A stretch of DNA of 64,000 nt from positions 1 through 64,000 of the forward strand of contig JAFPWG010000029.1 in NCBI GenBank assembly GCA_017395045.1, read 5' to 3'. Positions 1-64,000 of this stretch are shown in pieces. Each line of letters begins with the position of its first letter. Position 1 is the stretch's first letter. The notes beneath the pieces are model-generated. The model saw only the letters and a program-made list of their open reading frames with translations. It searched no databases and was not told the DNA's origin. Made by a program: the position numbers and the translations under genes. The DNA is from Bacteroidales bacterium. GTDB taxonomy: Bacteria; Bacteroidota; Bacteroidia; Bacteroidales; UBA932.

Positions 1-152
1 TTCTCGTCTTCAGCAACGAACTTGGTGGACTTCTTCACGAACTTGCCGTAAATGGGATGCTTCTCGTGGGTCTCGACGGAAACGACGATGGTCTTGTCCA
101 TCTTGTTCGAAACGACGATACCGACTCTTTCCTTACGAAGATTTCTTTCCAT
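1..152 (-). CDS. rpsQ: 30S ribosomal protein S17, partial (C-terminus outside window)
   Basis: Primary 16S rRNA-binding protein of the small subunit. The visible 50 residues begin [20 protein letters not shown] and contain the S17 OB-fold signature ([14 protein letters not shown], then [11 protein letters not shown]). The gene runs off the low-coordinate edge, so roughly the last 35 residues are missing. The ATG at 152 lies 14 bp downstream of the rpmC stop, in the standard rplP-rpmC-rpsQ order. It is cotranscribed from the rplP promoter near 894-923. Confidence 0.95.
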
Positions 153-166
153 AGGACTTGCTTTGT

Positions 167-364
167 TTAGTTCTGCTGTTTTTCTTTCTCGGCAAGGATA
201 GTGATCATTCGGGCAATATCCTGACGGGTTTTTCTGATCTTGGACGTATCCTCCAGCGGAGAGATAGCGTGATTGAGCTTCATGGTGTCGAGGTTGTTCT
301 TCTCGACTTCGATGCGGTCGCGGAGGTCGGCGATGGACATTTCGCGCACTTCAGTGATTTTCAT
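167..364 (-). CDS. rpmC: 50S ribosomal protein L29
   Basis: Small two-helix protein near the polypeptide exit tunnel of the large subunit. The product is 65 residues, normal for L29, beginning [20 protein letters not shown]. The second helix carries the usual [16 protein letters not shown] pattern. It lies 18 bp downstream of rplP and 14 bp upstream of rpsQ, in the conserved order. Confidence 0.96.
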
Positions 365-382
365 TGTCTTGTCTCCGTTAAA

Positions 383-805
383 TTATTCTTCGACATAATC
401 CCTGCGCACGACGAACTTCGTGGCGACCGGGAGCTTGTGGGCGGCCAGGCGCATCGCCTCGCGCGCGGTTTCGAGAGAAACTCCCTCGGCCTCGAACAGG
501 ATGCGGCCCGGAGTGATCGGGGCGACAAAGCCCTGGGGATCGCCTTTACCCTTACCCATACGGGTATCGAGCGGCTTCGCGGTGAACGGCTTGACGGGGA
601 AGACGCGGATCCAAATCTGACCCTCACGGTTCATGCGACGGGAAATCGCCTGACGGGCGGCCTCGATCTGATGGGCGGTAAGCCAGCAGTTCTCCAGGTT
701 CTTGAGTCCGAAGGAACCGAATGCGAGCTGGTTTCCACGACCGGAATTACCCTTCATGCGGTTTTTCTGTTCCCTTCTGAATTTTGTTCTTTTAGGCTGT
801 AACAT
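383..805 (-). CDS. rplP: 50S ribosomal protein L16
   Basis: Large-subunit protein that helps organise the peptidyl-transferase centre and the A-site tRNA elbow. The product is 140 residues with the family core ([22 protein letters not shown] near the N-terminus, [15 protein letters not shown] in the middle, [10 protein letters not shown] later). In almost all bacteria rplP directly follows rpsC. Here rpsC is about 11 kb away (11976-12743), and rplP is the first gene of its transcript, behind its own promoter and an ~80-nt leader. Confidence 0.97.
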
Positions 806-836
806 TGCTGTAATGTTTTAAAATTTTCCTTTATCG

Positions 837-890
837 TCCCTAACTCGTTGATACTCAGCTGGTTGGGTGCATTTCGTGCCGATTTAGGGA
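837..890 (-). promoter_or_regulatory. rplP leader with long-range stem (candidate r-protein regulatory leader)
   Basis: Between the predicted transcription start (~887) and the rplP ATG, the minus-strand leader contains TCCCTAA (from 884-890) and its complement TTAGGGA (from 837-843). They could close a seven-base-pair stem around about 40 nt. Ribosomal operons are commonly autoregulated through such leaders, but I do not recognise a named family. The stem is seen in the sequence; the regulatory role is inferred. Confidence 0.4.
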
Positions 891-893
891 TTG

Positions 894-923
894 CAAAGTT
901 ACAAAAAAAATTTGAACCGACAA
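894..923 (-). promoter_or_regulatory. rplP promoter (TTG - 19 bp - TAACTTTG)
   Basis: On the minus strand the -33 triplet TTG (921-923) is followed after exactly 19 bp by TAACTTTG (894-901). This is a perfect match to the Bacteroidota housekeeping sigma pattern TTG/TAnnTTTG. It gives the rplP-rpmC-rpsQ half of the S10 operon its own strong start. Confidence 0.85.
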
Positions 924-1039
924 GTTTTTTTGCATTATTTTTCAAACTTTTCTACCGCCGATTTTGAAACCTAACTGCACGAAATTATCGGCACTTACGT
1001 ATTTGAATAAAAAAAACTTTCCTCCATTTTCGACCGAAC

Positions 1040-1269
1040 CATTCAGACCGTACAGTTCATCGGCGAAGGGAGACGTCGGCGAAGTTCATCTTTCGGCAAC
1101 AGCGAGCCGGAGGGAGGGTGTGCGCCCGAAGGGATGACGGCGTTTGTATGACGACGTTAGGCCCGCGTACGGGCCTAAAAGGAGGAGTTTGCCTCAAGCA
1201 CCCGACCGACAGGGCGGAGCGGCTGAAAGAGGCACGGAGCCAGCGGCTCACTTCGTCGGCGAACTTGGA
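1040..1269. other. GC-rich structured intergenic segment, no convincing gene
   Basis: This gap lies between the rplP promoter and the DUF4294 gene. The part next to the promoter (about 930-1030) is AT-rich; the rest is GC-rich. It has a near-perfect hairpin at 1157-1178 (arms TTAGGCCCG and CGGGCCTAA, loop CGTA) and another at 1237-1249 (GAGCC-AGC-GGCTC). The octamer cggcgaag occurs twice near the left end, and cggcgaac occurs near 1256-1263. A 64-codon open frame on the minus strand looks like low-complexity chance coding. The segment lies at the breakpoint of the split ribosomal operon and could be a dispersed repeat or a structured RNA. Confidence 0.4.
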
Positions 1270-1995
1270 TTACTTGTAGATGTCGGGAACCTTGACCTCG
1301 GGAGGTTCTTCCCAGAAGATGGAACGGTAGAGGGAAGGGAAGGTACCGTCGTGCCAGGCCTGGACCAGTTGTTCCAGTTCCTTGTCGGCGCCTTCGGGAT
1401 CGTATTCGGACTTGAGGTCGTTGTCGAAGAACTTGGCGATGCCCTGCCAGAAGCCGGCGGCCACCCCGTTCTTGTAGTCGCGGATGATGGAATAGGAGGA
1501 CTGCCCGGTCTCCCGGTCGATGAGTTTCAGCAGGACGGCGCCCTGGGAGATGGTCATCTTGTGCAGCGCGCCCTCGAAATCACGGAAGAGCATCTTCTGG
1601 ACATCGTTCATGTAGCGGTCCTTCTTCATGCGGCCGTAGTGGTTCACCGCAATGGTGCTGTCCACGATTTCCTGCAGCCTGCCGGATGCGAGCGCATAGG
1701 GATACACGCGGGCGAAATTATAGACGAGACGGTAGTACTGCTTCCAGTCCTTACTCTGCTTGCGCCCGAAGATCCAGATGGGATTGATCGTGTCGAAATA
1801 CATCGTGTCCCCGTTCTCCACCCGATACCTCAGATAACCGGAGAGTCCTTTGCTGTCCTCGTCGAAGATGATCTTCCTGGCCATCGCCTCCTGCCGTTCG
1901 CGGGCTTCCCTCATCGCCCGTTCCACATGGCGCTGCCCGGCAGCGGGAAGGACCACGGCCAGCGTCAGGACAAGATATGCCAGAAACTTTTTCAT
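1270..1995 (-). CDS. DUF4294 domain-containing exported protein
   Basis: Protein of 241 residues with an N-terminal signal sequence (MKKFLAYLVLTLAVVLPAAG), then an Arg/Glu-rich helix and the DUF4294 region typical of Bacteroidota. Function unknown; export to the periplasm or outer surface is inferred. The open frame extends further upstream, but the ATG at 1995 is chosen because the signal peptide starts exactly there and lies 37 bp after the lpxH stop. Last gene of the ftsX-DUF3098-uppP-lpxH operon. Confidence 0.8.
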   Translation of the reverse strand: MKKFLAYLVLTLAVVLPAAGQRHVERAMREARERQEAMARKIIFDEDSKGLSGYLRYRVENGDTMYFDTINPIWIFGRKQSKDWKQYYRLVYNFARVYPYALASGRLQEIVDSTIAVNHYGRMKKDRYMNDVQKMLFRDFEGALHKMTISQGAVLLKLIDRETGQSSYSIIRDYKNGVAAGFWQGIAKFFDNDLKSEYDPEGADKELEQLVQAWHDGTFPSLYRSIFWEEPPEVKVPDIYK

Positions 1996-2032
1996 GTGTT
2001 CGACGCAGACTCCTTGCAAAAACTTCGCCAAT

Positions 2033-2788
2033 TCATTTCCGGACCCCCTCCACCTGCCCGTTTTCCGCATCGAAAACGAACCAGTTGGAGACGGAAATCC
2101 AGTCCCTGAGCACCAGGAGGCGGCTTTCACCCACAGGAAGGTCCACTTCGCAATGGTAATGACCGAAGAGATAATAATCGACAGGAGACAGGCCCTCGGC
2201 GGCCCGTTGCGCGCTGAAGGATTCACAGAACCGGTACAGCGGTTCATCGGCTCCCTTGAAGACATAGCCGGCGGTCTTGCCCAGGCGGGAGCGGCGGGAC
2301 CAGCCGTTGCCCAGCCGGTAGGCGATCCAGGGGTGCAGCGTACTGAAGCAAGCCTGCAGGAAACGGCTGTGGAAGATCAGGCGCAGGATCTTGTAGCCGC
2401 GGTCGCCAGGACCCAGCCCGTCGCCGTGCCCCAGGCAGAAGGTTTTCCCTCCGATCTCCGTCACGTACGGCTGCACGAGCGGAACCATGCCCAGTTCTTC
2501 GAAATAGTGGTACGTCCACACGTCGTGGTTCCCCTGGAAAAAGTACACCTTCACGCCCGCGTCCATCAGGTCCTGGAGCGCGGCGAAAACGCGCGTGTAC
2601 CCTTTCGGGACCACGTCGCGGTACTCGTACCAGAAATCCCAGATGTCCCCCAGCAGGTAAAGCGATTCCGTTTCCGCGGCGGGAATCCCCTTCAGGAACG
2701 CCACGAAACGGGCCTCGCGGCCGGCCGGATCGGCGACCTGGAGGCCAAGGTGGACGTCGGCCGCGAAATATGTGAGACGCCTAGGCAA
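2033..2788 (-). CDS. lpxH: UDP-2,3-diacylglucosamine diphosphatase (LpxH-like)
   Basis: Calcineurin-like metallophosphoesterase predicted to hydrolyse UDP-2,3-diacylglucosamine to lipid X in lipid A synthesis at the inner membrane. All metal-binding blocks are present in order: DVHLG near the N-terminus, GDIWDFW (about 47-53), GNHD (about 91-94), GHGDG (about 122) and GHYH (about 210). At 251 residues it is normal for the Bacteroidota LpxH type. The only available start is TTG at 2788, because a stop lies four codons upstream. It overlaps the end of uppP by 8 bp, which suggests coupled translation. Confidence 0.88.
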   Translation of the reverse strand: MPRRLTYFAADVHLGLQVADPAGREARFVAFLKGIPAAETESLYLLGDIWDFWYEYRDVVPKGYTRVFAALQDLMDAGVKVYFFQGNHDVWTYHYFEELGMVPLVQPYVTEIGGKTFCLGHGDGLGPGDRGYKILRLIFHSRFLQACFSTLHPWIAYRLGNGWSRRSRLGKTAGYVFKGADEPLYRFCESFSAQRAAEGLSPVDYYLFGHYHCEVDLPVGESRLLVLRDWISVSNWFVFDAENGQVEGVRK

Positions 2789-3599
2789 GGATGAAGATCA
2801 GGACAGCGACCAGCAGGCAGTACAGGGCGAACCAGGCAAGTTTGGCCCGGCGGACGATGGCGACCATCGCCTTGCAGGCGAAAAGGCCCGACAGGAAAGC
2901 CGCGACGAAACCCAGCACGAGGGCCAGCGCACCCACCGAACCGCCGAAAGCCTCGTGGCCGGTGGCCACCTTCAGCAGGTCCAGCGACTGCTCGCCGATG
3001 ATGGGGATGAGGACCATCAGGAAGGAGAACTGGGCCATCACCTCCCGCTTCACGCCGGAAAGAAGGCCCGTAGAGATGGTCGCGCCGCTGCGGGAGACGC
3101 CCGGAGCCACGGCAAACGCCTGCGCGACGCCCACGATGAGCGCCTGGCCGTAGGAGATGCCGTTGCGGGTGTCCTTCGCCTTGGGCGCCCGGATCCGTTT
3201 CCCGACCTGGTCGGAAACCATCAGGAGGACCGCCGTGATGCACAGGCCCACGGCAACGTGCTTCAGCGTACCGCCGAAAAGCGCCTCCACCTGGTCCTTG
3301 AAGAAAAAGCCCACGATCATCACGGGGATGAGCGAGACGAGGATCTTGCAGACGTAATCCGTCTCATCGTTGTACTTGAACCGGAAGAAGCCCCTGAGCA
3401 GTTTCCAGATCGCGCCCCAGAACACCACGATGGTCGCCAGGACCGTCGCGAAATGGACCGCCACGGTAAAATCGAGGAACCCTTCCCCGTCCACGCCCAG
3501 CAGTTCCTTGAAAATCATCAGGTGTCCCGAACTGGACACCGGGAGAAACTCCGTCAGACCCTGGACGATGCCCAGGAGGACCGCCTGCCACCACTCCAT
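2781..3599 (-). CDS. uppP: Undecaprenyl-diphosphatase (UppP/BacA)
   Basis: Integral membrane phosphatase that recycles undecaprenyl pyrophosphate to the monophosphate carrier used for peptidoglycan and O-antigen; gives basal bacitracin tolerance. The 272 residues contain the two family signatures: the N-terminal GIVQGLTEFLPVSSSGHL loop and the later PGVSRSGATISTGLL loop with the catalytic Ser/Arg. There are about seven or eight hydrophobic helices. It follows the DUF3098 gene, 3 bp after its stop, and runs into lpxH. Confidence 0.95.
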   Translation of the reverse strand: MEWWQAVLLGIVQGLTEFLPVSSSGHLMIFKELLGVDGEGFLDFTVAVHFATVLATIVVFWGAIWKLLRGFFRFKYNDETDYVCKILVSLIPVMIVGFFFKDQVEALFGGTLKHVAVGLCITAVLLMVSDQVGKRIRAPKAKDTRNGISYGQALIVGVAQAFAVAPGVSRSGATISTGLLSGVKREVMAQFSFLMVLIPIIGEQSLDLLKVATGHEAFGGSVGALALVLGFVAAFLSGLFACKAMVAIVRRAKLAWFALYCLLVAVLIFILA

Positions 3600-3602
3600 C
3601 GC

Positions 3603-3845
3603 CTACTCCCCCTTCTTCTTCGGGCGGCGCATGATGGCGACCACCTCCACCACGATTCCTGCGACAATGACGATCGGGGCCGCCACCAGTCGCCGGAAAT
3701 CGAACATCGCGTAGTTGAACACCTGCGGATCGTCGGACCCGCCACCGGCCAGCAGGAGGAAACCTGCCGCCATCACGAGGAGGCCGCCGATCATCAACTT
3801 GAGTCCGCTGGAAGTCACGGCCATCTTATCAGAATTCTTTCCCAT
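3603..3845 (-). CDS. DUF3098 small membrane protein
   Basis: An 80-residue protein with two transmembrane helices (about residues 16-34 and 52-69) and a basic tail RRPKKKGE. It matches the DUF3098 family found between ftsX and uppP in many Bacteroidota. Function unknown; the constant placement suggests a link to FtsX-dependent envelope remodelling. The ATG at 3845 starts 2 bp after the ftsX stop; a TTG two codons earlier is less likely. Confidence 0.8.
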   Translation of the reverse strand: MGKNSDKMAVTSSGLKLMIGGLLVMAAGFLLLAGGGSDDPQVFNYAMFDFRRLVAAPIVIVAGIVVEVVAIMRRPKKKGE

Positions 3846-3847
3846 AA

Positions 3848-4729
3848 TCAATAAGCATAAAGCTGGTCCCGGTCATACCGCACCAGGCGGCCGACCACGA
3901 TCCAGGTACTCACCACGCAGATCAGCACGCCGGAGACGACCACGATGCCCATCACGATGAGCAGCGTCTCCAGGCGGAAGATCTCGAACAGCTGGACGAA
4001 CTCCTTGCGGAGGATGAACAGGCCGCCCACCAGCAGGCCGATCGCGACCAGCGCCGCGAACAGGCCCTGCAGGGCCGACTGCCCGATGAACGGAGCGCGG
4101 ATGAAACCCCGCGTCGCCCCGACGAGCTGCATCGTGTGGATGGTGAACCGCCGCGAGAACACGTTCAGGCGCACCATGTTGCCGATCAGCACGAAGGAGA
4201 TGAACAGGAGCAGCAGGATCAGGACGCCCAGGATGAGGCCGATCTTCTCCAGGTTCGCGTTCAGGGCTTCCACCAGGGAAGTCTGGTACACCACCTCCTC
4301 CACCAGCGGAGAAGCCGACAGGGCCGCCTTCACGACCTCAAGGCTGTCGGTAGACACATAGTCCGCCTGCAGGTTCACGTCGATGGAAACCGGCACCGGG
4401 GCCGATGCGAACACGTCCAGGAAGTCACTGCCCAGCATCTGGGCCATTTCCTCGACGCCCTGTTCGCGGGAGATGAAGGTGGTGGAGCGGACGCCCGGGA
4501 TGCCGGCGAGGGTGGACTCGAAAGCAAGCCCCTGTTCCTCCGTTACATCCTGGCGGAGAAGGACGGAAACCTGCACGTTCTCCTTGAAGTAATCCGACAC
4601 GCTCCGCGCGTTCAGGAGCAGCAGAGAGGCCACTCCGACCAGCAGCAGCACCAGGCTGATGCTGATCACCGTGGACACCCAGGCCCCGAAAAGACGGCGG
4701 CGCACAAGTCTGTTGTTCGGATTCGGCAT
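3848..4729 (-). CDS. ftsX: Cell-division ABC transporter permease FtsX
   Basis: Membrane partner of the ATPase FtsE, which couples septation to peptidoglycan hydrolase activation. The 293-residue product has a cytoplasmic N-terminus, TM1 (about 19-40), a large extracellular domain (about 45-165) and three C-terminal helices forming the FtsX/MacB-type permease domain (LIGNMVRLNVFSRR, then MQLVGAT). ftsE is not adjacent. The ATG at 4729 is preferred over the in-frame codon seven upstream because it lies 18 bp below a TAACTTTG -7 box. First gene of a five-gene envelope operon. Confidence 0.92.
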   Translation of the reverse strand: MPNPNNRLVRRRLFGAWVSTVISISLVLLLVGVASLLLLNARSVSDYFKENVQVSVLLRQDVTEEQGLAFESTLAGIPGVRSTTFISREQGVEEMAQMLGSDFLDVFASAPVPVSIDVNLQADYVSTDSLEVVKAALSASPLVEEVVYQTSLVEALNANLEKIGLILGVLILLLLFISFVLIGNMVRLNVFSRRFTIHTMQLVGATRGFIRAPFIGQSALQGLFAALVAIGLLVGGLFILRKEFVQLFEIFRLETLLIVMGIVVVSGVLICVVSTWIVVGRLVRYDRDQLYAY

Positions 4730-4747
4730 AACACCCCAATTTCGCCC

Positions 4748-4755
4748 CAAAGTTA
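4748..4755 (-). promoter_or_regulatory. ftsX operon -7 element TAACTTTG
   Basis: Perfect TAnnTTTG on the minus strand, 18 bp upstream of the ftsX ATG. No clear -33 TTG at the usual spacing. It is divergent from an identical box for the plus-strand gene 31 bp away. Confidence 0.65.
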
Positions 4756-4786
4756 GTGATTCGCACCGAATCTCAAAAAAAATTCT

Positions 4787-4794
4787 TAACTTTG
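4787..4794 (+). promoter_or_regulatory. -7 element TAACTTTG for the glycogen synthase-like gene
   Basis: Perfect TAnnTTTG, 19 bp upstream of the ATG at 4814. It sits after an A-rich stretch typical of Bacteroidota promoters; no matching -33 triplet was seen. Confidence 0.65.
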
Positions 4795-4813
4795 TATGTT
4801 AAAATAAAGTATT

Positions 4814-5635
4814 ATGGCTGATCCCGTCAAGAAAGTCCTTTTCGTCAACTCCGAGATGTTCCCCTACCTTCCGGAGACTCCCATCGCCAAGCTGTGCCGG
4901 GAGCTTCCCCAGGGAATCCAGGAGCGCAAAAAGGAGATCCGGGCCTTCATGCCCCGGTACGGCTGTATCAACGAACGCAAGAACCAGCTGCACGAAGTCA
5001 TCCGCCTGTCCGGGATGAACATCATCATCGACGACGTGGACCGGCCCCTCGTCATCAAGGTGGCCTCCATCTCCTCCGCCCGGATCCAGGTCTATTTCAT
5101 CGACAACGAGGATTATTTCCGCCGGAAGCAGATCTACCGCGACGCCGACGGCCGTTTCTTCGCCGACAACGGCGAGCGCGCCATCTTCTTCGCCCGGGGC
5201 GTCCTGGAGACCGTGAAGAAGCTCCGCTGGACCCCGGACATCATCCACTGCCACGGATGGATCTCCCACGTCCTGCCCCTGTACCTGAAGAAAGCCTACA
5301 AGGACGATCCGGTATTCTCCGGCGCGAAAGTCGTCCTGTCCCTGTATGACGATACGCCCGCGGAGCAGTTCGCCCCCGGTTTCGCCAAGGCCGTCCTCTT
5401 CGGCGGCGTCAAGCCCAAGGACGTTCCCCTTCCGGACACCGCCGGTGGCATGGAACTTGCTCAACTTGCCGCGCAGTATTCCGACGGCATCATCCTCGGG
5501 TCGGAGGGCGTCGCCCCGCAGATCCTGGACACTTGCAAGGCCCTGGGCAGAAACGTCCTGCCCTTCGATGCGAAAGCCCTTGCCGACGGCAGCTACATAG
5601 ACCAGTACAACGCCTTTTACGACAGTTTATTGTAA
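4814..5635 (+). CDS. Short GT5-type glycogen/starch synthase (N-terminal catalytic domain only)
   Basis: A 273-residue protein resembling the N-terminal Rossmann half of GT5 glycogen/starch synthases: start KKVLFVNSEMFPY, then a fold around DIIHCHGWISHVLPLYLKK, then GIILGSEGV. Full-length GlgA is about 480 residues with a second C-terminal domain, which is absent. The N-terminal ADP-glucose lysine motif (KTGGL in GlgA) is not recognisable either. Such half-length proteins beside DUF4270 lipoproteins are common in Bacteroidota. Synthase activity is therefore doubtful; the family placement is reasonable. The stop overlaps the next ATG by one base (TAATG). Confidence 0.75.
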   Translation: MADPVKKVLFVNSEMFPYLPETPIAKLCRELPQGIQERKKEIRAFMPRYGCINERKNQLHEVIRLSGMNIIIDDVDRPLVIKVASISSARIQVYFIDNEDYFRRKQIYRDADGRFFADNGERAIFFARGVLETVKKLRWTPDIIHCHGWISHVLPLYLKKAYKDDPVFSGAKVVLSLYDDTPAEQFAPGFAKAVLFGGVKPKDVPLPDTAGGMELAQLAAQYSDGIILGSEGVAPQILDTCKALGRNVLPFDAKALADGSYIDQYNAFYDSLL

Positions 5636-7356
5636 TGAAATCCGCTTTCAGGAAAGCAGTATTGACCCTTGCCTTCCCCCTCGCCCTCTCCGCCTGCGTG
5701 AAGGTGGACAGCGAACTCGGAAAGGACCTTATCGACAAGAGCCTTCTCTACGATACCTATACCGTTGAATTCCCCATCGAAGACATCCGTCTCCGCCGCG
5801 CCGACGACCTGTCCGGCTTTTCGGACAGCCGCATCGCCATCGGCGCCATCCGGGACGAAACCTTCGGCCTGACCACCCGCTCCAGCGCCTTCACGCTGAT
5901 CCCCTCCGTGGACACCCTGGACCTCGGGACGGATCCGCAGCTGGTCCGGTTCAGCATCCATTTCGCGGCGGACACCGTCTCCTGCGCCGACGCCTCCCAG
6001 AAGCACATCCTCCAGAACTTTTACGTGTACGAACTCACCGACACCCTCAGTTCCAAGGATGTAGGCACCAACAAGGACATCCCGCACGGCAAGCAGACCG
6101 TGACCCGCGGCATCCCCGTCTATGACGGGTCCGACTCCCTGAGCTTCGAATTCAGCGAAGCCTTCGGCCGCAAGTACATCGACGTCCTGAAACGGCTCGG
6201 CCCCGAACTCGTGAACCGCACGGAGGGCTCCGAGGTGAACAAGTACTCCGATTTCATCAAAGCCCTCCCCGGCATCTACATCGAATCCGACCTGCCCGAG
6301 GGCATCGGCGGCCGCATCAACCTGTTCGAGCTCTCCACCCTGACGGTGAGCAGCAACTACTACCGCCAGAACAACAACAACGCCGTGCTGACCATCCGGA
6401 GCACCTACGACGGCGTCCGCAAGGACACTTCTTTCCTGTTCGTCCCCGGAGAGGCCGGTTTCTATGACGAAGCCGCCTACCTGAAAGACAACCAGAAGTT
6501 CTACCAGTACGCCTTCAACCGTACTTCCCACGAGGCGCCGGAAGGCGTCGCCGTGGACGGGATTCCCATCGAGGGCGGCGGCGGGTTGAAGCCCGTGTTC
6601 CCGATGGCCCCCATCCAGAAAAAGGTACTGGCCGCCGTCCGGGAGAAAGCCGGCGGCAACGAAAAGACCGTCGCCAGGACCGTCGTCAACAAGGCCAGCA
6701 TCATCCTCCCGTTCGAAATGCCGGAAGATCCCACCCTCGTGGACCTGTTCCCGTCGATGCTCAGCCCCACCATCCGCAACACCAATGACGACGGAGTCGT
6801 CTCCTTCGGCGGCCTGACCGACGCGAGCGCCTCGTCCGAAAACCAGGGTAACCTGGACCGGTCCAACAGGATGTACGCCCCCGACATCACCTACCACATG
6901 CAGGAAGTCCTCCAGCGGGACGACCTGGACACCAAGGACAACGCCGACATCTGGCTCCTTACCGTCCACAGCGAAACCGTGGCCAACGCCAACGGTAACG
7001 CCGAGCAGGAAGCCTACTACCAGCAGATGATGTACGCGATGTACTACAACAACCTGTATGGCGGCGGCTATGGCGGATACGGCGGATACGGTGGCTACGG
7101 TTACGGCGGCTATGGCGGATACGGTGGCTACGGCTACGGCGGATACGGCTATGGCTCCAACTATTACAACTATATGATGATGGCCCAGATGTACGCCAAC
7201 ATGAACCAGACCACCTACAGCACCACGCAGGAACTGGACAAGGACCGCTACTACTGCGCCATCCTCAACGGACCGGCCGCCAAGGCGACCGACAGCTTCA
7301 CGGGAGCGCGGCGCGTTCCCACCTTCCGGGTGACCTTCTCGGTCCCGAAAGACTGA
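5635..7356 (+). CDS. DUF4270 lipoprotein with Gly-Gly-Tyr repeat
   Basis: A 573-residue lipoprotein with a lipobox LSAC ending at Cys21, so probably lipidated and outer-membrane or surface bound. The body matches the DUF4270 family of Bacteroidota lipoproteins, whose function is not established. Residues about 475-510 are an almost pure (G)GY repeat followed by a Met/Tyr-rich stretch, which is unusual for the family. Translation is probably coupled to the upstream synthase-like gene through a TAATG overlap. A hairpin terminator follows. Confidence 0.82.
   Translation: MKSAFRKAVLTLAFPLALSACVKVDSELGKDLIDKSLLYDTYTVEFPIEDIRLRRADDLSGFSDSRIAIGAIRDETFGLTTRSSAFTLIPSVDTLDLGTDPQLVRFSIHFAADTVSCADASQKHILQNFYVYELTDTLSSKDVGTNKDIPHGKQTVTRGIPVYDGSDSLSFEFSEAFGRKYIDVLKRLGPELVNRTEGSEVNKYSDFIKALPGIYIESDLPEGIGGRINLFELSTLTVSSNYYRQNNNNAVLTIRSTYDGVRKDTSFLFVPGEAGFYDEAAYLKDNQKFYQYAFNRTSHEAPEGVAVDGIPIEGGGGLKPVFPMAPIQKKVLAAVREKAGGNEKTVARTVVNKASIILPFEMPEDPTLVDLFPSMLSPTIRNTNDDGVVSFGGLTDASASSENQGNLDRSNRMYAPDITYHMQEVLQRDDLDTKDNADIWLLTVHSETVANANGNAEQEAYYQQMMYAMYYNNLYGGGYGGYGGYGGYGYGGYGGYGGYGYGGYGYGSNYYNYMMMAQMYANMNQTTYSTTQELDKDRYYCAILNGPAAKATDSFTGARRVPTFRVTFSVPKD
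7063..7158 (+). repeat. Tandem Gly-Gly-Tyr codon repeat inside the DUF4270 gene
   Basis: About 96 bp of nine-base units of the type GGCGGATAC/GGCGGCTAT, coding for repeated GGY with occasional extra GY. Synonymous differences between units show it is not a very recent slippage product. The reading frame is kept throughout. Confidence 0.85.
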
Positions 7357-7372
7357 CGACGCCGACACGGAC

Positions 7373-7410
7373 AAAAAAATCCGGCTCACTTTTCGAGCCG
7401 GATTTTTGTT
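7373..7410. terminator. Bidirectional rho-independent terminator
   Basis: Stem AAAATCCGGCTC / GAGCCGGATTTTTG with a short loop, T-rich on both strands. It lies between the convergent DUF4270 gene (plus) and acpP (minus) and can serve both. Confidence 0.9.
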
Positions 7411-7426
7411 TACTGTCGTTCTTGGA

Positions 7427-7669
7427 TTAACCAAGCTTCTCGGTCACTTTGGCGATGGCGTCGCCCACGGTAGCGATACCGCTGGTTTCCTCATCGGGAA
7501 TCTTGATGCCGAAGACCTTCTCGAATTCCATCAGGAGCTCGACGGTGTCCAGGGAATCGGCACCCAGGTCGTTGGTGAAGCTGGCGGTCTCGGTGACCTC
7601 GGACTCCTCAACGCCGAGCTTGTCGACGATGATATCCTTGACCTGCTTTACGATTTCTTCGTTTGTCAT
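7427..7669 (-). CDS. acpP: Acyl carrier protein
   Basis: Carrier of the growing acyl chain in type II fatty acid synthesis and acyl donor for lipid A and phospholipids. The product is 80 acidic residues with the phosphopantetheine motif ADSLDTVE, attachment site Ser39. Normal length. Unusually it is not next to fabF/rnc, which often follow acpP, but ends in its own terminator; pnuC lies upstream on the same strand. Confidence 0.97.
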
Positions 7670-7721
7670 AACAGTCAGATTTTAGTTTATAGTTTTATTA
7701 CCGTATCCACAATAAGCGGTG

Positions 7722-7729
7722 CAAAGTAA
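7722..7729 (-). promoter_or_regulatory. Possible acpP promoter, TTACTTTG
   Basis: TTACTTTG on the minus strand, one mismatch from TAnnTTTG, 52 bp upstream of acpP in a 105-bp AT-rich gap after pnuC. No good -33 triplet at 19-20 bp. Confidence 0.4.
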
Positions 7730-7774
7730 GCAAAAATTTTTGAATAAAGAAAACAATCCCCCCGAAAACAGACA

Positions 7775-8509
7775 TCAAGGCGTTTCGGGCCGGCTCAGGT
7801 TGAGCCAGATCCTGAGCCCGTTCAGCGAGTTCAGGAGGTAGAAGCTGTACTTCACGACATAGATGAGCGCGTACGAGGAATCCGGTTCCTGACGCAGGGT
7901 TAAAACCCACATGATTATGGTAGAGACGTTGACGCCGATCCAGAAGATCCACTGGTCCATGTAGGCCGTGGAAAGGAGGTACTGGCCGATGATGTTGCAC
8001 ATCATGGAGAAGGCGTCCATCACGACAAGCCACTTCACCACGCCGGCCGCCTCCGTCTTGTCCAGGGCGGAAAGGATGAAATAAGCGGCGACAAGACCGA
8101 CGAGGAAGATACTGCCGTACAGCAGCCACTGCTTCCCGTCCAGGCGGCGCGCCTGCACTTTCTTCTGTTCCTGCGCGCCACGCTTCCGCCACTGGAAATA
8201 CCCCACGAACTGCATCGGCAGGAAATACAGCAGATGCAGGGCGGCATTCCCGTACCGGGTACCGATGAGGCACATCACCCCGTAGATGGTCACGTCGATG
8301 AAACCGAACAGGAAGGTCAGGATGCGGCCGTTGGCCGCACAGACCGTACTCAGGACGCCCATCAGCGAGCCGATGGCGGAGATGACCAGCATCGCCCGGC
8401 CGCTTTCCGCGCCCTGGAACCGGATGGCCGTCACCACCACCGTCACCACCGCCATCCCTACGAGGATGAAGGTGTTGAACCATTTGTTGAATGTCTTGTC
8501 GTCTTTCAT
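7775..8509 (-). CDS. pnuC: PnuC-type nicotinamide riboside/mononucleotide transporter
   Basis: Inner-membrane facilitator of an NAD precursor or related vitamin. The 244 residues have about seven hydrophobic helices. Family patterns are visible: NGRILTFLFGFIDVTIYG, PMQFVGYFQWRK, and the C-terminal GQYLLSTAYMDQWIFWIGVN. PnuC relatives for thiamine or riboflavin (PnuT, PnuX) have the same fold, so the substrate is not certain. The ATG overlaps the uvrC stop by 4 bp. Confidence 0.85.
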   Translation of the reverse strand: MKDDKTFNKWFNTFILVGMAVVTVVVTAIRFQGAESGRAMLVISAIGSLMGVLSTVCAANGRILTFLFGFIDVTIYGVMCLIGTRYGNAALHLLYFLPMQFVGYFQWRKRGAQEQKKVQARRLDGKQWLLYGSIFLVGLVAAYFILSALDKTEAAGVVKWLVVMDAFSMMCNIIGQYLLSTAYMDQWIFWIGVNVSTIIMWVLTLRQEPDSSYALIYVVKYSFYLLNSLNGLRIWLNLSRPETP

Positions 8510-10299
8510 TCGTTCAGATAATCGTGGATGCGCATAGCAAGTTCCGCGCCAACCAGTGCGGAAAGGTCTTCCAGGGGTGCCTGGGCGATCTTCGCGACGG
8601 ATCCGTAATGGAGGAGGAGCCGCTGCTCGGTCTTCTCGCCTACGCCCTTGATCTCGCGCAGGGCGCTCTGGATGGCGGCCTTGGAGCGGAGGTTGCGGTG
8701 GAAGGTGATACCGAAACGGTGCGCCTCGTCGCGGATGCGCTGCAGGACCTTCAGGGCCTGCGAATTCCGGTCGATGAACAGGGGATACGGGTCTCCCACG
8801 CGGATGACCTCCTCCAGGCGCTTGGCCAGGCCCACGACCGTGAGCCGCTCCGTGAGCCCGAGCTCAGCAAGGGCTTGGAAGGCGGCGTCCAGCTGCCCCT
8901 TGCCGCCATCGATGACGACCAGCTGCGGCAGGTCGTCCGGCGCTTCTTCTAGCATTCTCGAATAGCGGCGGTTCACGACCTCTTTCATGGACGCAAAGTC
9001 GTTGGCGCCGATGACGGTCTTGATCTTGAACCGGCGGTAATCCTTCTTGGACGGCTCCGCGTCGCGGAATACGACGCAGGAGGCTACCGGGTTCGTACCC
9101 TGGATGTTGGAGTTGTCGAAGCACTCCATGTGGTGGGGCAGTTCCTCCATCCCGAGGGCTTTCCGGAGCTCTTCCATCACGCTCAGGCGGAACTGGTCCG
9201 GGTCGGTATGCTCCCGCTGCTTGATGCTGTGGAAATGGAACTCTTTCGCATTCTTGGCGCTGAGTTCCAGCAGCGCCAGCTTGTCGCCGCGCACCGGAAT
9301 CCGGAAGGTCACCCCTTCAATCTCCACATCCGGCTGGAAGGGCACGATGACCTCCCTGGACAGGGCCCCGAACTTGGATTCGATCTCGGCGATGAAGGTG
9401 GAGAGGATCGCGGAGGGCTCTTCCTCGATGGCGCAGCGGAACCCCAGGTTCAGCGACTGCACCACGGCGCCGCCGCGGATGCGGAGGAAGTTTCCGAAGG
9501 CCTCGTTGGCATCGGTCACCAGGGAGAACACGTCGGCCTCCAGGTCCGTAGCGGAGGTGATGACGGACTTCGCGTAATGCTTTTCGAGGGAGTGGATCTT
9601 GTCCTTGTACACCTGGGCCTCCTCGAAGTCCAGCCGCTCCGCCGCCTCGGCCATCAGGGCCTTGTAATGGCGGATGACCTCCCCTCCCCGGCCCGTCAGG
9701 ATGCGCACGATCTCCTCGATGTTGTCCCCGTATTCCTTCCGGGAGATCCTGCCGATGCAGGGCGCCTTGCAGCGGCCGATATGGAAGTCCAGGCAGGGCC
9801 TGAACTTCCCCTTGAGGACGGCCTCGGAGGTGATGTTCAGGTTGCAGGAACGCAGGGGGTAGGTTTCCCGGAAGAAATCGACCAGGTTCCGTGCGTGCAT
9901 CACGGAGCTGTACGGACCGAAATACCGGTTCCCGTGCGACTTGTCGATGCGCCGGGTAATGAACACCCGCGGGAACTCGTCCCCGGTCACGCAGATCCAG
10001 GGATAGGTCTTGGAATCCTTCAGCAGGATGTTGTAGCGGGGCTTGTACTGCTTGATGAGGTTGTTCTCCAGCAGCAGGGCGTCGGCCTCGGAGTCCACCA
10101 CCGAATACTGCGCATCGGCGATCTTCGACACCAGGATGCGCGTCTTCGTGGTCAGCCGTTCCGGCGGCACGAAATACTGCGCCACCCGCTTGTGCAGGTC
10201 CTTCGCCTTCCCCACATAAATCACATTTCCCTCGGCGTCATAATAACGATAGACGCCGGGGGAATGTGGAAACAGGGCTATTTTCTCGCGGACGGTCAC
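8506..10299 (-). CDS. uvrC: Excinuclease ABC subunit C
   Basis: Nuclease that makes both incisions in nucleotide excision repair with UvrAB. The 597 residues show an N-terminal GIY-YIG domain (GVYRYYD, then VIYVGKAKDLHKRV, about 14-40), a Cys-containing region (RPCLDFHIGRCKAPCIG), a UVR motif (DFEEAQVYKDKIHSLE), the RNase H-like endonuclease half (CFDNSNIQGTNPVASCVVF, later VIDGGKGQLDAA) and a C-terminal helix-hairpin-helix region (REIKGVGEKTEQRLL). Start is GTG at 10299, sharing one base with the stop of the TlpA-like gene. Confidence 0.97.
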   Translation of the reverse strand: MTVREKIALFPHSPGVYRYYDAEGNVIYVGKAKDLHKRVAQYFVPPERLTTKTRILVSKIADAQYSVVDSEADALLLENNLIKQYKPRYNILLKDSKTYPWICVTGDEFPRVFITRRIDKSHGNRYFGPYSSVMHARNLVDFFRETYPLRSCNLNITSEAVLKGKFRPCLDFHIGRCKAPCIGRISRKEYGDNIEEIVRILTGRGGEVIRHYKALMAEAAERLDFEEAQVYKDKIHSLEKHYAKSVITSATDLEADVFSLVTDANEAFGNFLRIRGGAVVQSLNLGFRCAIEEEPSAILSTFIAEIESKFGALSREVIVPFQPDVEIEGVTFRIPVRGDKLALLELSAKNAKEFHFHSIKQREHTDPDQFRLSVMEELRKALGMEELPHHMECFDNSNIQGTNPVASCVVFRDAEPSKKDYRRFKIKTVIGANDFASMKEVVNRRYSRMLEEAPDDLPQLVVIDGGKGQLDAAFQALAELGLTERLTVVGLAKRLEEVIRVGDPYPLFIDRNSQALKVLQRIRDEAHRFGITFHRNLRSKAAIQSALREIKGVGEKTEQRLLLHYGSVAKIAQAPLEDLSALVGAELAMRIHDYLNE

Positions 10300-11354
10300 T
10301 ACCGGCCGAGGGCCTTCTTCACGGCCTCGCCCACCTCCTCGCCGCGCAGGCCGCGCTTGAGGATCGTTCCGTCAGGACCGAAGAGGATGATGTGCGGAAT
10401 GCCCTCGATGCCATACAGGTCGGTCGGGATGTGCTGGGCATTGATGATCTGGTTCCAGACGATGCCGAATTCAGGGGCGCCCTTGACGGAGTCCTCGGGC
10501 TTGTCCCAGACGGCGACGCTCAGCATGTCGAAATTGTCACCGTGATAGGTGTTGTACACGTTCACGAGGTTGGGCATCTCGGCCTTGCAGGGACCGCACC
10601 AGGAAGCCCAGAAATCGACCAGCATATACTTGCCCTTGCCGATGTAGTCGGAGAACTTGACGGTGGAAGCCTCGGGGTCGGCCGGATCCTGGACCACGGT
10701 GAAGTCCACGAACGGGGTGCCTTCGCCGGTCTCGGCCTTGACAGTGAGGGTTTCCTTCATCTTCGCCACGTCAGGAGTGGCCTGGAGTTCAGGAGAGAGG
10801 ACGTCCAGGAGCTTCAGCATCTCCTTCGGGTTCTCCTCGTCGATCTGGGAAATCGCCATCAGGCCCAGGATGTTGTCCTTGTTGGCCTTGAGGGTCTTCT
10901 TCTGGTAGTCGTTGAACGTGCCGATCACCTGGTCATAATAGTCGATCACGGCAGCCTCGTCGTCCTTGAACTCTTCCACCTTGGCCCGGTAGTCGGACAT
11001 GAAGTCCTCCATCCACTTGTTATAGGCCTGATAGCGGGCGAAAACGCCCTTCTTGCTGGAAGAGGTAGCGGAACCGTCCTCGGGGTTCAGCGTGATCTTG
11101 GAACCGTCGGAAATGAACTGGAAGATGGAAGAACCCACGCGGGCGCGGCTCACGGCCGTGACGCACACCGGAAGCTTCGCCTCCAGCTTGCCATCTTTCA
11201 CGACAAAGGTCGTATCCAACTCGCCGCCTACGTTGAATTTCACTTTTTCAGGGGCGTTCTCATTCCACTGGGCGACCACTTTGGTCTCCTTGCCGGAATT
11301 ACAGGCCACCAGCATCAGGGCAGCGGCGGCCATGTACATAAACTTTTTCATCAT
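10299..11354 (-). CDS. TlpA-like thioredoxin-fold lipoprotein
   Basis: Envelope thiol-disulfide protein of 351 residues. It has a signal peptide with lipobox LVAC (Cys18), an N-terminal DUF4369-like region typical of Bacteroidota TlpA relatives, a helical middle (about 100-200), and a C-terminal AhpC/TSA-thioredoxin domain with active site WASWCGPCKAEMP (Cys253 and Cys256). A reductase or resilience role in the periplasm is likely; the partner is unknown. Two adjacent ATGs at 11354 and 11351 are possible starts. It is coupled to uvrC by a one-base overlap. Confidence 0.88.
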   Translation of the reverse strand: MMKKFMYMAAAALMLVACNSGKETKVVAQWNENAPEKVKFNVGGELDTTFVVKDGKLEAKLPVCVTAVSRARVGSSIFQFISDGSKITLNPEDGSATSSSKKGVFARYQAYNKWMEDFMSDYRAKVEEFKDDEAAVIDYYDQVIGTFNDYQKKTLKANKDNILGLMAISQIDEENPKEMLKLLDVLSPELQATPDVAKMKETLTVKAETGEGTPFVDFTVVQDPADPEASTVKFSDYIGKGKYMLVDFWASWCGPCKAEMPNLVNVYNTYHGDNFDMLSVAVWDKPEDSVKGAPEFGIVWNQIINAQHIPTDLYGIEGIPHIILFGPDGTILKRGLRGEEVGEAVKKALGR

Positions 11355-11376
11355 AGTTATCATTAATGTTTGATCT

Positions 11377-11880
11377 TCAGAACAGGAATCCGATGCGATA
11401 GCCCACGTGCGGAGTCGCGGCATAGACCGGCAGGCACATCAGGTCCGCGCCGGCGGTGAACTCGTGGAACCAGTGCTTCTCGAAAGCACGGCGGACGCCG
11501 ACCCGGGGCGAAACGACGAGCTCTCCGGACAGAGCGTACATCACCGGGATGCCGATGAACTCGGCGGAATTCCCCCGCGTGTACTTTCCATGCGCGTCCC
11601 GCCAGTCCATCAGGAAGTAGAAACGCGGCTCCAGCGACACGGCCGGGGCCATGGTCGCGGACCAGGAAAAGGATTCCAGGTTGTTGACCAGGCTCATGCC
11701 CTTGGAAGCGTAACCGATCCTCCCCACCAGCGTAGCCGGTCCGGCGAAAGCCCACTCGAAGGCGTATTCCAATCCCGCGCCCAGCGTCGTGGAAACGGTA
11801 TGGTTGTTCACCGGACGCACCTGCGCCTCCAGGGAAACAGCCGCCATCAAGGCCACCAGACCAATGAGTATCCGCTTCAT
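11377..11880 (-). CDS. Small outer-membrane beta-barrel protein, unknown function
   Basis: A 167-residue protein with a signal peptide (MKRILIGLVALMAAVSLEAQ) followed by alternating aromatic/polar strands ending in VGYRIGFLF, with Phe at the C-terminus as in many barrels. It resembles small DUF3575/OmpW-like proteins but I cannot name a family. It starts just below a perfect TATCTTTG box that overlaps the end of the rpsC terminator region. A frame extension of eight codons upstream is rejected because it would precede the signal peptide. Confidence 0.7.
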   Translation of the reverse strand: MKRILIGLVALMAAVSLEAQVRPVNNHTVSTTLGAGLEYAFEWAFAGPATLVGRIGYASKGMSLVNNLESFSWSATMAPAVSLEPRFYFLMDWRDAHGKYTRGNSAEFIGIPVMYALSGELVVSPRVGVRRAFEKHWFHEFTAGADLMCLPVYAATPHVGYRIGFLF

Positions 11881-11901
11881 GTTCAATTGCATTAGATTTT
11901 G

Positions 11902-11909
11902 CAAAGATA
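11902..11909 (-). promoter_or_regulatory. -7 element TATCTTTG for the small OMP gene
   Basis: Perfect TAnnTTTG on the minus strand, 21 bp upstream of the ATG at 11880 and immediately downstream of the rpsC terminator. It marks a new transcription unit. Confidence 0.65.
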
Positions 11910-11923
11910 ACGATTATTTAACA

Positions 11924-11955
11924 AAAAACACTCCCCCTGGCGGAGGAGCGTTTTT
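11924..11955 (-). terminator. Rho-independent terminator after rpsC
   Basis: On the minus strand AAAAACGCTCC pairs with GGAGTGTTTTT (one G-T wobble, 10-nt loop) and is followed by a T run. It closes the rplC-to-rpsC transcript, so the upstream half of the S10 operon ends here and does not read on to rplP. Confidence 0.85.
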
Positions 11956-11975
11956 CATAGTGCAAGTCGCAGGGA

Positions 11976-12743
11976 CTAGCGGCGTTCACGGTCGTCGCGA
12001 CGGTCGCGACGCTCACGGCCACCACGGCCTCCGCGGCGGTCGCCACGGCCACCCTCACGGCGTCCGGTGGACGGAGCCTGGGAGTTGGCGGCGAAACCGG
12101 CGTTCGGGGAGAGGTCCTGCTTGCCGTACTTCTCACCGTTGCAGATCCACACCTTGATACCCATGGTACCCATCTGGGTGCGGGCGACTGCGAGCGCGTA
12201 GTCGATGTCGGCACGGAAGGTGTGCAGCGGGGTGCGGCCTTCCTTGAACATCTCGGAGCGGGCGATTTCGGCGCCGCCCACGCGGCCGCTGATCTGGACC
12301 TTGATGCCCTCGGCGCCCACGCGCATGGCGGTGGCGATGGCCATCTTGATGGCGCGGCGGTAGCTCACGCGGCCCTCGATCTGACGGGCGATGCTGTCAG
12401 CGACGATGGTGGCGTCCACCTCGGGGCGCTTGACCTCGAAGATATTGATCTGGACGTCCTTCTTCGTGACCTTCTTGAGTTCTTCCTTGAGCTTGTCGAC
12501 CTCCTGGCCGCCCTTGCCGATGATGACACCCGGACGGGCAGCGTGGATGGTGACGGTGATGAGCTTCAGGGTGCGCTCAATGATGATCCGGGAGAGGCTG
12601 GCCTTCGCAAGGCGGCTGCCCAGATACTTGCGGATCTTGTAGTCCTCGGCGATCTTCTCGGCATAGTTGCCGCCGACCCAGTTGGAGTCCCAACCACGGG
12701 TGATACCGATTCGGTTGCTGATAGGATTGGTTTTCTGTCCCAT
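11976..12743 (-). CDS. rpsC: 30S ribosomal protein S3 with basic low-complexity tail
   Basis: Binds 16S rRNA at the mRNA entry site and contributes to helicase activity. The product is 255 residues: N-terminal [21 protein letters not shown] domain with [10 protein letters not shown], and a C-terminal S3 domain ([12 protein letters not shown], later [19 protein letters not shown]). The last ~29 residues are an Arg/Gly/Asp-rich tail ([16 protein letters not shown] and so on), an extension beyond the folded S3 core. It is the last gene of the upstream S10 block and is followed by a terminator, not by rplP. Confidence 0.97.
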
Positions 12744-12746
12744 AGT

Positions 12747-13163
12747 TTATTCCTCCACTGCTTTTTCCTTGACGTCAAGGATGATGGTAACATGGTTGGA
12801 ACGCTTGCGGATGCGTCCGGCGCGGCCCTGGGGGCACGGGCGGATGCGCTTCAGCGTGCGGCCCTCGTCGACCATGATGGTCTTGACGACGACATTTCCG
12901 CTTTCAAGCTCCTTGGCCTGCTCCGGGTTCTTGGCCTCCCAGTTCGCGATGGCGCTCTTCAGGAGCGTCTCCAGGCGGACGGAAGCCTCCTTCTTGGAGA
13001 AGTGCAGGAGGTCGAGGGCGTGGTTGACTTCGACGCCACGGACGGTGTCAGCGACAAGGCGCATCTTCCGCGGGGAAGTGGGTGCATCTTTCAATACGGC
13101 GATAGCGGTCTGCTTCTTGGTCTCTTTCAGGCGCTCGGCCATCAGTCTTTTTCTCTTTCCCAT
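12747..13163 (-). CDS. rplV: 50S ribosomal protein L22
   Basis: Lines the peptide exit tunnel. The 138 residues include the family pattern [14 protein letters not shown], a central [20 protein letters not shown] helix, and a C-terminal hairpin ([19 protein letters not shown]) that reaches the tunnel. It has a short charged N-terminal extension, as in other Bacteroidota. It is 3 bp upstream of rpsC in the standard order. Confidence 0.97.
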
Positions 13164-13182
13164 AATGTCAATCCTTTAAACA

Positions 13183-13455
13183 TTACTTCTTATTGTTGCC
13201 TGCGTGGCCTCTGAAAGTTCTCGTGGGAGCGAATTCGCCGAGCTTGTGGCCCACCATGTTCTCCGTAACGTAAACCGGAATGAACTTGTTGCCGTTGTGG
13301 ACGGCGATCGTATGGCCGACAAAGTCAGGGGAAATCATGCTGGCACGGGACCAAGTCTTGACAACCTCTTTCTTCTTGCTACCTTCGTTCATAGCAAGAA
13401 TTCTGGACTCCAGGGCTTCCTGGATGTACGGTCCTTTTTTAAGTGAACGACTCAT
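13183..13455 (-). CDS. rpsS: 30S ribosomal protein S19
   Basis: Binds 16S rRNA with S13 in the head of the small subunit. The 90 residues begin [12 protein letters not shown] and contain [21 protein letters not shown] and the C-terminal [13 protein letters not shown] motif of the family. It lies between rplB and rplV with 19-bp gaps on each side. Confidence 0.97.
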
Positions 13456-13474
13456 AATCTGTTAGTTTATTCCG

Positions 13475-14299
13475 TTATTTCTTACGTCTTTCGATGATGA
13501 ACTTGTTGGAAGTGGCCTTCGGGTTGCGGGTCTTGTAACCCTTTGCCGGCAGACCCTTGCGGGAACGCGGGTGGCCACCGGAGGCGCGGCCTTCACCACC
13601 ACCCATCGGGTGGTCGTGCGGGTTCATCACGACACCTCTGTTGTGCGGACGGCGACCGAGCCAGCGGTTGCGGCCGGCCTTACCGAAAGACTCCAGATTA
13701 TGGTCGGGGTTGGAGACGGTACCGACGGTAGCGCGGCAGGTGACGGGGACCATGCGGGTCTCGCCCGAAGGGAGACGGAGGATCGCATAGTTGCCTTCAC
13801 GGGCAGCGAGCTGGGCGAAGGTGCCGGCGGAGCGGGCCATCGCGGCGCCCTGTCCGGGACGCAGCTCGATGGCGTGCACCAGGGTACCCACCGGAATGGC
13901 GGAAAGCGGGAGGCAGTTGCCGAGTTCGGGAGCCACGGAGGCGCCGGATTCGACGATCTGTCCGACCTTCAGGCCGTTCGGGGCGAGGATGTAGCTCTTC
14001 AGGCCGTCCTCATACTGGATGAGGGCGATGCGGGCGCTGCGGTTCGGGTCGTACTCGATGGTGAGCACGGTGGCCTTGAACTCGTCGCGGTTGCGCACGA
14101 AGTCGATGATACGGTACATCCGCTTGTGGCCGCCGCCGCGATAGCGGACGGTCATCTGGCCGGTATTGTTGCGGCCGCCGGACGACTTGAGGGGTTCGAG
14201 GAGCTTCTTGTACGGCTTCTTGGCGGTGATCTCTTCAAAAGAGCTGATGGCCTTGTTGCGCTGGCCGGGGGTTACCGGCTTGTATTTCTTGATTGCCAT
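13475..14299 (-). CDS. rplB: 50S ribosomal protein L2
   Basis: Conserved large-subunit protein needed for subunit association and the peptidyl-transferase centre. The product is 274 residues with [22 protein letters not shown] near residues 42-63 and the signature [17 protein letters not shown] near 224-240, which includes the conserved His. Standard position between rplW and rpsS. Confidence 0.98.
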
Positions 14300-14313
14300 A
14301 TTTCTTCCTCCTC

Positions 14314-14604
14314 TTAGATGTTAGCGTAGAAATCGATCTTGTCTTCACCCGCAAGCGTGACATAAGCCTTCTTGAAGTGATTCATGCGGCCCTTCAGCAG
14401 GCCGGCCTTGGTGTAGCGCTGCTTGCGCTTGCCGTGATAGTTGATGGTGTTCACGTCAGCGACGGTCACATTGTACATCTGCTCGACGGCGGCCTTGATC
14501 TGAAGCTTGTTCGCCTTGCGGTCGACGATGAAACCGTAACGGTTCAGCTTTTCGCCCTGAGCCGTCATCTTCTCGGTTACGATTGGCTTAATTAAAATAC
14601 CCAT
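14314..14604 (-). CDS. rplW: 50S ribosomal protein L23
   Basis: Exit-tunnel protein and docking site for trigger factor and SRP. The 96 residues begin [14 protein letters not shown] and contain the [19 protein letters not shown] segment conserved in the family. It lies 13 bp downstream of rplD and 14 bp upstream of rplB. Confidence 0.96.
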
Positions 14605-14617
14605 GTCGTTTTCTCCT

Positions 14618-15244
14618 TTACTTTACTCTTGCTGCGAGGATATCCTGAACGCCGTCGACGAGCACGAGGGAGTGAGCGTCCATGATGGCATAGGTGTTGA
14701 TCTCGTCAACGGTGATGACCTTCACGTCAGGAAGGTTCCGGGATGAAAGAAAAATATTGTCGGAGTTCTCCGGAAGGACGAAGAGGACCTTGCGGTCGCC
14801 GGCCTTGATGTTGGAAAGGATGGAGAGGAACTCCTTGGTCTTGGGGGCCTCCATGGCGAAGGGCTCGACCAGGACGATCTTGCCTTCGGCGGCCTTGTAG
14901 GAGAGGGCCGAGCAGCGGGCGAGGCTCTTCACCTTCTTGTTGAGCTTGCTTTCGTAGGTGCGGGGCTTCGGACCGAAGACACGGCCGCCGCCGACGAAGA
15001 TATTGGCCTTCAGGGAGCCGTGGCGTGCGCCGCCGCCGCCCTTCTGGCGACCGAGCTTCTTGGTGGAATAGGCCACCTCGCTGCGGTCCTTGGTCTTGGA
15101 GGTACCCTGGCGCTGGTTGCGCAGGTACTGGAGCACGTCCAGATAGATGACGTGGTCGTTCGGCTCGATGCCGAAGACGTTCTCGTCAAGGACGACCTTC
15201 TTTCCGGATTCGGTTCCGTCGATCTTGTATACAGACAATTCCAT
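14618..15244 (-). CDS. rplD: 50S ribosomal protein L4
   Basis: Exit-tunnel protein; in gammaproteobacteria it also represses the S10 operon. The 208 residues contain the extended-loop signature QGTSKTKDRSEVAYSTKKLG followed by RQKGGGGARHGS. It starts 2 bp after rplC. Whether L4 regulates this operon here is unknown; in Bacteroidota this is not established. Confidence 0.97.
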   Translation of the reverse strand: MELSVYKIDGTESGKKVVLDENVFGIEPNDHVIYLDVLQYLRNQRQGTSKTKDRSEVAYSTKKLGRQKGGGGARHGSLKANIFVGGGRVFGPKPRTYESKLNKKVKSLARCSALSYKAAEGKIVLVEPFAMEAPKTKEFLSILSNIKAGDRKVLFVLPENSDNIFLSSRNLPDVKVITVDEINTYAIMDAHSLVLVDGVQDILAARVK

Positions 15245-15246
15245 AA

Positions 15247-15873
15247 TTAAGCCTCCACGATTAAATAAGAACCCTTGGCTCCGGGGACGGAACCCTTCAC
15301 GACGATGAGGTTGTTCTCAGGGATGACCTTGAGGACCTCGAGGTTGAAAACCTTCACGCGCTCGTTGCCCATGTGACCCGCCATGCGCATTCCCGGGAAA
15401 ACGCGGGAAGGCCAGGAGGATGCACCCATGGAACCGGGGTGACGGAGACGGTTGTGCTGGCCGTGGGTCTGGCCGCCGACACCGGCGAAACCATGGCGCT
15501 TGACGACGCCCTGGAAACCCTTACCCTTCGAGGTACCGACAACGTCCACGAACTTGACATCCTCGGTGAAGATGTCGGCGACCGTCAGGACGTCACCGAG
15601 CTTGGGATCGCCCGCGAAATCGGCCTCGAACTCGACGACCTTCTTCTTGGGAGTAGTCCCTGCCTTCTCGAAATGGCCTTTGAGAGCCTTGCTGGTCTGC
15701 TTCTCTTTCTTTTCGTCATAGGCAAGCTGAACGGCGGCGTAACCATCGGTTTCGACCGTGCGAACCTGCGTGACAACACAAGGACCAGCTTCAACGACGG
15801 TGCATGGAATATTCTTTCCATCAGCACCGAAGACGGAAATCATTCCGACTTTTTTTCCAATTAAACCAGGCAT
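15247..15873 (-). CDS. rplC: 50S ribosomal protein L3
   Basis: Large-subunit protein near the peptidyl-transferase centre. The 208 residues begin [16 protein letters not shown] and contain [15 protein letters not shown] and a [20 protein letters not shown] segment with the usual methylatable Gln. It is the first gene of the S10 block here. rpsJ, which normally precedes it, is absent; a strong promoter and ~70-nt leader lie directly upstream. Confidence 0.97.
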
Positions 15874-15946
15874 TGGTGTTTTGTAATTAATTGTTTATTA
15901 ATGCTTTAGCGCCGAAAAAACGACACTCCGCTCTTTTTGCGGACCG

Positions 15947-15978
15947 CAAAGGTACGAAGAAAACCGCTGATTTCCAAA
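15947..15978 (-). promoter_or_regulatory. S10-block promoter upstream of rplC (TTTG - 20 bp - TACCTTTG)
   Basis: Minus strand: -33 TTTG at 15975-15978, 20-bp spacer, perfect -7 TACCTTTG at 15947-15954. It drives rplC through rpsC. The -33 element lies inside the loop of the upstream gene's terminator hairpin, so termination and initiation signals are nested. Confidence 0.85.
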
Positions 15979-15995
15979 CGGAACCGGCGGTTTTC
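15959..15995 (-). terminator. Terminator after the ManC-like gene, overlapping the rplC promoter
   Basis: Minus strand GAAAACCGC (15987-15995) pairs with GCGGTTTTC (15959-15967). The stem is nine base pairs and ends in a T run. The 19-nt loop contains the -33 TTTG of the rplC promoter. Confidence 0.7.
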
Positions 15996-16023
15996 AACAA
16001 CTTTTTCAACAAGTTATTCCCGA

Positions 16024-16794
16024 TTACAGTCGGTCGACATCGGCCCAGCCGAACTTGGCCGGGAAGAGCCAGGCACGGGAGGTGCGTTCCATCACGCCGT
16101 AGTCCAGCGAGATCTTGGGGCACTCGGCGTACGCGCGCTCGATGAAGGTGGGGTCGCCGATCCCGGCTTCCCACCCCTTGAAGAGTTCCGTGACTTCGGG
16201 GATGTAGCGTTCCATCTCCTCCCGGATGACGGAAGCCTTGAAGAGGAAGATACCGGAATTCCAGAAGAACTCGCCGGTGCGGAAGAAGACTTCGGCCAGT
16301 TCCTGCGGGGGCTTCTCGGTGAAGGTCTTCACCTGCAGGGGACAGTCCAGCGCCCAGGCGTCCTTCCCTTCCTTGACCTGGATATAACCGAAGTTCACGT
16401 CGGGGCTTCGCGGGACGATGCCCAGGGTCATCAGCACATCATGATCCTCCACATATTCAAACACTTCCGCCAGGGTGCGGGCAAAGAGTTCCTCGTCCCG
16501 GATGACGAGGTCGGACGGAGTGGCCACGAGGACCGCTTCCGGGTCGCGGGTCAGGATCGTATAGGTCGCCAGGGCCATGCAGGGCGCCGTCTTCCGGCCG
16601 AAAGGTTCCAGGAGGAGGTTCTCCGGAGGCAGGTCCGGCAGCAGGATACGCGCCGTTCCGGCGAACCGCTCCAGGGTGACCACCAGGATATTCTCCCTGG
16701 GCAGGATGCCGGCGAACCGGTCATAGGTCATCCGGAGATAGGCCGCGGGTGCAGAGCCTCCGGCCATGATCACGCAATAGCGGTGTGAATTCAT
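16024..16794 (-). CDS. Mannose-1-phosphate guanylyltransferase-like protein, shortened and lacking the nucleotide loop
   Basis: A 256-residue protein clearly related to ManC/GMP-type guanylyltransferases (VVATPSDLVIRDEELF, VNFGYIQV, FTEKPP, FFWNSGIFLFK, SLDYGVMERT, FGWADVD). Family members are about 350-360 residues. Two parts are missing. The signature nucleotide-binding loop after MAGG (normally GxGxRxWPxSR...PKQ) is replaced by a short SAPAAYLR joined directly to MTYDRF. The protein also stops right after GWADVD, losing about 90 C-terminal residues. GDP-mannose synthesis by this product is unlikely; it is probably a decaying gene or one with a changed role. A terminator follows. Confidence 0.75.
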   Translation of the reverse strand: MNSHRYCVIMAGGSAPAAYLRMTYDRFAGILPRENILVVTLERFAGTARILLPDLPPENLLLEPFGRKTAPCMALATYTILTRDPEAVLVATPSDLVIRDEELFARTLAEVFEYVEDHDVLMTLGIVPRSPDVNFGYIQVKEGKDAWALDCPLQVKTFTEKPPQELAEVFFRTGEFFWNSGIFLFKASVIREEMERYIPEVTELFKGWEAGIGDPTFIERAYAECPKISLDYGVMERTSRAWLFPAKFGWADVDRL

Positions 16795-16810
16795 ATTGTC
16801 GATTACGCGG

Positions 16811-17179
16811 TTACGTATACATCGGGATCCAAGCCCCGGGGAAGTACTTCACCTGCGTGCGGTCTCCGTCGATCACGACAGACACCACGTCGAAGAACAC
16901 TTCCCGGTCGGATCCGGATTCATTCAAAAACCTCAGGGCGGCGGCGCTGATGCGCTGCTGCTTGCGCGCATCCACCTTCTCTTCGGGAGCCGCATCGGCG
17001 TCCGTCCGCGTCTTTACCTCTACAAAATGCACGCCATCCTCCGCTTCGGAGATGATGTCCACCTCCAAATGGCTGCCGTGCCAGTTCCGGGCCAGGATCC
17101 GGTGTCCCCGCGAGCGGAGGAAATCACACGCCATCTCCTCTCCCAACTGTCCCAATGCCTTCTTTCCCCGGACTTCCAT
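16811..17179 (-). CDS. YraN family (UPF0102) endonuclease-fold protein
   Basis: A 122-residue protein with the UPF0102 core: GEEMACDFLRSRGHRIL, then EVDIISE and FVEVKTRT, which form a PD-(D/E)xK-like nuclease site. Biochemical role not established; the family is often linked to DNA repair or recombination. It sits 3 bp after mutS2, which fits a DNA-processing context. Confidence 0.85.
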   Translation of the reverse strand: MEVRGKKALGQLGEEMACDFLRSRGHRILARNWHGSHLEVDIISEAEDGVHFVEVKTRTDADAAPEEKVDARKQQRISAAALRFLNESGSDREVFFDVVSVVIDGDRTQVKYFPGAWIPMYT

Positions 17180-17182
17180 GGA

Positions 17183-19714
17183 CTATCCGAACTTGACGAC
17201 GGTCACGCCCGACCCGCCGAACTGGATGTGCTCGTCGGCGACGGACACGACCCCGGGAACGGTACGGACATATTTCTGGATTTCCTCACGCAGGGCGCCG
17301 GTGCCCTTGCCATGGAGGATGCGTACGGAACCCACGTCCAGCATGATGGCGTCGTCGATGTAGCGCATGACGTTTTCGATGGCCTCGCCCACCCGCTGGC
17401 CGCGGACGTCCAGTTCCAGCTTGAAGTTCGCCTTCCGCTCGGCGAGGCCGGTGTCATAAACCTGGCGGGGTTTGGGGGTCTCCCGGACAGCGGCGCGGTA
17501 CTCGTTGGAAGTCACGCGCTCCACGCGGTCCAGGGGCAGTTTCGTGGACAGGTTGCCCACGATTACCGTCACAGACTTGGTGGACACCTTGGACACTTCG
17601 CCCACCAGGCCGCTCTCCTTGATCCGGACCTTCTCGCCCACCTTCAGCGGGGCGGTGCGGAAGGCGGCGAGTTTCTCGGCCTCGGCCTCCTCGGCAGCCA
17701 TCCGCTCGCGGTCCTCGGCCGAGGCGCGGCGGGCCTTGCGGGCCTTCTCGCGCTCCTTCCGTTCCTGGAGCGACTTGAGTTTCTTGTCCAGGTATTCCTC
17801 CCGGTTCCGCTTGTCCACCTGTTTCTTCTCCGCCAGGGCGCCCAGGAAGCCCTGCAACTCGGCGCGGGCGTCTTTCGTGGCTTCTTTTTCGGCCTGGGCC
17901 TCCTTGATGGTGCGGATGGTGTTCTCCACCTGCTTGTTGGCGCTCCTGACAATCTCTTCGGCCTCCTTGCGGGCTTCGTCCAGGATATTCTTCCGGAGCT
18001 GCTTGATGTCCTGCAACTCCTTCTGGTACCGGTCGGTAACGGCTTCCAGCGTCTTGTCGGTCGCCCGGATCTTCGTGAGCTTCTCGTCCAGGACGCGGCG
18101 GTTCCGGGCAATCTTCCTCAGGTTCCGCTCGATGCCCACGAACTCTTCGCCGGCCCGTTCCTCGGCATCCTTGACGATGGTCTCGGGCAGGCCCATCTTG
18201 CGGGCCAGTTCAAAGGCGAAGGAATTCCCCGGCAGGCCCATCTCCAGTTGGAACAGCGGGGCGATGTTCCGCTCGTCGAAGAGCATCGCGCCGTTCACGA
18301 CGCCCGTTTCGGCCGCCGCCGCGAAGAGTTTCAGGTTCGTATAATGGGTCGTGATAACCCCATACACGCCGCGTCGGTCCAGTTCGGCCAGGATGGCCTC
18401 CGCGATGGCGCCGCCTGCGGCCGGTTCCGTACCCGAGCCGAATTCGTCGATCAGGACGAGCGTCTTCCCGTCGGCCTCCGCCAGGAAGGCGTTCATGTCC
18501 GACAGGAAAGAACTGTAGGTGGACAGGTCGTTGTCGATGGACTGGTCGTCGCCGATGGACACCATGATCCGGTCGAACACGGGCAGCTCCGAGGTTTCTG
18601 AGGTCGGGATGAGCATCCCCCACTGAAACATGTACTGCAACAGGCCCACGGTCTTCAGGCACACCGACTTTCCGCCCGCGTTGGGACCGGAAATCAGCAG
18701 GATGTGCTTGGCCGGCGTGAGGCTCACGGTCAGGGGGACGATCGCCCGTTTCTCCTTCCGGAGGGCCTTTTCCAGCAGCGGATGGCGTGCCTTCCGCAGG
18801 GAGAGTTCCCCGCTTTCGGACAGGACCGGCATCCCGGCGATTATGTCCAGGGCGACGCCTGCCTTCGCCATCAGGAAATCGATCTCGCCCAGGAAGGAAG
18901 CGGCCATCATCAGGTCGGGGACGAAAGGACGCAGGAACTCGGAGAACTCGTGCAGGATGCGCGCGATCTCACGGGTTTCCGCGAACCGGAGTTCGGATAT
19001 CTCATTGGTCAGGGCCACGATTTCGGCCGGTTCGATGAAGGTGGTCTTGCCGGTGGCCGATTCGTCGTAAACGAAGCCCTGGAACTGGCGTTTCTTCGCC
19101 GAGGCGACGGGGATGAGCATCTTGCCGTCGCGGATGGACACGCTGGCGTCGCTGTCCACGATCCCTTCCTGCTGCGCCTTCCGGAGGATGGCGTTCATCC
19201 GCTTGGAAACGTTGATCTCCCGTTCGCGGATGGAGGTCCGGATCTCGTACAGCTTGTCGGAAGCGGTGTCCTTGATTTCACCGTGGCGGTCCAGGATGCC
19301 GTCGATGCGGTGCTGCACCTCCGGGAAGGCCGGCATGCCCCCCGCCAGACGCTTGAGGGCCGGATAGATCCCGTCCTTGATGCCGCGGAAGAATGCCGTC
19401 ACCCGTCGCAGGGTGTCCAGCATGGTCCGCAGCCGGCCCAGGGAGAGCTGGTCGATGGAAGCATTCTTGCCGATGGGCTCAAGGAAATGGAGGCAGTCGA
19501 TGTACCCGCTCGTGGGAAAATTCTCCTCGAACATGAGGATGAGGCGCATCTCGTCGGTGAGCTGGAGGCGCCTGCGGATCTCGGCCGGGTCGGTGGAGAA
19601 TTCCTCCTCCTCGACGCGCGACGCCGCATAGTCGGTGGAGCAGCGGTCCGCGATGAGGGTGCGCACCCGGTCGAACCCGAGCTTCCCTTCCAGTCTCCGT
19701 GTCGATGCTTCCAA
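17183..19714 (-). CDS. mutS2: Endonuclease MutS2
   Basis: MutS paralogue involved in suppressing recombination and, in some bacteria, rescuing collided ribosomes. The 843 residues lack the MutS mismatch-recognition domain. They have core/clamp helices, an ATPase domain with Walker A GPNAGGKS (343-350) and Walker B LVLIDEFGSGTEP, a long Glu/Lys-rich coiled coil (about 510-660), and a C-terminal Smr domain (LDVRGQRVGEA, then ILHGKGTGALRE). The start appears to be TTG at 19714, since the previous in-frame codon but one is a stop and the GFDR motif follows at the usual distance. Confidence 0.95.
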   Translation of the reverse strand: MEASTRRLEGKLGFDRVRTLIADRCSTDYAASRVEEEEFSTDPAEIRRRLQLTDEMRLILMFEENFPTSGYIDCLHFLEPIGKNASIDQLSLGRLRTMLDTLRRVTAFFRGIKDGIYPALKRLAGGMPAFPEVQHRIDGILDRHGEIKDTASDKLYEIRTSIREREINVSKRMNAILRKAQQEGIVDSDASVSIRDGKMLIPVASAKKRQFQGFVYDESATGKTTFIEPAEIVALTNEISELRFAETREIARILHEFSEFLRPFVPDLMMAASFLGEIDFLMAKAGVALDIIAGMPVLSESGELSLRKARHPLLEKALRKEKRAIVPLTVSLTPAKHILLISGPNAGGKSVCLKTVGLLQYMFQWGMLIPTSETSELPVFDRIMVSIGDDQSIDNDLSTYSSFLSDMNAFLAEADGKTLVLIDEFGSGTEPAAGGAIAEAILAELDRRGVYGVITTHYTNLKLFAAAAETGVVNGAMLFDERNIAPLFQLEMGLPGNSFAFELARKMGLPETIVKDAEERAGEEFVGIERNLRKIARNRRVLDEKLTKIRATDKTLEAVTDRYQKELQDIKQLRKNILDEARKEAEEIVRSANKQVENTIRTIKEAQAEKEATKDARAELQGFLGALAEKKQVDKRNREEYLDKKLKSLQERKEREKARKARRASAEDRERMAAEEAEAEKLAAFRTAPLKVGEKVRIKESGLVGEVSKVSTKSVTVIVGNLSTKLPLDRVERVTSNEYRAAVRETPKPRQVYDTGLAERKANFKLELDVRGQRVGEAIENVMRYIDDAIMLDVGSVRILHGKGTGALREEIQKYVRTVPGVVSVADEHIQFGGSGVTVVKFG

Positions 19715-19717
19715 CCG

Positions 19718-20536
19718 CTATTCCTCCTTACCCCCTTCCATGGCGCTGCCCAGCAGCTGCCGCAGGTCGTGCATCGACTCCACCTTGACGACCTCGCCAT
19801 TGTGCACGAACCGGATGGACCCGCTTTCCTCCGACACCACGATGATGTCGGCGTCCGTATCCTCGGAAAGGCCGACAGCCGCCCGGTGCCGCATCCCGAA
19901 CTGGGCCGGGAGGTCGGTACGGTTGGTCATCGGAAGCTGGCAGCGGGCCGCGGCGATATGATTGCCGACGATGATCATGGCACCGTCGTGCAGCGGGGAA
20001 TTCTTGAAGAAGATGTTCATGATGAGCCGGCGGTTGATCTCCGCGTTGAAGCTGTCGCCCGTGGCGATGTATTCCTCCATCGAAGACTTGTGCTGGATCA
20101 CGATGAGGGCGCCGGTCTTTTCGGCCGACATGGCCCGGACCGCTTCGGCGAGTTCCTCCACGCTCTTGGAGCCCAGGCGTTCCTCCTTGATGCCCAGCAG
20201 CTTGTTGAACAGCTCCCCGGTGCGGCGGGTAATGCCCGTCCGCATGGCGAAACGGTTCATCAGGTGACGGATTTCCGGCTGGAAAATGATGATGATGGCG
20301 AGCACGCCCACGTCCAGGAGGGCATTCAGCAGGACCGTCATCATCCGCATGTTCAGGGCCGACGCAATCGCCTGCGCGAGCACCAGCATCACCAGCACCA
20401 GGACGATGTTCACCACCGTGGAGTCGCCCCGGATGCTCCTGAGCAGGAAAAAGATGATGAGGGCCACCATCAGGATGTCCAGGATGTCGGCGACGCCGAA
20501 CTGCAGGAAACCGAATATGCCCAGCACTTTCATCAT
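19718..20536 (-). CDS. cdaA: Diadenylate cyclase CdaA (c-di-AMP synthase)
   Basis: Makes cyclic di-AMP from two ATP, the messenger for potassium, osmotic and wall homeostasis. The product is 272 residues: three N-terminal membrane helices (about 10-75) and a DAC domain with the catalytic motifs LHDGAMII and FGMRHRAA, preceded by TGALIVIQ. Start is ATG 20536 or the adjacent 20533. A TAACTTTG box lies just upstream, divergent from thrA. It heads the cdaA-mutS2-yraN unit. Confidence 0.95.
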   Translation of the reverse strand: MMKVLGIFGFLQFGVADILDILMVALIIFFLLRSIRGDSTVVNIVLVLVMLVLAQAIASALNMRMMTVLLNALLDVGVLAIIIIFQPEIRHLMNRFAMRTGITRRTGELFNKLLGIKEERLGSKSVEELAEAVRAMSAEKTGALIVIQHKSSMEEYIATGDSFNAEINRRLIMNIFFKNSPLHDGAMIIVGNHIAAARCQLPMTNRTDLPAQFGMRHRAAVGLSEDTDADIIVVSEESGSIRFVHNGEVVKVESMHDLRQLLGSAMEGGKEE

Positions 20537-20542
20537 ACCCGG

Positions 20543-20550
20543 CAAAGTTA
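20543..20550 (-). promoter_or_regulatory. cdaA -7 element TAACTTTG
   Basis: Perfect TAnnTTTG on the minus strand, 6 bp upstream of the first possible cdaA ATG (20536). The mRNA would be leaderless or nearly so. It is divergent from the thrA box 13 bp away. Confidence 0.65.
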
Positions 20551-20563
20551 CGAAAAGATTTCG

Positions 20564-20571
20564 TACCTTTG
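20564..20571 (+). promoter_or_regulatory. thrA -7 element TACCTTTG
   Basis: Perfect TAnnTTTG 19 bp upstream of the thrA ATG. No convincing -33 triplet at standard spacing. Confidence 0.65.
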
Positions 20572-20590
20572 AAAACTTTATTGTGAGCAC

Positions 20591-22675
20591 ATGTTCAGGG
20601 TATTGAAATTCGGAGGATCGTCGGTGGCGGATGCGACCAACATGTCGAGGGTGCTCGACATCGTGGGTGCGGAGACCGCCAAGGGGCGCGTCGTGCTCGT
20701 GAGTTCGGCGATCAGCGGGTGTACGGACGGGTTGCTCTCGTGCGCCGCCGGGGAGACCGCAGGCCTTCCGGCGCTGCGGGAACGGCATCTGGCCATCGTG
20801 CAGCGCCTGTTCACCGGCGCCGAACGGGCTGCCGCCGCCGCGGAAGTCTCTGCCCTGTTCGAGGACATGCTCGCAGCGCCCGACGACGAGAAGGTCACCT
20901 TCGGCGAACTCCTCTCCACGCATATCCTGGCCCGGAAACTGGCCTGCGACGGGGTGTCCGTCCAGTGGGTGGATTCCCGCGAACTGGTCGTTAAGGACGA
21001 CCTGCCGGAGACATACCGGCGCATCCGCGCCGCGCTGGCGGCGACGGACGCCCGGGTCGTCGTGGCGCCGGGCTTCATCTGCTCGGATTCCCGCGGGAAG
21101 GTCTCCACCCTGGGCCGCGGCGGCTCGGACTACAGCGCCGCCCTGTATGCAGCCGCCCTGGGCGCCGGCTCCCTTCAGATCTGGACCGACGTGCCGGGCA
21201 TCATGACGGCGAACCCGAAACAGGTTCCCGCCGCACGCACCGTTCCCGAGATGTCCTACCGTTCCGCCCTGGAGATGGCGGAACACGGGGCCAAGGTCCT
21301 GTACGCCCCCACCGTCGCCCCGGCGATGGAGGCGGGCATCGACATCGAGATCCGGAACACGTTCGATCCGTCCGGGAAACGGACGGTCATATCGGCCGCC
21401 GCCGATGCAAGCCCCTGGGTGGGCGTGACCTCGTCTGGTGGCGAAATCTGCCTTGTAGGTACGCCGGATGCCGATTTCGCATCGGTTTCCGGTCAGGTAC
21501 GCGAGACGCTCCGCGAGGCGGGCATCGCCCCGCTGGGCATCGGCATAGAAGGACACAACGTTCTCGTAAGCGTCCGGGAAAGCGTGGAGGTGCCCGCCCT
21601 GCTGGCCCTGCACCGTGCCTTCTTCGAAACGCGGCCGCTCCGCGAGGTGAACCTGTACATCGCGGGCTTCGGCGCCGTGGGGAAGGCCCTGGTCAAGATG
21701 GTGGGGCGTACCGCCGGCACCGTGGCGGAACGGACCGGCAAGACGCTCCGCGTCGCCGGCCTCGCCGACAGCCGCCGCTACCGCATCGACCCGGCCGGGG
21801 TATCCGACCTGGCAGGCGGAGTAGCGGGCGATTTCGTGGACGCCGTCATCGACCTGGCCCCCAAGGGCTCCGTGTTCGTGGACTGCACCGACAGCGAAAC
21901 CATCTACCGCCGTTACGGGGACCTGTTCCGCGCGGGACTGCACATCGTCTCTTCCAACCGGCGTTCCTTCGCCGTTCCCTACGTCGAATACGCCGCCATG
22001 CAGGCGGCCGCCCGCGAGAACGGCTGCTTCTTCCGCTACGAGACCACCGTGGGTGCGGCCCTGCCCATGCTGGAGTCCCTCGCCATCGGCGCGAACAGCT
22101 GCGACGAGGTGGTTTCCATCGAGGCTGTCGTCTCCTGCACCCTGAACCAGATCCTGAGCGCCTACGGCGAGGGTCCCACCTTCGCCTCGCTCGTGAGGGC
22201 GGCGCAGGAAGCGGGGCTCACCGAGCCCGACCCGCGCCTGGACCTCGGCGGACGGGACGCCCTGCGGAAACTCCTCATCCTCGCCCGCGAGGCGGGGGTT
22301 CGGCTGGAGGAGGAAGACGTGGACATCCGTCCGCTCATCCCCCAGAACCTTTTCGACGTTTCCCTGGACGACTTCTACCGCGGCCTCGACGAGATGGAAC
22401 CCGTCTTCGCCGAAGCGCATCGCCAGGCTTCACGCTCCGGCTGCCGCCGCCGCTTCGTCGCCTTCCTGGAGAAGGACGGAAGCGCGCCGCTCGGCTACCG
22501 GGCCGGCATCCGCGTGCAGCAGGTGCCGCAGGAGCATCCCGCCTACCATCTGCGCGGCACCGAGAACGCCATCCTCATCCGCAGCGCCTTCCATCCCACG
22601 CCCATCGTGATCCAGGGCCCCGGTGAAGGCGCCCGCCAGGCCGCCGCCAGCCTTCTCAACGACATTTTGCGATAA
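20591..22675 (+). CDS. thrA: Bifunctional aspartate kinase / homoserine dehydrogenase, short regulatory region
   Basis: Catalyses the first committed step of the aspartate pathway and the reduction of aspartate semialdehyde to homoserine. The aspartokinase domain is residues 1-262 (KFGGSSVAD, TLGRGGSDYSA), followed by an ACT-like stretch (about 280-345) and a homoserine dehydrogenase domain with Rossmann motif GFGAVGKA (359-366) and GAALPMLESL. At 694 residues it is about 120 shorter than typical ThrA/MetL; the loss is in the ACT region, with only one ACT-like unit visible. Feedback control by threonine may differ. It leads the diaminopimelate cluster. Confidence 0.93.
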   Translation: MFRVLKFGGSSVADATNMSRVLDIVGAETAKGRVVLVSSAISGCTDGLLSCAAGETAGLPALRERHLAIVQRLFTGAERAAAAAEVSALFEDMLAAPDDEKVTFGELLSTHILARKLACDGVSVQWVDSRELVVKDDLPETYRRIRAALAATDARVVVAPGFICSDSRGKVSTLGRGGSDYSAALYAAALGAGSLQIWTDVPGIMTANPKQVPAARTVPEMSYRSALEMAEHGAKVLYAPTVAPAMEAGIDIEIRNTFDPSGKRTVISAAADASPWVGVTSSGGEICLVGTPDADFASVSGQVRETLREAGIAPLGIGIEGHNVLVSVRESVEVPALLALHRAFFETRPLREVNLYIAGFGAVGKALVKMVGRTAGTVAERTGKTLRVAGLADSRRYRIDPAGVSDLAGGVAGDFVDAVIDLAPKGSVFVDCTDSETIYRRYGDLFRAGLHIVSSNRRSFAVPYVEYAAMQAAARENGCFFRYETTVGAALPMLESLAIGANSCDEVVSIEAVVSCTLNQILSAYGEGPTFASLVRAAQEAGLTEPDPRLDLGGRDALRKLLILAREAGVRLEEEDVDIRPLIPQNLFDVSLDDFYRGLDEMEPVFAEAHRQASRSGCRRRFVAFLEKDGSAPLGYRAGIRVQQVPQEHPAYHLRGTENAILIRSAFHPTPIVIQGPGEGARQAAASLLNDILR

Positions 22676-22680
22676 CCGAC

Positions 22681-23691
22681 ATGGACTGGACCTTCTTTCA
22701 AGCGTTTCTGAGCATCGACTCCACTTCCGGCCGCGAGCGGAAAGCCGCCGAATGGCTTGCGGAGCGTCTCCCGGGCCTGTTTCCGGAGACGAACCGCCCC
22801 GCCCTGCAGCTCCAGGATGTCGGCGACGGCACCCTCAACCTGCTTCTCACCTGGGGTTCGCCCAGGCTGGTCTTCTGCTCGCATATCGACACCGTTCCGC
22901 CCTATCTCCCCCCGACATTTACCGACGATGTCGTCAAAGGCCGAGGATCGTGCGACGCGAAGGGACAGGTGTTTTCCATCATCACGGCCTGCCAAAAGCT
23001 CGCGGAGGAAGGGCGTACCGGTTTCGGAGCGCTGTTCCTTGCCGGTGAGGAAACCGGTTCCTGGGGAGCCAAGGCCTTTGCGAAGACGGATTTCCGGGCG
23101 GAGTACCTGGTCGTGGGAGAACCTACGGACAATTGCATGGTCTCTGCCTCGAAGGGAACCAAGTCCTTCGACCTCCGGTTCACCGGCGAACCGTTCCACT
23201 CGGGCTATCCCCAGCACGGGGTGAGCGCCGTGGACCTGTTCGTCAAGTTCATGAACCTGCTGAAGGAAAGGGACTTCGGGATGGACCCCGTGCTGGGTGA
23301 GACGACCTGGAACGTCGGACTCCTGAAGAGCGACAATCCGCAGAACATCCTGTCGCCGGAGGTGACCTGCCGCATCTATTTCCGGACGACCTTCCTGTCG
23401 GACGACGCCGTGTCCGCCTGGATGGCGGACGCACCGTCCCGCATGGACGGTCGGCTTGCCGTCTCCCCGCGCGGGGGAGACACCCCGGCCCGTTACTGGA
23501 CGGTCGCAGGGCTTCCGTCCAAAAGCGCATCCTTCGGCACCGATGCGCCGCACCTGACGAACTTTATGCACAAGGCCATCTGCGGCCCCGGCAGCGTCCT
23601 CGTCGCGCATCGCGCCGACGAACACGTCCGCATCGCCGACCTCGAGACCGCCGTGAACCAATACATCGACATTTACAAATCCATTTTATGA
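22681..23691 (+). CDS. M20 family deacylase, probable succinyl-diaminopimelate desuccinylase
   Basis: Zinc-dependent M20 peptidase fold of 336 residues. Metal-site blocks: SHIDTVPPY, GRGSCDAKGQ and LAGEETGS, then GEPTD, then a dimerisation domain starting KSFDLRFTGEPFHSGYP. By family alone it could be ArgE-, DapE- or LysK-like. The genes around it (thrA, dapB, dapA, dapD) make succinyl-diaminopimelate desuccinylase (DapE role) the best inference. It starts 5 bp after thrA and overlaps dapB by 4 bp. Confidence 0.8.
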   Translation: MDWTFFQAFLSIDSTSGRERKAAEWLAERLPGLFPETNRPALQLQDVGDGTLNLLLTWGSPRLVFCSHIDTVPPYLPPTFTDDVVKGRGSCDAKGQVFSIITACQKLAEEGRTGFGALFLAGEETGSWGAKAFAKTDFRAEYLVVGEPTDNCMVSASKGTKSFDLRFTGEPFHSGYPQHGVSAVDLFVKFMNLLKERDFGMDPVLGETTWNVGLLKSDNPQNILSPEVTCRIYFRTTFLSDDAVSAWMADAPSRMDGRLAVSPRGGDTPARYWTVAGLPSKSASFGTDAPHLTNFMHKAICGPGSVLVAHRADEHVRIADLETAVNQYIDIYKSIL

Positions 23692-24347
23692 AAGTCATTA
23701 TCAGCGGATACGGCCGGATGGGCCATATGGTGGAACAGGAACTGAAGCGGCGGGGCATCGAACTCGTCGCGGCCAGCGAGGACATCTGCAGCGTGGACCC
23801 GGACCTGGCGAAGGGATGCGTGGCCATCGACTTCACCTGGCCGGATGCGTTCCGGGCCAATTATCCCTTCATTGCCAGGCACTTCAAGGCGGCCGTCGTG
23901 GGGACGACGGGCTGGAACGACATCGAAAAGGACGTCTTCAAGGCCTTCGAAGAGGCCGGTACGCCGCTCATCTATGCTTCGAACTTCTCTCTCGGAGTCA
24001 ACGCCCTCTTCGCCGCCGTGGAGCGGGTAAGCAGGATGCTGAAGGGCAACGGCTATACCCCCGCCATCGAAGAAACCCATCACATCCACAAGCTGGACGC
24101 ACCTTCCGGAACGGCCAAGAGTCTCGGAAAACTGGTCGAGGAAGGCTTGGGCACAGAACCCGAAATCACCGCCCACCGCATCGGTGAAGTACCTGGCATC
24201 CACACGGTTACCTACACCTCGGAGGTCGACAGGCTTACCCTTACCCACGAAGCCTTCGGGCGCGAAGGCCTTGCCGCCGGCGCCGTCGCCGCCGCCCTCC
24301 TCACGGAGGGCCTCACGGGCGTGCACGAATTCAAGGAACTGCTGTGA
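23688..24347 (+). CDS. dapB: 4-hydroxy-tetrahydrodipicolinate reductase
   Basis: NAD(P)H-dependent reductase of the lysine/diaminopimelate pathway. The 219 residues match the short Bacteroidota DapB type: Rossmann start KVIISGYGRMG, FTWPDAF, VVGTTGW, the catalytic EETHHIHKLDAPSGTAK and a C-terminal GVHEFKELL. It is translationally coupled to both neighbours by overlaps. Confidence 0.95.
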   Translation: MKVIISGYGRMGHMVEQELKRRGIELVAASEDICSVDPDLAKGCVAIDFTWPDAFRANYPFIARHFKAAVVGTTGWNDIEKDVFKAFEEAGTPLIYASNFSLGVNALFAAVERVSRMLKGNGYTPAIEETHHIHKLDAPSGTAKSLGKLVEEGLGTEPEITAHRIGEVPGIHTVTYTSEVDRLTLTHEAFGREGLAAGAVAAALLTEGLTGVHEFKELL

Positions 24348-24808
24348 TGCGGGTCCTGTTCGTGTGCCACGGCAACATCTGCCGTTCCCCCATGGCGGAG
24401 TTCATCTTCAAGGCCTTGGCCGGAATCAACGGTGTACAGGCCTATGCCGAATCGGCCGCCGTATCGGCGGAGGAGACCGGCAATCCCATCTACCCGCCGG
24501 CCCAGCGGAGCCTCCGCCAGCACGGCATCCCCTTCGACCCGGGCAAGCGCGCCCGGCAGGTGCGCCGCAGCGACTATGACCGCTTCGACCGGATCATCTG
24601 CATGGACGCCTCCAACCTCCGGCTCCTCAAGCGCATCATTCCCGACGATCCGGAAGGCAAGATCCATCTCATGATGTCCTACACGGGCGTCGGCCGGGAC
24701 GTCGCCGACCCCTGGTACACCGGCGACTTCGAGCGGACCTTCCAGGACCTCCTCGCCGCCTGCGAGGCCATGCTGGGGCCCGCTTGCCGTTCACCGAAAA
24801 ATTCGTAA
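24347..24808 (+). CDS. Low-molecular-weight protein-tyrosine phosphatase
   Basis: Cytoplasmic phosphatase of 153 residues with the P-loop VCHGNICRSP (Cys7, Arg13) close to the N-terminus and the acid motif DVADPWYTGDF near residue 125. Inserted between dapB and dapA; the substrate is unknown and no tyrosine kinase is nearby. The ATG at 24347 overlaps the dapB stop by one base (TGATG); a GTG one codon earlier is the alternative. Confidence 0.9.
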   Translation: MRVLFVCHGNICRSPMAEFIFKALAGINGVQAYAESAAVSAEETGNPIYPPAQRSLRQHGIPFDPGKRARQVRRSDYDRFDRIICMDASNLRLLKRIIPDDPEGKIHLMMSYTGVGRDVADPWYTGDFERTFQDLLAACEAMLGPACRSPKNS

Positions 24809-24813
24809 CTTAG
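24784..24813 (+). promoter_or_regulatory. Possible internal promoter for dapA (TTG - 19 bp - TAACTTAG)
   Basis: TTG at 24784-24786, 19-bp spacer, TAACTTAG at 24806-24813, one mismatch from TAnnTTTG. It overlaps the end of the phosphatase gene and lies 26 bp before dapA, in one of the few gaps of this cluster. Confidence 0.5.
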
Positions 24814-24839
24814 CGACCGGTTAAAGAAAGAAGGTTATC

Positions 24840-25709
24840 ATGCTTACTCTCAAAGGATGCGGAACGGCGCTGTTCACCCCGTTCCGGGACGGAAAGTTGG
24901 ACGAGGCCGCGTTCGCGGCGAGCGTCCGGCGTCAGGTCGATGCCGGGATCCATTTCCTCGTACCGCTCGGAACCACGGGCGAAACGCCGTGCCTGAGCGT
25001 GGCGGAACGCCAGCGGGTACTGGCCCTTGCACGCGAGAACGCGCCGGGCAAAGCCCTCCTCGTGGGCGGTGGAACCAACTCGCTGACAGCCACGCTGGAA
25101 AGCATGGCGCAGCTCCCGGACGCCGACGCCTACCTCATCGTCGTTCCCTATTATAACAAGCCCAACCAGACGGGCCTGTACGAGTACTACAAGGCCGTGG
25201 CCGGCAGTACCGACAAGCCCATAGTCATCTATAACGTACCCGGGCGCACGGGCGCGAACATCCAGGCCGAAACCACCCTCCGCCTGGCGGAGGAGGTTCC
25301 CAACATCATCGCCGTGAAGGAAGCGTCCGGCAACTACAAGCAGATCAGCGAGATCATCCGCTGCAAGCCCGAAGGGTTCAGCGTGCTGTCCGGCAACGAC
25401 GACGAGACGCTCTCGCTGATGGCCACCGGAGCCGACGGCGTCGTCTCCGTCGCCTCCAACGTCGCCCCGCGCGAGATGGTCGCGCTCGTGGAGGCCCTGC
25501 AGCGGGACGACATGCCCGCGGCCCGTGTCCTCCACTATCGGCTGATGCCCCTGTTCAAGGCCCTGTTCGTGGAGCCGAACCCCATCCCCGGCAAGGCCGC
25601 CATGGCCCGTCTGGGCCTGATGGCCAACGAGCTCCGCCTGCCCCTCGTACCGGCCTCGGAGAAAACGGAAGAACTCATCGCAAAGACACTCGAAGCATTA
25701 TGGAAATAA
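24840..25709 (+). CDS. dapA: 4-hydroxy-tetrahydrodipicolinate synthase
   Basis: Class I aldolase condensing pyruvate with aspartate semialdehyde, entry point to diaminopimelate. The 289 residues have the signature VPLGTTGETPCLS (about 40-52), the YNVPGRTG segment with the active-site Tyr, and the Schiff-base lysine in AVKEASG. The last 10 bp overlap dapD. Confidence 0.96.
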   Translation: MLTLKGCGTALFTPFRDGKLDEAAFAASVRRQVDAGIHFLVPLGTTGETPCLSVAERQRVLALARENAPGKALLVGGGTNSLTATLESMAQLPDADAYLIVVPYYNKPNQTGLYEYYKAVAGSTDKPIVIYNVPGRTGANIQAETTLRLAEEVPNIIAVKEASGNYKQISEIIRCKPEGFSVLSGNDDETLSLMATGADGVVSVASNVAPREMVALVEALQRDDMPAARVLHYRLMPLFKALFVEPNPIPGKAAMARLGLMANELRLPLVPASEKTEELIAKTLEALWK

Positions 25710-26476
25710 CCCTCGAACGTTTCAACGAAGTCATCGAAGGCCTGGAGAAAGGCGAGATCCGCGTAGCGGAAAAAGTGGACGGCCAGTGGGTCGTCAACAA
25801 ATGGGTGAAGGAAGTCATCCTCGCCGGATTCAGGCTCGGGGCCGTTACCGACATGTCCCAGGGCCAGTTCCCCTTCTTCGACAAGGCCACCTTCCCGGTG
25901 CGCAAGTTCACGGCCGAAGACGGCGTACGCATCGTCCCGGGCGGTTCCAGCATCCGCCGCGGCGCCTACCTCGCCCCCGGCTCCATCGTCATGCCCCCCG
26001 CCTATGTCAATGTGGGCGCGTACGTGGGTGAAGGCACGATGGTCGATTCCCACGTGACCATCGGCTCCTGCGCACAGGTGGGCCGCCACATCCACATTTC
26101 CGCCTCCACGCAGATCGGCGGCGTCCTGGAGCCCGCCGGCGCCATGCCCACCATCATCGAGGACGGCGCCTTCATCGGCGGCAACTGCGGCATCTACGAG
26201 GGAACCATCGTGGAAGAAGGTGCGGTCGTCGCCTCGGGCGTCATCATCACCTCCTCCACCGCCATCTTCGACGCGACGACGGGTGAATTCATCCGCCGCA
26301 ACGCCGACGGCCGCGTGGTCGTCCCCCGCGGCGCCGTGGTCGTTTCCGGTTCCAAGCCCATCATCCGCGGCGGCAAGCCCCTCGAAAGCGGCGTGCACCT
26401 TTACTGCCCCGTCATCGTCAAGTACCGCGACGAGAAAACCTCCGGCAGCGTGCAGCTCGAAGACCTGCTGCGATAA
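25700..26476 (+). CDS. dapD: Tetrahydrodipicolinate N-succinyltransferase
   Basis: Transfers succinyl from succinyl-CoA to tetrahydrodipicolinate, the branch-defining step of the succinylase route. The 258 residues have an N-terminal helical part, the DapD region VRIVPGGSSIRRGAYLAPG, and a left-handed beta-helix of hexapeptides (GTMVDSHVTIGSCAQVG, STQIGGVLEP, GGNCGIYEG). It differs from DapH by this arrangement. With an M20 deacylase upstream it supports a DapD/DapE pathway in this organism. Confidence 0.95.
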   Translation: MEITLERFNEVIEGLEKGEIRVAEKVDGQWVVNKWVKEVILAGFRLGAVTDMSQGQFPFFDKATFPVRKFTAEDGVRIVPGGSSIRRGAYLAPGSIVMPPAYVNVGAYVGEGTMVDSHVTIGSCAQVGRHIHISASTQIGGVLEPAGAMPTIIEDGAFIGGNCGIYEGTIVEEGAVVASGVIITSSTAIFDATTGEFIRRNADGRVVVPRGAVVVSGSKPIIRGGKPLESGVHLYCPVIVKYRDEKTSGSVQLEDLLR

Positions 26477-26496
26477 TTATCCCAAAAAGTTTTTAA

Positions 26497-26542
26497 CAAC
26501 CGGCCGCGTCCTGCGTCATATGGATGCAGCCGGTTGATTTTT
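26497..26542 (+). terminator. Terminator after the dap cluster
   Basis: CAACCGGC (26497-26504) pairs with GCCGGTTG (26529-26536), with an inner TGC/GCA stem, followed by ATTTTT. It ends the thrA-dapD transcript 5 bp before the next ATG. Confidence 0.8.
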
Positions 26543-26547
26543 GATAT

Positions 26548-27039
26548 ATGAAAAAGTTACTGATTACCCTGTTGATGGTCCTGAGCCTGGGCGCAAACGC
26601 CTGGGCGGGAGGACAGAACGCAAAGCTCCGCAGCCTGGTTTCCACCTACAAGGGAACCGAAGGATTCGAAGTCGTGGACCTGGGCGGAGTCGGACTGGGC
26701 CTGCTGAAAGCGGCCGCCCGCTCGGCCGCCGAAAGCCAGGAAGACCGTGAAGCACTGAAACTGTTCAGCGGCATCAAGCGCCTCACGGTCGTGGACTTTT
26801 CCGACGCCGAGCCCGAAGCGAGGGACAAGTTCCTGCGCAAGGCGAACAAGATCCTCAAAGGCGGCGAAATGCTGATGGAAGCGAAAGACGACGGCGAAAC
26901 GGTCCGTATCTACGGAACGTCTTCGGGCGAAGGAGACCTGCTGGAAGACATCGCCATCCTGGCGGAAGACGCGCTGATCTTCGTCCGCGGGACCATCCGC
27001 ATGGACCAGGTCGAAACCTTGATGAAACAGGCCGACTGA
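26548..27039 (+). CDS. DUF4252 exported protein (first copy)
   Basis: A 163-residue protein with a signal peptide (MKKLLITLLMVLSLGANAWA) and a DUF4252 domain (VVDLGGVGLGLLK, then LMEAKDDGETVRIYGT). Function unknown. It is the first gene of a four-gene operon with an ECF sigma factor, a membrane protein and a second DUF4252 copy. It shares one base with the sigma gene start. It begins right after a terminator with no recognisable housekeeping promoter, which allows control by the operon's own sigma factor (inference). Confidence 0.82.
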   Translation: MKKLLITLLMVLSLGANAWAGGQNAKLRSLVSTYKGTEGFEVVDLGGVGLGLLKAAARSAAESQEDREALKLFSGIKRLTVVDFSDAEPEARDKFLRKANKILKGGEMLMEAKDDGETVRIYGTSSGEGDLLEDIAILAEDALIFVRGTIRMDQVETLMKQAD

Positions 27040-27518
27040 TGACCGACGCCCGGTTCCATACCGTCTGGATCCCCCTGCAGGAGCGTTTCTACCGCGTCGC
27101 CTACTACCTGCTGGAAGACAGGGCCGATGCCCTGGACGCCGTACAGGACCTGTATGTGAAGCTCTGGAAGATGCGCGACACCCTGGACCTCGTCCGGAAC
27201 CCCGCCGCCTATGGCGCCCTGCTCGTACGGAACCTCTGCATCGACCGCATCCGGCGCCTGACCCCGGCCCGGCCGCTGAGCGACGACCTTGTCGGCAAGG
27301 CTCCGCCCGATGAGGAGCTGGCGGCGAAGGAGACCCTCGGGGTTGTGATGCAGGCGATGGAGCGCCTCCCCGACAGCCAGCGGAAACTGGTCAAACTGCA
27401 CCTCCTCCGAGGTTTGTCCTATGATGAAATCGCCGCCGAAACCGGCCTTTCCCCTTTGAACATCCGCGTCCAGGTGAGCCTGGCCCGAAAAAAACTGAAA
27501 CAGTATGAAGACGCTTGA
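27039..27518 (+). CDS. ECF-type RNA polymerase sigma factor
   Basis: Sigma-70 family, extracytoplasmic-function group, 159 residues. Region 2 is residues about 10-75 (FYRVAYYLLEDRADALDAVQD, NPAAYGALLVRNLCIDRIRR) and region 4 about 105-155 (LPDSQRKLVKLHLLRGLSYDEIA with the helix-turn-helix). No C-terminal extension. The gene overlaps the next gene by 14 bp; the product of that gene is the likely anti-sigma partner. Confidence 0.92.
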   Translation: MTDARFHTVWIPLQERFYRVAYYLLEDRADALDAVQDLYVKLWKMRDTLDLVRNPAAYGALLVRNLCIDRIRRLTPARPLSDDLVGKAPPDEELAAKETLGVVMQAMERLPDSQRKLVKLHLLRGLSYDEIAAETGLSPLNIRVQVSLARKKLKQYEDA

Positions 27519-27894
27519 AGAAATATCCCGGCTTTCCGCCGAAGACCTGGAAAGGATCTCGGTCGATGAAAGCATCCCCGTGCCGGAAGAGCTTTCCGGC
27601 AGGGTGCAGGCCGCCGTCGGCAGGAGGGAGACAGCATCCCTGCAGCCGGCCCGCTCCTCCGCCCGGAAATACGGAGCCTCCGTCTTCGCCGTGGCCGCCG
27701 CCATCTCGCTGTTCGCCCTGGGCGCCGTGTTCCTGAACCGGGAACGCACGCCGAAGGACACCTTCGACGATCCCTACCTGGCCTATGCCGAAGTGGAGAA
27801 AGCCTTTGCCAAAATAACCGGCACCGTCTCCTACGGCGCCTCCAAGATATCCGAATCCGAAACGACCCTTGACAAATTAAACTACTGGAAATGA
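27505..27894 (+). CDS. Single-pass membrane protein, probable anti-sigma factor
   Basis: A 129-residue protein with a cytoplasmic N-terminal helix pair (MKTLEEISRLSAEDLERISV), a Gly/Ala-rich TM helix (about 58-77) and a short periplasmic tail. It lacks the zinc motif of ZAS anti-sigma factors. Assignment rests on the overlap with the sigma gene and the topology; homology was not recognised. It overlaps the next ATG by 4 bp. Confidence 0.65.
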   Translation: MKTLEEISRLSAEDLERISVDESIPVPEELSGRVQAAVGRRETASLQPARSSARKYGASVFAVAAAISLFALGAVFLNRERTPKDTFDDPYLAYAEVEKAFAKITGTVSYGASKISESETTLDKLNYWK

Positions 27895-28376
27895 AAAAGC
27901 TTTATATCCTCGTGGCGATGCTTCTCGTGAGCATCTCCGCCCTCGCCCAGGACGGGCGTTCCCTCTACAACAAGTACTCCGACTATGACAACGTCGAAGC
28001 CGTGTACATCTCTCCTGCGATGTTCCGCCTGATCGGCAAGATCCCCGACATCCAGATGGAAGGCGAGAACGTGAACCTCGCCCCTATCATCAAGAGCCTC
28101 TCCGGCCTGTATATCCTGACCATCTCCAACCAGGACCTGGCCGCCGACCTGGCCGCCGACGTAAACCGCTTCATCCAGAAAGGCGACTACGAACTCCTGA
28201 TGGAAGCCAAGGACAACGGGGAAGTCACGCGGATGTACACCGTGGGCGACGAACGCACCGTGAACAGTTTCGTACTGCTCTCCCGCGACGGGGAAGAGAC
28301 CAACTTCATCTGCATCGACGGCACCATCCCGCGCGACCAGCTCGAAGACCTCATCGCCAAAGCAGCGGCCGAATAG
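27891..28376 (+). CDS. DUF4252 exported protein (second copy)
   Basis: A 161-residue relative of the 26548 gene, with a signal peptide (MKKLYILVAMLLVSISALAQ) and the shared DUF4252 pattern (YELLMEAKDNGEVTRMYTVGD, then IDGTIPRDQLEDLI). The two copies flank the sigma/anti-sigma pair. Function unknown; probably the regulated cargo of the system. A strong terminator follows. Confidence 0.82.
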   Translation: MKKLYILVAMLLVSISALAQDGRSLYNKYSDYDNVEAVYISPAMFRLIGKIPDIQMEGENVNLAPIIKSLSGLYILTISNQDLAADLAADVNRFIQKGDYELLMEAKDNGEVTRMYTVGDERTVNSFVLLSRDGEETNFICIDGTIPRDQLEDLIAKAAAE

Positions 28377-28422
28377 CTTGTTGCTGCGACATAACTTATT
28401 GACATATAAATAGTTAGTCCCT

Positions 28423-28457
28423 AGCCTATGTCCGTTTCGGGACATAGGCTTTACTTT
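28423..28457 (+). terminator. Terminator after the DUF4252/sigma operon
   Basis: Eleven-base-pair stem AGCCTATGTCC / GGACATAGGCT with a six-base loop, followed by TTACTTTAT. The rest of the 28377-28573 gap holds only this and the promoter of the receptor gene. Confidence 0.85.
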
Positions 28458-28512
28458 ATATTCCTGATTATCAACGAGTTTCTTCGCAAAGACTCAAAAA
28501 GTTCAAAAAAAC

Positions 28513-28543
28513 TTTGGAGGTTTGCAAATAATCACTACCTTTG
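28513..28543 (+). promoter_or_regulatory. Promoter of the TonB-dependent receptor gene (TTTG - 19 bp - TACCTTTG)
   Basis: TTTG at 28513-28516, 19-bp spacer, perfect -7 TACCTTTG at 28536-28543, 30 bp upstream of the ATG at 28574. Confidence 0.85.
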
Positions 28544-28573
28544 CAGTGTACTATTTTACTAATACACAAAGAT

Positions 28574-30934
28574 ATGAAACGGTTTCTCGCCTTTATCACA
28601 AGTGCAATCTGCCTGACTGTCAATGTATTCGCGGCTCGTCAGAACATGACGGAACTCCGCGGGACGGTGGTCGACGCCACCGGTGCACCGGCCGGATTCG
28701 CAACCGCATACCTCTCTAATACGGACGGAGCCGTCGTCTGCGGCACCTCTGCCGATGCTGAGGGCCGCTTCACCCTGAAGGCAGCGCAAGGTACCTATAC
28801 TTTTACCGTCTCCCTTGTGGGCTACCGCGACGCCGTCCAGGCCGTCACCCTGCAGTGCACGCTCCTGGAACTCCCCCCTGTCCGCCTGGAGGAAGACTCG
28901 CAGCTGCTCGGCGAGGCCGTCGTGCAGGCCGTGATGCCCAAGACCAAACTCACCGGCGAAGGACTCGCGACCTCCGTGCACGGCTCCGTGCTGGAGAATG
29001 CGGGCACCGCGAACGACGTCCTCGGTAAGGTTCCCGGCCTCATCAAGGGCCAGGACGGACTGGAAGTCATCGGCAAGGGCGCCCCGCAGATCTACATCAA
29101 CGGCCGGAAACTCACCGACCCCTCCGAGCTGGACCGGATCCTCAGCCATGAGATCCAGAGCGTGGAGGTCATCAACAACCCCGGAGCCCAGTATGACGCC
29201 ACCGTGCGCGCCGTGGTCCGCATCCGCACCATCAAGCGACAGGGCGAAGGCTTTGGCTTCAATGTGAACCTGGTCGATGAACAGTCGCTCCGGGTCCAGG
29301 AATTCAACGACCCGGACGCCGCGGTCAATGTCAATTACCGCACCGGCGGCGTGGACATCTTCGGCGGGGTAAACTACAACCGGTTCAGCCAGCGGCAGAA
29401 CAGCGATCTTGTTCAGGAAGCGAATTTGAATCCGGTCATCCGGCAGATCGAAACCCTGACCGGGGACTTCATCAACCAATCGCTGACCGTCAACGGCGGC
29501 GTCAACTGGCAGATCGCCAACAATCATTCCGCCGGCTTCAAGGTGGATTGGGGACGCAGCCTGGATTACGACGATTACACGCTGATGGAAGGGGACATCT
29601 TCCGGGGCAGTGAATGGATCGATCACCTGAAGACGGTCAACCGCGGGCAGAACGGGCCGGAAGCGCCCCAGTCGCTGGGCGCGAACGTCTACTACAACGG
29701 CCTTGCGGGCAAGATGGGCATCGACCTGAACCTGGACTATTACCAAGTCTCCAACAACCAGATTTCCAACATCCAGGAGGACAGTGAAATCCAGGACGCG
29801 ACCGTGTTCACGGAATCCGGCTCCGACAGCAAGCTGTACGCCGCCAAACTGGTGCTTTCCTATCCCATCTGGCGGGGCCAGCTGCAGGTAGGCACGGAAG
29901 AGACCTTCTCCCGCACCCGCGACAACTACCGGCTGAACGGGGCCGATATCCCTGCATCCTCCTCCCGCGTGAAGGAAGACAACGCCGCCGCGTTCGTGAA
30001 CTACGGCTTCGTGGTCGGCCAGATCGGCCAGCTGAGCGCCGGCCTGCGCTTCGAGCACGTGGAGTATGCCTTCGATGACTTGCTGGGAGACGACGATTAC
30101 TCGCGGAAATACAACAACTTCTTCCCGTCGGTCTCTTTCGCGGGCGCTTTCGGCCCGGTGCAGACGATGCTCAGCTACAGCGCCCGCACGGCCCGTCCCG
30201 GCTTCTCGATGCTGTCCAGCGCCATCCGTTACAACAACCGTTACACCCTGCAGAGCGGAAACGCCGCCCTCCAGCCGCAGTCCATCCAGTCCCTGTCCGC
30301 CACGGCGCTCTGGAATTTCCTGACCCTGTCCGTCAGCTACGACCGCAGGAAGGAACCCATCATCACCTGGGCGAACCTGTACAACGAGGATGGCGTCATC
30401 CTGCTCAAGCCGGTCAACGGGGAGAATCCGCTCCGGTCCCTGACCGCCTTCCTGGTAGCCACTCCGACCATCGGCCCCTGGAACATCAGCGCGACGACCG
30501 GCTTCCAGAAGACCTGGCTCAAAGTAGGGGACCTCGTCTTTAACGACGCACCCATCTGGATCGCCCAACTGAACAACACACTCACCCTTAAAAAAGGCTG
30601 GCAGTTGGAACTGGGCGGCGAATACCACAGCCCCGGTCAGCAGCAGAACATCACGCTGACCAACCACTACTTCGACCTGACGGCCGCTGTGCAGAAAACC
30701 CTGCTGAAGGACGGTTCCCTGGTGCTCCGCCTGGAAGGCCGCGACCTGACCTACATGGGCCACAACAACGTCTTCACCAACCTGGGGCACTACAATATCA
30801 CGCAGAGCGTCCTGATGGACACGCAGCGGCTCGTGCTTTCCATCCGCTACCGCTTCAACAGTGCGGCGAGCAAGTACAAGGGAACCGGCGCCGGTCAGGA
30901 CGCCCGTCAGAGAATGGGAAGCAGTTCCAATTAA
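28574..30934 (+). CDS. TonB-dependent receptor-like outer-membrane barrel (outer membrane beta-barrel family)
   Basis: A 786-residue outer-membrane protein. It has a signal peptide (MKRFLAFITSAICLTVNVFA), an N-terminal carboxypeptidase-like domain (ELRGTVVDATGAPAGFATAYL, about 25-105), a plug domain (about 115-220, VEVINNPGAQYDA) and a long beta-barrel ending in LVLSIRYRFN. It fits the Bacteroidota 'outer membrane beta-barrel' family often controlled by sigma/anti-sigma or two-component systems. Substrate unknown; no SusD partner follows. It starts at the ATG with the signal peptide, 11 codons inside the open frame. It converges on dapF with a 4-bp overlap. Confidence 0.85.
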   Translation: MKRFLAFITSAICLTVNVFAARQNMTELRGTVVDATGAPAGFATAYLSNTDGAVVCGTSADAEGRFTLKAAQGTYTFTVSLVGYRDAVQAVTLQCTLLELPPVRLEEDSQLLGEAVVQAVMPKTKLTGEGLATSVHGSVLENAGTANDVLGKVPGLIKGQDGLEVIGKGAPQIYINGRKLTDPSELDRILSHEIQSVEVINNPGAQYDATVRAVVRIRTIKRQGEGFGFNVNLVDEQSLRVQEFNDPDAAVNVNYRTGGVDIFGGVNYNRFSQRQNSDLVQEANLNPVIRQIETLTGDFINQSLTVNGGVNWQIANNHSAGFKVDWGRSLDYDDYTLMEGDIFRGSEWIDHLKTVNRGQNGPEAPQSLGANVYYNGLAGKMGIDLNLDYYQVSNNQISNIQEDSEIQDATVFTESGSDSKLYAAKLVLSYPIWRGQLQVGTEETFSRTRDNYRLNGADIPASSSRVKEDNAAAFVNYGFVVGQIGQLSAGLRFEHVEYAFDDLLGDDDYSRKYNNFFPSVSFAGAFGPVQTMLSYSARTARPGFSMLSSAIRYNNRYTLQSGNAALQPQSIQSLSATALWNFLTLSVSYDRRKEPIITWANLYNEDGVILLKPVNGENPLRSLTAFLVATPTIGPWNISATTGFQKTWLKVGDLVFNDAPIWIAQLNNTLTLKKGWQLELGGEYHSPGQQQNITLTNHYFDLTAAVQKTLLKDGSLVLRLEGRDLTYMGHNNVFTNLGHYNITQSVLMDTQRLVLSIRYRFNSAASKYKGTGAGQDARQRMGSSSN

Positions 30935-31761
30935 AGGATTTCAACCAGCCGGGCCGGCCCGGTGAGATACACGTCGGTGAACTTTTCGTCCGGACCGGGC
31001 GTGAAGTTCACCGACAGCCAGTCCCGGCGGGCGCGGAGGCGGTACGCGCCGGGCGTGGCCGTAGGGACTCCGGCGTGATGCGCCACCAGGGCGCTGGCGG
31101 TGAGGCCGGTGCCGCAGGCAAGGGTCTCGCCCTCGACGCCTTTTTCAAAGGTACGGACATGGAGGCCGTCGGGCGCCACATGGACGAAGTTCACGTTGGT
31201 GCCGACGGGCGCAAAGGCCGGATCCCAGCGGAGGGCCTTCCCTTCCGCTTCCACATCGACCTTCTCCACATCGTCCACAAACTTGACGAAATGCCGCGTG
31301 CCGGTGTTCAGGAAACAGCCGCCCAGCATGGGCGTAATTCCATGAACATCAATCATTTTTATGCGGACCTCCCAGAGGTTGTCCTCGGGACGGGCCAGGA
31401 TTTCGCCCGTATGGAAGCCGTCCGGGGCGCAGAAAAGGAAAACGCCCGGGGCGGCAGTGATGCCTTCCGCCCTGCGTTCCACGGTGGCAGGCCGTATGCC
31501 TAAATAATCGGCAAACGCAACGATACAACGCCCGCCGTTCCCGCACATCATCCCGCCGGATCCGTCGGGGTTGAAGAAATCCATCGTGAAATCGACCGAG
31601 GCATTCCCCAGTCCCAGAATCATCAGCCCGTCGGTGCCGTACTCCTTGCACAGCGCCTGGATGCAGGTGGCCTCCCGGTAAGCCGACAAATCGCCCTCGC
31701 GGCCGTCAATGACTACGAAATCGTTCCCCGCTCCGGAGAAATAATACAGTTTCTTGTTCAT
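30931..31761 (-). CDS. dapF: Diaminopimelate epimerase
   Basis: Cofactor-independent epimerase converting LL- to meso-diaminopimelate for peptidoglycan and lysine. The 276 residues contain both catalytic cysteines: MMCGNGGRC (Cys73) and ETLACGTG (Cys216), and the start FSGAGNDFVVIDG. Last gene of the aspS-murB-murA-aminotransferase-dapF operon. Confidence 0.95.
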   Translation of the reverse strand: MNKKLYYFSGAGNDFVVIDGREGDLSAYREATCIQALCKEYGTDGLMILGLGNASVDFTMDFFNPDGSGGMMCGNGGRCIVAFADYLGIRPATVERRAEGITAAPGVFLFCAPDGFHTGEILARPEDNLWEVRIKMIDVHGITPMLGGCFLNTGTRHFVKFVDDVEKVDVEAEGKALRWDPAFAPVGTNVNFVHVAPDGLHVRTFEKGVEGETLACGTGLTASALVAHHAGVPTATPGAYRLRARRDWLSVNFTPGPDEKFTDVYLTGPARLVEIL

Positions 31762-31764
31762 AGA

Positions 31765-32940
31765 CTAACGGTTGAGGCGGCCGGCGACGATTCCGCCGAG
31801 CAGTTTCAGGCCTGGCTCCATCTTCTCTTCGGCAATGAAGGAAAAGTTCAGACGCATGGTATTGCGGTGGCTGCCGTCCAGGAAAAAGAACGAACCGGCC
31901 ACATAGGCGACACCCTTGGAAAGGGCTTCGTCATACATTTCAATGGTGTCGATGCTTTCAGGCAGCGTGAGGAACAGGAACATGCCGCCCTCGGGATAGG
32001 TCCATTTCACACCTTCCGGCATATACTTCTCCAACAGGCTCACCATCAGGTCCCTGCGACGGCGATACTCGGCCTTGGTTTTCACGAGGTTGGCGTCCAG
32101 GGCGCCGCTCGTGAGGAACTCCGCGGCCAGATACTGGTCGAACACCGGCGGGCACAGGTCCAGCGCCTGCTTGCACACGTAGATCTGCTCCAGCAGTTCC
32201 TCCGGGCCGATGATCCAGCCCAGCCGGAATCCCGGTGCAAAAATCTTGGAGAAACTGCCCAGGTGCAGCGTGCGTTCCGGAGCCAGCTCACGGATCGTCG
32301 GCACGTCTTCCCCGCTATACCGCAACTCCCTGTACGGACTGTCCTCCAAGATGACGATGTCCAGCTCCCTCGCCAACGCCACAATCTCCTTCCGCTCCTC
32401 CAGCGTCATCGTCTCGCCTGACGGATTGTTGAAGTCCGGGATGACGTAGATGAACTTGTAATGCGGTTTCGGTTCCGGGGCATCGATGCGGAGGACGCCT
32501 TTCTCCGGCTGCCGGTACGACGATATCGGCCTGACATCGGCCCGGTAGGCCTTGAACGACTGCAGAGCGCCCAGATAGGTAGGTTCGGTGGTGAGGATCA
32601 CGTCGCCCGGGTCGCAGAGGATGCGGGTGCACACGTCGATGCCCTGTTGGGACGACGTCGTAACCTGCACCTGCGAAACCGGCACGCCATAACGGGCGGC
32701 GATGGCCTCCCGAAGTTCCGGAACTCCCTGGGTAGCACCGTATTGCAGCGCCTTGGTCCCATACTTTTCCAATACACGGCCCGGAAGCGTCTTCAAATCC
32801 TCCACCGGGAAGGTGACGGCGGCCGGATAGCCACCTGCGAACGAGCAGATAGCACTCAGGTCCACCTTCCGGAAGATTTCCCGGACCGGGCTCCGCATAA
32901 AGGAGGGGACGTCGGAGGAAAAGAGTCGCCGATAGTTCAT
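31765..32940 (-). CDS. PLP-dependent class I aminotransferase (2-aminoadipate/LysN-like)
   Basis: A fold-type I aminotransferase of 391 residues. It shows FAGGYPAAVTFP, LQYGATQGVPELREAIA, VTTSSQQGIDV, FNNPSGETM and the PLP lysine in HLGSFSKIFAPGFRLGW. It belongs to the MocR/LysN/KAT-like branch. In the same operon as dapF and murAB, it is a good candidate for the N-succinyl-diaminopimelate transaminase (DapC) step that the dap cluster lacks, but the family has varied substrates. Start ATG 32940 overlaps the murA stop by one base; an upstream frame extension lies inside murA. Confidence 0.8.
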   Translation of the reverse strand: MNYRRLFSSDVPSFMRSPVREIFRKVDLSAICSFAGGYPAAVTFPVEDLKTLPGRVLEKYGTKALQYGATQGVPELREAIAARYGVPVSQVQVTTSSQQGIDVCTRILCDPGDVILTTEPTYLGALQSFKAYRADVRPISSYRQPEKGVLRIDAPEPKPHYKFIYVIPDFNNPSGETMTLEERKEIVALARELDIVILEDSPYRELRYSGEDVPTIRELAPERTLHLGSFSKIFAPGFRLGWIIGPEELLEQIYVCKQALDLCPPVFDQYLAAEFLTSGALDANLVKTKAEYRRRRDLMVSLLEKYMPEGVKWTYPEGGMFLFLTLPESIDTIEMYDEALSKGVAYVAGSFFFLDGSHRNTMRLNFSFIAEEKMEPGLKLLGGIVAGRLNR

Positions 32941-34247
32941 TATTCCCGTGTAATCTTGGCCCCGAGGGCGTTCAGGCGGCCTTCGATGTCTTCGTAGCCG
33001 CGGTCGATCTGTTCGATGTTGTCGATGGTGGAGGTGCCCTTGGCGCTCATTGCGGCGAGGAGCATCGCGATACCGGCGCGGATATCGGGCGAAACCAGGC
33101 GGGCGGCCTTCAGGGTGATCCGGTGATCGTGTCCGATCACCACGGCCCGGTGCGGGTCGCAAAGGATGATCTGGGCGCCCATGTCGATGAGCTTATCCAC
33201 GAAGAACAGCCTGGATTCGAACATCTTCTGGTGGATGAGGACGCTGCCCTTGCACTGGGTGGCGACCACCAGCATGACGGACAGCAGGTCCGGGGTCAGG
33301 CCCGGCCAGGGGGCGTCGGCAAGCGTCATGATGGACCCGTCCAGGAAGGAGTCGATCTCGTAGCTCTCCTGCGCCGGTACATAGATGTCGTCGCCCCGCT
33401 GCTCCAGGTTCACGCCCAGGCGGCGGAAGGCGTCCGGAATGATGCCCAGGTCGAACCAGGACACGTCCTTGATGGTAATCTCGCTCTGGCAGATGGCAGC
33501 CATGCCGATGAAGGAACCCACTTCGATCATGTCCGGCAGGATGCGGTGATTCGTGCCGTAGAGCTTCTCCACGCCGTGAATCCTGAGCAGGTTGGAGCCC
33601 ACCCCGTCGATGAACGCGCCCATCCGGTTGAGCATCTTGCAAAGCTGCTGCAGATAAGGTTCGCACGCGGCGTTGTAGATCGTGGTCGTACCCCGCGCGA
33701 GGACGGCGGCCATCACGATGTTGGCCGTACCCGTCACGGACGCCTCGTCCAGCAGCATGTAGCGGCCCGTCAGGCGGTCGTCCGAAGTCAGGTGGAAGGC
33801 ACGCCGGGAGGCGTCGTACTCCATCCCGGCACCCAGGGTGACCATGCCCGAGAGGTGCGTGTCCACCCTCCGGCGGCCGATCTTGTCGCCACCCGGCTTC
33901 GCGAACCACGCGTGCCCGAAACGGCTCAGGAGCGGTCCAACGACCATCACCGACCCGCGCAGGGCCGCGCACTTGCGCACGAATTCCTCGGTCTCGATAT
34001 AGGCGGTGTCCACCTCATCGGCCTGGAAACGGTACGTCCCCTTCTCCAGACGCTGGACCTTCACGCCCATCCCCTGCAGCAGTCCGATCAGGTTCTTCAC
34101 GTCCAGGATCTCCGGCACGTTGGAGATGACGACCGGATCGGCCGTCAGCAGCACGGCGCTGATGACTTCCAGCGCTTCGTTCTTCGCCCCCTGCGGGGTG
34201 ATTTCGCCGGACAGCTTGTGCCCGCCTTCGATGATGAATCTACCCAT
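32940..34247 (-). CDS. murA: UDP-N-acetylglucosamine 1-carboxyvinyltransferase with Asp at the fosfomycin site
   Basis: First committed enzyme of peptidoglycan synthesis, adding enolpyruvate from PEP to UDP-GlcNAc. The 435 residues have the N-terminal GGHKLSGEITPQGAKNEAL. The catalytic loop reads PGGDKIGRRRVDTH, so the cysteine that reacts with fosfomycin in E. coli (Cys115) is Asp121 here. Cys-to-Asp MurA enzymes remain active and are fosfomycin insensitive. Tight operon with murB (4 bp gap). Confidence 0.95.
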   Translation of the reverse strand: MGRFIIEGGHKLSGEITPQGAKNEALEVISAVLLTADPVVISNVPEILDVKNLIGLLQGMGVKVQRLEKGTYRFQADEVDTAYIETEEFVRKCAALRGSVMVVGPLLSRFGHAWFAKPGGDKIGRRRVDTHLSGMVTLGAGMEYDASRRAFHLTSDDRLTGRYMLLDEASVTGTANIVMAAVLARGTTTIYNAACEPYLQQLCKMLNRMGAFIDGVGSNLLRIHGVEKLYGTNHRILPDMIEVGSFIGMAAICQSEITIKDVSWFDLGIIPDAFRRLGVNLEQRGDDIYVPAQESYEIDSFLDGSIMTLADAPWPGLTPDLLSVMLVVATQCKGSVLIHQKMFESRLFFVDKLIDMGAQIILCDPHRAVVIGHDHRITLKAARLVSPDIRAGIAMLLAAMSAKGTSTIDNIEQIDRGYEDIEGRLNALGAKITRE

Positions 34248-34251
34248 AAGC

Positions 34252-35403
34252 TTATACGTGTTCCACCTCGGGGTGGAGTTCTATGCCATATTTCTCCCGG
34301 ATCGTGCCGATGACCCGCCGCTCCAGCGCGACGATGTCCTCCGGCGTGGCGTCGCCCGTGGCGTTCACGATTACGAGCGGCTGCTTCGGATACACCTGCG
34401 CGCCGCCTTCGCGGGCTCCCTTGAACCCGCACTGGTCGATCATCCACGCGGCCGGCACCTTCACGCAGTCGCCCACATCATAGTGCGGCACCTGGTAATC
34501 CGGTCCGTTCTCCTCTTTTGCAATCGCCACGATCCGTCCGAAATGCTCCCTGCTGATCACCGGATTGCAGAAGAAACTCCCTGCACTCCCAATCTCCTCA
34601 GGATCAGGCAGTTTCGTCCGCCTGATCTCAATGATCGTCTCACGGATCAATGTCGGGGTTATGAAGTCTTCGAGGATAGAGGGTATAGGTCCTGAAAACC
34701 TCCGGTCGCAGAGCGACCTCCGTCCCTCCCATAAATGGGCCCCTCCCTCTAATGTGCCGAGGGTGGCACAGTTTTCAGGACCCATACCCTCTATCCTCTT
34801 CTCCAACGCCTTGCGGACGCCACCGTAGTCCAGCTTGGGCTGGGGGGCGGCGGAGAGGCGGAAGGTGACGGCCGTGATGATGTAGCGGCCTTTCCAGACA
34901 GTCTTGAAGTTCGAGGTGCGGTAGCCGTAGCCGCAGTCGGCGGCGGGGATGTCCACGAAGCGGCGCTCCCGCAGGTCGAAAGCATGGACCGTGTCGATGA
35001 TGTCCTTCGCTTCCACGCCATAGGCGCCGATGTTCTGGACGGCGCTCGCGCCCACCTCGCCGGGAATCAGCGACAGGTTCTCCGGTCCCCAGAGGCTTTC
35101 CTGCGCAGCCCAGGCGCAGAAGTCGTCAAAGACGACGCCGGCGCCCACCCGCGCCAGGACAGACTCTCCGCTGCGTTCGCAATGGCGACCGGTGTTCGTC
35201 AGATGCAAAACCGTCCCGGGGAAGTCTCCCGTGAAAAGCAGGTTCGAGCCCCCGCCCATCACGAAAAGGGGCTGCGGGAGGGCATCGAAATCCAGCGTAA
35301 GCAGGTCCTCCGGATCCGTCACCTCCACATATAAACGGCAGGACACCTTCATGCCGAAGGTGTTCCGCCGGGAAAGGTCGTATGATTCCTGCCTCGTGAC
35401 CAC
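34252..35403 (-). CDS. murB: UDP-N-acetylenolpyruvoylglucosamine reductase carrying an in-frame palindromic insertion
   Basis: FAD/NADPH-dependent reductase making UDP-MurNAc. The 383 residues have RNTFGMKV and the FAD segment VMGGGSNLLFTGDF, then LSLIPGEVGASAVQNIGAYG, YRTSNFK, KLPDPEEIGSAGSFFCNPVI with the catalytic Ser, and the C-terminal AAWMIDQCGFKG. Between VRKALEKR and TPTLIRETI the protein has about 43 extra residues encoded by a palindromic element (34672-34798); relatives are about 340 residues. The frame is intact. Start is GTG at 35403, abutting the aspS stop. Confidence 0.92.
   Translation of the reverse strand: MVTRQESYDLSRRNTFGMKVSCRLYVEVTDPEDLLTLDFDALPQPLFVMGGGSNLLFTGDFPGTVLHLTNTGRHCERSGESVLARVGAGVVFDDFCAWAAQESLWGPENLSLIPGEVGASAVQNIGAYGVEAKDIIDTVHAFDLRERRFVDIPAADCGYGYRTSNFKTVWKGRYIITAVTFRLSAAPQPKLDYGGVRKALEKRIEGMGPENCATLGTLEGGAHLWEGRRSLCDRRFSGPIPSILEDFITPTLIRETIIEIRRTKLPDPEEIGSAGSFFCNPVISREHFGRIVAIAKEENGPDYQVPHYDVGDCVKVPAAWMIDQCGFKGAREGGAQVYPKQPLVIVNATGDATPEDIVALERRVIGTIREKYGIELHPEVEHV
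34672..34798 (-). repeat. 127-bp palindromic element inserted in frame in murB
   Basis: Inverted arms of 28 bp (34672-34699 and 34771-34798) match at 27 of 28 positions. Between them lie three more perfect hairpins: GGTCGC/GCGACC (34704-34718), CCCAT/ATGGG (34728-34739) and TGTGCC/GGCACA (34753-34770). The whole could fold as a long stem with three short arms. It is translated without a stop as part of MurB. It resembles in concept the Rickettsia palindromic elements found inside genes; no second copy was seen in this window. Confidence 0.85.
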
Positions 35404-37176
35404 CTATTCTGCCTTCACGTTCAGGGCGATCTGAAGTTCATCCAGCTGGGCCTGGTCGATCTCCGACGGGGAGTCGATCATCACGTCGCGGCCCTGGTTG
35501 TTCTTCGGGAAGGCGATATAGTCGCGGATGGAGTCGGAGCCGCCCATCAGGGCACACACGCGGTCGAAACCGAAGGCGAGGCCGCCGTGCGGCGGGGCGC
35601 CGAACTGGAAGGCGTTGATGATGAAGCCGAACTTGAGCTCCGCCTCCTCCGGGCCGATGCCCAGCACCTCGAACATGCGCTTCTGCATGTCGGCGTTATG
35701 GATCCGGATGGAGCCGCCGCCGAGTTCGGAACCGTTCAGGACGAAGTCGTAGGCATTGGCGCAGACGCGCTCCAGGTCTTCTTTCTTATTGGAATAGAAC
35801 CACTTCTCGTGCTCCGGCTTGGGAGCCGTGAAGGGATGGTGCATCGCGTAGAAGCGCTGGGTTTCGTCGTCCCACTCCAGGAGCGGGAAGTCCACGATCC
35901 ACAGCGGGGCGAAGACCTTCGGGTCGCGGTAGCCGAGGCGGCCTCCCATCTCCAGGCGCAGGACGCCGAGCATGGTCTGGACCTTGCGCTTGTTGTCGCC
36001 GGACATCACCAGGACCAGGTCGCCGGGATTCGCCTCGGCGGCGGCGGCGATCTTCGCGAGGTCTTCGGGGCCGTAGAACTTGTCGATGGAGGACTTGAAG
36101 GAGCCGTCGGCATTGACGCGGATATAGATGAGGCCCTTGGCGCCCACCTGGGGACGCTTGACCCACTCGGTGAGCTCGTCCACCTGCTTGCGGGTGTACT
36201 CGGCCGCGCCCGGGACGGCGATGGAACCGATGTAGGCCGCACCGTCCAGCACGCCGAAGCCCTTGCCCTTCGCGACGCCGGTGAGTTCGTGGATCTCCAT
36301 TCCGAAGCGGACGTCCGGCTTGTCGGAACCGTACCGGTCCATCGCATCGTACCACGTCATGCGCGGAAGCGGGTTGGGGATATCCACGTTCAGGACGTTC
36401 TTGAACAGGGTGCGCATCATGCCTTCGAAGTTGTTCAGGACATCCTCCTGCTCCACGAAGGACATTTCGCAGTCGATCTGGGTGAATTCGGGCTGGCGGT
36501 CGGCGCGCAGGTCCTCGTCGCGGAAGCAGCGGACGATCTGGAAATAGCGGTCGTAGCCCGCCACCATCAGCAGTTGCTTGAAGGTCTGGGGACTCTGCGG
36601 GAGGGCGTAGAACTGGCCCGGATTCATGCGGGACGGCACCACGAAGTCGCGGGCGCCTTCCGGCGTGGACTTAATCAGATACGGCGTCTCGATCTCCATG
36701 AAACCTTTGGAATCCAGGTAGTTGCGCACTTCGTGGGCCACGCGGTGACGCAGGGTCAGGGCCCGGCGGAGCGGTCCGCGACGGAGGTCCAGGTAGCGGT
36801 ATTTCATCCGGATGTCGTCGCCGCCGTCGGATTCGTCCTCGATGGTGAACGGCGGGGTGACGGACTTGTTCAATATGGTGATTTCCGACAGCTTGATCTC
36901 GATGTCGCCGGTATCCATCTTCGGGTTCTTCGCCTGCCGCTCGACCACTTCGCCCACAGCCTGGATCACGAATTCACGGCCGAGGGAGGTGGCGGTGTCC
37001 ACCAGCGAAGCGGGGGCGTCGGCCTCCACGACCAGCTGCGTGATTCCATAACGGTCCCGGAGGTCGATGAAGGTCATGCCGCCCAGCTTGCGGGCTTTCT
37101 GGACCCATCCGGCGAGCGTAACACGCTCTCCCTTGTTCCCGATGCGGAGTTCTCCGCAAGTGTGTGTACGATACAT
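35404..37176 (-). CDS. aspS: Aspartyl-tRNA synthetase
   Basis: Charges tRNA-Asp. The 590 residues have an N-terminal OB fold ([20 protein letters not shown]), the class II motif 2 region ([20 protein letters not shown]), a GAD insertion domain in the middle (about 285-415), and motif 3 ([15 protein letters not shown]) near the C-terminus. This is the bacterial long form. First gene of the operon with murB, murA, the aminotransferase and dapF. Confidence 0.97.
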
Positions 37177-37210
37177 ATATCTTTCAGTTTATATCTTTCG
37201 GATTAACTTA

Positions 37211-37218
37211 CAAAAGTA
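37211..37218 (-). promoter_or_regulatory. aspS operon -7 element TACTTTTG
   Basis: Perfect TAnnTTTG on the minus strand, 34 bp upstream of the aspS ATG. No clear -33 triplet at standard spacing. Confidence 0.6.
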
Positions 37219-37233
37219 GCAAAAAAATATGAG

Positions 37234-37241
37234 TATCTTTG
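37234..37241 (+). promoter_or_regulatory. rsmA -7 element TATCTTTG
   Basis: Perfect TAnnTTTG 20 bp upstream of the rsmA ATG at 37262. It overlaps an upstream in-frame ATG (37229), which therefore cannot be the start. Confidence 0.65.
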
Positions 37242-37261
37242 CAGCGATAACCGAATTCGAT

Positions 37262-38056
37262 ATGGAAGTACGCGCCAAGAAGGCCCTCGGCCAGCATTTT
37301 CTCACGGACCAGCGCATCGCGCAGGCCATCGTCGCTTCGCTCCACGGGCCAGGCGACGCCTTGGAGATCGGCCCGGGAATGGGCGTATTGACCCAATACC
37401 TGCTGGAACGGGAGGATATCGACCTCAAGCTGGTGGAGATCGACGGGGAGTCGGTGGAGTACCTGCTCACGCACTTTCCCGGGATGCAGGGACGGCTGCT
37501 GCAGGCCGATTTCCTCACCCTGCCGCTGGACCGGGTGTTCCCCGGGCGGTTCGCCGTCATCGGCAATTTCCCCTACAACATCTCCTCCCAGATCTTCTTC
37601 AAGATCCTGGACAACCGGGAGCGGATTCCGGAGGTCGTGTGCATGATCCAGAAGGAAGTGGCCGAGCGAATCGCGGAGGGACCGGGATCCAAGACCTACG
37701 GCATCCTGTCGGTGCTGCTGCAGGCCTGGTACGACATTGAATTCCTGTTCGGAGTCGGCCCGGGCTGCTTCGCGCCGCCGCCCAAGGTGGACTCCGCCGT
37801 CATCCGTCTCATGCGGAACAGCCGCACCAGCCTCGGCTGCGACGACCGCCTGTTCACATCCATCGTGAAAACCGCCTTCGGCCAGCGCCGGAAGATGATG
37901 CGGAACCCCCTCAAACCCTTCGCCAAGGCCAAGGCCCAGCGCGAAGGCTGGTCCGACGAAAGGCTCACGGCCTTCCTCGCCGACCCGGTCTTCGAGCGCC
38001 GGCCGGAAACACTTTCCGTAGAAGATTTCATCGCCCTGACGAATCTTCTGACTTAG
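37262..38056 (+). CDS. rsmA: 16S rRNA dimethyladenosine transferase
   Basis: Dimethylates two adjacent adenosines in helix 45 of 16S rRNA; loss gives kasugamycin resistance. The 264 residues have KKALGQHFLTD at the N-terminus, the SAM loop LEIGPGMGVLTQYLL, and the catalytic NFPYNISSQIFFK. A start 11 codons earlier is rejected because the -7 box overlaps it. Confidence 0.96.
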   Translation: MEVRAKKALGQHFLTDQRIAQAIVASLHGPGDALEIGPGMGVLTQYLLEREDIDLKLVEIDGESVEYLLTHFPGMQGRLLQADFLTLPLDRVFPGRFAVIGNFPYNISSQIFFKILDNRERIPEVVCMIQKEVAERIAEGPGSKTYGILSVLLQAWYDIEFLFGVGPGCFAPPPKVDSAVIRLMRNSRTSLGCDDRLFTSIVKTAFGQRRKMMRNPLKPFAKAKAQREGWSDERLTAFLADPVFERRPETLSVEDFIALTNLLT

Positions 38057-38085
38057 TATCTCCTGACACCGTTCGGATAAGAGAG

Positions 38086-40767
38086 CTATAACTTCGAGGC
38101 GATGACGGCCAGACGGTCGCCCAGGCCGATGGTGTACCCTTCAGACACGAAGAATACCCTGTTGAAGGTGTCGGCGAGAATGACGAACGGGAGGCGGGCC
38201 GGAGTGCCGGCGCGAGAGCCTTCCAAAAAGTTCTGTTCGAAACCCTGCTGAACCGCCCCATCAACATCCAAACCCAAAACAATAGTCGATGGCAGGATGC
38301 CGTAACGCCCTTCGGACATTTCCACCTGCAAGCGGTGCATGGCGGCGTCGGTGGAACATAGGAGAAAGATCGGCCGGCCCCAGGATTCGAGCTGAGGACG
38401 GGCGGCGGCAAGATCGCGGAGAACGTGATTCGTGGGCTCCTTGCCCGGATCCAGGAGGGCGAGGACGTAGTACTCGTGCCCGATGAGAGAAAAGATGGAT
38501 TCCTTCTCCCCGCCTGGAGACTCCAGCACATCCCCATCCCCGGTCATGATGGGGGCGACCGGGAGGATAAGGGTCCCGCCATCGAAGGAGCCGATGATGG
38601 GAACGCCTTCTTCCTCGGGCCGGAGCACCAGGTCATGGACCGTCTCTTCGCCCGCGACGATGTCCAGGAACGCCATGGTCACAGGGACGGCGCCGTTGGA
38701 AAGCCGGTTGCCGGAAACGAGCAGGTAGCGGCCCTCCTCCAGGGGAACCCCCTGGCGGAACGCATGGGCCCAGTCCATGCCGCCGCCCATATCCAGCTCG
38801 CCCTCGTCGAAGGCCATCAGGCGCGGCCGTCCGTTTTCAATCCGGGACAGCGTGAAGTGACTGTAATATTTGGGGTTATCCACCGCCTGGTCCGGGGTGT
38901 AGGTCAACCGCAGGGTTCCCATGGGAGCGGCAACGGCGGGAGCGGCCCCGTCAAAGTCCACGTCCAGCCATTCCTCGTCCGTGCGGTACTGGATCTTGCC
39001 GTTGACGGGATTCTTCTGCGCCTCGATACCGAGGCTCCGCGCCAGGGCGACGAAGAAGATGCCCCGGGAACGCGGAGTGGCCAGTCCGCTCCTGTACACG
39101 CCGATGGGAGACATCGGGATGTCCCACGCCAACGGGTCGTCGATAACCGTGACGTTGCTGCGGATCCAGGTCACGATGTCCTGGGGCGACCTCAGGCCGT
39201 TCAGTTGTTCGACATTCCCGAAAAATGACATGTAGGGGCTCAGGAACTCGTTTTCCACGCGGGGGCCGAGGACGGCATCCTGGTCTTCATAACTGTCCAG
39301 AAGGTTCTCCAGCGTGATGTCATGCAGGTCCTTCCGGCTGAGCGACTGAAGCAGGAACTCCACCCGTCCGTGGTCGTCGGCCTGCGCCATGAAGGCCTCG
39401 ATGGTGCGCCAGTTTCCGCGGGACCATTCGATGGGGAAGACCATGTGGTGGCCATAACCGTATTCCTGCGTAAAGGCCAACGCCTCTTCGTGCGTCGGGA
39501 AAGTGGCCTCATAGGCCTGGCGGAGGGAATCCTCGCGGGCCGCGCGGCGGTCGTTCTCCGCCCGGAGTTCCGGGGAAACCTCCGGCAGTACCACGTTCTC
39601 CGGCGGCGGGACGATGTCAAGCGCCTCTCCTTCAGGAACCTGCCCCAAGGTGATGGTTACTTCCGCATCCTTCCCGAAAGAGCATTTCGCATAGCCGTAC
39701 TCACCATCTTTGGACGCCCAGATGAGAAGGTCGCCGAGCCCGGAAGAGAGGAAGGTGCGGCCGTCGGCATCCGTATACTTGGAAACGGCCGGATAGAACT
39801 CCGCGTAATTGTAGATGCAAAAGTCCACGCGCGCACCCTCGACCGGTCCGCCGGAAGCGTCGACCACCCGGAAGTCCGCCCGGGCAGTGGTGGCGTAATT
39901 GTCTATCAGATTGATTTCCGTATAGTTAGGACTCACGAGAACGACCTCTTCCGGACCGTCATAGCGGCCGAAGACCTTCGTATGCATGAGCATCGCGCGG
40001 GAAGCGGGGGCGTTGAACCACGCCAGATCCAGCACCGGCTCCGGCTCGCACGCCCCCAGGAAATGCCATTCCCCGTCGGCCCAGGCTTCCACCCAGGCAT
40101 GGTTGTCGTCGATATGGGCCCAGCGCGGGGTGTACACCTGCCGGGCGGGAATACCCACGGACCGCAGCGCAGCGACGCAGAAGGTCGATTCCTCCCCGCA
40201 GCGACCCAGCGCATTCCGTACCGAGGCAAGCGGCGACGAGGTGCGCGCATCGGACGGCTGGTAAGTCATTTTCTCGTGACACCAGTGGTTCACCTCCAGG
40301 ATGGCTTCCGCCATCGACAGGCCCTGGATGCGCGGCTTCAGTTCCCGGTAGAAGACCACGCGGGATGAGTCCAGGTTCTCGTTGTTCACCCGGATGGGAA
40401 GCACGAAATGGCGGAACTCCCGGTCCGGTACGTTCCAGCCCATTTCCTCCCGGGTCCGGAACGACGCCCGCACCTGCTCCAGGTAATACTCCGCCGGATA
40501 ATCCACCGCATCCGCCAGGGGCATGTAGGCATACAGGAAATCCAGGGCCTCCCGCTCCTCGGGGGATACGCCTTCCAGGGTAGCCCAGTCCGGCTGGAGA
40601 GCGTCATTCCCAGCCTGTCCGGCCGCCTCCTGAAAGACCGTCACCCGGTCCTCGAAGTCCTTCTGAACGGTATTCCGGTAATTCCTGTCCTTCAGGAAAT
40701 GCGTTTCCCGGCAGCCGGACAATCCGGTCAGGGCAACCAGGAGCAGAATGGTTGGCAAGTGTCTCAT
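38086..40767 (-). CDS. Large transglutaminase-domain lipoprotein
   Basis: An 893-residue lipoprotein with lipobox LSGC (Cys19). A transglutaminase-like domain (about 130-250) keeps the Cys/His pattern: LGRCGEESTFCVAALRSVG, then IDDNHAWVEAW. Next comes an Ig-like or carboxypeptidase-like segment (about 285-365), a long helical/beta central region, and a C-terminal part with a redox-like fold (about 770-893). Substrate unknown; protein crosslinking or proteolysis at the cell surface is possible. ATG 40767 is chosen for the signal peptide; the frame extends 16 codons further. Confidence 0.82.
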   Translation of the reverse strand: MRHLPTILLLVALTGLSGCRETHFLKDRNYRNTVQKDFEDRVTVFQEAAGQAGNDALQPDWATLEGVSPEEREALDFLYAYMPLADAVDYPAEYYLEQVRASFRTREEMGWNVPDREFRHFVLPIRVNNENLDSSRVVFYRELKPRIQGLSMAEAILEVNHWCHEKMTYQPSDARTSSPLASVRNALGRCGEESTFCVAALRSVGIPARQVYTPRWAHIDDNHAWVEAWADGEWHFLGACEPEPVLDLAWFNAPASRAMLMHTKVFGRYDGPEEVVLVSPNYTEINLIDNYATTARADFRVVDASGGPVEGARVDFCIYNYAEFYPAVSKYTDADGRTFLSSGLGDLLIWASKDGEYGYAKCSFGKDAEVTITLGQVPEGEALDIVPPPENVVLPEVSPELRAENDRRAAREDSLRQAYEATFPTHEEALAFTQEYGYGHHMVFPIEWSRGNWRTIEAFMAQADDHGRVEFLLQSLSRKDLHDITLENLLDSYEDQDAVLGPRVENEFLSPYMSFFGNVEQLNGLRSPQDIVTWIRSNVTVIDDPLAWDIPMSPIGVYRSGLATPRSRGIFFVALARSLGIEAQKNPVNGKIQYRTDEEWLDVDFDGAAPAVAAPMGTLRLTYTPDQAVDNPKYYSHFTLSRIENGRPRLMAFDEGELDMGGGMDWAHAFRQGVPLEEGRYLLVSGNRLSNGAVPVTMAFLDIVAGEETVHDLVLRPEEEGVPIIGSFDGGTLILPVAPIMTGDGDVLESPGGEKESIFSLIGHEYYVLALLDPGKEPTNHVLRDLAAARPQLESWGRPIFLLCSTDAAMHRLQVEMSEGRYGILPSTIVLGLDVDGAVQQGFEQNFLEGSRAGTPARLPFVILADTFNRVFFVSEGYTIGLGDRLAVIASKL

Positions 40768-40791
40768 ATCGGCCACGAATGTACGAATCTT

Positions 40792-40822
40792 TTTGCAAAA
40801 TCGCTTGGGTTCCATATATTTG
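40792..40822 (+). promoter_or_regulatory. Promoter of the small barrel gene (TTTG - 19 bp - TATATTTG)
   Basis: TTTG at 40792-40795, 19-bp spacer, perfect -7 TATATTTG at 40815-40822. The ATG is only 6 bp further on, so the transcript is expected to begin at or next to the start codon. Confidence 0.85.
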
Positions 40823-40827
40823 CACTT

Positions 40828-41349
40828 ATGAAAAAGTGGTTATTCCTCGCTGCGGCCCTCCTGGGCTGCCTCGTCGCCAGGGGACAGAACAGATACTACA
40901 TCGGCGGTGACATTTCGCTCGGAGCCAGTTCCTCCGGAACCAGCGTCGTCGTCTATCCGGAGGTGGGCACGCGCATCGCGAACAACCTGTATCTGGGCCT
41001 CGCGGCCGGATTCGACTGGAACAACTATTCCAGCCGGTCCGACTTTACGATGGGCCTCATCCCCCATCTTCGCGGCTATCTGCCCCTGTATCAGGGCTTC
41101 GGCCTTTCCGCCGATACCTTCTTCTCCGCCCGGTTCACCCGGCGGGAAGGTTACGAACCGCTGATCAAGACCTTCCAGCTGGGTCTCCGTCCCGGCATCT
41201 TCATCCCCCTCGGCGGCGTCACGATCTCCACGCAGATCGGCTTCTTCGGCTGGACCCGCACCGACTACGGCATCGGGAGTCCCACATCCCATTGGGCCGC
41301 CCGCCTGGAAGCACGCGACATCCTCATCGGGGTTCTCGTAAGTCTATAG
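40828..41349 (+). CDS. Small secreted beta-barrel protein, unknown function
   Basis: A 173-residue protein with signal peptide MKKWLFLAAALLGCLVARGQ and an eight-strand-like alternation of aromatic and polar residues (YPEVGTRIANNLYLGLAAGFDW, FQLGLRPGIFIP). It looks like an OmpX/outer-membrane-protein-beta-barrel family member, but no precise family is recognised. Probably leaderless. Its end overlaps the end of the convergent GHL10-like gene by 6 bp. Confidence 0.72.
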   Translation: MKKWLFLAAALLGCLVARGQNRYYIGGDISLGASSSGTSVVVYPEVGTRIANNLYLGLAAGFDWNNYSSRSDFTMGLIPHLRGYLPLYQGFGLSADTFFSARFTRREGYEPLIKTFQLGLRPGIFIPLGGVTISTQIGFFGWTRTDYGIGSPTSHWAARLEARDILIGVLVSL

Positions 41350-42426
41350 GAACAGCTTGTCCAGTTCCGCCCAGTGCTCCGGCGTCATCGACCCCGGAGT
41401 GAAGAGGCAGATGCCCGCCGCGCCGGCGTCCAGGGAGCCCTTGACGGCCGTAGCGAGTTCGGAAGGAAGGAGCCCCTGGCCTTCCGGATCCTCGATTTCA
41501 GCCTTGCGCTGCCAGTCGCGGCAGATGAAAAGGCCCGAAATGACGGGCACATCGCCCGCGGCCTTCACTTCCTCCGCCGTAATATCGTACAGCCACCCGG
41601 CCGGTTCCAGATAGAAATCGTTGTAGTTCATCGGGAAGACCATGTCCAGAGGCCATTCGTCCCACTGCTGGCGCACCATCGGGACCGCGTATGCATCCGG
41701 TCCCGGGAACACGTCGGCGCTCACTTTCTTGCCCAGGGCATGGACGGCGTCGTACACCTTCGTCACCAGGGCGGTCACCTTGCCGCAGCGGAACGCCGTC
41801 CATTCGGGAACGGCCTCCGGATCCTCCACCTGCAGGATGTCGATGCCGGTCAACTCCTTGAACTCACCTACGCAGCGTTCGCAGTAGCAGTAGTCCGCCG
41901 GCGGATAAGGCCCGTCGGAGAAATCCAGCCCGTACTTGTCCCACAGGCCGCGGGCCAGGACGGCATCCACATAACGGATGTAGTCCAGCTGGACATAATC
42001 GACGTCCGGGACGGCCGCGATGTCCGAGATCATGGACACGATGTAATCCTGCACGTCGGGATTCGCCGGGTCCAGGGCCCGGTAATACTGCACATAGGCG
42101 GGGAACTCGTCCGCGCGCTGGCCCAGCCGGTTCACGGCGTACCAGTCGTGCGGCTTCCCTTCCTGCAGGATGCAGGGCCTCCAGGCATGGTATTCGAGCC
42201 CCTCCTCGTGGGCGATGGCCGAAAGGGCCGGGATGTCGGCAAGGTCCGCCTGGATGCAGACGCCCGTGAATCCGTGGCCCTTCCATTCCCGGAACTTCAC
42301 CCTGACGGCTTCCAAGTCGGGATCCTTGCCGATCGAGTCCCACCCGTACAGGGGGACGGACGGCTTTTCCGCGCAGGACGCCACGAGCAGCGCGGCAAGC
42401 AGCAAAAGGATGGTTCTGTGTTTCAT
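41344..42426 (-). CDS. GHL10-like (family 10 glycosyl hydrolase-like) lipoprotein
   Basis: A 360-residue lipoprotein with lipobox VASC (about Cys18) followed by a TIM-barrel-like protein. DYVQLDYIRYVDAVL, SADVFPGPDAY and FPMNYNDFYL follow the pattern of GHL10/DUF187-type putative glycoside hydrolases. A YCYCERC cysteine cluster in the middle might hold metal. Catalytic substrate unknown. A -7 box lies just upstream. Confidence 0.72.
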   Translation of the reverse strand: MKHRTILLLLAALLVASCAEKPSVPLYGWDSIGKDPDLEAVRVKFREWKGHGFTGVCIQADLADIPALSAIAHEEGLEYHAWRPCILQEGKPHDWYAVNRLGQRADEFPAYVQYYRALDPANPDVQDYIVSMISDIAAVPDVDYVQLDYIRYVDAVLARGLWDKYGLDFSDGPYPPADYCYCERCVGEFKELTGIDILQVEDPEAVPEWTAFRCGKVTALVTKVYDAVHALGKKVSADVFPGPDAYAVPMVRQQWDEWPLDMVFPMNYNDFYLEPAGWLYDITAEEVKAAGDVPVISGLFICRDWQRKAEIEDPEGQGLLPSELATAVKGSLDAGAAGICLFTPGSMTPEHWAELDKLFL

Positions 42427-42444
42427 ATCCGGTTCATTGGTGCA

Positions 42445-42452
42445 CAAATATA
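42445..42452 (-). promoter_or_regulatory. -7 element TATATTTG for the GHL10-like gene
   Basis: Perfect TAnnTTTG on the minus strand, 18 bp upstream of the ATG at 42426, directly after the terminator of the EF-G paralogue gene. Confidence 0.65.
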
Positions 42453-42484
42453 CAAAAAAGCCAGACCTCTTTCAAGGCCTGGCT
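42453..42484 (-). terminator. Rho-independent terminator after the EF-G paralogue gene
   Basis: Minus strand AGCCAGGCCT pairs with AGGTCTGGCT (one mismatch, six-base loop), followed by TTTTTT. Confidence 0.85.
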
Positions 42485-42504
42485 GAAAAGTACTTGCGGA
42501 AGGA

Positions 42505-44643
42505 TTAGTCTTCCTCCTGCTCCTGGGCGGCGTACTCGGCGATGAGCTTGGTCTGCACGTCGGCAGGAACCTGCACGTACTCGGCGAACTTCATCTGGAA
42601 GGTCGCGGAGCCACCGGTCAGGGAGCTCAGGATCGTGGAGTAACGGTACAGCTCGGCGAGCGGAACGCGGGCGTGGAGAACGGTCATGCCCTTGTCCATG
42701 TCCTGGTTCATGATCATGCCGCGACGGGTGTTGAGGTCGCTCATGCAGGGACCCACATACTCGTTCGGGGTGATGATGTCCACGTTGTAGATGGGCTCGA
42801 GGATCTTCGGACCGGCATTCTTGAAGGCCTCCTTGAAGGCGTTGCGGCCGGCGATGATGAAGGCGATTTCCTTGGAGTCCACCGGGTGCATCTTACCGTC
42901 GTACACATACACGCGGATGTCACGGGCGTAGGAACCGGTGAGCGGGCCTTCCTCCATCTTGGACTTGATACCCTTCAGGATGGCGGGCATGAAGCCCAGG
43001 TCGATGGAACCACCCACGACGCAGTTGTAGAACTCCAGCTTGCCGCCCCACTCGAGGTCGGTGATGTCCTGGCTCTTGAAGTTGAACACGGTGTCCTTGC
43101 CGTCGATCTTGAAGTTCTTCGGAGCTTCCTGGCCTTCGACGTACGGGCACACGAGGAGGTGCACCTCACCGAACTGGCCGGCGCCGCCGGACTGCTTCTT
43201 GTGGCGGTACTGCGCGGTCGCGACCTTGGTGATGGTCTCGCGGTACGGCACCTTCGGGGCGAAGAGCTCGATGTTCTGCTTGAACTCGTTGTTCACTCTC
43301 CACTTCACGTAGTTGATGTGCTGCTCGCCCATACCGGAAAGGATGGTCTGGCGCAGTTCCTTGGAATACTCGACGGTGATGGTCGGGTCCTGGGCGGCGA
43401 TCTTGTTCAGGGCATCGCCCACCTTGGCCTCGTCGTTCTTGTCGACGGCCTTGACGGCGCAGCGGTACTTCGCATCCGGGAACACCATGTGCTCGATGGC
43501 CTCTCCGCCGGAGGCGGTGAGGGTGACGTCGGTCTTGCCGGCCTTGAGCTTCATGACGCAGCCGATGTCGCCGGCGCTGATGGAAGCGACCTTCTCCTTC
43601 TTGGCACCCGCCACGGCGTAGATGGCGCTCAGGCGCTCGCCGTTGCCGGTCTCCGGGTTCACGAGGTCGGCACCTTCGTTGAGGGTACCGCTCATCACCT
43701 TGAAGTAGGAGACTTCGCCGAGGTGCTGCTCGACGGAGGTCTTGTAGATGAACAGGCTCACCGGGGCGGCCGGGTTGCAGCGGACTTCTCCGCCGTCCAC
43801 CGTCTTCTGGACCGTACCGAGCGGGCCCGGGCACACGTTCACGATGAACTCCATCAGGCGACGGACGCCGATGTTGGCCTTCGCGGACACGCAGAAGACA
43901 GGGATCACCTCACACTTGGCAAGTCCGGCGCGGATACCCTCGCGGATCTCGTCGGTGCTGAGTTCCATCGTCTCGAAGAACTTCTCCATGAGCTCGTCGG
44001 AACCTTCGGCGGCCTTCTCCATGAGTTCGGCGCGGAGTTCCTCAGCCTCGTCGGCGTAGGCGGCGGGGATGTCCACCTCCTCGTTCTTGGCGTTGTAGAA
44101 CTTCATCGTGATGACGTCCACGAAACCTTCGAGGCCCGGACCCGGGTTCACCGGGAACTGGCACAGGACGGCTTTCTTGCCGAACTCTTCGGCGATGGCG
44201 TGGCGCACGCCTTCCCAGTTGGCCTTGTCGTGGTCCATCTGGTTCACGGCGATGACCATGGGCTTGCCGTACTGGTCGGCATAGCGGGAGAAGATGGTGG
44301 TACCCACCTCGACACCGGCCGTGCCGTTCATCACCATGATCGCGCTCTCGACAACCTTGAAAGCGGAAAGGGCACCGCCGCTGAAGTCATCGGAACCCGG
44401 CGCATCGATGAAATTGATCTTGCAGCCGTTGAACTCGCCGTACAGGGGAGTGGCGTTGATGGACTTCTGGTTGGTCTGTTCGAACTCGGTGTTGTCGGAG
44501 ACCGTGTTCTTCTCTTCGACACTGCCACGGCGGTCGATTACTTTGCCCTCATAAAGCATGGCTTCGGAGAGCGAGGTCTTGCCGGAGCGGGAGGCGCCGA
44601 TGAGAACCACGTTGCGGATTTTGTCAGTAGTGTAACTTTTCAT
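42505..44643 (-). CDS. Elongation factor G paralogue (EF-G2 type) with altered GTPase motifs
   Basis: A 712-residue EF-G family protein with the full domain order: G domain (1-280), domain II, III, IV and V, including the domain V CMSDLNTRRG segment. The G domain departs from translocase EF-G. G1 is GASRSGKTS, G2 reads EQTNQKSI instead of RGITI, G3 is DAPGSDDF (80-87) with Ser84 where the catalytic His normally sits, and G4 is NQMD. This matches the Bacteroides EF-G2 group, reported to translocate without GTP hydrolysis during carbon limitation. It is alone, not in a str operon. Confidence 0.88.
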   Translation of the reverse strand: MKSYTTDKIRNVVLIGASRSGKTSLSEAMLYEGKVIDRRGSVEEKNTVSDNTEFEQTNQKSINATPLYGEFNGCKINFIDAPGSDDFSGGALSAFKVVESAIMVMNGTAGVEVGTTIFSRYADQYGKPMVIAVNQMDHDKANWEGVRHAIAEEFGKKAVLCQFPVNPGPGLEGFVDVITMKFYNAKNEEVDIPAAYADEAEELRAELMEKAAEGSDELMEKFFETMELSTDEIREGIRAGLAKCEVIPVFCVSAKANIGVRRLMEFIVNVCPGPLGTVQKTVDGGEVRCNPAAPVSLFIYKTSVEQHLGEVSYFKVMSGTLNEGADLVNPETGNGERLSAIYAVAGAKKEKVASISAGDIGCVMKLKAGKTDVTLTASGGEAIEHMVFPDAKYRCAVKAVDKNDEAKVGDALNKIAAQDPTITVEYSKELRQTILSGMGEQHINYVKWRVNNEFKQNIELFAPKVPYRETITKVATAQYRHKKQSGGAGQFGEVHLLVCPYVEGQEAPKNFKIDGKDTVFNFKSQDITDLEWGGKLEFYNCVVGGSIDLGFMPAILKGIKSKMEEGPLTGSYARDIRVYVYDGKMHPVDSKEIAFIIAGRNAFKEAFKNAGPKILEPIYNVDIITPNEYVGPCMSDLNTRRGMIMNQDMDKGMTVLHARVPLAELYRYSTILSSLTGGSATFQMKFAEYVQVPADVQTKLIAEYAAQEQEED

Positions 44644-44702
44644 TGCAATGATATTTGATTACTAATTTTTCGTATTTTTCAGCGCTTTCCGCGCGTAGCT
44701 TG

Positions 44703-44732
44703 CAAATATACGGATTTTTCCCGCAAATACAA
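44703..44732 (-). promoter_or_regulatory. EF-G paralogue promoter (TTG - 19 bp - TATATTTG)
   Basis: Minus strand: TTG at 44730-44732, 19-bp spacer, perfect -7 TATATTTG at 44703-44710. The leader before the ATG at 44643 is about 55 nt, with a GC-rich GCGCGGAAAGCGC inverted repeat. Confidence 0.85.
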
Positions 44733-44742
44733 TAAAATTGAT

Positions 44743-44750
44743 TACCTTTG
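44743..44750 (+). promoter_or_regulatory. rnhB -7 element TACCTTTG
   Basis: Perfect TAnnTTTG ending 6 bp before the rnhB ATG at 44757, so the mRNA is probably leaderless or nearly so. Confidence 0.65.
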
Positions 44751-44756
44751 GGCTCG

Positions 44757-45374
44757 ATGAAGGAAATCCATCTGCAAAGTTGCCTGAAGGCCGGCAGGCT
44801 GGAGGCGGGCTGCGACGAGGCCGGACGCGGTCCCCTGGCCGGGCCCGTGTACGCCGCCGCGGTGATCCTGCCGGAAGACTTCCATCATCCCCTCCTGAAC
44901 GACTCCAAGCAGATGACCGAAAAGGCCCGCGAGGAACTCCGGCCGGTCATCGAGGCCGAGGCCGTCGCCTGGGCCGTGGAAGCCGTCCAGCCCGATGAGA
45001 TCGACCGGCTCAACATCCTCTGGGCCTCCGTCACGGGGATGCAGCGGGCCGTGCTGAAGCTGTCTCCCGCACCGGATTTCCTCCTGGTCGACGGCAACAA
45101 GTTCCGCCCTTTCGGCCGATACGGTTTCAAGGACTTCCGCACCGTGGTCCACGGCGACGCCACTTTCGCCGCCATCGCCGCCGCATCGGTGCTCGCCAAG
45201 ACGTACCGGGATGAACGGATGCGCGAACTGGCCTGGGAGTATCCCGAGTACGGCTGGGACCGCAATTTCGGCTATCCCACCCCCGGGCACATCGAGGCCA
45301 TCCGCCTCCACGGCTATACTCCATGGCACCGGAAATCCTTCCACGTCAAGGAGTTGGAACCGACCTTGTTCTAA
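44757..45374 (+). CDS. rnhB: Ribonuclease HII
   Basis: Removes ribonucleotides from DNA-RNA hybrids. The 205 residues have the catalytic start GCDEAGRGPLAGPV, LLVDGNKF, and AAASVLAKTYRDERM with the fourth acidic residue, ending KELEPTLF. The ATG at 44757 is chosen over a TTG three codons upstream because the -7 box overlaps the latter. Confidence 0.95.
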   Translation: MKEIHLQSCLKAGRLEAGCDEAGRGPLAGPVYAAAVILPEDFHHPLLNDSKQMTEKAREELRPVIEAEAVAWAVEAVQPDEIDRLNILWASVTGMQRAVLKLSPAPDFLLVDGNKFRPFGRYGFKDFRTVVHGDATFAAIAAASVLAKTYRDERMRELAWEYPEYGWDRNFGYPTPGHIEAIRLHGYTPWHRKSFHVKELEPTLF

Positions 45375-45396
45375 CCCGAAATAATTGCTACATTTG
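45366..45396 (+). promoter_or_regulatory. Promoter of the S46 peptidase gene (TTG - 20 bp - TACATTTG)
   Basis: TTG at 45366-45368 within the end of rnhB, 20-bp spacer, perfect -7 TACATTTG at 45389-45396, 19 bp before the ATG. Confidence 0.8.
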
Positions 45397-45415
45397 CGTA
45401 AACAACGATACTGAA

Positions 45416-47548
45416 ATGAAAAGAATCCTGACCATCCTGGCGGCCCTGGGCATCGCGCTCTCCGCTTCCGCCGACGAAGGAATGTGGCTCCTGCCGCTTC
45501 TCCAGAAAATGAACGGCAAGGCCCTCAAGGAAGCGGGCTGCAAGCTCTCTCCCGAAGAAATCTACAGCATCAACCACTCCTCGCTGAAGGACAACATCAT
45601 CCATTTCGGCGGCGGCTGCACAGGCGAGATCATCTCCGCCGACGGCCTCATCGTCACGAACCACCACTGCGGCTACAGCAGCATCCAGGCGCTCTCCACC
45701 GACGAGCACAACTACCTGATGAACGGCTACTGGGCGATGACCCGTGAGCAGGAACTCCCCGCCAAGGGCCTCTCCATCACCTTCCTCCAGTCGATGACCG
45801 ACGTCACCGCCGCCCTGGAGAAGGCCGAGAAGAAGATCCGCAAGGCCGAAACCGACGAGCAGGCCATCGCGAAGAAGATGCAGGAGGAGCGCCAGGCCCT
45901 CATCGACAAAGCCGTCCAGGCCAACAAGAACTGCACGGCCCAGATCACGAGCTTCTACAACGACAACGTCTATTACCTGATCGTCTACAAGACCTACCGT
46001 GACGTCCGCTTCGTCGGCGCCCCGCCGGCATCGGTGGGCAAGTTCGGCGGCGAGACCGACAACTGGATGTGGCCCCGCCACACCGGCGACTTCTCCATGT
46101 TCCGCGTGTACGCCGGTCCCGACAACGAGCCGGCCGAATACAGCCCCGAGAACCGCCCGTACAAGGCCAAGAACCACCTGAAGATCTCCCTCAACGGCGT
46201 CCAGGAAGGCGACTATACCATGATCATGGGCTATCCGGGCCGCACCCAGCGTTTCCAGACCGCCGCCCAGCTCGAGCAGATGATCGCTTCCCAGCGCATC
46301 TCCATCGACGCCCGCACCGTCCGTCAGGACATCATGTGGGAAGCGATGTGCGCCGACCCGTCCGTCCAGCTGAAATACGCCAACAAGTACGCCGGCTCCG
46401 CCAACGGCTGGAAGAAGTGGCAGGGCGAGGAACTTGCCTTCCAGAAGCTGGACATCATCGGCCGTGAACTGGAGAAGGAGAAAGCCTTCACCGCCTGGGT
46501 GAACCAGAAGTCCCAGCGCCAGCAGGCCTACGGCAACGCCCTGAAACAGATCGAAGACGCCGTAAAGGCCTCCGCCGAGGCCGAGATGGCCGTCACCCTC
46601 CTCACCGAGGCCCCCTACCGGATCGAGCTGGTGGGCCTCGCAGGCCGTTTTACCCAGGCCGTTTCCCGCCAGGGACAGGACGCCAAGGTCCTGAATGCGC
46701 TGCAGCCGGCCTACCGCGACTATGTCGTGGACCTGGACCGCAAGGAAGCCGCCGCCCTGCTGGAGTTCTTCCGCCAGCGCGCCTCCGAAGAAGACTATCC
46801 CAAGAGCCTGGGCGTGGACTTCGACGACTTCGCCACGATGGACATCCCCGCCTATGTGGACTACCTCTTCGACGAGTCGGCCTTCACCGCCTATGACAAG
46901 GTGGCGGAACTGGTCAACGCAGGCGACTGGGAAAAGGTCTGGGCCGACCCGGCCGTGCGCCTGTTCAACGCCATCATGACGGAAGTGATGGAACGCTATC
47001 CTGCGATGCTCGCCCCCGAGGCAGACATCGATGCGGGCAGCAAGGCCTTCACTGCCGGCCTGTTGGAATGGGAGAAGGGCAAGCCGTCCTACCCGGACGC
47101 CAACTCCACGATGCGCCTTACCTACGGCCACGTGCTTCCGTATTCCCCGAAGGACGCCGTGCTGTACAAGCACTACTCCACCGTGAAGGGCGTCCTGGAG
47201 AAGGAAGACCCTACGAATCCTGAATTCATCGTTCCGGCCAAGCTCAAGAGCCTCATCGAAGCGAAGGACTTCGGCCGTTACGCCGACGCTTCCGACGGTC
47301 TCGTGCACGCCTGCTTCCTGACGAACAACGACATCACGGGCGGCAACTCCGGCTCGCCGGTCCTCAACGCCAAGGGCGAACTCATCGGCCTGGCCTTCGA
47401 CGGCAACTGGGAGTCCATGTCCTCCGACGTGATGTTCGAGCCCGACCTGCAGCGCTGCATCTGCGTGGACATCCGCTACGTCCTCTTCCTCGTGGAGAAA
47501 CTGGGCGGCGCCACCAACATTATCCAGGAACTCGATTTCGCGAAATAA
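45416..47548 (+). CDS. S46 family dipeptidyl peptidase (DPP7 type)
   Basis: Exported serine peptidase releasing N-terminal dipeptides from oligopeptides. The 710 residues have a signal peptide (MKRILTILAALGIALSASA), the His segment TNHHCGYSS (81-89) and the nucleophile GGNSGSP (Ser645). Eighteen residues after the serine, the specificity position is Gly663 (AFDGNW); in Porphyromonas gingivalis Gly here defines DPP7 (hydrophobic P1) and Arg defines DPP11 (acidic P1). So DPP7-like is inferred. The stop overlaps mrp by one base. Confidence 0.92.
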   Translation: MKRILTILAALGIALSASADEGMWLLPLLQKMNGKALKEAGCKLSPEEIYSINHSSLKDNIIHFGGGCTGEIISADGLIVTNHHCGYSSIQALSTDEHNYLMNGYWAMTREQELPAKGLSITFLQSMTDVTAALEKAEKKIRKAETDEQAIAKKMQEERQALIDKAVQANKNCTAQITSFYNDNVYYLIVYKTYRDVRFVGAPPASVGKFGGETDNWMWPRHTGDFSMFRVYAGPDNEPAEYSPENRPYKAKNHLKISLNGVQEGDYTMIMGYPGRTQRFQTAAQLEQMIASQRISIDARTVRQDIMWEAMCADPSVQLKYANKYAGSANGWKKWQGEELAFQKLDIIGRELEKEKAFTAWVNQKSQRQQAYGNALKQIEDAVKASAEAEMAVTLLTEAPYRIELVGLAGRFTQAVSRQGQDAKVLNALQPAYRDYVVDLDRKEAAALLEFFRQRASEEDYPKSLGVDFDDFATMDIPAYVDYLFDESAFTAYDKVAELVNAGDWEKVWADPAVRLFNAIMTEVMERYPAMLAPEADIDAGSKAFTAGLLEWEKGKPSYPDANSTMRLTYGHVLPYSPKDAVLYKHYSTVKGVLEKEDPTNPEFIVPAKLKSLIEAKDFGRYADASDGLVHACFLTNNDITGGNSGSPVLNAKGELIGLAFDGNWESMSSDVMFEPDLQRCICVDIRYVLFLVEKLGGATNIIQELDFAK

Positions 47549-48627
47549 TGACGGAAAAGGAAGTATTCGGATGGCTCTGTGAAGTCGTCCATCCCGGGAA
47601 GGACGACAAGGACATCGTCTCCCTGGGAATGGTCGAGGAAGTCGTGGTCGACAAGGGGAAAGTGACTGTGACCCTGTCGTTTCCCAAGCGGCCGGATCCG
47701 CTGAAGAACTATCTCGTGGGCGCCGTGCGGGCGGCTGTGTACCGCCAGGCGCCCGGCGGGACGGAGGTGGAGGTGAAGACCGTCGTCAAGGATCCCGCCC
47801 CCGAAAAGAAGAAAGGGGTCCAGGACCTTGGACTGGAGCAGGTGGGAAGCGTCGCGCACATCATCGGCATCGCGTCCGGCAAGGGCGGCGTGGGAAAGTC
47901 CACCGTCGCGGTGAACCTGGCCATCGCCCTGGCGCGCCTGGGCTACAAGGTCGGCCTCGCCGACGCCGACGTCTACGGCCCCTCCGTACCCATCATGACC
48001 GACACCGAAGGCGAAGTCCCGGAAGCCGAACCCGGCGAGGAAGAAGGCAAGGAACTCTTCATCCCCATCGAAAAATACGGGGTTAAATGGATGTCCATCG
48101 GCTATTTCGCACAGCCTGGCCAGGCCCTCATCTGGCGCGGGCCCATGGCCTGCAGCGCCCTGAAACAGATGATCCTCCAGGTCAAATGGGGCGTCCTGGA
48201 CTTCCTGCTGGTCGACATGCCCCCGGGCACCGGCGACATCCACATCTCCCTGGTAAACGACATCCCGATGGAGGGCGCCGTCATCGTCACGACGCCCCAG
48301 CCCGTGGCCCTGGCCGACGTGGAGAAAGGCGTGAACATGTTCCGCAACCCCTCCATCAACCGGCCCATCTTCGGCCTCGTGGAAAACATGGCCTGGTTCA
48401 CCCCGGAGGAACATCCGGAGGAAAAATACTATATTTTCGGAAAGGACGGCGGAGCCGGGATGGCGGAGCGCTTCGGCATCGGCCTGCTCGGCCAGATCCC
48501 GCTCGTACAGTCCATCCGCGAAGCCGGCGACGCGGGCGAACCCGTCGCCCTGGGCACCCGCCCCGATTCACTGGCGTTCCTCGACCTTGCCCGCAAGCTC
48601 GTGGACGCGATAATGCATATTGACTGA
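47548..48627 (+). CDS. Mrp/ApbC family P-loop ATPase (Fe-S carrier type)
   Basis: A 359-residue protein with an N-terminal MIP18/DUF59 domain (about 1-85) and a ParA/Mrp ATPase domain: deviant Walker A SGKGGVGKST (about 110-119), ADADVYGPS, and LLVDMPPGTGD. Usually an iron-sulfur cluster carrier. The CxxC pair used for the cluster in E. coli-type Mrp is not visible; the corresponding region reads ENMAWFTPEEHPEEKYY. Coupled to neighbours by a TAATG overlap upstream and one shared base downstream. Confidence 0.88.
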   Translation: MTEKEVFGWLCEVVHPGKDDKDIVSLGMVEEVVVDKGKVTVTLSFPKRPDPLKNYLVGAVRAAVYRQAPGGTEVEVKTVVKDPAPEKKKGVQDLGLEQVGSVAHIIGIASGKGGVGKSTVAVNLAIALARLGYKVGLADADVYGPSVPIMTDTEGEVPEAEPGEEEGKELFIPIEKYGVKWMSIGYFAQPGQALIWRGPMACSALKQMILQVKWGVLDFLLVDMPPGTGDIHISLVNDIPMEGAVIVTTPQPVALADVEKGVNMFRNPSINRPIFGLVENMAWFTPEEHPEEKYYIFGKDGGAGMAERFGIGLLGQIPLVQSIREAGDAGEPVALGTRPDSLAFLDLARKLVDAIMHID

Positions 48628-51600
48628 TGAAACGACTCCTGGCTTTTGCATCGTTGGCTCTGTGCATCCTGTCCTGCAACCGGATCGACGAAGACGGACC
48701 AACACCCGGCGGCGAGGACTACCCGCCTACTTACAACGCATACGGAACATCCGAATTATTCGGAACGGATGCTCAGGTAACCGTGCGAAGCCTGGATTCG
48801 AAATTCAAGGTTTCATCGACCGTACACACCGTTCCCACCGAGGAAAACGGGGCATTCCGGGTGGAGACCGGCGACCTCTCGCGCTATGTGCAAACGGAGG
48901 TCAAGGGTTCCTTCGCCAATATCCCTGCCGGTCAGATGACCTCCTCTCCGGTTACTTTAAAGGCCATTTCCGACATTCATGAGGGGCCCTACTTCGTGAA
49001 TGTCCTGACAACGCTGGAAGCGGCAGCCCTCGAATACTACCTGAAGGGCACGCCCACTAAAGCTGATTCTCCGACTTTCGAACAGGCCCGGCACCAGGCT
49101 GATTCCGCGGTCCTGGCCTCCTTCGGCATTCCCTTGGTTCTCGGTATTTCATTTGACCATCTATCCAACTACGGACAAGATCTTCAGGGGCAGGGCGTCC
49201 TGCTGGCCATCGAAATCCTTCTGTTTTCCGGCCGAACGGATGCCGAAGTCAACCGCTTCCTTTCCTCCCTGGAGAGTCAACTTGCGAGCACGGGCCATTT
49301 CACCATCAGCCCGACGGACCTCCAGGTAACGCTGGATCCGGAACAGGTCCAGGAAAACCTCTACTTCATCTTTCACTTTTCCATCATCCCTCCCTACCTC
49401 GATTACCTGGACCGGGACGGAGACGGCGTCCCGGATAGTCTGGGTATCCAGGCCGACCCCGCCCTGGCGATGCTGGACTGGGACAGCACAACGCTGACCG
49501 TTGCCGTCCGTGCCCCGGAAGAATATACCGTGGACATCGAGCCCTCCGGGTGGATCCGCAGGACAGACGGGGAACAAGATCCCCTCACTTCATCTTCCCT
49601 TCGCTTTACGTTGGACAGGAATATGGATTCCCAGAGCAGGGATGCGACCATCACCCTGACCTGCGCCAACGGATCCTCCACGGTCGTGAACGTCCGGCAG
49701 AATCCGGATTTCAGCATCCATCCCGCCATCATCACCCCGGACAACTGGACGGAGTATAAAGCCGAGGACTATTCGAAGTTTCCCGTCGTCGCCCTGGAGG
49801 GGTTGTTCACCCACCCTGAGCTTTCACGGATTTTTGAACAGCTGAGCGGCAGCACCGTCTTGAAAGAGCTTAACCTGAAAAAGGTGGAAACGCCGGACCG
49901 GGTCATTGGCCGGCACGACGGGGATGGCGAAGATTTCTGTGATTCCCCGCTTTCAGATGTCCCTGCACTCAAGACACTGATTCTTCCGGACAAGGTCGAA
50001 GCCGTCTATGGCGAGCTGCTCACCGAGAATGCCTGCCGGCTGGAACATCTGGAGTTTGGCTCCGACAACCAGTTGCTGGCTGTTTCCGCCTTTACGGAAA
50101 ACAGTTTCCTGGGCCGGTGCTGGCGTCCTGCCAGCCTGGAGGAGATCCCTTCCTCCGTCAAGACGCTCAAGGGCGGGATGTTCTGCGGCTGGGACTGGAT
50201 CTCCGAGATGCGCATTGCGCCCGGCACGCTGGTGCTCATTGACCGCAATACGTTCCACAAGGGAGGGATGAAACGGCTGACCTTCGGCGAAAACTGCCGC
50301 CTGGAAATGAACCCCGATGATTCCGACTGGACCAGTTTCTCCTCCTGCGGGAACCTGGAGAGATTGGAGTTTGAGAATGGGTGCGACCTGATTCTCCCGT
50401 ATCTTATTTATCTTAACGGAGACGATGACTACGGTTATGCACAAACCCTTAATATCAAAGAGATTATCTTTGGAGACAATATCCAGATTCGTCAACCGGA
50501 GGGATATAGAGGCCATTTTATCTATGGCGGAGGCCATAGTAGCGAGAAGATTTACCTTCACTTGGACAAATTGTCCTTTGGTAAGAATACAGCACTCTAC
50601 GATGGACTGTCCGAAGAAAGGTTGATTCGTGTCATTCGTGCATGTGAGATCAAGACACTTTCTTTTGCAGCCGACGGAGGACTTACCCTTCGGCGCGGCA
50701 TGTTTGGAGAATGCCGCATCGGAGAAATCACACTTTCCGGGAATCCGTCCAAATTGGAGATAGACTTGGGGTTTTGTGACTCCGAAACCTCCATTGACAA
50801 GTTCGATATCGACTACCGCACCATTCCGGAATGCAATGTTCACAGCAGGGCCTTCGGCTACAGAGGAATTATCAATGACGTGGAAAACCAGACCGGAGTT
50901 CGCCTGATTTATGACGGTGATTATGCCTCCAGGCCGATCGTGGAGCGCACCACCCTGGAATATCATACCAATGCTCCGACCGTCGAAATCGTGAAAGACG
51001 GTGCTTCGGAAGACGAATACAATTGGCGGTATAACTTCGAACTTGTCCTGGGTCCTGACGTAGAACGCATATACTGTGTCCAGAACGAATGTCTCACGGA
51101 AGTGGTGGGAGTTTCAGGACGGATTAAACGGATTGACAATTATGCATTCCAGTACTGTCGACACCTGAAACAGTTCACTTGGCCGGACGGGTTGCTTCTG
51201 GTACCGAACAGTTGTTTCCAGGGGTGTACTTCCCTTGAACGTGTTGACAATCTTCCGACTTCCGGACTCGTCATCAAGGATTATGCTTTTAATGGCACTG
51301 CCCTCACACGGATCAACGCTATCCTGTCGGCATCTGTTTCCATCGGCGAATATGCTTTCGCCGGGTGTAAGATTACGGAAGCGAACCTGCCCGCTTGGAT
51401 GACAGAGGTCCCGGCCGGTTTGTTCGAGGGTTGTGAACGGTTATCCTCCATCACGCTTCCTCCCTCCGTCGTCAAGGTTAACCATGGCGCCTTCAGCAAT
51501 TGCAACCTGACCTCCGCTGATTTCCTTGCGGGTGTCCAACTGTTGGACATCAATTCATTGTCCGGTTTTGCCAGCGATATTCTTCAACTTCCTTCCGGCA

Positions 51601-52001
51601 TTCGTGAGATTTACGGGGACATCTATGCAAAGAACGCCCCTCAGTATCTGTCCAAAATCATCCTCCCCGGCGATTTCACCCGGCTAGATGTCTGTTTGTG
51701 GGAGGTCCGGGAAGCGGAAGTCCTTGCCCCGGCGGACGATATTGACCGCCTCGGCGCCAATGAAAGACTTGAAACACTGACTCTTCCCGCTACCGTCCGG
51801 AGAATCGGTTCCCTGAACTGCCCCGGGCTCTATAGTTTCTACGTCCACGCAATAACTCCTCCCACCATTGATGGCGATGAGTTTACTCCGGCCAGAACGG
51901 ATTACAACATCAAGATCCATATCCCGGCCGGTACCCGATCACTGTATGAAGCCGCACCCGTCTGGTCTGCGTTCAAAGGAAAGTTCGTTGAGGATCTTTA
52001 A
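48627..52001 (+). CDS. BspA-like leucine-rich-repeat lipoprotein with BACON domain
   Basis: A surface lipoprotein of 1,124 residues with lipobox ILSC (Cys17). After an N-terminal domain of unknown type (about 40-255) comes a calcium-site-like loop DRDGDGVPD (about 261-269), a BACON domain (about 285-360, ending VVNVRQNP), and then LRR_5/BspA-like repeats to the end (IDNYAFQYC, IKDYAFNG, IGEYAFAGC, VNHGAFSNC). Such proteins bind host matrix, mucin or glycans. Codon use and GC (lowest around 50400-51600) differ clearly from the neighbours, suggesting acquisition. No obvious own promoter; it shares one base with mrp. Confidence 0.85.
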   Translation: MKRLLAFASLALCILSCNRIDEDGPTPGGEDYPPTYNAYGTSELFGTDAQVTVRSLDSKFKVSSTVHTVPTEENGAFRVETGDLSRYVQTEVKGSFANIPAGQMTSSPVTLKAISDIHEGPYFVNVLTTLEAAALEYYLKGTPTKADSPTFEQARHQADSAVLASFGIPLVLGISFDHLSNYGQDLQGQGVLLAIEILLFSGRTDAEVNRFLSSLESQLASTGHFTISPTDLQVTLDPEQVQENLYFIFHFSIIPPYLDYLDRDGDGVPDSLGIQADPALAMLDWDSTTLTVAVRAPEEYTVDIEPSGWIRRTDGEQDPLTSSSLRFTLDRNMDSQSRDATITLTCANGSSTVVNVRQNPDFSIHPAIITPDNWTEYKAEDYSKFPVVALEGLFTHPELSRIFEQLSGSTVLKELNLKKVETPDRVIGRHDGDGEDFCDSPLSDVPALKTLILPDKVEAVYGELLTENACRLEHLEFGSDNQLLAVSAFTENSFLGRCWRPASLEEIPSSVKTLKGGMFCGWDWISEMRIAPGTLVLIDRNTFHKGGMKRLTFGENCRLEMNPDDSDWTSFSSCGNLERLEFENGCDLILPYLIYLNGDDDYGYAQTLNIKEIIFGDNIQIRQPEGYRGHFIYGGGHSSEKIYLHLDKLSFGKNTALYDGLSEERLIRVIRACEIKTLSFAADGGLTLRRGMFGECRIGEITLSGNPSKLEIDLGFCDSETSIDKFDIDYRTIPECNVHSRAFGYRGIINDVENQTGVRLIYDGDYASRPIVERTTLEYHTNAPTVEIVKDGASEDEYNWRYNFELVLGPDVERIYCVQNECLTEVVGVSGRIKRIDNYAFQYCRHLKQFTWPDGLLLVPNSCFQGCTSLERVDNLPTSGLVIKDYAFNGTALTRINAILSASVSIGEYAFAGCKITEANLPAWMTEVPAGLFEGCERLSSITLPPSVVKVNHGAFSNCNLTSADFLAGVQLLDINSLSGFASDILQLPSGIREIYGDIYAKNAPQYLSKIILPGDFTRLDVCLWEVREAEVLAPADDIDRLGANERLETLTLPATVRRIGSLNCPGLYSFYVHAITPPTIDGDEFTPARTDYNIKIHIPAGTRSLYEAAPVWSAFKGKFVEDL

Positions 52002-52022
52002 ACGTCGTAAACCGGAAATCGC

Positions 52023-52445
52023 TTACAAGAATACTTCGACGACCAGCAACAGGGTTATCAGGACATCGAACCAGCCCCAGCCATCAGAATCCACGACGGT
52101 GTCGCGGGGCGGGGCGGGAAGGCTGGAGTTTGACTCGACCTGATAGCAGTCCCCCTCCTGGTCCAGGTAGAAACGGGCTTGCCGGCCCTTCTTGGGCGAG
52201 GCCTCCGGATCCAGGATATCGTATTGGGGATCGTCATAGTCCGCAGAGGACTCGTACACCAGGATGCTGCCGCCCCGGCCGTCTTCGTCGATACGGTCCG
52301 GATTGCCCATCGCAGCGATGATGTCCTGGGCGGAACAGCCCCGCCAGGAGGGGGTATAAGTCTGTTGTGAAGCTTTCCTAGTCGTAGAACAGGAAACAGC
52401 CGCCAGCACGATGGCCAGCAGGATAAACAATCGATTCTTCAACAT
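52023..52445 (-). CDS. Small lipoprotein with C-terminal hydrophobic segment, unknown
   Basis: A 140-residue protein with lipobox AVSC (Cys19), an internal motif WRGCSAQDIIAAMGNPDR resembling the first half of BamE/SmpA-type small lipoproteins, an acidic middle, and a strongly hydrophobic C-terminus (WFDVLITLLLVVEVFL). Two possible membrane anchors are unusual. No family could be assigned with confidence. It sits alone between convergent neighbours. Confidence 0.7.
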   Translation of the reverse strand: MLKNRLFILLAIVLAAVSCSTTRKASQQTYTPSWRGCSAQDIIAAMGNPDRIDEDGRGGSILVYESSADYDDPQYDILDPEASPKKGRQARFYLDQEGDCYQVESNSSLPAPPRDTVVDSDGWGWFDVLITLLLVVEVFL

Positions 52446-52496
52446 CCGTTCTCAGGTTTTTCCCTTCTTGCCCGTGCAAGAAACATACCGTCCGGG

Positions 52497-53654
52497 CTAA
52501 ACGATTTCCCGTCCGCCGACAAAAACGCGGGAAACGTTGACGTTGTCGTCGAAAAGGACGATATCTGCGTCGCCGCCGGGCGCAAGGCGGCCCTTGGAAG
52601 AAAGGCCGAGGATGCGGGAGGGCGTAGCGGACATCATCCGGACCGCGGCCTCGAGACCGGCGGCGCGGGCCATCGTCCGGACAAGCCGGTCGGCAGTGGC
52701 GACGCTTCCGGCCAGGCTGGTCCTGTCCGGTTTCAGGGCTACGCCGTTCTCCAGGATGAACTTGAGTCCGTTGTCCTTGCTGCCCTGGACATATTCCCCG
52801 TCCGGGAGACCGGCCGCCCGGATGGCGTCGGAGCACAGGGCCACCTTGTCGGCCCCCTTGATGCGGACCACCAGGCGCAGGATGTCGATGGGAAGATGCA
52901 CCCCGTCGGCAATCACTTCAATGTCATAGTCCTGCAGGTATCCCGCCTCCACGGCGCCCGCATAGCGGCTGTACCCGCGCTTGACGATTGTGGACATCGC
53001 GCAGTAGAAATGCGTCATCAGTGAATAGCCGTGCCGGAAAGCCTCCTCGCAGCAGGCGCAGGAGGCGTCGGTGTGCGCCACGGCGGCGACAATGCCGCGC
53101 CGGCGCAGTTCCTCGCCGAGGCCGAAGCCGCCTTCCAGTTCAGGCGCAGCGCTCACCCGGACGATCTCCGGAACCGCATCCAGGAGCGGAAGGTACTCCT
53201 CCGGCGTGGGCGTGAGGAGCAGGCTTGCATCCTGCGCCCCCGCCTTGGCCTGGGAAAAGAACGGGCCTTCGAAGTGAAGGCCGACGAACTGGGCCCCCGA
53301 GGTGTTCAGCGGCAGGGCTTCCCGGTAGGCCCGGACCGCCCGCTCGTAATCGGCTTTGGGGGCCGTAGCGAACGAAGGGGCCATCGCGGTTGTACCGTGA
53401 AGGGCGTGACCGTGGGCCGGAACGAGGAAGGATTCCACCGTCCCGTCCAGGAAATCATGCCCCCAGCCGCCGTGGACGTGCATGTCGATGAATCCCGGGG
53501 AAATGTACGCTCCGCCGGCATCCACCACATCGCCCTCGGGCGCCTGTGCCTCGGGGACGATGGCGGATATCCGCCCGTCCCGGACCACCAGGGCCAGCCC
53601 GGTGCGGACTCCTTCCGGCAGCAAAAGGCGTCCCCCGCGAAAGACCGTTGCCAT
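52497..53654 (-). CDS. nagA: N-acetylglucosamine-6-phosphate deacetylase
   Basis: Deacetylates GlcNAc-6-P in amino-sugar catabolism and wall recycling. Amidohydrolase of 385 residues with FIDMHVHGGWGHDFLDG, GLHFEGPFFSQAKAG, VAAVAHTDAS, and the catalytic Asp in CSDAIRAAGLPDG. The start overlaps the stop of the C69 peptidase gene by one base. It fits the hexosamine and sialic acid functions seen at the right end of the window. Confidence 0.93.
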   Translation of the reverse strand: MATVFRGGRLLLPEGVRTGLALVVRDGRISAIVPEAQAPEGDVVDAGGAYISPGFIDMHVHGGWGHDFLDGTVESFLVPAHGHALHGTTAMAPSFATAPKADYERAVRAYREALPLNTSGAQFVGLHFEGPFFSQAKAGAQDASLLLTPTPEEYLPLLDAVPEIVRVSAAPELEGGFGLGEELRRRGIVAAVAHTDASCACCEEAFRHGYSLMTHFYCAMSTIVKRGYSRYAGAVEAGYLQDYDIEVIADGVHLPIDILRLVVRIKGADKVALCSDAIRAAGLPDGEYVQGSKDNGLKFILENGVALKPDRTSLAGSVATADRLVRTMARAAGLEAAVRMMSATPSRILGLSSKGRLAPGGDADIVLFDDNVNVSRVFVGGREIV

Positions 53655-55441
53655 TACTCCTTGACTTTCAGGACTTCACCGGCCTCCCGGGCGACCGTCT
53701 CCTTCCAAAGGTCGGTATATCCCGGCCAGCCGACGGAGGCGGGCTGGCCCTCCGAATAGTCGGAATGCTTGAAGGAGCCGTCCTCGTTCTGGGGCTTGAC
53801 GTTGCCGTCCATGAACTTCACGAGCAGTTCCTCCTCCAGCGCGACCCAGGCTGCGAACTGGTCCTGCGCGGTCTTCACCGTATAGTCCGTGACGAATTTC
53901 GTCACCTTGGCGAACGGCTTGCGGGCCATCATGACTTCCCGCTTGGAGGAGAGTTTATCGTGGATCTTCACCACCACGCTGTTGTACATCACCACCGCTG
54001 CGCTGTCCACCGAATGGGTCTTGTGCTCCATCTGGTCGATCTCGAACGCATCGATCTTCTCCCGCACGTACGGGGCCATCTGGTTGTACATCTTGTAGCA
54101 GGCGTTGGAGACGCGGTTGTTGATCCAGAAAGAGGCAGTGGGCGAATAATGCAGGAGGTCGCCGTTGCCTACCCGGAAGCATTCCGGCACCTTGGTCGTA
54201 GACGTGTAAATAGGTGTCACATAGGAGGTTGCCGCATCGTCGGTACCGAACCAAAGGATGCCGCCCACCTCGTCGGGCACATAATCCCGGGCCTGGCCGA
54301 TCATCCAGAAACCGGTCTGCTGGGTGGCGATGGCGCGCTCGTTCAGGTAGGTTTCCCCGTCGGCCTTGAACTCCATCGGACGCCAGCGGTACGGGAGGGC
54401 GTTGCCGCCCGCGCCGATATCCTGGGTCATGTCCATGGGCGTCCCCTCGTAGTGGTCGCGCATCACGTCGGCTACGGCCTTCACGGACACCTTTTCGCGC
54501 GGATAGACGAACAGCGGCAGGTCGGCGTTCAGGTCATAGCCCATCGCATAGTCCAGGAAGTCGGAGGCATCCCGGGTAACGGCCTTCCCCTCCGCATTGT
54601 AGTAGGAGAACCAGCCGCCGGTGAGCTGGTTGAATGCGCTCCACACACGGGCGTCGCAGCCGCGCACGGTGCCGAAGTCCGCCGGTCCGTAGGCCTTCTT
54701 GAAGCTGAACTCCTCGTCGGGCCCGTCGAAATAGCCCTTGCGGCGGGCGAAGGAGATCACGTCCTTGGCATAGACGCAGTTGTCGGGGTCGTTCAGCGGG
54801 AAGGCGCCGATGCGGGCCTGGTTCGCGTGGGCGCAGATGGCCCCGTCCGGGACGCGCATGGCCACCCACACGATGCCTTTGTCCATGTTGATCCCGTTCC
54901 GGATGCTCATGCCCTTGCCGATGAGTTCCATGATCCAGGCCTCGTCCTTGTCGGCGATGGAGAAGGTCTCACCCTCGGAGGCATAACCGTAGGTGCTGGC
55001 CAGCTCCACGATGACGGCGATGGCCTCACGGGCGTTGGAAGCGCGCTGGAGGGTGGTGTAGATGATGGATCCGTAGTCGATCCGGCCGCGGCGGTCCATC
55101 AGTTCCTCCCGGCCGCCCCACGTGGTCTCCGTGATGATGAGCTGCTTCTCGTTCATATTGCCCACCGTCTGGTACGTATGCGGAACCTGGTCGATCTCGC
55201 CGAGGTACTTGTTCGTGTCCCAGTCGTAAATCTTGAGCAGGGTGCCCGCCTTCCAGTCCGCAGCGGGATGGTAATACAGCTCGCCGAAGAGGGTGTGCGA
55301 GTCGGCGGCATAGGACACCAGGACGGAGCCGTCCTTGCTCGCGCCCTTGGTCACGATCACATTGGTACAGGAATTGCCCTGCAGGGACGGGACCAGGGCC
55401 AGGACGGCGGAAAACAGGATGGATATGGTGGTTTTGCGCAT
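53654..55441 (-). CDS. C69 family dipeptidase
   Basis: An exported N-terminal-nucleophile peptidase of 595 residues. The signal region ends before NSCTNVIVTKGASKDGSVL, so Cys25 would become the N-terminal nucleophile after processing. The Ntn core continues with ETTWGGREEL and the Peptidase_C69/U34 pattern YASEGETFSIADKDEAWIMEL. Probably periplasmic or surface; cleaves dipeptides. ATG 55441 is preferred; a TTG or similar start seven codons upstream would put charged residues before the signal. Confidence 0.88.
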   Translation of the reverse strand: MRKTTISILFSAVLALVPSLQGNSCTNVIVTKGASKDGSVLVSYAADSHTLFGELYYHPAADWKAGTLLKIYDWDTNKYLGEIDQVPHTYQTVGNMNEKQLIITETTWGGREELMDRRGRIDYGSIIYTTLQRASNAREAIAVIVELASTYGYASEGETFSIADKDEAWIMELIGKGMSIRNGINMDKGIVWVAMRVPDGAICAHANQARIGAFPLNDPDNCVYAKDVISFARRKGYFDGPDEEFSFKKAYGPADFGTVRGCDARVWSAFNQLTGGWFSYYNAEGKAVTRDASDFLDYAMGYDLNADLPLFVYPREKVSVKAVADVMRDHYEGTPMDMTQDIGAGGNALPYRWRPMEFKADGETYLNERAIATQQTGFWMIGQARDYVPDEVGGILWFGTDDAATSYVTPIYTSTTKVPECFRVGNGDLLHYSPTASFWINNRVSNACYKMYNQMAPYVREKIDAFEIDQMEHKTHSVDSAAVVMYNSVVVKIHDKLSSKREVMMARKPFAKVTKFVTDYTVKTAQDQFAAWVALEEELLVKFMDGNVKPQNEDGSFKHSDYSEGQPASVGWPGYTDLWKETVAREAGEVLKVKE

Positions 55442-55445
55442 CGTT

Positions 55446-55477
55446 TTTGTGCTTTTGGCCAATTATTACTACTTTTG
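55446..55477 (+). promoter_or_regulatory. Promoter of the 55493 gene (TTTG - 20 bp - TACTTTTG)
   Basis: TTTG at 55446-55449, 20-bp spacer, perfect -7 TACTTTTG at 55470-55477, upstream of the secreted helical protein and pheS. Confidence 0.75.
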
Positions 55478-55484
55478 TTGTCTG

Positions 55485-55492
55485 CAAATTTA
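55485..55492 (-). promoter_or_regulatory. -7 element TAAATTTG for the C69 peptidase operon
   Basis: Perfect TAnnTTTG on the minus strand, 43 bp upstream of the ATG at 55441. It crosses the divergent promoter of the plus-strand gene, so the two starts are face to face. Confidence 0.55.
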
Positions 55493-55927
55493 ATGAAAAA
55501 AAGTAATGCTATGAAACAGTTGTTCACCGTTGCGGTCGCCGCGCTCCTGTCGGCCTTCACCCTCGGCGCCCAGAACCAGGGTCCCCAGACCCCGGAACAG
55601 AGGGAGAAGCAGCTGATGGAATACATCGACAAGGAAGTCAAGCGCCTGTCCGATCTGCTGGAACTCGAATACTGGCAGGAGTTCTACGTGGATTCCACCC
55701 TGACGCACGACCTGCACGCGATGCAGGACGAGCTGGAGGATTTCCAGAAGGCCAAGGTCAGCAACTCCGACCTGTACATCTCCGTCCAGGACAAGTGGAT
55801 GGAGCAGATCGACAATGCCTACAAGCGTTTCTTCAACGAAGACCAGTGGAAGAAATACTGGAAGACTTCCGGCCAGCGGGCGCAGAAAGCCCGCGACAAA
55901 CGGAAAGCCAAACAGAACAACAAATAA
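55493..55927 (+). CDS. Secreted alpha-helical protein, unknown function
   Basis: A 144-residue protein (138 if it starts at the ATG 55511) with a signal peptide ending LSAFTLGAQ. The body is highly charged and helical, rich in Tyr/Trp (LELEYWQEFYVDSTLT, QWKKYWKTSG), and the tail is very basic (RAQKARDKRKAKQNNK). I do not recognise a family. It lies 12 bp before pheS, so it is probably cotranscribed. Confidence 0.7.
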   Translation: MKKSNAMKQLFTVAVAALLSAFTLGAQNQGPQTPEQREKQLMEYIDKEVKRLSDLLELEYWQEFYVDSTLTHDLHAMQDELEDFQKAKVSNSDLYISVQDKWMEQIDNAYKRFFNEDQWKKYWKTSGQRAQKARDKRKAKQNNK

Positions 55928-55939
55928 CCCTGCAACGAT

Positions 55940-56974
55940 ATGAAAGAAGCCATCGAACAGATACAGAAGGAACTCGCCAACCTCAAGGCCGCTTCGCTGA
56001 AGGAGGTCGAAGACATCCGCGTCCGCTTCCTCGGGAAGAAAGGCTGCGTCACGGCGCTGATGGAACAGTTCCGCACCGTCGCTCCGGAGATGAAACGGGA
56101 ATACGGCCAGAAGCTCAACGAGCTCAAGAAAGCCGTGACGGCGAAGATCGAGGAACTGAAGGACCTGGCCGCGGAAGCCGCCGTAGAGGCAGCCCCCAAG
56201 CAGGACCTGTCCATGCCGGGCGACCCTCTCGAGCTGGGTTCCCGCCACCCCGTCTCCATCGTCCGCCAGGAAATCGTGGAGATTTTCCGCAAGTTCGGCT
56301 ATGACGTGGCGGAAGGTCCCGAGATAGAGGACGACTGGCACGTATTCGAGGCCCTGAACTTCCCGCCCAACCATCCGGCGCGCGAGATGCAGGATACCTT
56401 CTTCGTGAGCAACGGCCACCTGAATCCGCTGCTGCTCCGCACCCACACCTCCTCCGTGCAGGTCCGTACGATGGAAACCCAGCCCCTTCCGATCCGCGTG
56501 ATCTGCCCGGGCCGCGTGTTCCGCAACGAGGCCATCAGCGCCCGTGCGCACTGCATCTTCCACCAGGTCGAGGGATTGTACATCGACAAGGGCGTCACCT
56601 TCGCGGACCTCAAGCAGGCCATCCTGCTGTTCGCCCGCGAGATGTTCGGTCCGGAAACGCAGATCCGGATGCGTCCGTCCTATTTCCCGTTCACGGAACC
56701 CTCCGCGGAGGTGGACGTGAGCTGCAACATCTGCCACGGCAAGGGCTGCAACATCTGCAAGGGTACCGGCTGGCTCGAGATCATGGGCTGCGGCATGGTG
56801 GACCCGAACGTCCTTGAAGCCAGCGGCATCGACTCCAAGGTGTACTCCGGCTTCGCCTTCGGCATGGGCGTGGAGCGCATCGCGATGCTCAAGTGGCAGG
56901 TCAACGACCTCCGCCACTACTTCGAGAACGACCTGCGTTTCCTGCGCGAGTTCGCGACCGCAACCGAGGTCTAG
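55940..56974 (+). CDS. pheS: Phenylalanyl-tRNA synthetase alpha subunit
   Basis: Catalytic subunit of the alpha2beta2 enzyme. The 344 residues have an N-terminal coiled coil (1-85, including RFLGKKG), the core starting HPVSIVRQEIVEIF, LLRTHTSSVQVR (motif 1-2 region), RVFRNEAISARAHCIFHQVEG and GFAFGMGVERIAML (motif 3). A CNICHGKGCNICKGTG insertion with four Cys is typical of the Bacteroidota enzyme and may bind zinc. pheT is not adjacent. Confidence 0.97.
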   Translation: MKEAIEQIQKELANLKAASLKEVEDIRVRFLGKKGCVTALMEQFRTVAPEMKREYGQKLNELKKAVTAKIEELKDLAAEAAVEAAPKQDLSMPGDPLELGSRHPVSIVRQEIVEIFRKFGYDVAEGPEIEDDWHVFEALNFPPNHPAREMQDTFFVSNGHLNPLLLRTHTSSVQVRTMETQPLPIRVICPGRVFRNEAISARAHCIFHQVEGLYIDKGVTFADLKQAILLFAREMFGPETQIRMRPSYFPFTEPSAEVDVSCNICHGKGCNICKGTGWLEIMGCGMVDPNVLEASGIDSKVYSGFAFGMGVERIAMLKWQVNDLRHYFENDLRFLREFATATEV

Positions 56975-57465
56975 AATCCGAAAACGACGATGTAGAACAG
57001 CATCACACCGGCGGCGGCGAGTTTGGCGCCGGTGCCGAAAAGAAAGCCGAGAAAGGCGCCGAGGGCCGATTTGAGAGAGGTCGCGGCGTCTTTCTTCGCA
57101 TAGACCAGTTCCGCGATGAAGGCCCCGAGAAGGGATCCCAGGATCATGCCCACGGGCGGATACACGAGGCCTGCGAACAGGCCGATGATGGCGCCCCAGC
57201 CGCCGGCCTTGGAGCCGCCGGTGAGTTTCGTGAAATACGCCGGGACCACATAGTCCACGATTGTGATGACCACGGTGACCGCCAGCCAGATGAGCAGGAA
57301 GCGGAGCGTCATCGGGTCGCCGGCACCGTCGGTGCCGCCGCCCCACAGGTAAAGGACCAGCAGGCCCACCCAGCTCAGGGGCGGACCGGGCAGGCCGGGG
57401 GCGATGCTGCCCACGATTCCGACCAGGCCCAGAAGGATGGCAAGTATGGCGATAAAGGTTTCCAC
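56971..57465 (-). CDS. DUF456 membrane protein
   Basis: A 164-residue protein with about four glycine-rich hydrophobic helices and the DUF456 pattern (GLVGIVGSIAPGLPGPPLSW, GGSKAGGWGAIIGLFAGL, PPVGMILGSLLGAFIAE). Function unknown. The GTG at 57465 is taken as start because a TACTTTTG box lies only 4 bp upstream, so a leaderless GTG message is predicted. The last bases overlap the pheS stop on the other strand. Confidence 0.8.
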   Translation of the reverse strand: METFIAILAILLGLVGIVGSIAPGLPGPPLSWVGLLVLYLWGGGTDGAGDPMTLRFLLIWLAVTVVITIVDYVVPAYFTKLTGGSKAGGWGAIIGLFAGLVYPPVGMILGSLLGAFIAELVYAKKDAATSLKSALGAFLGFLFGTGAKLAAAGVMLFYIVVFGF

Positions 57466-57469
57466 TTTG

Positions 57470-57477
57470 CAAAAGTA
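57470..57477 (-). promoter_or_regulatory. -7 element TACTTTTG for the DUF456 gene
   Basis: Perfect TAnnTTTG on the minus strand, 4 bp before the GTG start. Confidence 0.6.
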
Positions 57478-57482
57478 TTGAT

Positions 57483-57490
57483 TATATTTG
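57483..57490 (+). promoter_or_regulatory. -7 element TATATTTG for the M24 peptidase gene
   Basis: Perfect TAnnTTTG, 23 bp before the ATG at 57514, divergent from the DUF456 box. Confidence 0.65.
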
Positions 57491-57513
57491 TAGGAAACAA
57501 AACACTGGACCCT

Positions 57514-58911
57514 ATGTTTGCAAAGGAAATTTACGCCAGGCGGCGCCGCGTGCTCATGCAGAAGATGCGCGATGCGGGGGCCGACGGCATCATTCTGTTC
57601 GTGGGCAATGCCGAAGCGCCCGCACAATACAAGGACAACTGCTACAAATGGCGCCAGGACAGCACCTGGCTGTACTATTTCGGCCTGGACGACCCGATGT
57701 ACGCCGCCATCCTGGACATCGACGCCGATACGGAAACGGTGTATGCCGACGACGTGGAGATCGGCGACATCATCTGGATGGGCCCGCAGCCCTCGGTCGC
57801 GTCCAAGGCGGCCCTCGCCGGGGTGGCGGATTCAGCCCCGTACGCCCAGGTGGACAAGGCCGTCGCCGCCGCCCGGAAGGCCGGCCGGAACGTCCACTAC
57901 ATCGCTCCTTCCCGCTACTTCAACAAGCTCAGGCTCATGGAGATGATGGAATGCGACCGGATCGAATCGGGCGTATCGGAAGTCCTCACCAAGGCTATCA
58001 TCTCGATGCGTCTCATCAAGGAGATCGAGGAGATTTCCGCCATCGACCACGCCTGCAACCTGGGCGTGAAGATGCATTCCGTCGCCCGGGACAGCATCCG
58101 CCTCGGAATCATCGAGCAGGAAATCGTGGGCAAGATGGAAGGCGTCGCCCTCGCCGAGGGTTGGGGCGTATCCTTCCCCACCATCCTCACGCAGCACGGT
58201 GAAACGCTTCACAACCATCTGCACGACAAGGTCATCGAACCGGGCAAACTGATGGTCATCGACGCCGGCGTGGAGAGCAACGAACACTACGCTTCCGACT
58301 TTACCCGCACCTACCCGACTTCCGGCAAGTTCACCTCCAGGCAGCGCGACGTCTATCAGATCGTCTGCGACTGCAATGAACTGGCGTTCAGCATTACCAG
58401 GCCAGGTATCACTTACCGGGAAGTCCATCTGGCCACCGCCCGCAAGATGCTGGAGGGCCTCTCCGCCCTCGGCCTCGTGCACGGCGACCTGGACGAGATG
58501 GTCGCCCAGGGCATCGCCGGCCTGTTCCAGCCGCACGGCCTGGGCCACAACATGGGCCTGGACGTCCACGACATGGAAGACCTGAACGAGAACTGGGTAG
58601 GCTATGACCCGGACCAGACACGGGCGAAGCAGCTGGGCCTGGGCAGCCTCCGGATGGCCCGCCGGCTGCGTCCCGGCCATGTGATCACCGACGAACCCGG
58701 CATCTACTTCATTCCCGCCCTCATCGAAAAATGGAAGGAGGAAGGTACCGGGAAGGATTTCGTGAACTTCGACAAACTCGCGTCCTACTACGATTTCGGC
58801 GGCATCCGCCTGGAGGACGACGTGCTCGTAACCCCGGACGGCGCCCGCCGGCTCGGAGCCAGCCGGCTCCCGATCCAGCCCGACGACGTCGAAAAGGCCA
58901 TGGCCCGATGA
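57514..58911 (+). CDS. Xaa-Pro aminopeptidase (M24B)
   Basis: Cytoplasmic metalloaminopeptidase of 465 residues removing N-terminal residues before proline. It has an N-terminal creatinase-like domain (1-165) and a pita-bread catalytic domain (about 185-460). The metal ligands are VIDAGVESNEHYASDFTRTY (two Asp), GLGHNMGLDVHD (His), DEPGIYF (Glu) and GIRLEDDVLV (Glu). The frame runs further upstream, but the ATG at 57514 follows the promoter. It overlaps the FNT-like gene by 4 bp. Confidence 0.92.
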   Translation: MFAKEIYARRRRVLMQKMRDAGADGIILFVGNAEAPAQYKDNCYKWRQDSTWLYYFGLDDPMYAAILDIDADTETVYADDVEIGDIIWMGPQPSVASKAALAGVADSAPYAQVDKAVAAARKAGRNVHYIAPSRYFNKLRLMEMMECDRIESGVSEVLTKAIISMRLIKEIEEISAIDHACNLGVKMHSVARDSIRLGIIEQEIVGKMEGVALAEGWGVSFPTILTQHGETLHNHLHDKVIEPGKLMVIDAGVESNEHYASDFTRTYPTSGKFTSRQRDVYQIVCDCNELAFSITRPGITYREVHLATARKMLEGLSALGLVHGDLDEMVAQGIAGLFQPHGLGHNMGLDVHDMEDLNENWVGYDPDQTRAKQLGLGSLRMARRLRPGHVITDEPGIYFIPALIEKWKEEGTGKDFVNFDKLASYYDFGGIRLEDDVLVTPDGARRLGASRLPIQPDDVEKAMAR

Positions 58912-59471
58912 ACCGCGAGTCGCTCTTCTCGGGCATCCTCATCGGCCTGGGGTCCCTCGGATACCTGGCGCTCGGCGGCATACCGGGCGCTGTGATCTTC
59001 GCTTTCGGACTGGTGTGCGTGGTCCTGTTCGGCACGCCGCTTTATACGGGAAAGGCCGGGGTCACGAACGACATCCCGGCCCTGGTCAAGATCTGGCTGT
59101 TCAACATCATCGGCTGCGCCCTGCTTGGCCTGCTGGCCCTGTCGCTCGGCGGTGCGCCCGTGGAGCGGGCGCAGGACATGGTCGCCGGGCGTCTCGCCCA
59201 GGGCCCCTGGCGGAGTTTCCTCCGCGCCATGGGCTGCGGCCTCATCATCGACATCGCCGTATGGCTCTATAAAAACAAGGGGTCCATCCTCCCGGTTCTG
59301 TTCGGTGTCCCCTTGTTCATCCTTTGCGGTTTCTACCACTCCATCGCCGACGTGACGTATCTCGTCGCCGCCTGGACCTGGGATCCCAATATCCTGTGGT
59401 ACTATCCGCTGATCGTACTCGGCAACTATGCCGGGTGCAACATCCGTCGCCTTACTCTGCGTACTTCTTGA
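58908..59471 (+). CDS. Compact formate/nitrite transporter-like membrane protein
   Basis: A 187-residue protein with six hydrophobic segments. Its pattern matches the FNT channel family: GTPLYTGKAG in the second helix region, GCGLIIDIAVWLYKN, and GFYHSIADVTYL, where the His occupies the place of the pore histidine in FocA (HSIAN motif). FocA-like proteins are about 280 residues, so this is a compact version. The transported anion is unknown. It is coupled to the M24 gene by an ATGA overlap and overlaps the next convergent gene by 20 bp. Confidence 0.62.
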   Translation: MNRESLFSGILIGLGSLGYLALGGIPGAVIFAFGLVCVVLFGTPLYTGKAGVTNDIPALVKIWLFNIIGCALLGLLALSLGGAPVERAQDMVAGRLAQGPWRSFLRAMGCGLIIDIAVWLYKNKGSILPVLFGVPLFILCGFYHSIADVTYLVAAWTWDPNILWYYPLIVLGNYAGCNIRRLTLRTS

Positions 59472-59889
59472 GCTGGTCCAGCCACCTGCTGGTTTCGGAC
59501 GAGCCCATTCCCAGGACGCTTTCCAGGAAGTCCTTTGCCGCGCCGACATCCTGCTTGAGGATGTCGATGAGGCCGCCCGCATAGGTGCCCAGGCTTCCCA
59601 GGAAGCCCACGCCCTGCTTGATGCCGTAGTCCACGAGCAGGCCGTGATAGCGGCCGATGGCCGACATCGCCTGCTGCTTCTCGGCGATGGTGTAGCTGCG
59701 GTAATTCTGGATATACTCCCGCACTAGATCCTCATAACGGCGGTTGGCGCGCTGCCAGTCCACGGGGCGATAACGGTCGGCGTTGCGCTCGACACGGTTC
59801 ACAAGGCGCTCCAGCCGGGCGGGTGCCCGGAGGGATGCACAGCTGGCGGCCGTAAGGGCCACAAGCAGGATTAACAGGTATTTACGCAT
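59452..59889 (-). CDS. Lipoprotein, helical, unknown function
   Basis: A 145-residue protein with lipobox AASC (Cys17), an Arg-rich amphipathic helix (RLERLVNRVERNADRY), a Tyr-rich middle and a glycine-containing C-terminal helix. I do not recognise the family. It ends inside the end of the FNT-like gene on the opposite strand. Confidence 0.72.
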   Translation of the reverse strand: MRKYLLILLVALTAASCASLRAPARLERLVNRVERNADRYRPVDWQRANRRYEDLVREYIQNYRSYTIAEKQQAMSAIGRYHGLLVDYGIKQGVGFLGSLGTYAGGLIDILKQDVGAAKDFLESVLGMGSSETSRWLDQLKKYAE

Positions 59890-59939
59890 AGTCTTTCAGT
59901 GTTTTCGCGATACAGTCAGCAAAAACTCTGCCAATGCCG

Positions 59940-62054
59940 CTACAGGGCCAGCCGGAAGGTCGAGGCCGGAAGGCCGGCGCCGTTCACGAGATTGGCACGC
60001 GTGTAAGGCTGCCAGGCGTAGCGGACCATCGACGGTTCGCGCAGGCCGCTGCAGTCCAGGCGGATGAGATCCGCCTTCCCGCCGGCGACCTCCGCCTCCA
60101 CGGAATGGTATTTTCCGTCGGCGGCATCCAGGACCTCGAAACCGGTGACGGCGCCTCCGTCCGAGGCGTGAAGACCGGTCTGGGGACCGAAGTCCACCAG
60201 GACAGTTCCGTCCGCGAGGACCGCTTCCTTCGCCAGCGGGCCGTCCGCCACGACGCTATGCCCATAATACTTTGCAAGCGCTTGAAGACCAAGCCGTTCC
60301 CCAACAAGCCTCTTTTCCCTGTAATGCACGTCCGTGCGGTCGCCGAGGTCGGAGGTGACGGCCATCCCAAGGCCGGGCCGGCACCCGAGAAGACGTCGCT
60401 GGGAATCCCGGAAGATGGGCCAGGAAGTCCGGTTCAGGGACGACAGCTGGACGTAGTAGAAGGGAATCTCCCCGAAATACGCCCGCCAGGAGTCCACCAG
60501 CAACGGGAACAGGTCCTCGTGGACCTCCACGCGGTCCGCGTTGGATTCTCCCTGGTACCAGATGACGCCGGTGACCGGGAAACGGTCCAGCGGAAGGATC
60601 GCCGACTCGAACAGATAGCAGGGCTCATAAGGATGGCGCAGGGGCACGACATTGTATCCGACAGGGGCCTCCGCCCGCGCAGCCAGGTTCTTCAGTGCCC
60701 GGCCGCGGGCCCATTCCATGATGAGGTCGTTCCGGGTCCAGTCGCGGAGGATGGCCGGATAACGGGTCTCGAGCGTCTCCCGGTCGATCCAGCTTTCCGT
60801 CGTGGAACCGCCCACGGCATTGCAGATCAGGCCGACGGGGACCTGCAGGCTGTCCCGGAGCATCTGTCCGAAAGCGTAGCCGACGGCGGAGAAGCGCGCG
60901 ATGGCGTCCGCCGACGCGCACTGCCAGCGCGTGGGTGCGAAATACTGCAGGTGATTCACGCTGTCCAGGGCCGAAGCGGGCCACTCCACATTGTCCGTCC
61001 GCCAGTTGCATTTCATGTCATAGAGGCGGAGGTCCACGTCCGGATGCGGCGCGGCGTCCGCACTCTGCCGCACCTCGAATTCCATGTTGGACTGGCCGGA
61101 GCACAGCCAGATATCGCCGAATGCGACGTCACGGTAGACCAGCGAGGAAGCGGCCGTCCGGATCCGGAGGACGGAACCCGTTCCCGCCGTATGCGGGGCG
61201 ACCTCGACGCACCAATGTCCCCGGTTATCGGTAATCGCCTGATAAACAGAACCATCGACAGAAACCTCTACCGGGTCGCCGGCATTGGCCGTTCCCCGGA
61301 TGGAGAAAGACTTTCCGCGCGGAAGGACCATATGGTCGGAGAACATCGGCGAAACCTGCAGGCCGCCATAGTCGCCGGTAATCCCCTGGTACACGGTCTT
61401 CGCCAGGATGCCGGCACCCTCCGCATTGGGATGGATGGCGTCGGGGAACAGCCAGGGATATCTGTACAGAGGCTCGTAGAAATCAATGAGTTCCGCCCCC
61501 GCGGCATGGGCCACGGTCTCGATGGCCTGCTGGATCTGGCCGTGCCAGACCTTCGTCCCGGAGATAAACCGGGGATGGGCGCTGCCGATGGGCGTCATCC
61601 GGGCCAGGATGAACCGGGCCTTCGGATTGACGCTCCGGAGACTGTCGATGAGGGCGAGATAGTCCCCCACGAACTCGTCCTGGAAATGCGGCCAGTTGCG
61701 CGGGTCCGTATCGTTGATGCCCAGGTGGATCACCACGATATCCCCCGCGAAATCCATCGCCTGCCGGAACTCCTCCTGCTCGAAATACGGCCTGTGGCCG
61801 TGCCGGAGCAGGGTTGCACCGGACTTTCCGAAGTTTCCGACCTCGTAGCCGTCGCCCAGCATCGCCTGCAGCTGCACCGGATAGCTTTCGTGCTCCCGGT
61901 CCTCCAGCCGCATTCCGTACGTGATGCTGTTCCCCACGCAGGAAACCTTTACCTTGGGCTGCGGCTGCGGCTTCCGCCGCGCGTCCGCCGGAGTGATGGC
62001 CAGTACCAGGGCCACCATTCCCAAAATGAACCTTATGACGTTTCGCTTGAACAT
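59940..62054 (-). CDS. Two-domain SGNH esterase / sialate O-acetylesterase
   Basis: A 704-residue exported protein (signal peptide MFKRNVIRFILGMVALVLAI). The first domain is an SGNH/GDSL-type esterase (about 36-235) with VGNSITYG (Ser43), GKSGAT, HLGINDTD and DAIHPN. The second is a sialate O-acetylesterase (about 245-704) with CSGQSNMEF (Ser322), GGSTTESWI and WYQGESNADR. It would remove O-acetyl groups from sialic acid or other sugars outside the cytoplasm. It lies 4 bp after the MFS gene. Confidence 0.9.
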   Translation of the reverse strand: MFKRNVIRFILGMVALVLAITPADARRKPQPQPKVKVSCVGNSITYGMRLEDREHESYPVQLQAMLGDGYEVGNFGKSGATLLRHGHRPYFEQEEFRQAMDFAGDIVVIHLGINDTDPRNWPHFQDEFVGDYLALIDSLRSVNPKARFILARMTPIGSAHPRFISGTKVWHGQIQQAIETVAHAAGAELIDFYEPLYRYPWLFPDAIHPNAEGAGILAKTVYQGITGDYGGLQVSPMFSDHMVLPRGKSFSIRGTANAGDPVEVSVDGSVYQAITDNRGHWCVEVAPHTAGTGSVLRIRTAASSLVYRDVAFGDIWLCSGQSNMEFEVRQSADAAPHPDVDLRLYDMKCNWRTDNVEWPASALDSVNHLQYFAPTRWQCASADAIARFSAVGYAFGQMLRDSLQVPVGLICNAVGGSTTESWIDRETLETRYPAILRDWTRNDLIMEWARGRALKNLAARAEAPVGYNVVPLRHPYEPCYLFESAILPLDRFPVTGVIWYQGESNADRVEVHEDLFPLLVDSWRAYFGEIPFYYVQLSSLNRTSWPIFRDSQRRLLGCRPGLGMAVTSDLGDRTDVHYREKRLVGERLGLQALAKYYGHSVVADGPLAKEAVLADGTVLVDFGPQTGLHASDGGAVTGFEVLDAADGKYHSVEAEVAGGKADLIRLDCSGLREPSMVRYAWQPYTRANLVNGAGLPASTFRLAL

Positions 62055-62058
62055 AATC

Positions 62059-63294
62059 CTATTGCATGTCATCCGTAGTAGGCCGCAGGACCGTAAGCTG
62101 CACCAGGAGTGCCAGGGCCGTGACGACGCCCAGCACAGCAAAGGCCGCGCCCAGGTGGCCGCCGTCCTGCATCCGGCCCAGGACCTGGGTGCACACGGCA
62201 CCCATCGCCACACCCACGGTGTTCATGAACCCATAGGCGGTTGCCCGGAGACGGGAAGGGACGAACTGGCACAGGATGGGCATGTTGTTCGTATCGAACA
62301 TGCCGTAACCCACGCCGAAGATGACGCCGGCGGCGACGGCCGCAGCGAGACCGTGCCCGAGGCCCACCAGGACGAGGGCCGGCACCATCATCGCGAGGCC
62401 GATGGCGCTGGTATAGATGCGCCCCTTGAGGTTCTTCTTCACCCAGCGGTCGGACAGGGGACCGCCGATGAGCACGCCGATCAGCGAGGCCGCCGCGATG
62501 GTGATCGTAGCGATGGGACCGGCCTTCTCCATCGGGATGTCCAGGCTGCCCTGGAACAGGGTCGGAAGCCAGTTCTTCGTGGCCCAGCCCGGCATGGACG
62601 AAGAGGCGAAGAAGAACAGGATGGCCCAGAAGGCAATGTTGGAGAAGATGAGGGCGAAGGACTTCCAGATAGAATCCTTGGCGACGGGCGCATCGGCCTT
62701 CACGGGCGCGGCGGCGGGACGGGCCTCCCGCAGGCAGAAGATGAGGATGACGGCATATGCGATGCCGATGATACCGAACCAGTGGAAGGTCTGCTGCCAG
62801 GTCAGGGCCGATGCCAGGTTGGCGCCGAAGCCGCCGAGGGCCTGCCCCAGGTACAGGCCGGTCATGTGGATGCCGACAGCCAGGGAACGCGATTTCCCGG
62901 TATGATAATCGGCGATGAGCGACAGGCTGGAGGGGATGTACAGGGCCTCGCTCACGCCCATCAGGCCGCGGAGCCACTTGAGCTGGGAGAACGTCGTGCA
63001 GTAGCCCATCAGGAGCGTCACCGCCGACCAGACGGCCAGCGAGCCGACGATCAGCCACTTCCGGCTGAGCCGGTCGGCTACGGTGCCGGCGAACGGGCTC
63101 ACGATGGCATAGATCCACAGGAAGATGCCCATCAGCACGCCGAACGCCTCGGCGCTATGCAGTTCCGCAATGTCCAGGGCGATGTACTCCCGCATGGTCG
63201 AGAGCATCTGCCGGTCCATATAGTTCAGCAGGGCGACCACCCAGAGGAGGGCCACCACGATCCACGGATAGATCTTTTCGAATCTCTTAGTCAT
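62059..63294 (-). CDS. MFS transporter, probably for a sugar acid such as sialic acid
   Basis: A 411-residue major-facilitator protein with twelve predicted helices. It has the family A-like loop GTVADRLSRKWLIVGS between helices 2 and 3, and the second-half counterpart GGPLSDRWVKKNLKGR. NYMDRQMLSTM in helix 1 resembles the anion:cation symporter group. Between an O-acetylesterase and a probable hexosaminidase, a NanT-like sialic acid role is the best inference; the sequence alone does not show it. Confidence 0.85.
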   Translation of the reverse strand: MTKRFEKIYPWIVVALLWVVALLNYMDRQMLSTMREYIALDIAELHSAEAFGVLMGIFLWIYAIVSPFAGTVADRLSRKWLIVGSLAVWSAVTLLMGYCTTFSQLKWLRGLMGVSEALYIPSSLSLIADYHTGKSRSLAVGIHMTGLYLGQALGGFGANLASALTWQQTFHWFGIIGIAYAVILIFCLREARPAAAPVKADAPVAKDSIWKSFALIFSNIAFWAILFFFASSSMPGWATKNWLPTLFQGSLDIPMEKAGPIATITIAAASLIGVLIGGPLSDRWVKKNLKGRIYTSAIGLAMMVPALVLVGLGHGLAAAVAAGVIFGVGYGMFDTNNMPILCQFVPSRLRATAYGFMNTVGVAMGAVCTQVLGRMQDGGHLGAAFAVLGVVTALALLVQLTVLRPTTDDMQ

Positions 63295-63297
63295 ATC

Positions 63298-64000
63298 TTA
63301 GAAATCGGTTGAATACTTCACATCGGCGGCGGCGCGGCCGTCGGGGGTGGTAAGGGCGCAGGTGAACATCCATTTCACCAGGCGCGTTTCGGGGGTCGTG
63401 AAAGCCCCCACGGGCAGTTTGACCAGGATCTCGTTCCAACCCTTGTCCAGCGTGACCGGCATGGGTGGACGGCCGGTACAGTTGGTACTGCCGGTCCACT
63501 TCGGGGGATGGACCTCCTCCCCGTTCAGCCAGAGGCGGCTGTGACGGAAGTCCCACGCGTCCTCGGGCGGGACCGGATCATGTTCGGAACGGCTGTAATT
63601 CTGTGTTTCGAAGAGAAGGCCGACGGCCTGCCGGCGCGGCGACCAGACCTTCGTCCGCGCATAGACGGTGTGGTCCGGCTGCGGATCCTCATAGTATCCC
63701 GACACCATGGCTGGGCCCCAGACATGCCGGAAATAGATGCCGGAACCCGTAACGACGCGGTCCGTCACCCATCGGCCCTCCTCCGGCGGGAAAGCCTTTT
63801 CCAGGTCGCCGCCATTCGCGTAAGCTTCAGAGACGGCCCAACGGGCCTGCCCCTGCGCGACATAGGACATGGGCGCATCCTTCAGGACGGTTTCCCGATA
63901 GGAGAGCATCCGGTTTTCGAAGTCCAGGAAGTCGTCCCGGGCGGGCCCATCCTCGGGAAGGACGGTGCCGAACCCGTTGAAATACTGGTAGCCGCCACCC
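63298..64000 (-). CDS. C-terminal part of a probable GH20 beta-N-acetylhexosaminidase
   Basis: A partial gene, open to the right edge; about 233 residues are visible. The part starts GGGYQYFNGFGTVLPED, followed by SYVAQGQARWAVSEAY. Then come HVWGPAMVSGYYEDPQPDH, LLFETQNYSRSEHDPVPPED, a SRLWLNGEEV beta-sandwich, and LVKWMFTCALTTPDGR. This C-terminal arrangement is remembered from Bacteroidota GH20 hexosaminidases, but the catalytic domain is outside the window, so the enzyme class is provisional. It overlaps nothing and is 3 bp before the MFS gene. Confidence 0.5.
   Translation of the reverse strand, partial: GGGYQYFNGFGTVLPEDGPARDDFLDFENRMLSYRETVLKDAPMSYVAQGQARWAVSEAYANGGDLEKAFPPEEGRWVTDRVVTGSGIYFRHVWGPAMVSGYYEDPQPDHTVYARTKVWSPRRQAVGLLFETQNYSRSEHDPVPPEDAWDFRHSRLWLNGEEVHPPKWTGSTNCTGRPPMPVTLDKGWNEILVKLPVGAFTTPETRLVKWMFTCALTTPDGRAAADVKYSTDF

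Follow-up and report, generated by a model that had tools for sequence, protein, structure and literature searches.

The murB gene of the Bacteroidales bacterium analysed here (genome G000) raises the question of how an open reading frame for an essential enzyme came to carry a long palindrome, and what that palindrome is. The window, a stretch of 64,000 nucleotides, contains on its minus strand an ORF of 383 aa at 34252-35403, which matches the Pfam families MurB_C and FAD_binding_4. A 127-bp palindrome at 34672-34798 lies within it, in frame and without a stop across its whole length, as had been read from the sequence. The original prediction offered two explanations, namely a small mobile element that tolerates translation, or an RNA-level structure within an essential mRNA.

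The anatomy of the palindrome was determined with the coordinates of the inner stems taken directly from the letters of the window sequence. The structured strand, on which the pseudoknot hairpin comes first, is the minus strand and is sense to murB; the covariance model matched it at G000:C42:34688-34782 (minus). In the orientation of the element, the 5′ arm of 28 nt (34771-34798) is followed by three hairpins and closed by a 3′ arm of 28 nt (34672-34699), and the arms are complementary at 27 of 28 positions, the exception being a G.U on the structured strand. The single mismatch noticed earlier was thus confirmed, as were three perfect inner stems, of 6, 5 and 6 bp. Hairpin 1 is TGTGCC-ACCCTC-GGCACA (34753-34770), hairpin 2 is CCCAT-TT-ATGGG (34728-34739), with a loop and stem length that differ among copies, and hairpin 3 is GGTCGC-TCT-GCGACC (34704-34718), all three supported by sequence and covariation. 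Beyond these, covariation pointed to an H-type pseudoknot in which CCCTC of the first hairpin loop pairs with a downstream GAGGG (34745-34749). Across copies the order on the structured strand was 5′ arm, GTGCC-ACCCTC-GGCAC, a short linker, GAGGG, AGGGG, hairpin 2 (a variable CCC..GGG), AGGG, hairpin 3 (GTCGC..GCGAC or another sequence) and 3′ arm. The predicted RNA fold of the murB palindrome had an energy of -82.2 kcal/mol, against -51.1 ± 4.1 for shuffled sequences, none of 200 being as good, and the DNA fold gave a z of -7.5. A putative G-quadruplex (GGGAGGGG ... GGGAGGGG) may also be possible in the core. In L185, L206, L040, L221, L210 and L226 hairpin 2 was expanded, which marks a possible place for cargo. 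By eye, the short arms of L028, L034, L050, L052, L174, L179, L193 and L210 extend as a palindrome past a lone base of the 3′ arm that is left unpaired, in most cases G, possibly a conserved bulge.

The palindrome is not unique to murB. Both DNA and covariance-model searches found two copies in G000, the murB copy and one diverged copy lying between two genes that we take, from their translations, to be hutI and hutH; further matches in this genome, at E 0.045 and above, were rejected as chance. Of 101 genomes drawn from the genus, 83 matched a covariance model built from 22 copies, the richest of them with 32 scored copies (the best 44 candidates of each genome being scored), and no element was detected in the other 18, while a DNA search, in which the best 8 candidates per genome were scored, gave a match in 67 of the 101. 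The search for further copies that had been proposed thus found a second copy in G000 and many more throughout the genus. Across the order, five of 295 sampled genomes matched the model (best 15 candidates scored per genome), G000 among these. Outside the genus, G226, from another genus of the same family, carried 5 copies, G278, from a different family, carried 7, and two more genomes had one weaker match apiece; the four carriers beyond the genus are G278, G226, G128 and G308. In G278 the element was observed within a longer repeat unit (L309, L314, L316, L318, L320), and these five copies share their arms, unlike those of the window's genus.

A core pattern scan of named genomes returned at least 120 stretches. 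Among the 80 matches listed, 79 titles were Bacteroidales or Bacteroidia bacteria and one was Candidatus Coprenecus; many named ruminant or horse gut samples, and Rickettsia was absent from these 80. One core pattern had no exact match in IMG/VR viral contigs. In Rfam, window positions 34400-35100 and eight further loci gave nothing over the gathering score, the matches being sub-threshold miRNA hairpins, and a plasmid search with murB returned four records, each covering 7-8% of the query. For quantitative comparison, 218 detected copies, found by a pattern in which part of the core is constant, were reduced to 176 by dropping duplicates and copies with arms shorter than 12 nt. In the scan that supplied the named loci CCCTC/GAGGG was held constant, and alignment A4 comprised 100 chosen sources out of about 320 loci.

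Comparison of the murB site among relatives, as had been suggested, showed that the RKALE-LTP linker of MurB carries a copy in G000, G064, G069, G038, G057 and G037 and no copy in G082, G054, G077, G025 and others. What is kept among the filled sites is the DNA palindrome and not the protein residues, since both the arms and the translated residues of murB differ among G000, G038, G057 and G037. In G003, murB is 108 bp (36 codons) shorter than in G064, its flanks being 90-93% identical, and retains a 15-bp stump, GGATAGA-C-TCTATCC, that corresponds to the outer arm ends; the earlier figure of about 43 extra residues was therefore about right. The stump could be a palindromic target, and a deletion remnant seems likelier because more distant relatives are filled at this site. 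A second site is filled in G064 and L230, and G003 has the stump AGGATA-A-TATCCT there. At window position 47548 the situation is different: two genes abut in the window, with neither a copy nor arm sequence between them, and G064 has an element copy there. In G037 (L086), the MurB ORF at 1033-2436 is matched twice by the model, weakly at 1414-1521 (29 bits) and again at 1909-2024. Other translated repeats, of the CHSELVEES, CHSERSEES and tandem RHCEEQVNESP types, were observed in the same or other MurB loops (L094, L108, L093, L087, L103), so that further in-frame repeat families seem to share these loop sites.

The copies are alike inside and different at their ends. In the 176 copies the mean arm length is 25.3 bp and the mean complementarity 95%, with no mismatch in 57 of them; the consensus of the arms is weak and strongest at the five inner bases (GAAAC/GTTTC type). 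Random pairs of copies have an identity of 0.74 in the core and 0.51 in the arms, and copies within genome G098 have cores 0.96 alike with arms 0.69 alike. The arms, hairpins and pseudoknot are strongly backed by covariation. Among 107 distinct copies, 96.6% of 3230 cells were paired and 24 of 32 pairs had changes on both sides; the covariation score of 0.440 compares with 0.128 ± 0.005 after shuffling (0 of 500 as high) and at most 0.077 with slid partners. At the two variable pairs of the pseudoknot, TC/GA occurred in 202 of 219 copies, a share that is inflated because the scan patterns fix CCCTC/GAGGG as part of the core; 16 of the remaining 17 still pair, in six combinations, and L013 does not. 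A 220th match, in L229, was a hairpin 2 and was left out of this count. The murB loci L100 (G089) and L103 (G039) contain a core-like stretch with a CCCCC/GGGGG pseudoknot and no clear arms, possibly a decayed copy.

The remaining mismatches in the arms indicate which strand is under selection. At 148 sites, one per orthologous group (groups taken from 40 orthologous pairs), the structured strand carried 80 G.U against 24 A.C (p 3e-8) and 57 G.A against 5 C.U (p 3e-12), whereas 82 unrelated control inverted repeats from the same loci had 21 G.U against 18 A.C and 12 G.A against 16 C.U. The G.U excess was seen in antisense copies (24 vs 7) and also in sense copies, where the counts are small (8 vs 4). 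Since the asymmetry lies on one strand, the element's own folded single strand, as RNA or ssDNA, appears to be selected. Strand-specific C-to-T mutation could in principle supply the G.U part, but no G.A excess would be expected from it. A GC-skew test for replication-strand bias gave no significant result (54 of 94, p 0.18).

Orthologous sites show how copies are maintained in place. In 40 filled pairs the mean identity was 80% for flanks, 63% for arms and 81% for cores, some arm and core identities being lowered because the arm boundaries were set differently in the two copies (e.g. L034/L222). Where flanks exceeded 80%, cores were 0.85-1.0 identical in 14 of 16 pairs, the exceptions being L034/L222 (0.74) and L084/L086 (0.70). 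The core was inverted in 15 of the 40 pairs and in 5 of those 16, with the caveat that the pairs are non-independent and murB contributes many. Both paired and single-sided arm changes were found, the latter in L016/L184, L071/L270 and L034/L222. Template switching between inverted repeats is described, in the part of the source consulted, as homogenising arms and inverting the spacer, coding genes included (PMC8604942), and core inversion at orthologous sites is what it would produce. The resemblance extends to the matched arms, the flipped spacer and the occurrence in coding genes (PMC8604942, consulted in part). It is a mutation process and not an element, and it explains upkeep and flips but not the spread of copies or the conservation of the core. 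That such repair alone keeps the arms complementary, with no selection on the fold, is therefore very unlikely, even though paired changes and core flips are its two known products: DNA-level repair would leave symmetric mismatches, and what was observed is a strong one-strand excess of G.U and G.A that the controls lack, together with covariation in the core itself. Host function or conversion between copies, rather than selfish activity, could account for the cores being conserved in place.

The position of the copies relative to genes bears on whether the host uses the structure. Long open frames (at least 40 codons on each side) hold 78 of the 176 copies, 89 lie outside such frames and 9 could not be judged. 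Eight of ten sampled host ORFs matched Pfam families: TruB (copy L016), a radical SAM protein, a C1 peptidase, an RNB protein of the RNase R type, an FAD synthetase with flavokinase (RibF type), a family 9 glycosidase with a deacetylase domain, an aldehyde dehydrogenase with YhhN, and a 2-oxoacid dehydrogenase E2, in which the insert falls between the lipoyl and E3-binding domains; two matched none. Where a single frame was clear, the element ran antisense to the gene in 38 ORFs and sense to it in 20, another 20 being ambiguous; the antisense excess may be due to stop codons that one of the core's sense frames contains. The 55 classified intergenic copies lay between codirectional genes in 38 cases (median 4.5 nt from the end of the upstream gene), between convergent genes in 15 and between divergent genes in 2, as expected if selection removes promoter insertions.

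This placement behind upstream genes, together with the highly conserved cores of the closest orthologous pairs, would also suit a structured RNA that the host has domesticated for its own use, perhaps in mRNA 3′ ends or stability, instead of a selfish repeat. We regard this as improbable, because the orientation relative to the host gene is not kept, the core flips, and copy positions differ between species, with none detected in the 18 genus genomes mentioned above. As orientation is not kept, a role in cis in the host mRNA is unlikely as a general reason for the element, and function in the host mRNA was rejected as its general cause. Of the RNA-level structure originally proposed for an essential mRNA, what stands is that a folded strand is selected, as covariation and mismatch asymmetry indicate; that strand, however, is the element's own and keeps no fixed orientation to its host. 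The proposal of a small mobile element tolerating translation fared better, in view of the copies in G000 and the genus, the murB site that is empty but for a stump in G003, and the many copies in open frames, from which we infer movement. Positions also differ among relatives (G003 vs G064 at murB, G003 vs G064/L230 at the second site, and G000 vs G064).

How copies move was approached through their ends and through candidate enzymes. If whole units were simply copied, cores about 96% alike would not be expected to carry such different arms (G098). Copying of the arms from the target at insertion was rejected, since the arms of the five G278 copies are shared and no arm sequence is present at 47548, the single clean empty site apart from those of G003. 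A de novo insertion was not observed, and searches for Y1_Tnp, RVT_1 and IS110 found no mobilising enzyme.

Bacterial MITEs such as RUP, NEMIS, ERIC and BOX are small repeats with inverted ends and transcribed hairpins, and the element resembles them in all three respects. An ordinary MITE, that is a non-autonomous IS derivative whose terminal inverted repeats are bound by a transposase, would account for the size, the inverted ends, the dispersed copies, the arms common to the five G278 copies and some excess of short direct repeats, since repeats of at least 5 near the ends were found at 26 of 148 sites against 12.2 ± 3.1 expected, albeit at inconsistent positions, so that any target-site duplication is faint at most. 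However, MITE ends are described as conserved terminal inverted repeats of 15-30 bp (PMC3733652, consulted in part), whereas the copies of the genus have a conserved interior and ends in which only about five inner bases are kept, the reverse of a MITE. Selection moreover seems to act on one folded strand, no copy in the loci examined had a gene between its arms, and no partner IS was seen (IS110 searched), the presence of IS110 not tracking the element (16/83 carriers vs 5/18 non-carriers). An ordinary MITE is thus unlikely.

The one-strand selection would fit a REP-like sequence mobilised by a RAYT/Y1 HUH transposase, an enzyme that recognises folded ssDNA on one strand. REP sequences are hairpin repeats, possibly read as a folded single strand, and some lie inside genes (PMC3733652, consulted in part). 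Moreover, Y1_Tnp was found in 75 of 83 genus carriers against 3 of 18 non-carriers (p 1e-9, kinship ignored; G084, G087 and G100 counted as Y1-negative by elimination), whereas RVT_1 (25/83 vs 7/18) and IS110 showed no link. This association may reflect shared ancestry, because the outside carriers G278, G226, G128 and G308 had no Y1_Tnp match, and in the same screen one was present in 14 of 16 genomes in which no element was detected. None of 30 Y1 loci (the best of a longer list) had the element in about 1.5 kb of flank, and several carried unrelated hairpins of their own. The element is also a three-hairpin unit with long closing arms, not a tagged hairpin of 20-40 bp. With no copy near those 30 loci and four carriers lacking Y1_Tnp, RAYT/Y1 as mobiliser was not supported, and we hold this explanation to be quite improbable. 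Apart from the element, the genus has Y1/RAYT-like genes with flanking hairpin repeats of their own in L142, L144, L146, L155, L156 and L157, resembling REP-RAYT units; in L142 the repeat GCATGGTAGA-N-TCTACCATGC flanks the gene on both sides.

Taken together, the murB palindrome is probably a copy of a dispersed, protein-free repeat of a Bacteroidales genus, a spreading, non-autonomous mobile element whose action depends on its own folded single strand. Copies would spread when a trans-acting enzyme, of the host or of an element, recognises the folded strand as RNA or ssDNA. Once in place, template switching between the arms would keep them matched and sometimes flip the core. In-frame copies may survive because a loop in genes such as murB tolerates 36-43 extra residues, and because the element can be read through without a stop in either orientation. 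A further-reaching reading is put forward tentatively and is doubtful at present. It would make the palindrome a novel type of bacterial mobile element, whose pseudoknotted core lets a single folded strand, RNA or ssDNA, be recognised and copied, so that complementarity is all that its ends require; it would spread through essential genes as translated inserts and flip its core in place.

The closest known parallel is the Rickettsia palindromic elements, dispersed palindromes of about 150 bp that often lie in frame inside unrelated protein genes (PMC10969869, consulted in part), truB being among their hosts (PMC3733652, consulted in part). The element described here is likewise a foldable palindrome of about 100-150 bp with many dispersed copies, a share of them in open frames of unrelated genes and presumably translated, as judged from the ORFs, and truB is a host in both cases (copy L016). 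Compared by description and not by sequence, it differs in belonging to another phylum and in its fixed pseudoknotted core, free-running arms, one-strand selection and core inversion. It thus behaves like a Rickettsia palindromic element but is built differently, around a pseudoknot, and its ends are maintained by structure. No prior account of it was found in the best-ranked, mostly non-subscription papers on palindromic or interspersed repeats in Bacteroidales, MITEs, in-frame inserts and pseudoknot motifs, and two core motifs searched as literature text gave matches unrelated by title.

In-frame palindromic inserts, known to be frequent in Rickettsia, are thereby also placed in a group of gut Bacteroidales, where a genome may hold as many as 32 scored copies. 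Their arms amount to a natural experiment, consisting of many independent stems in which sequence is free, pairing is constrained and one strand is read. Through them, the spread of a small gene-free repeat, the choice between RNA and ssDNA as its working form, and the capacity of essential enzymes to absorb about 40 foreign residues become testable.
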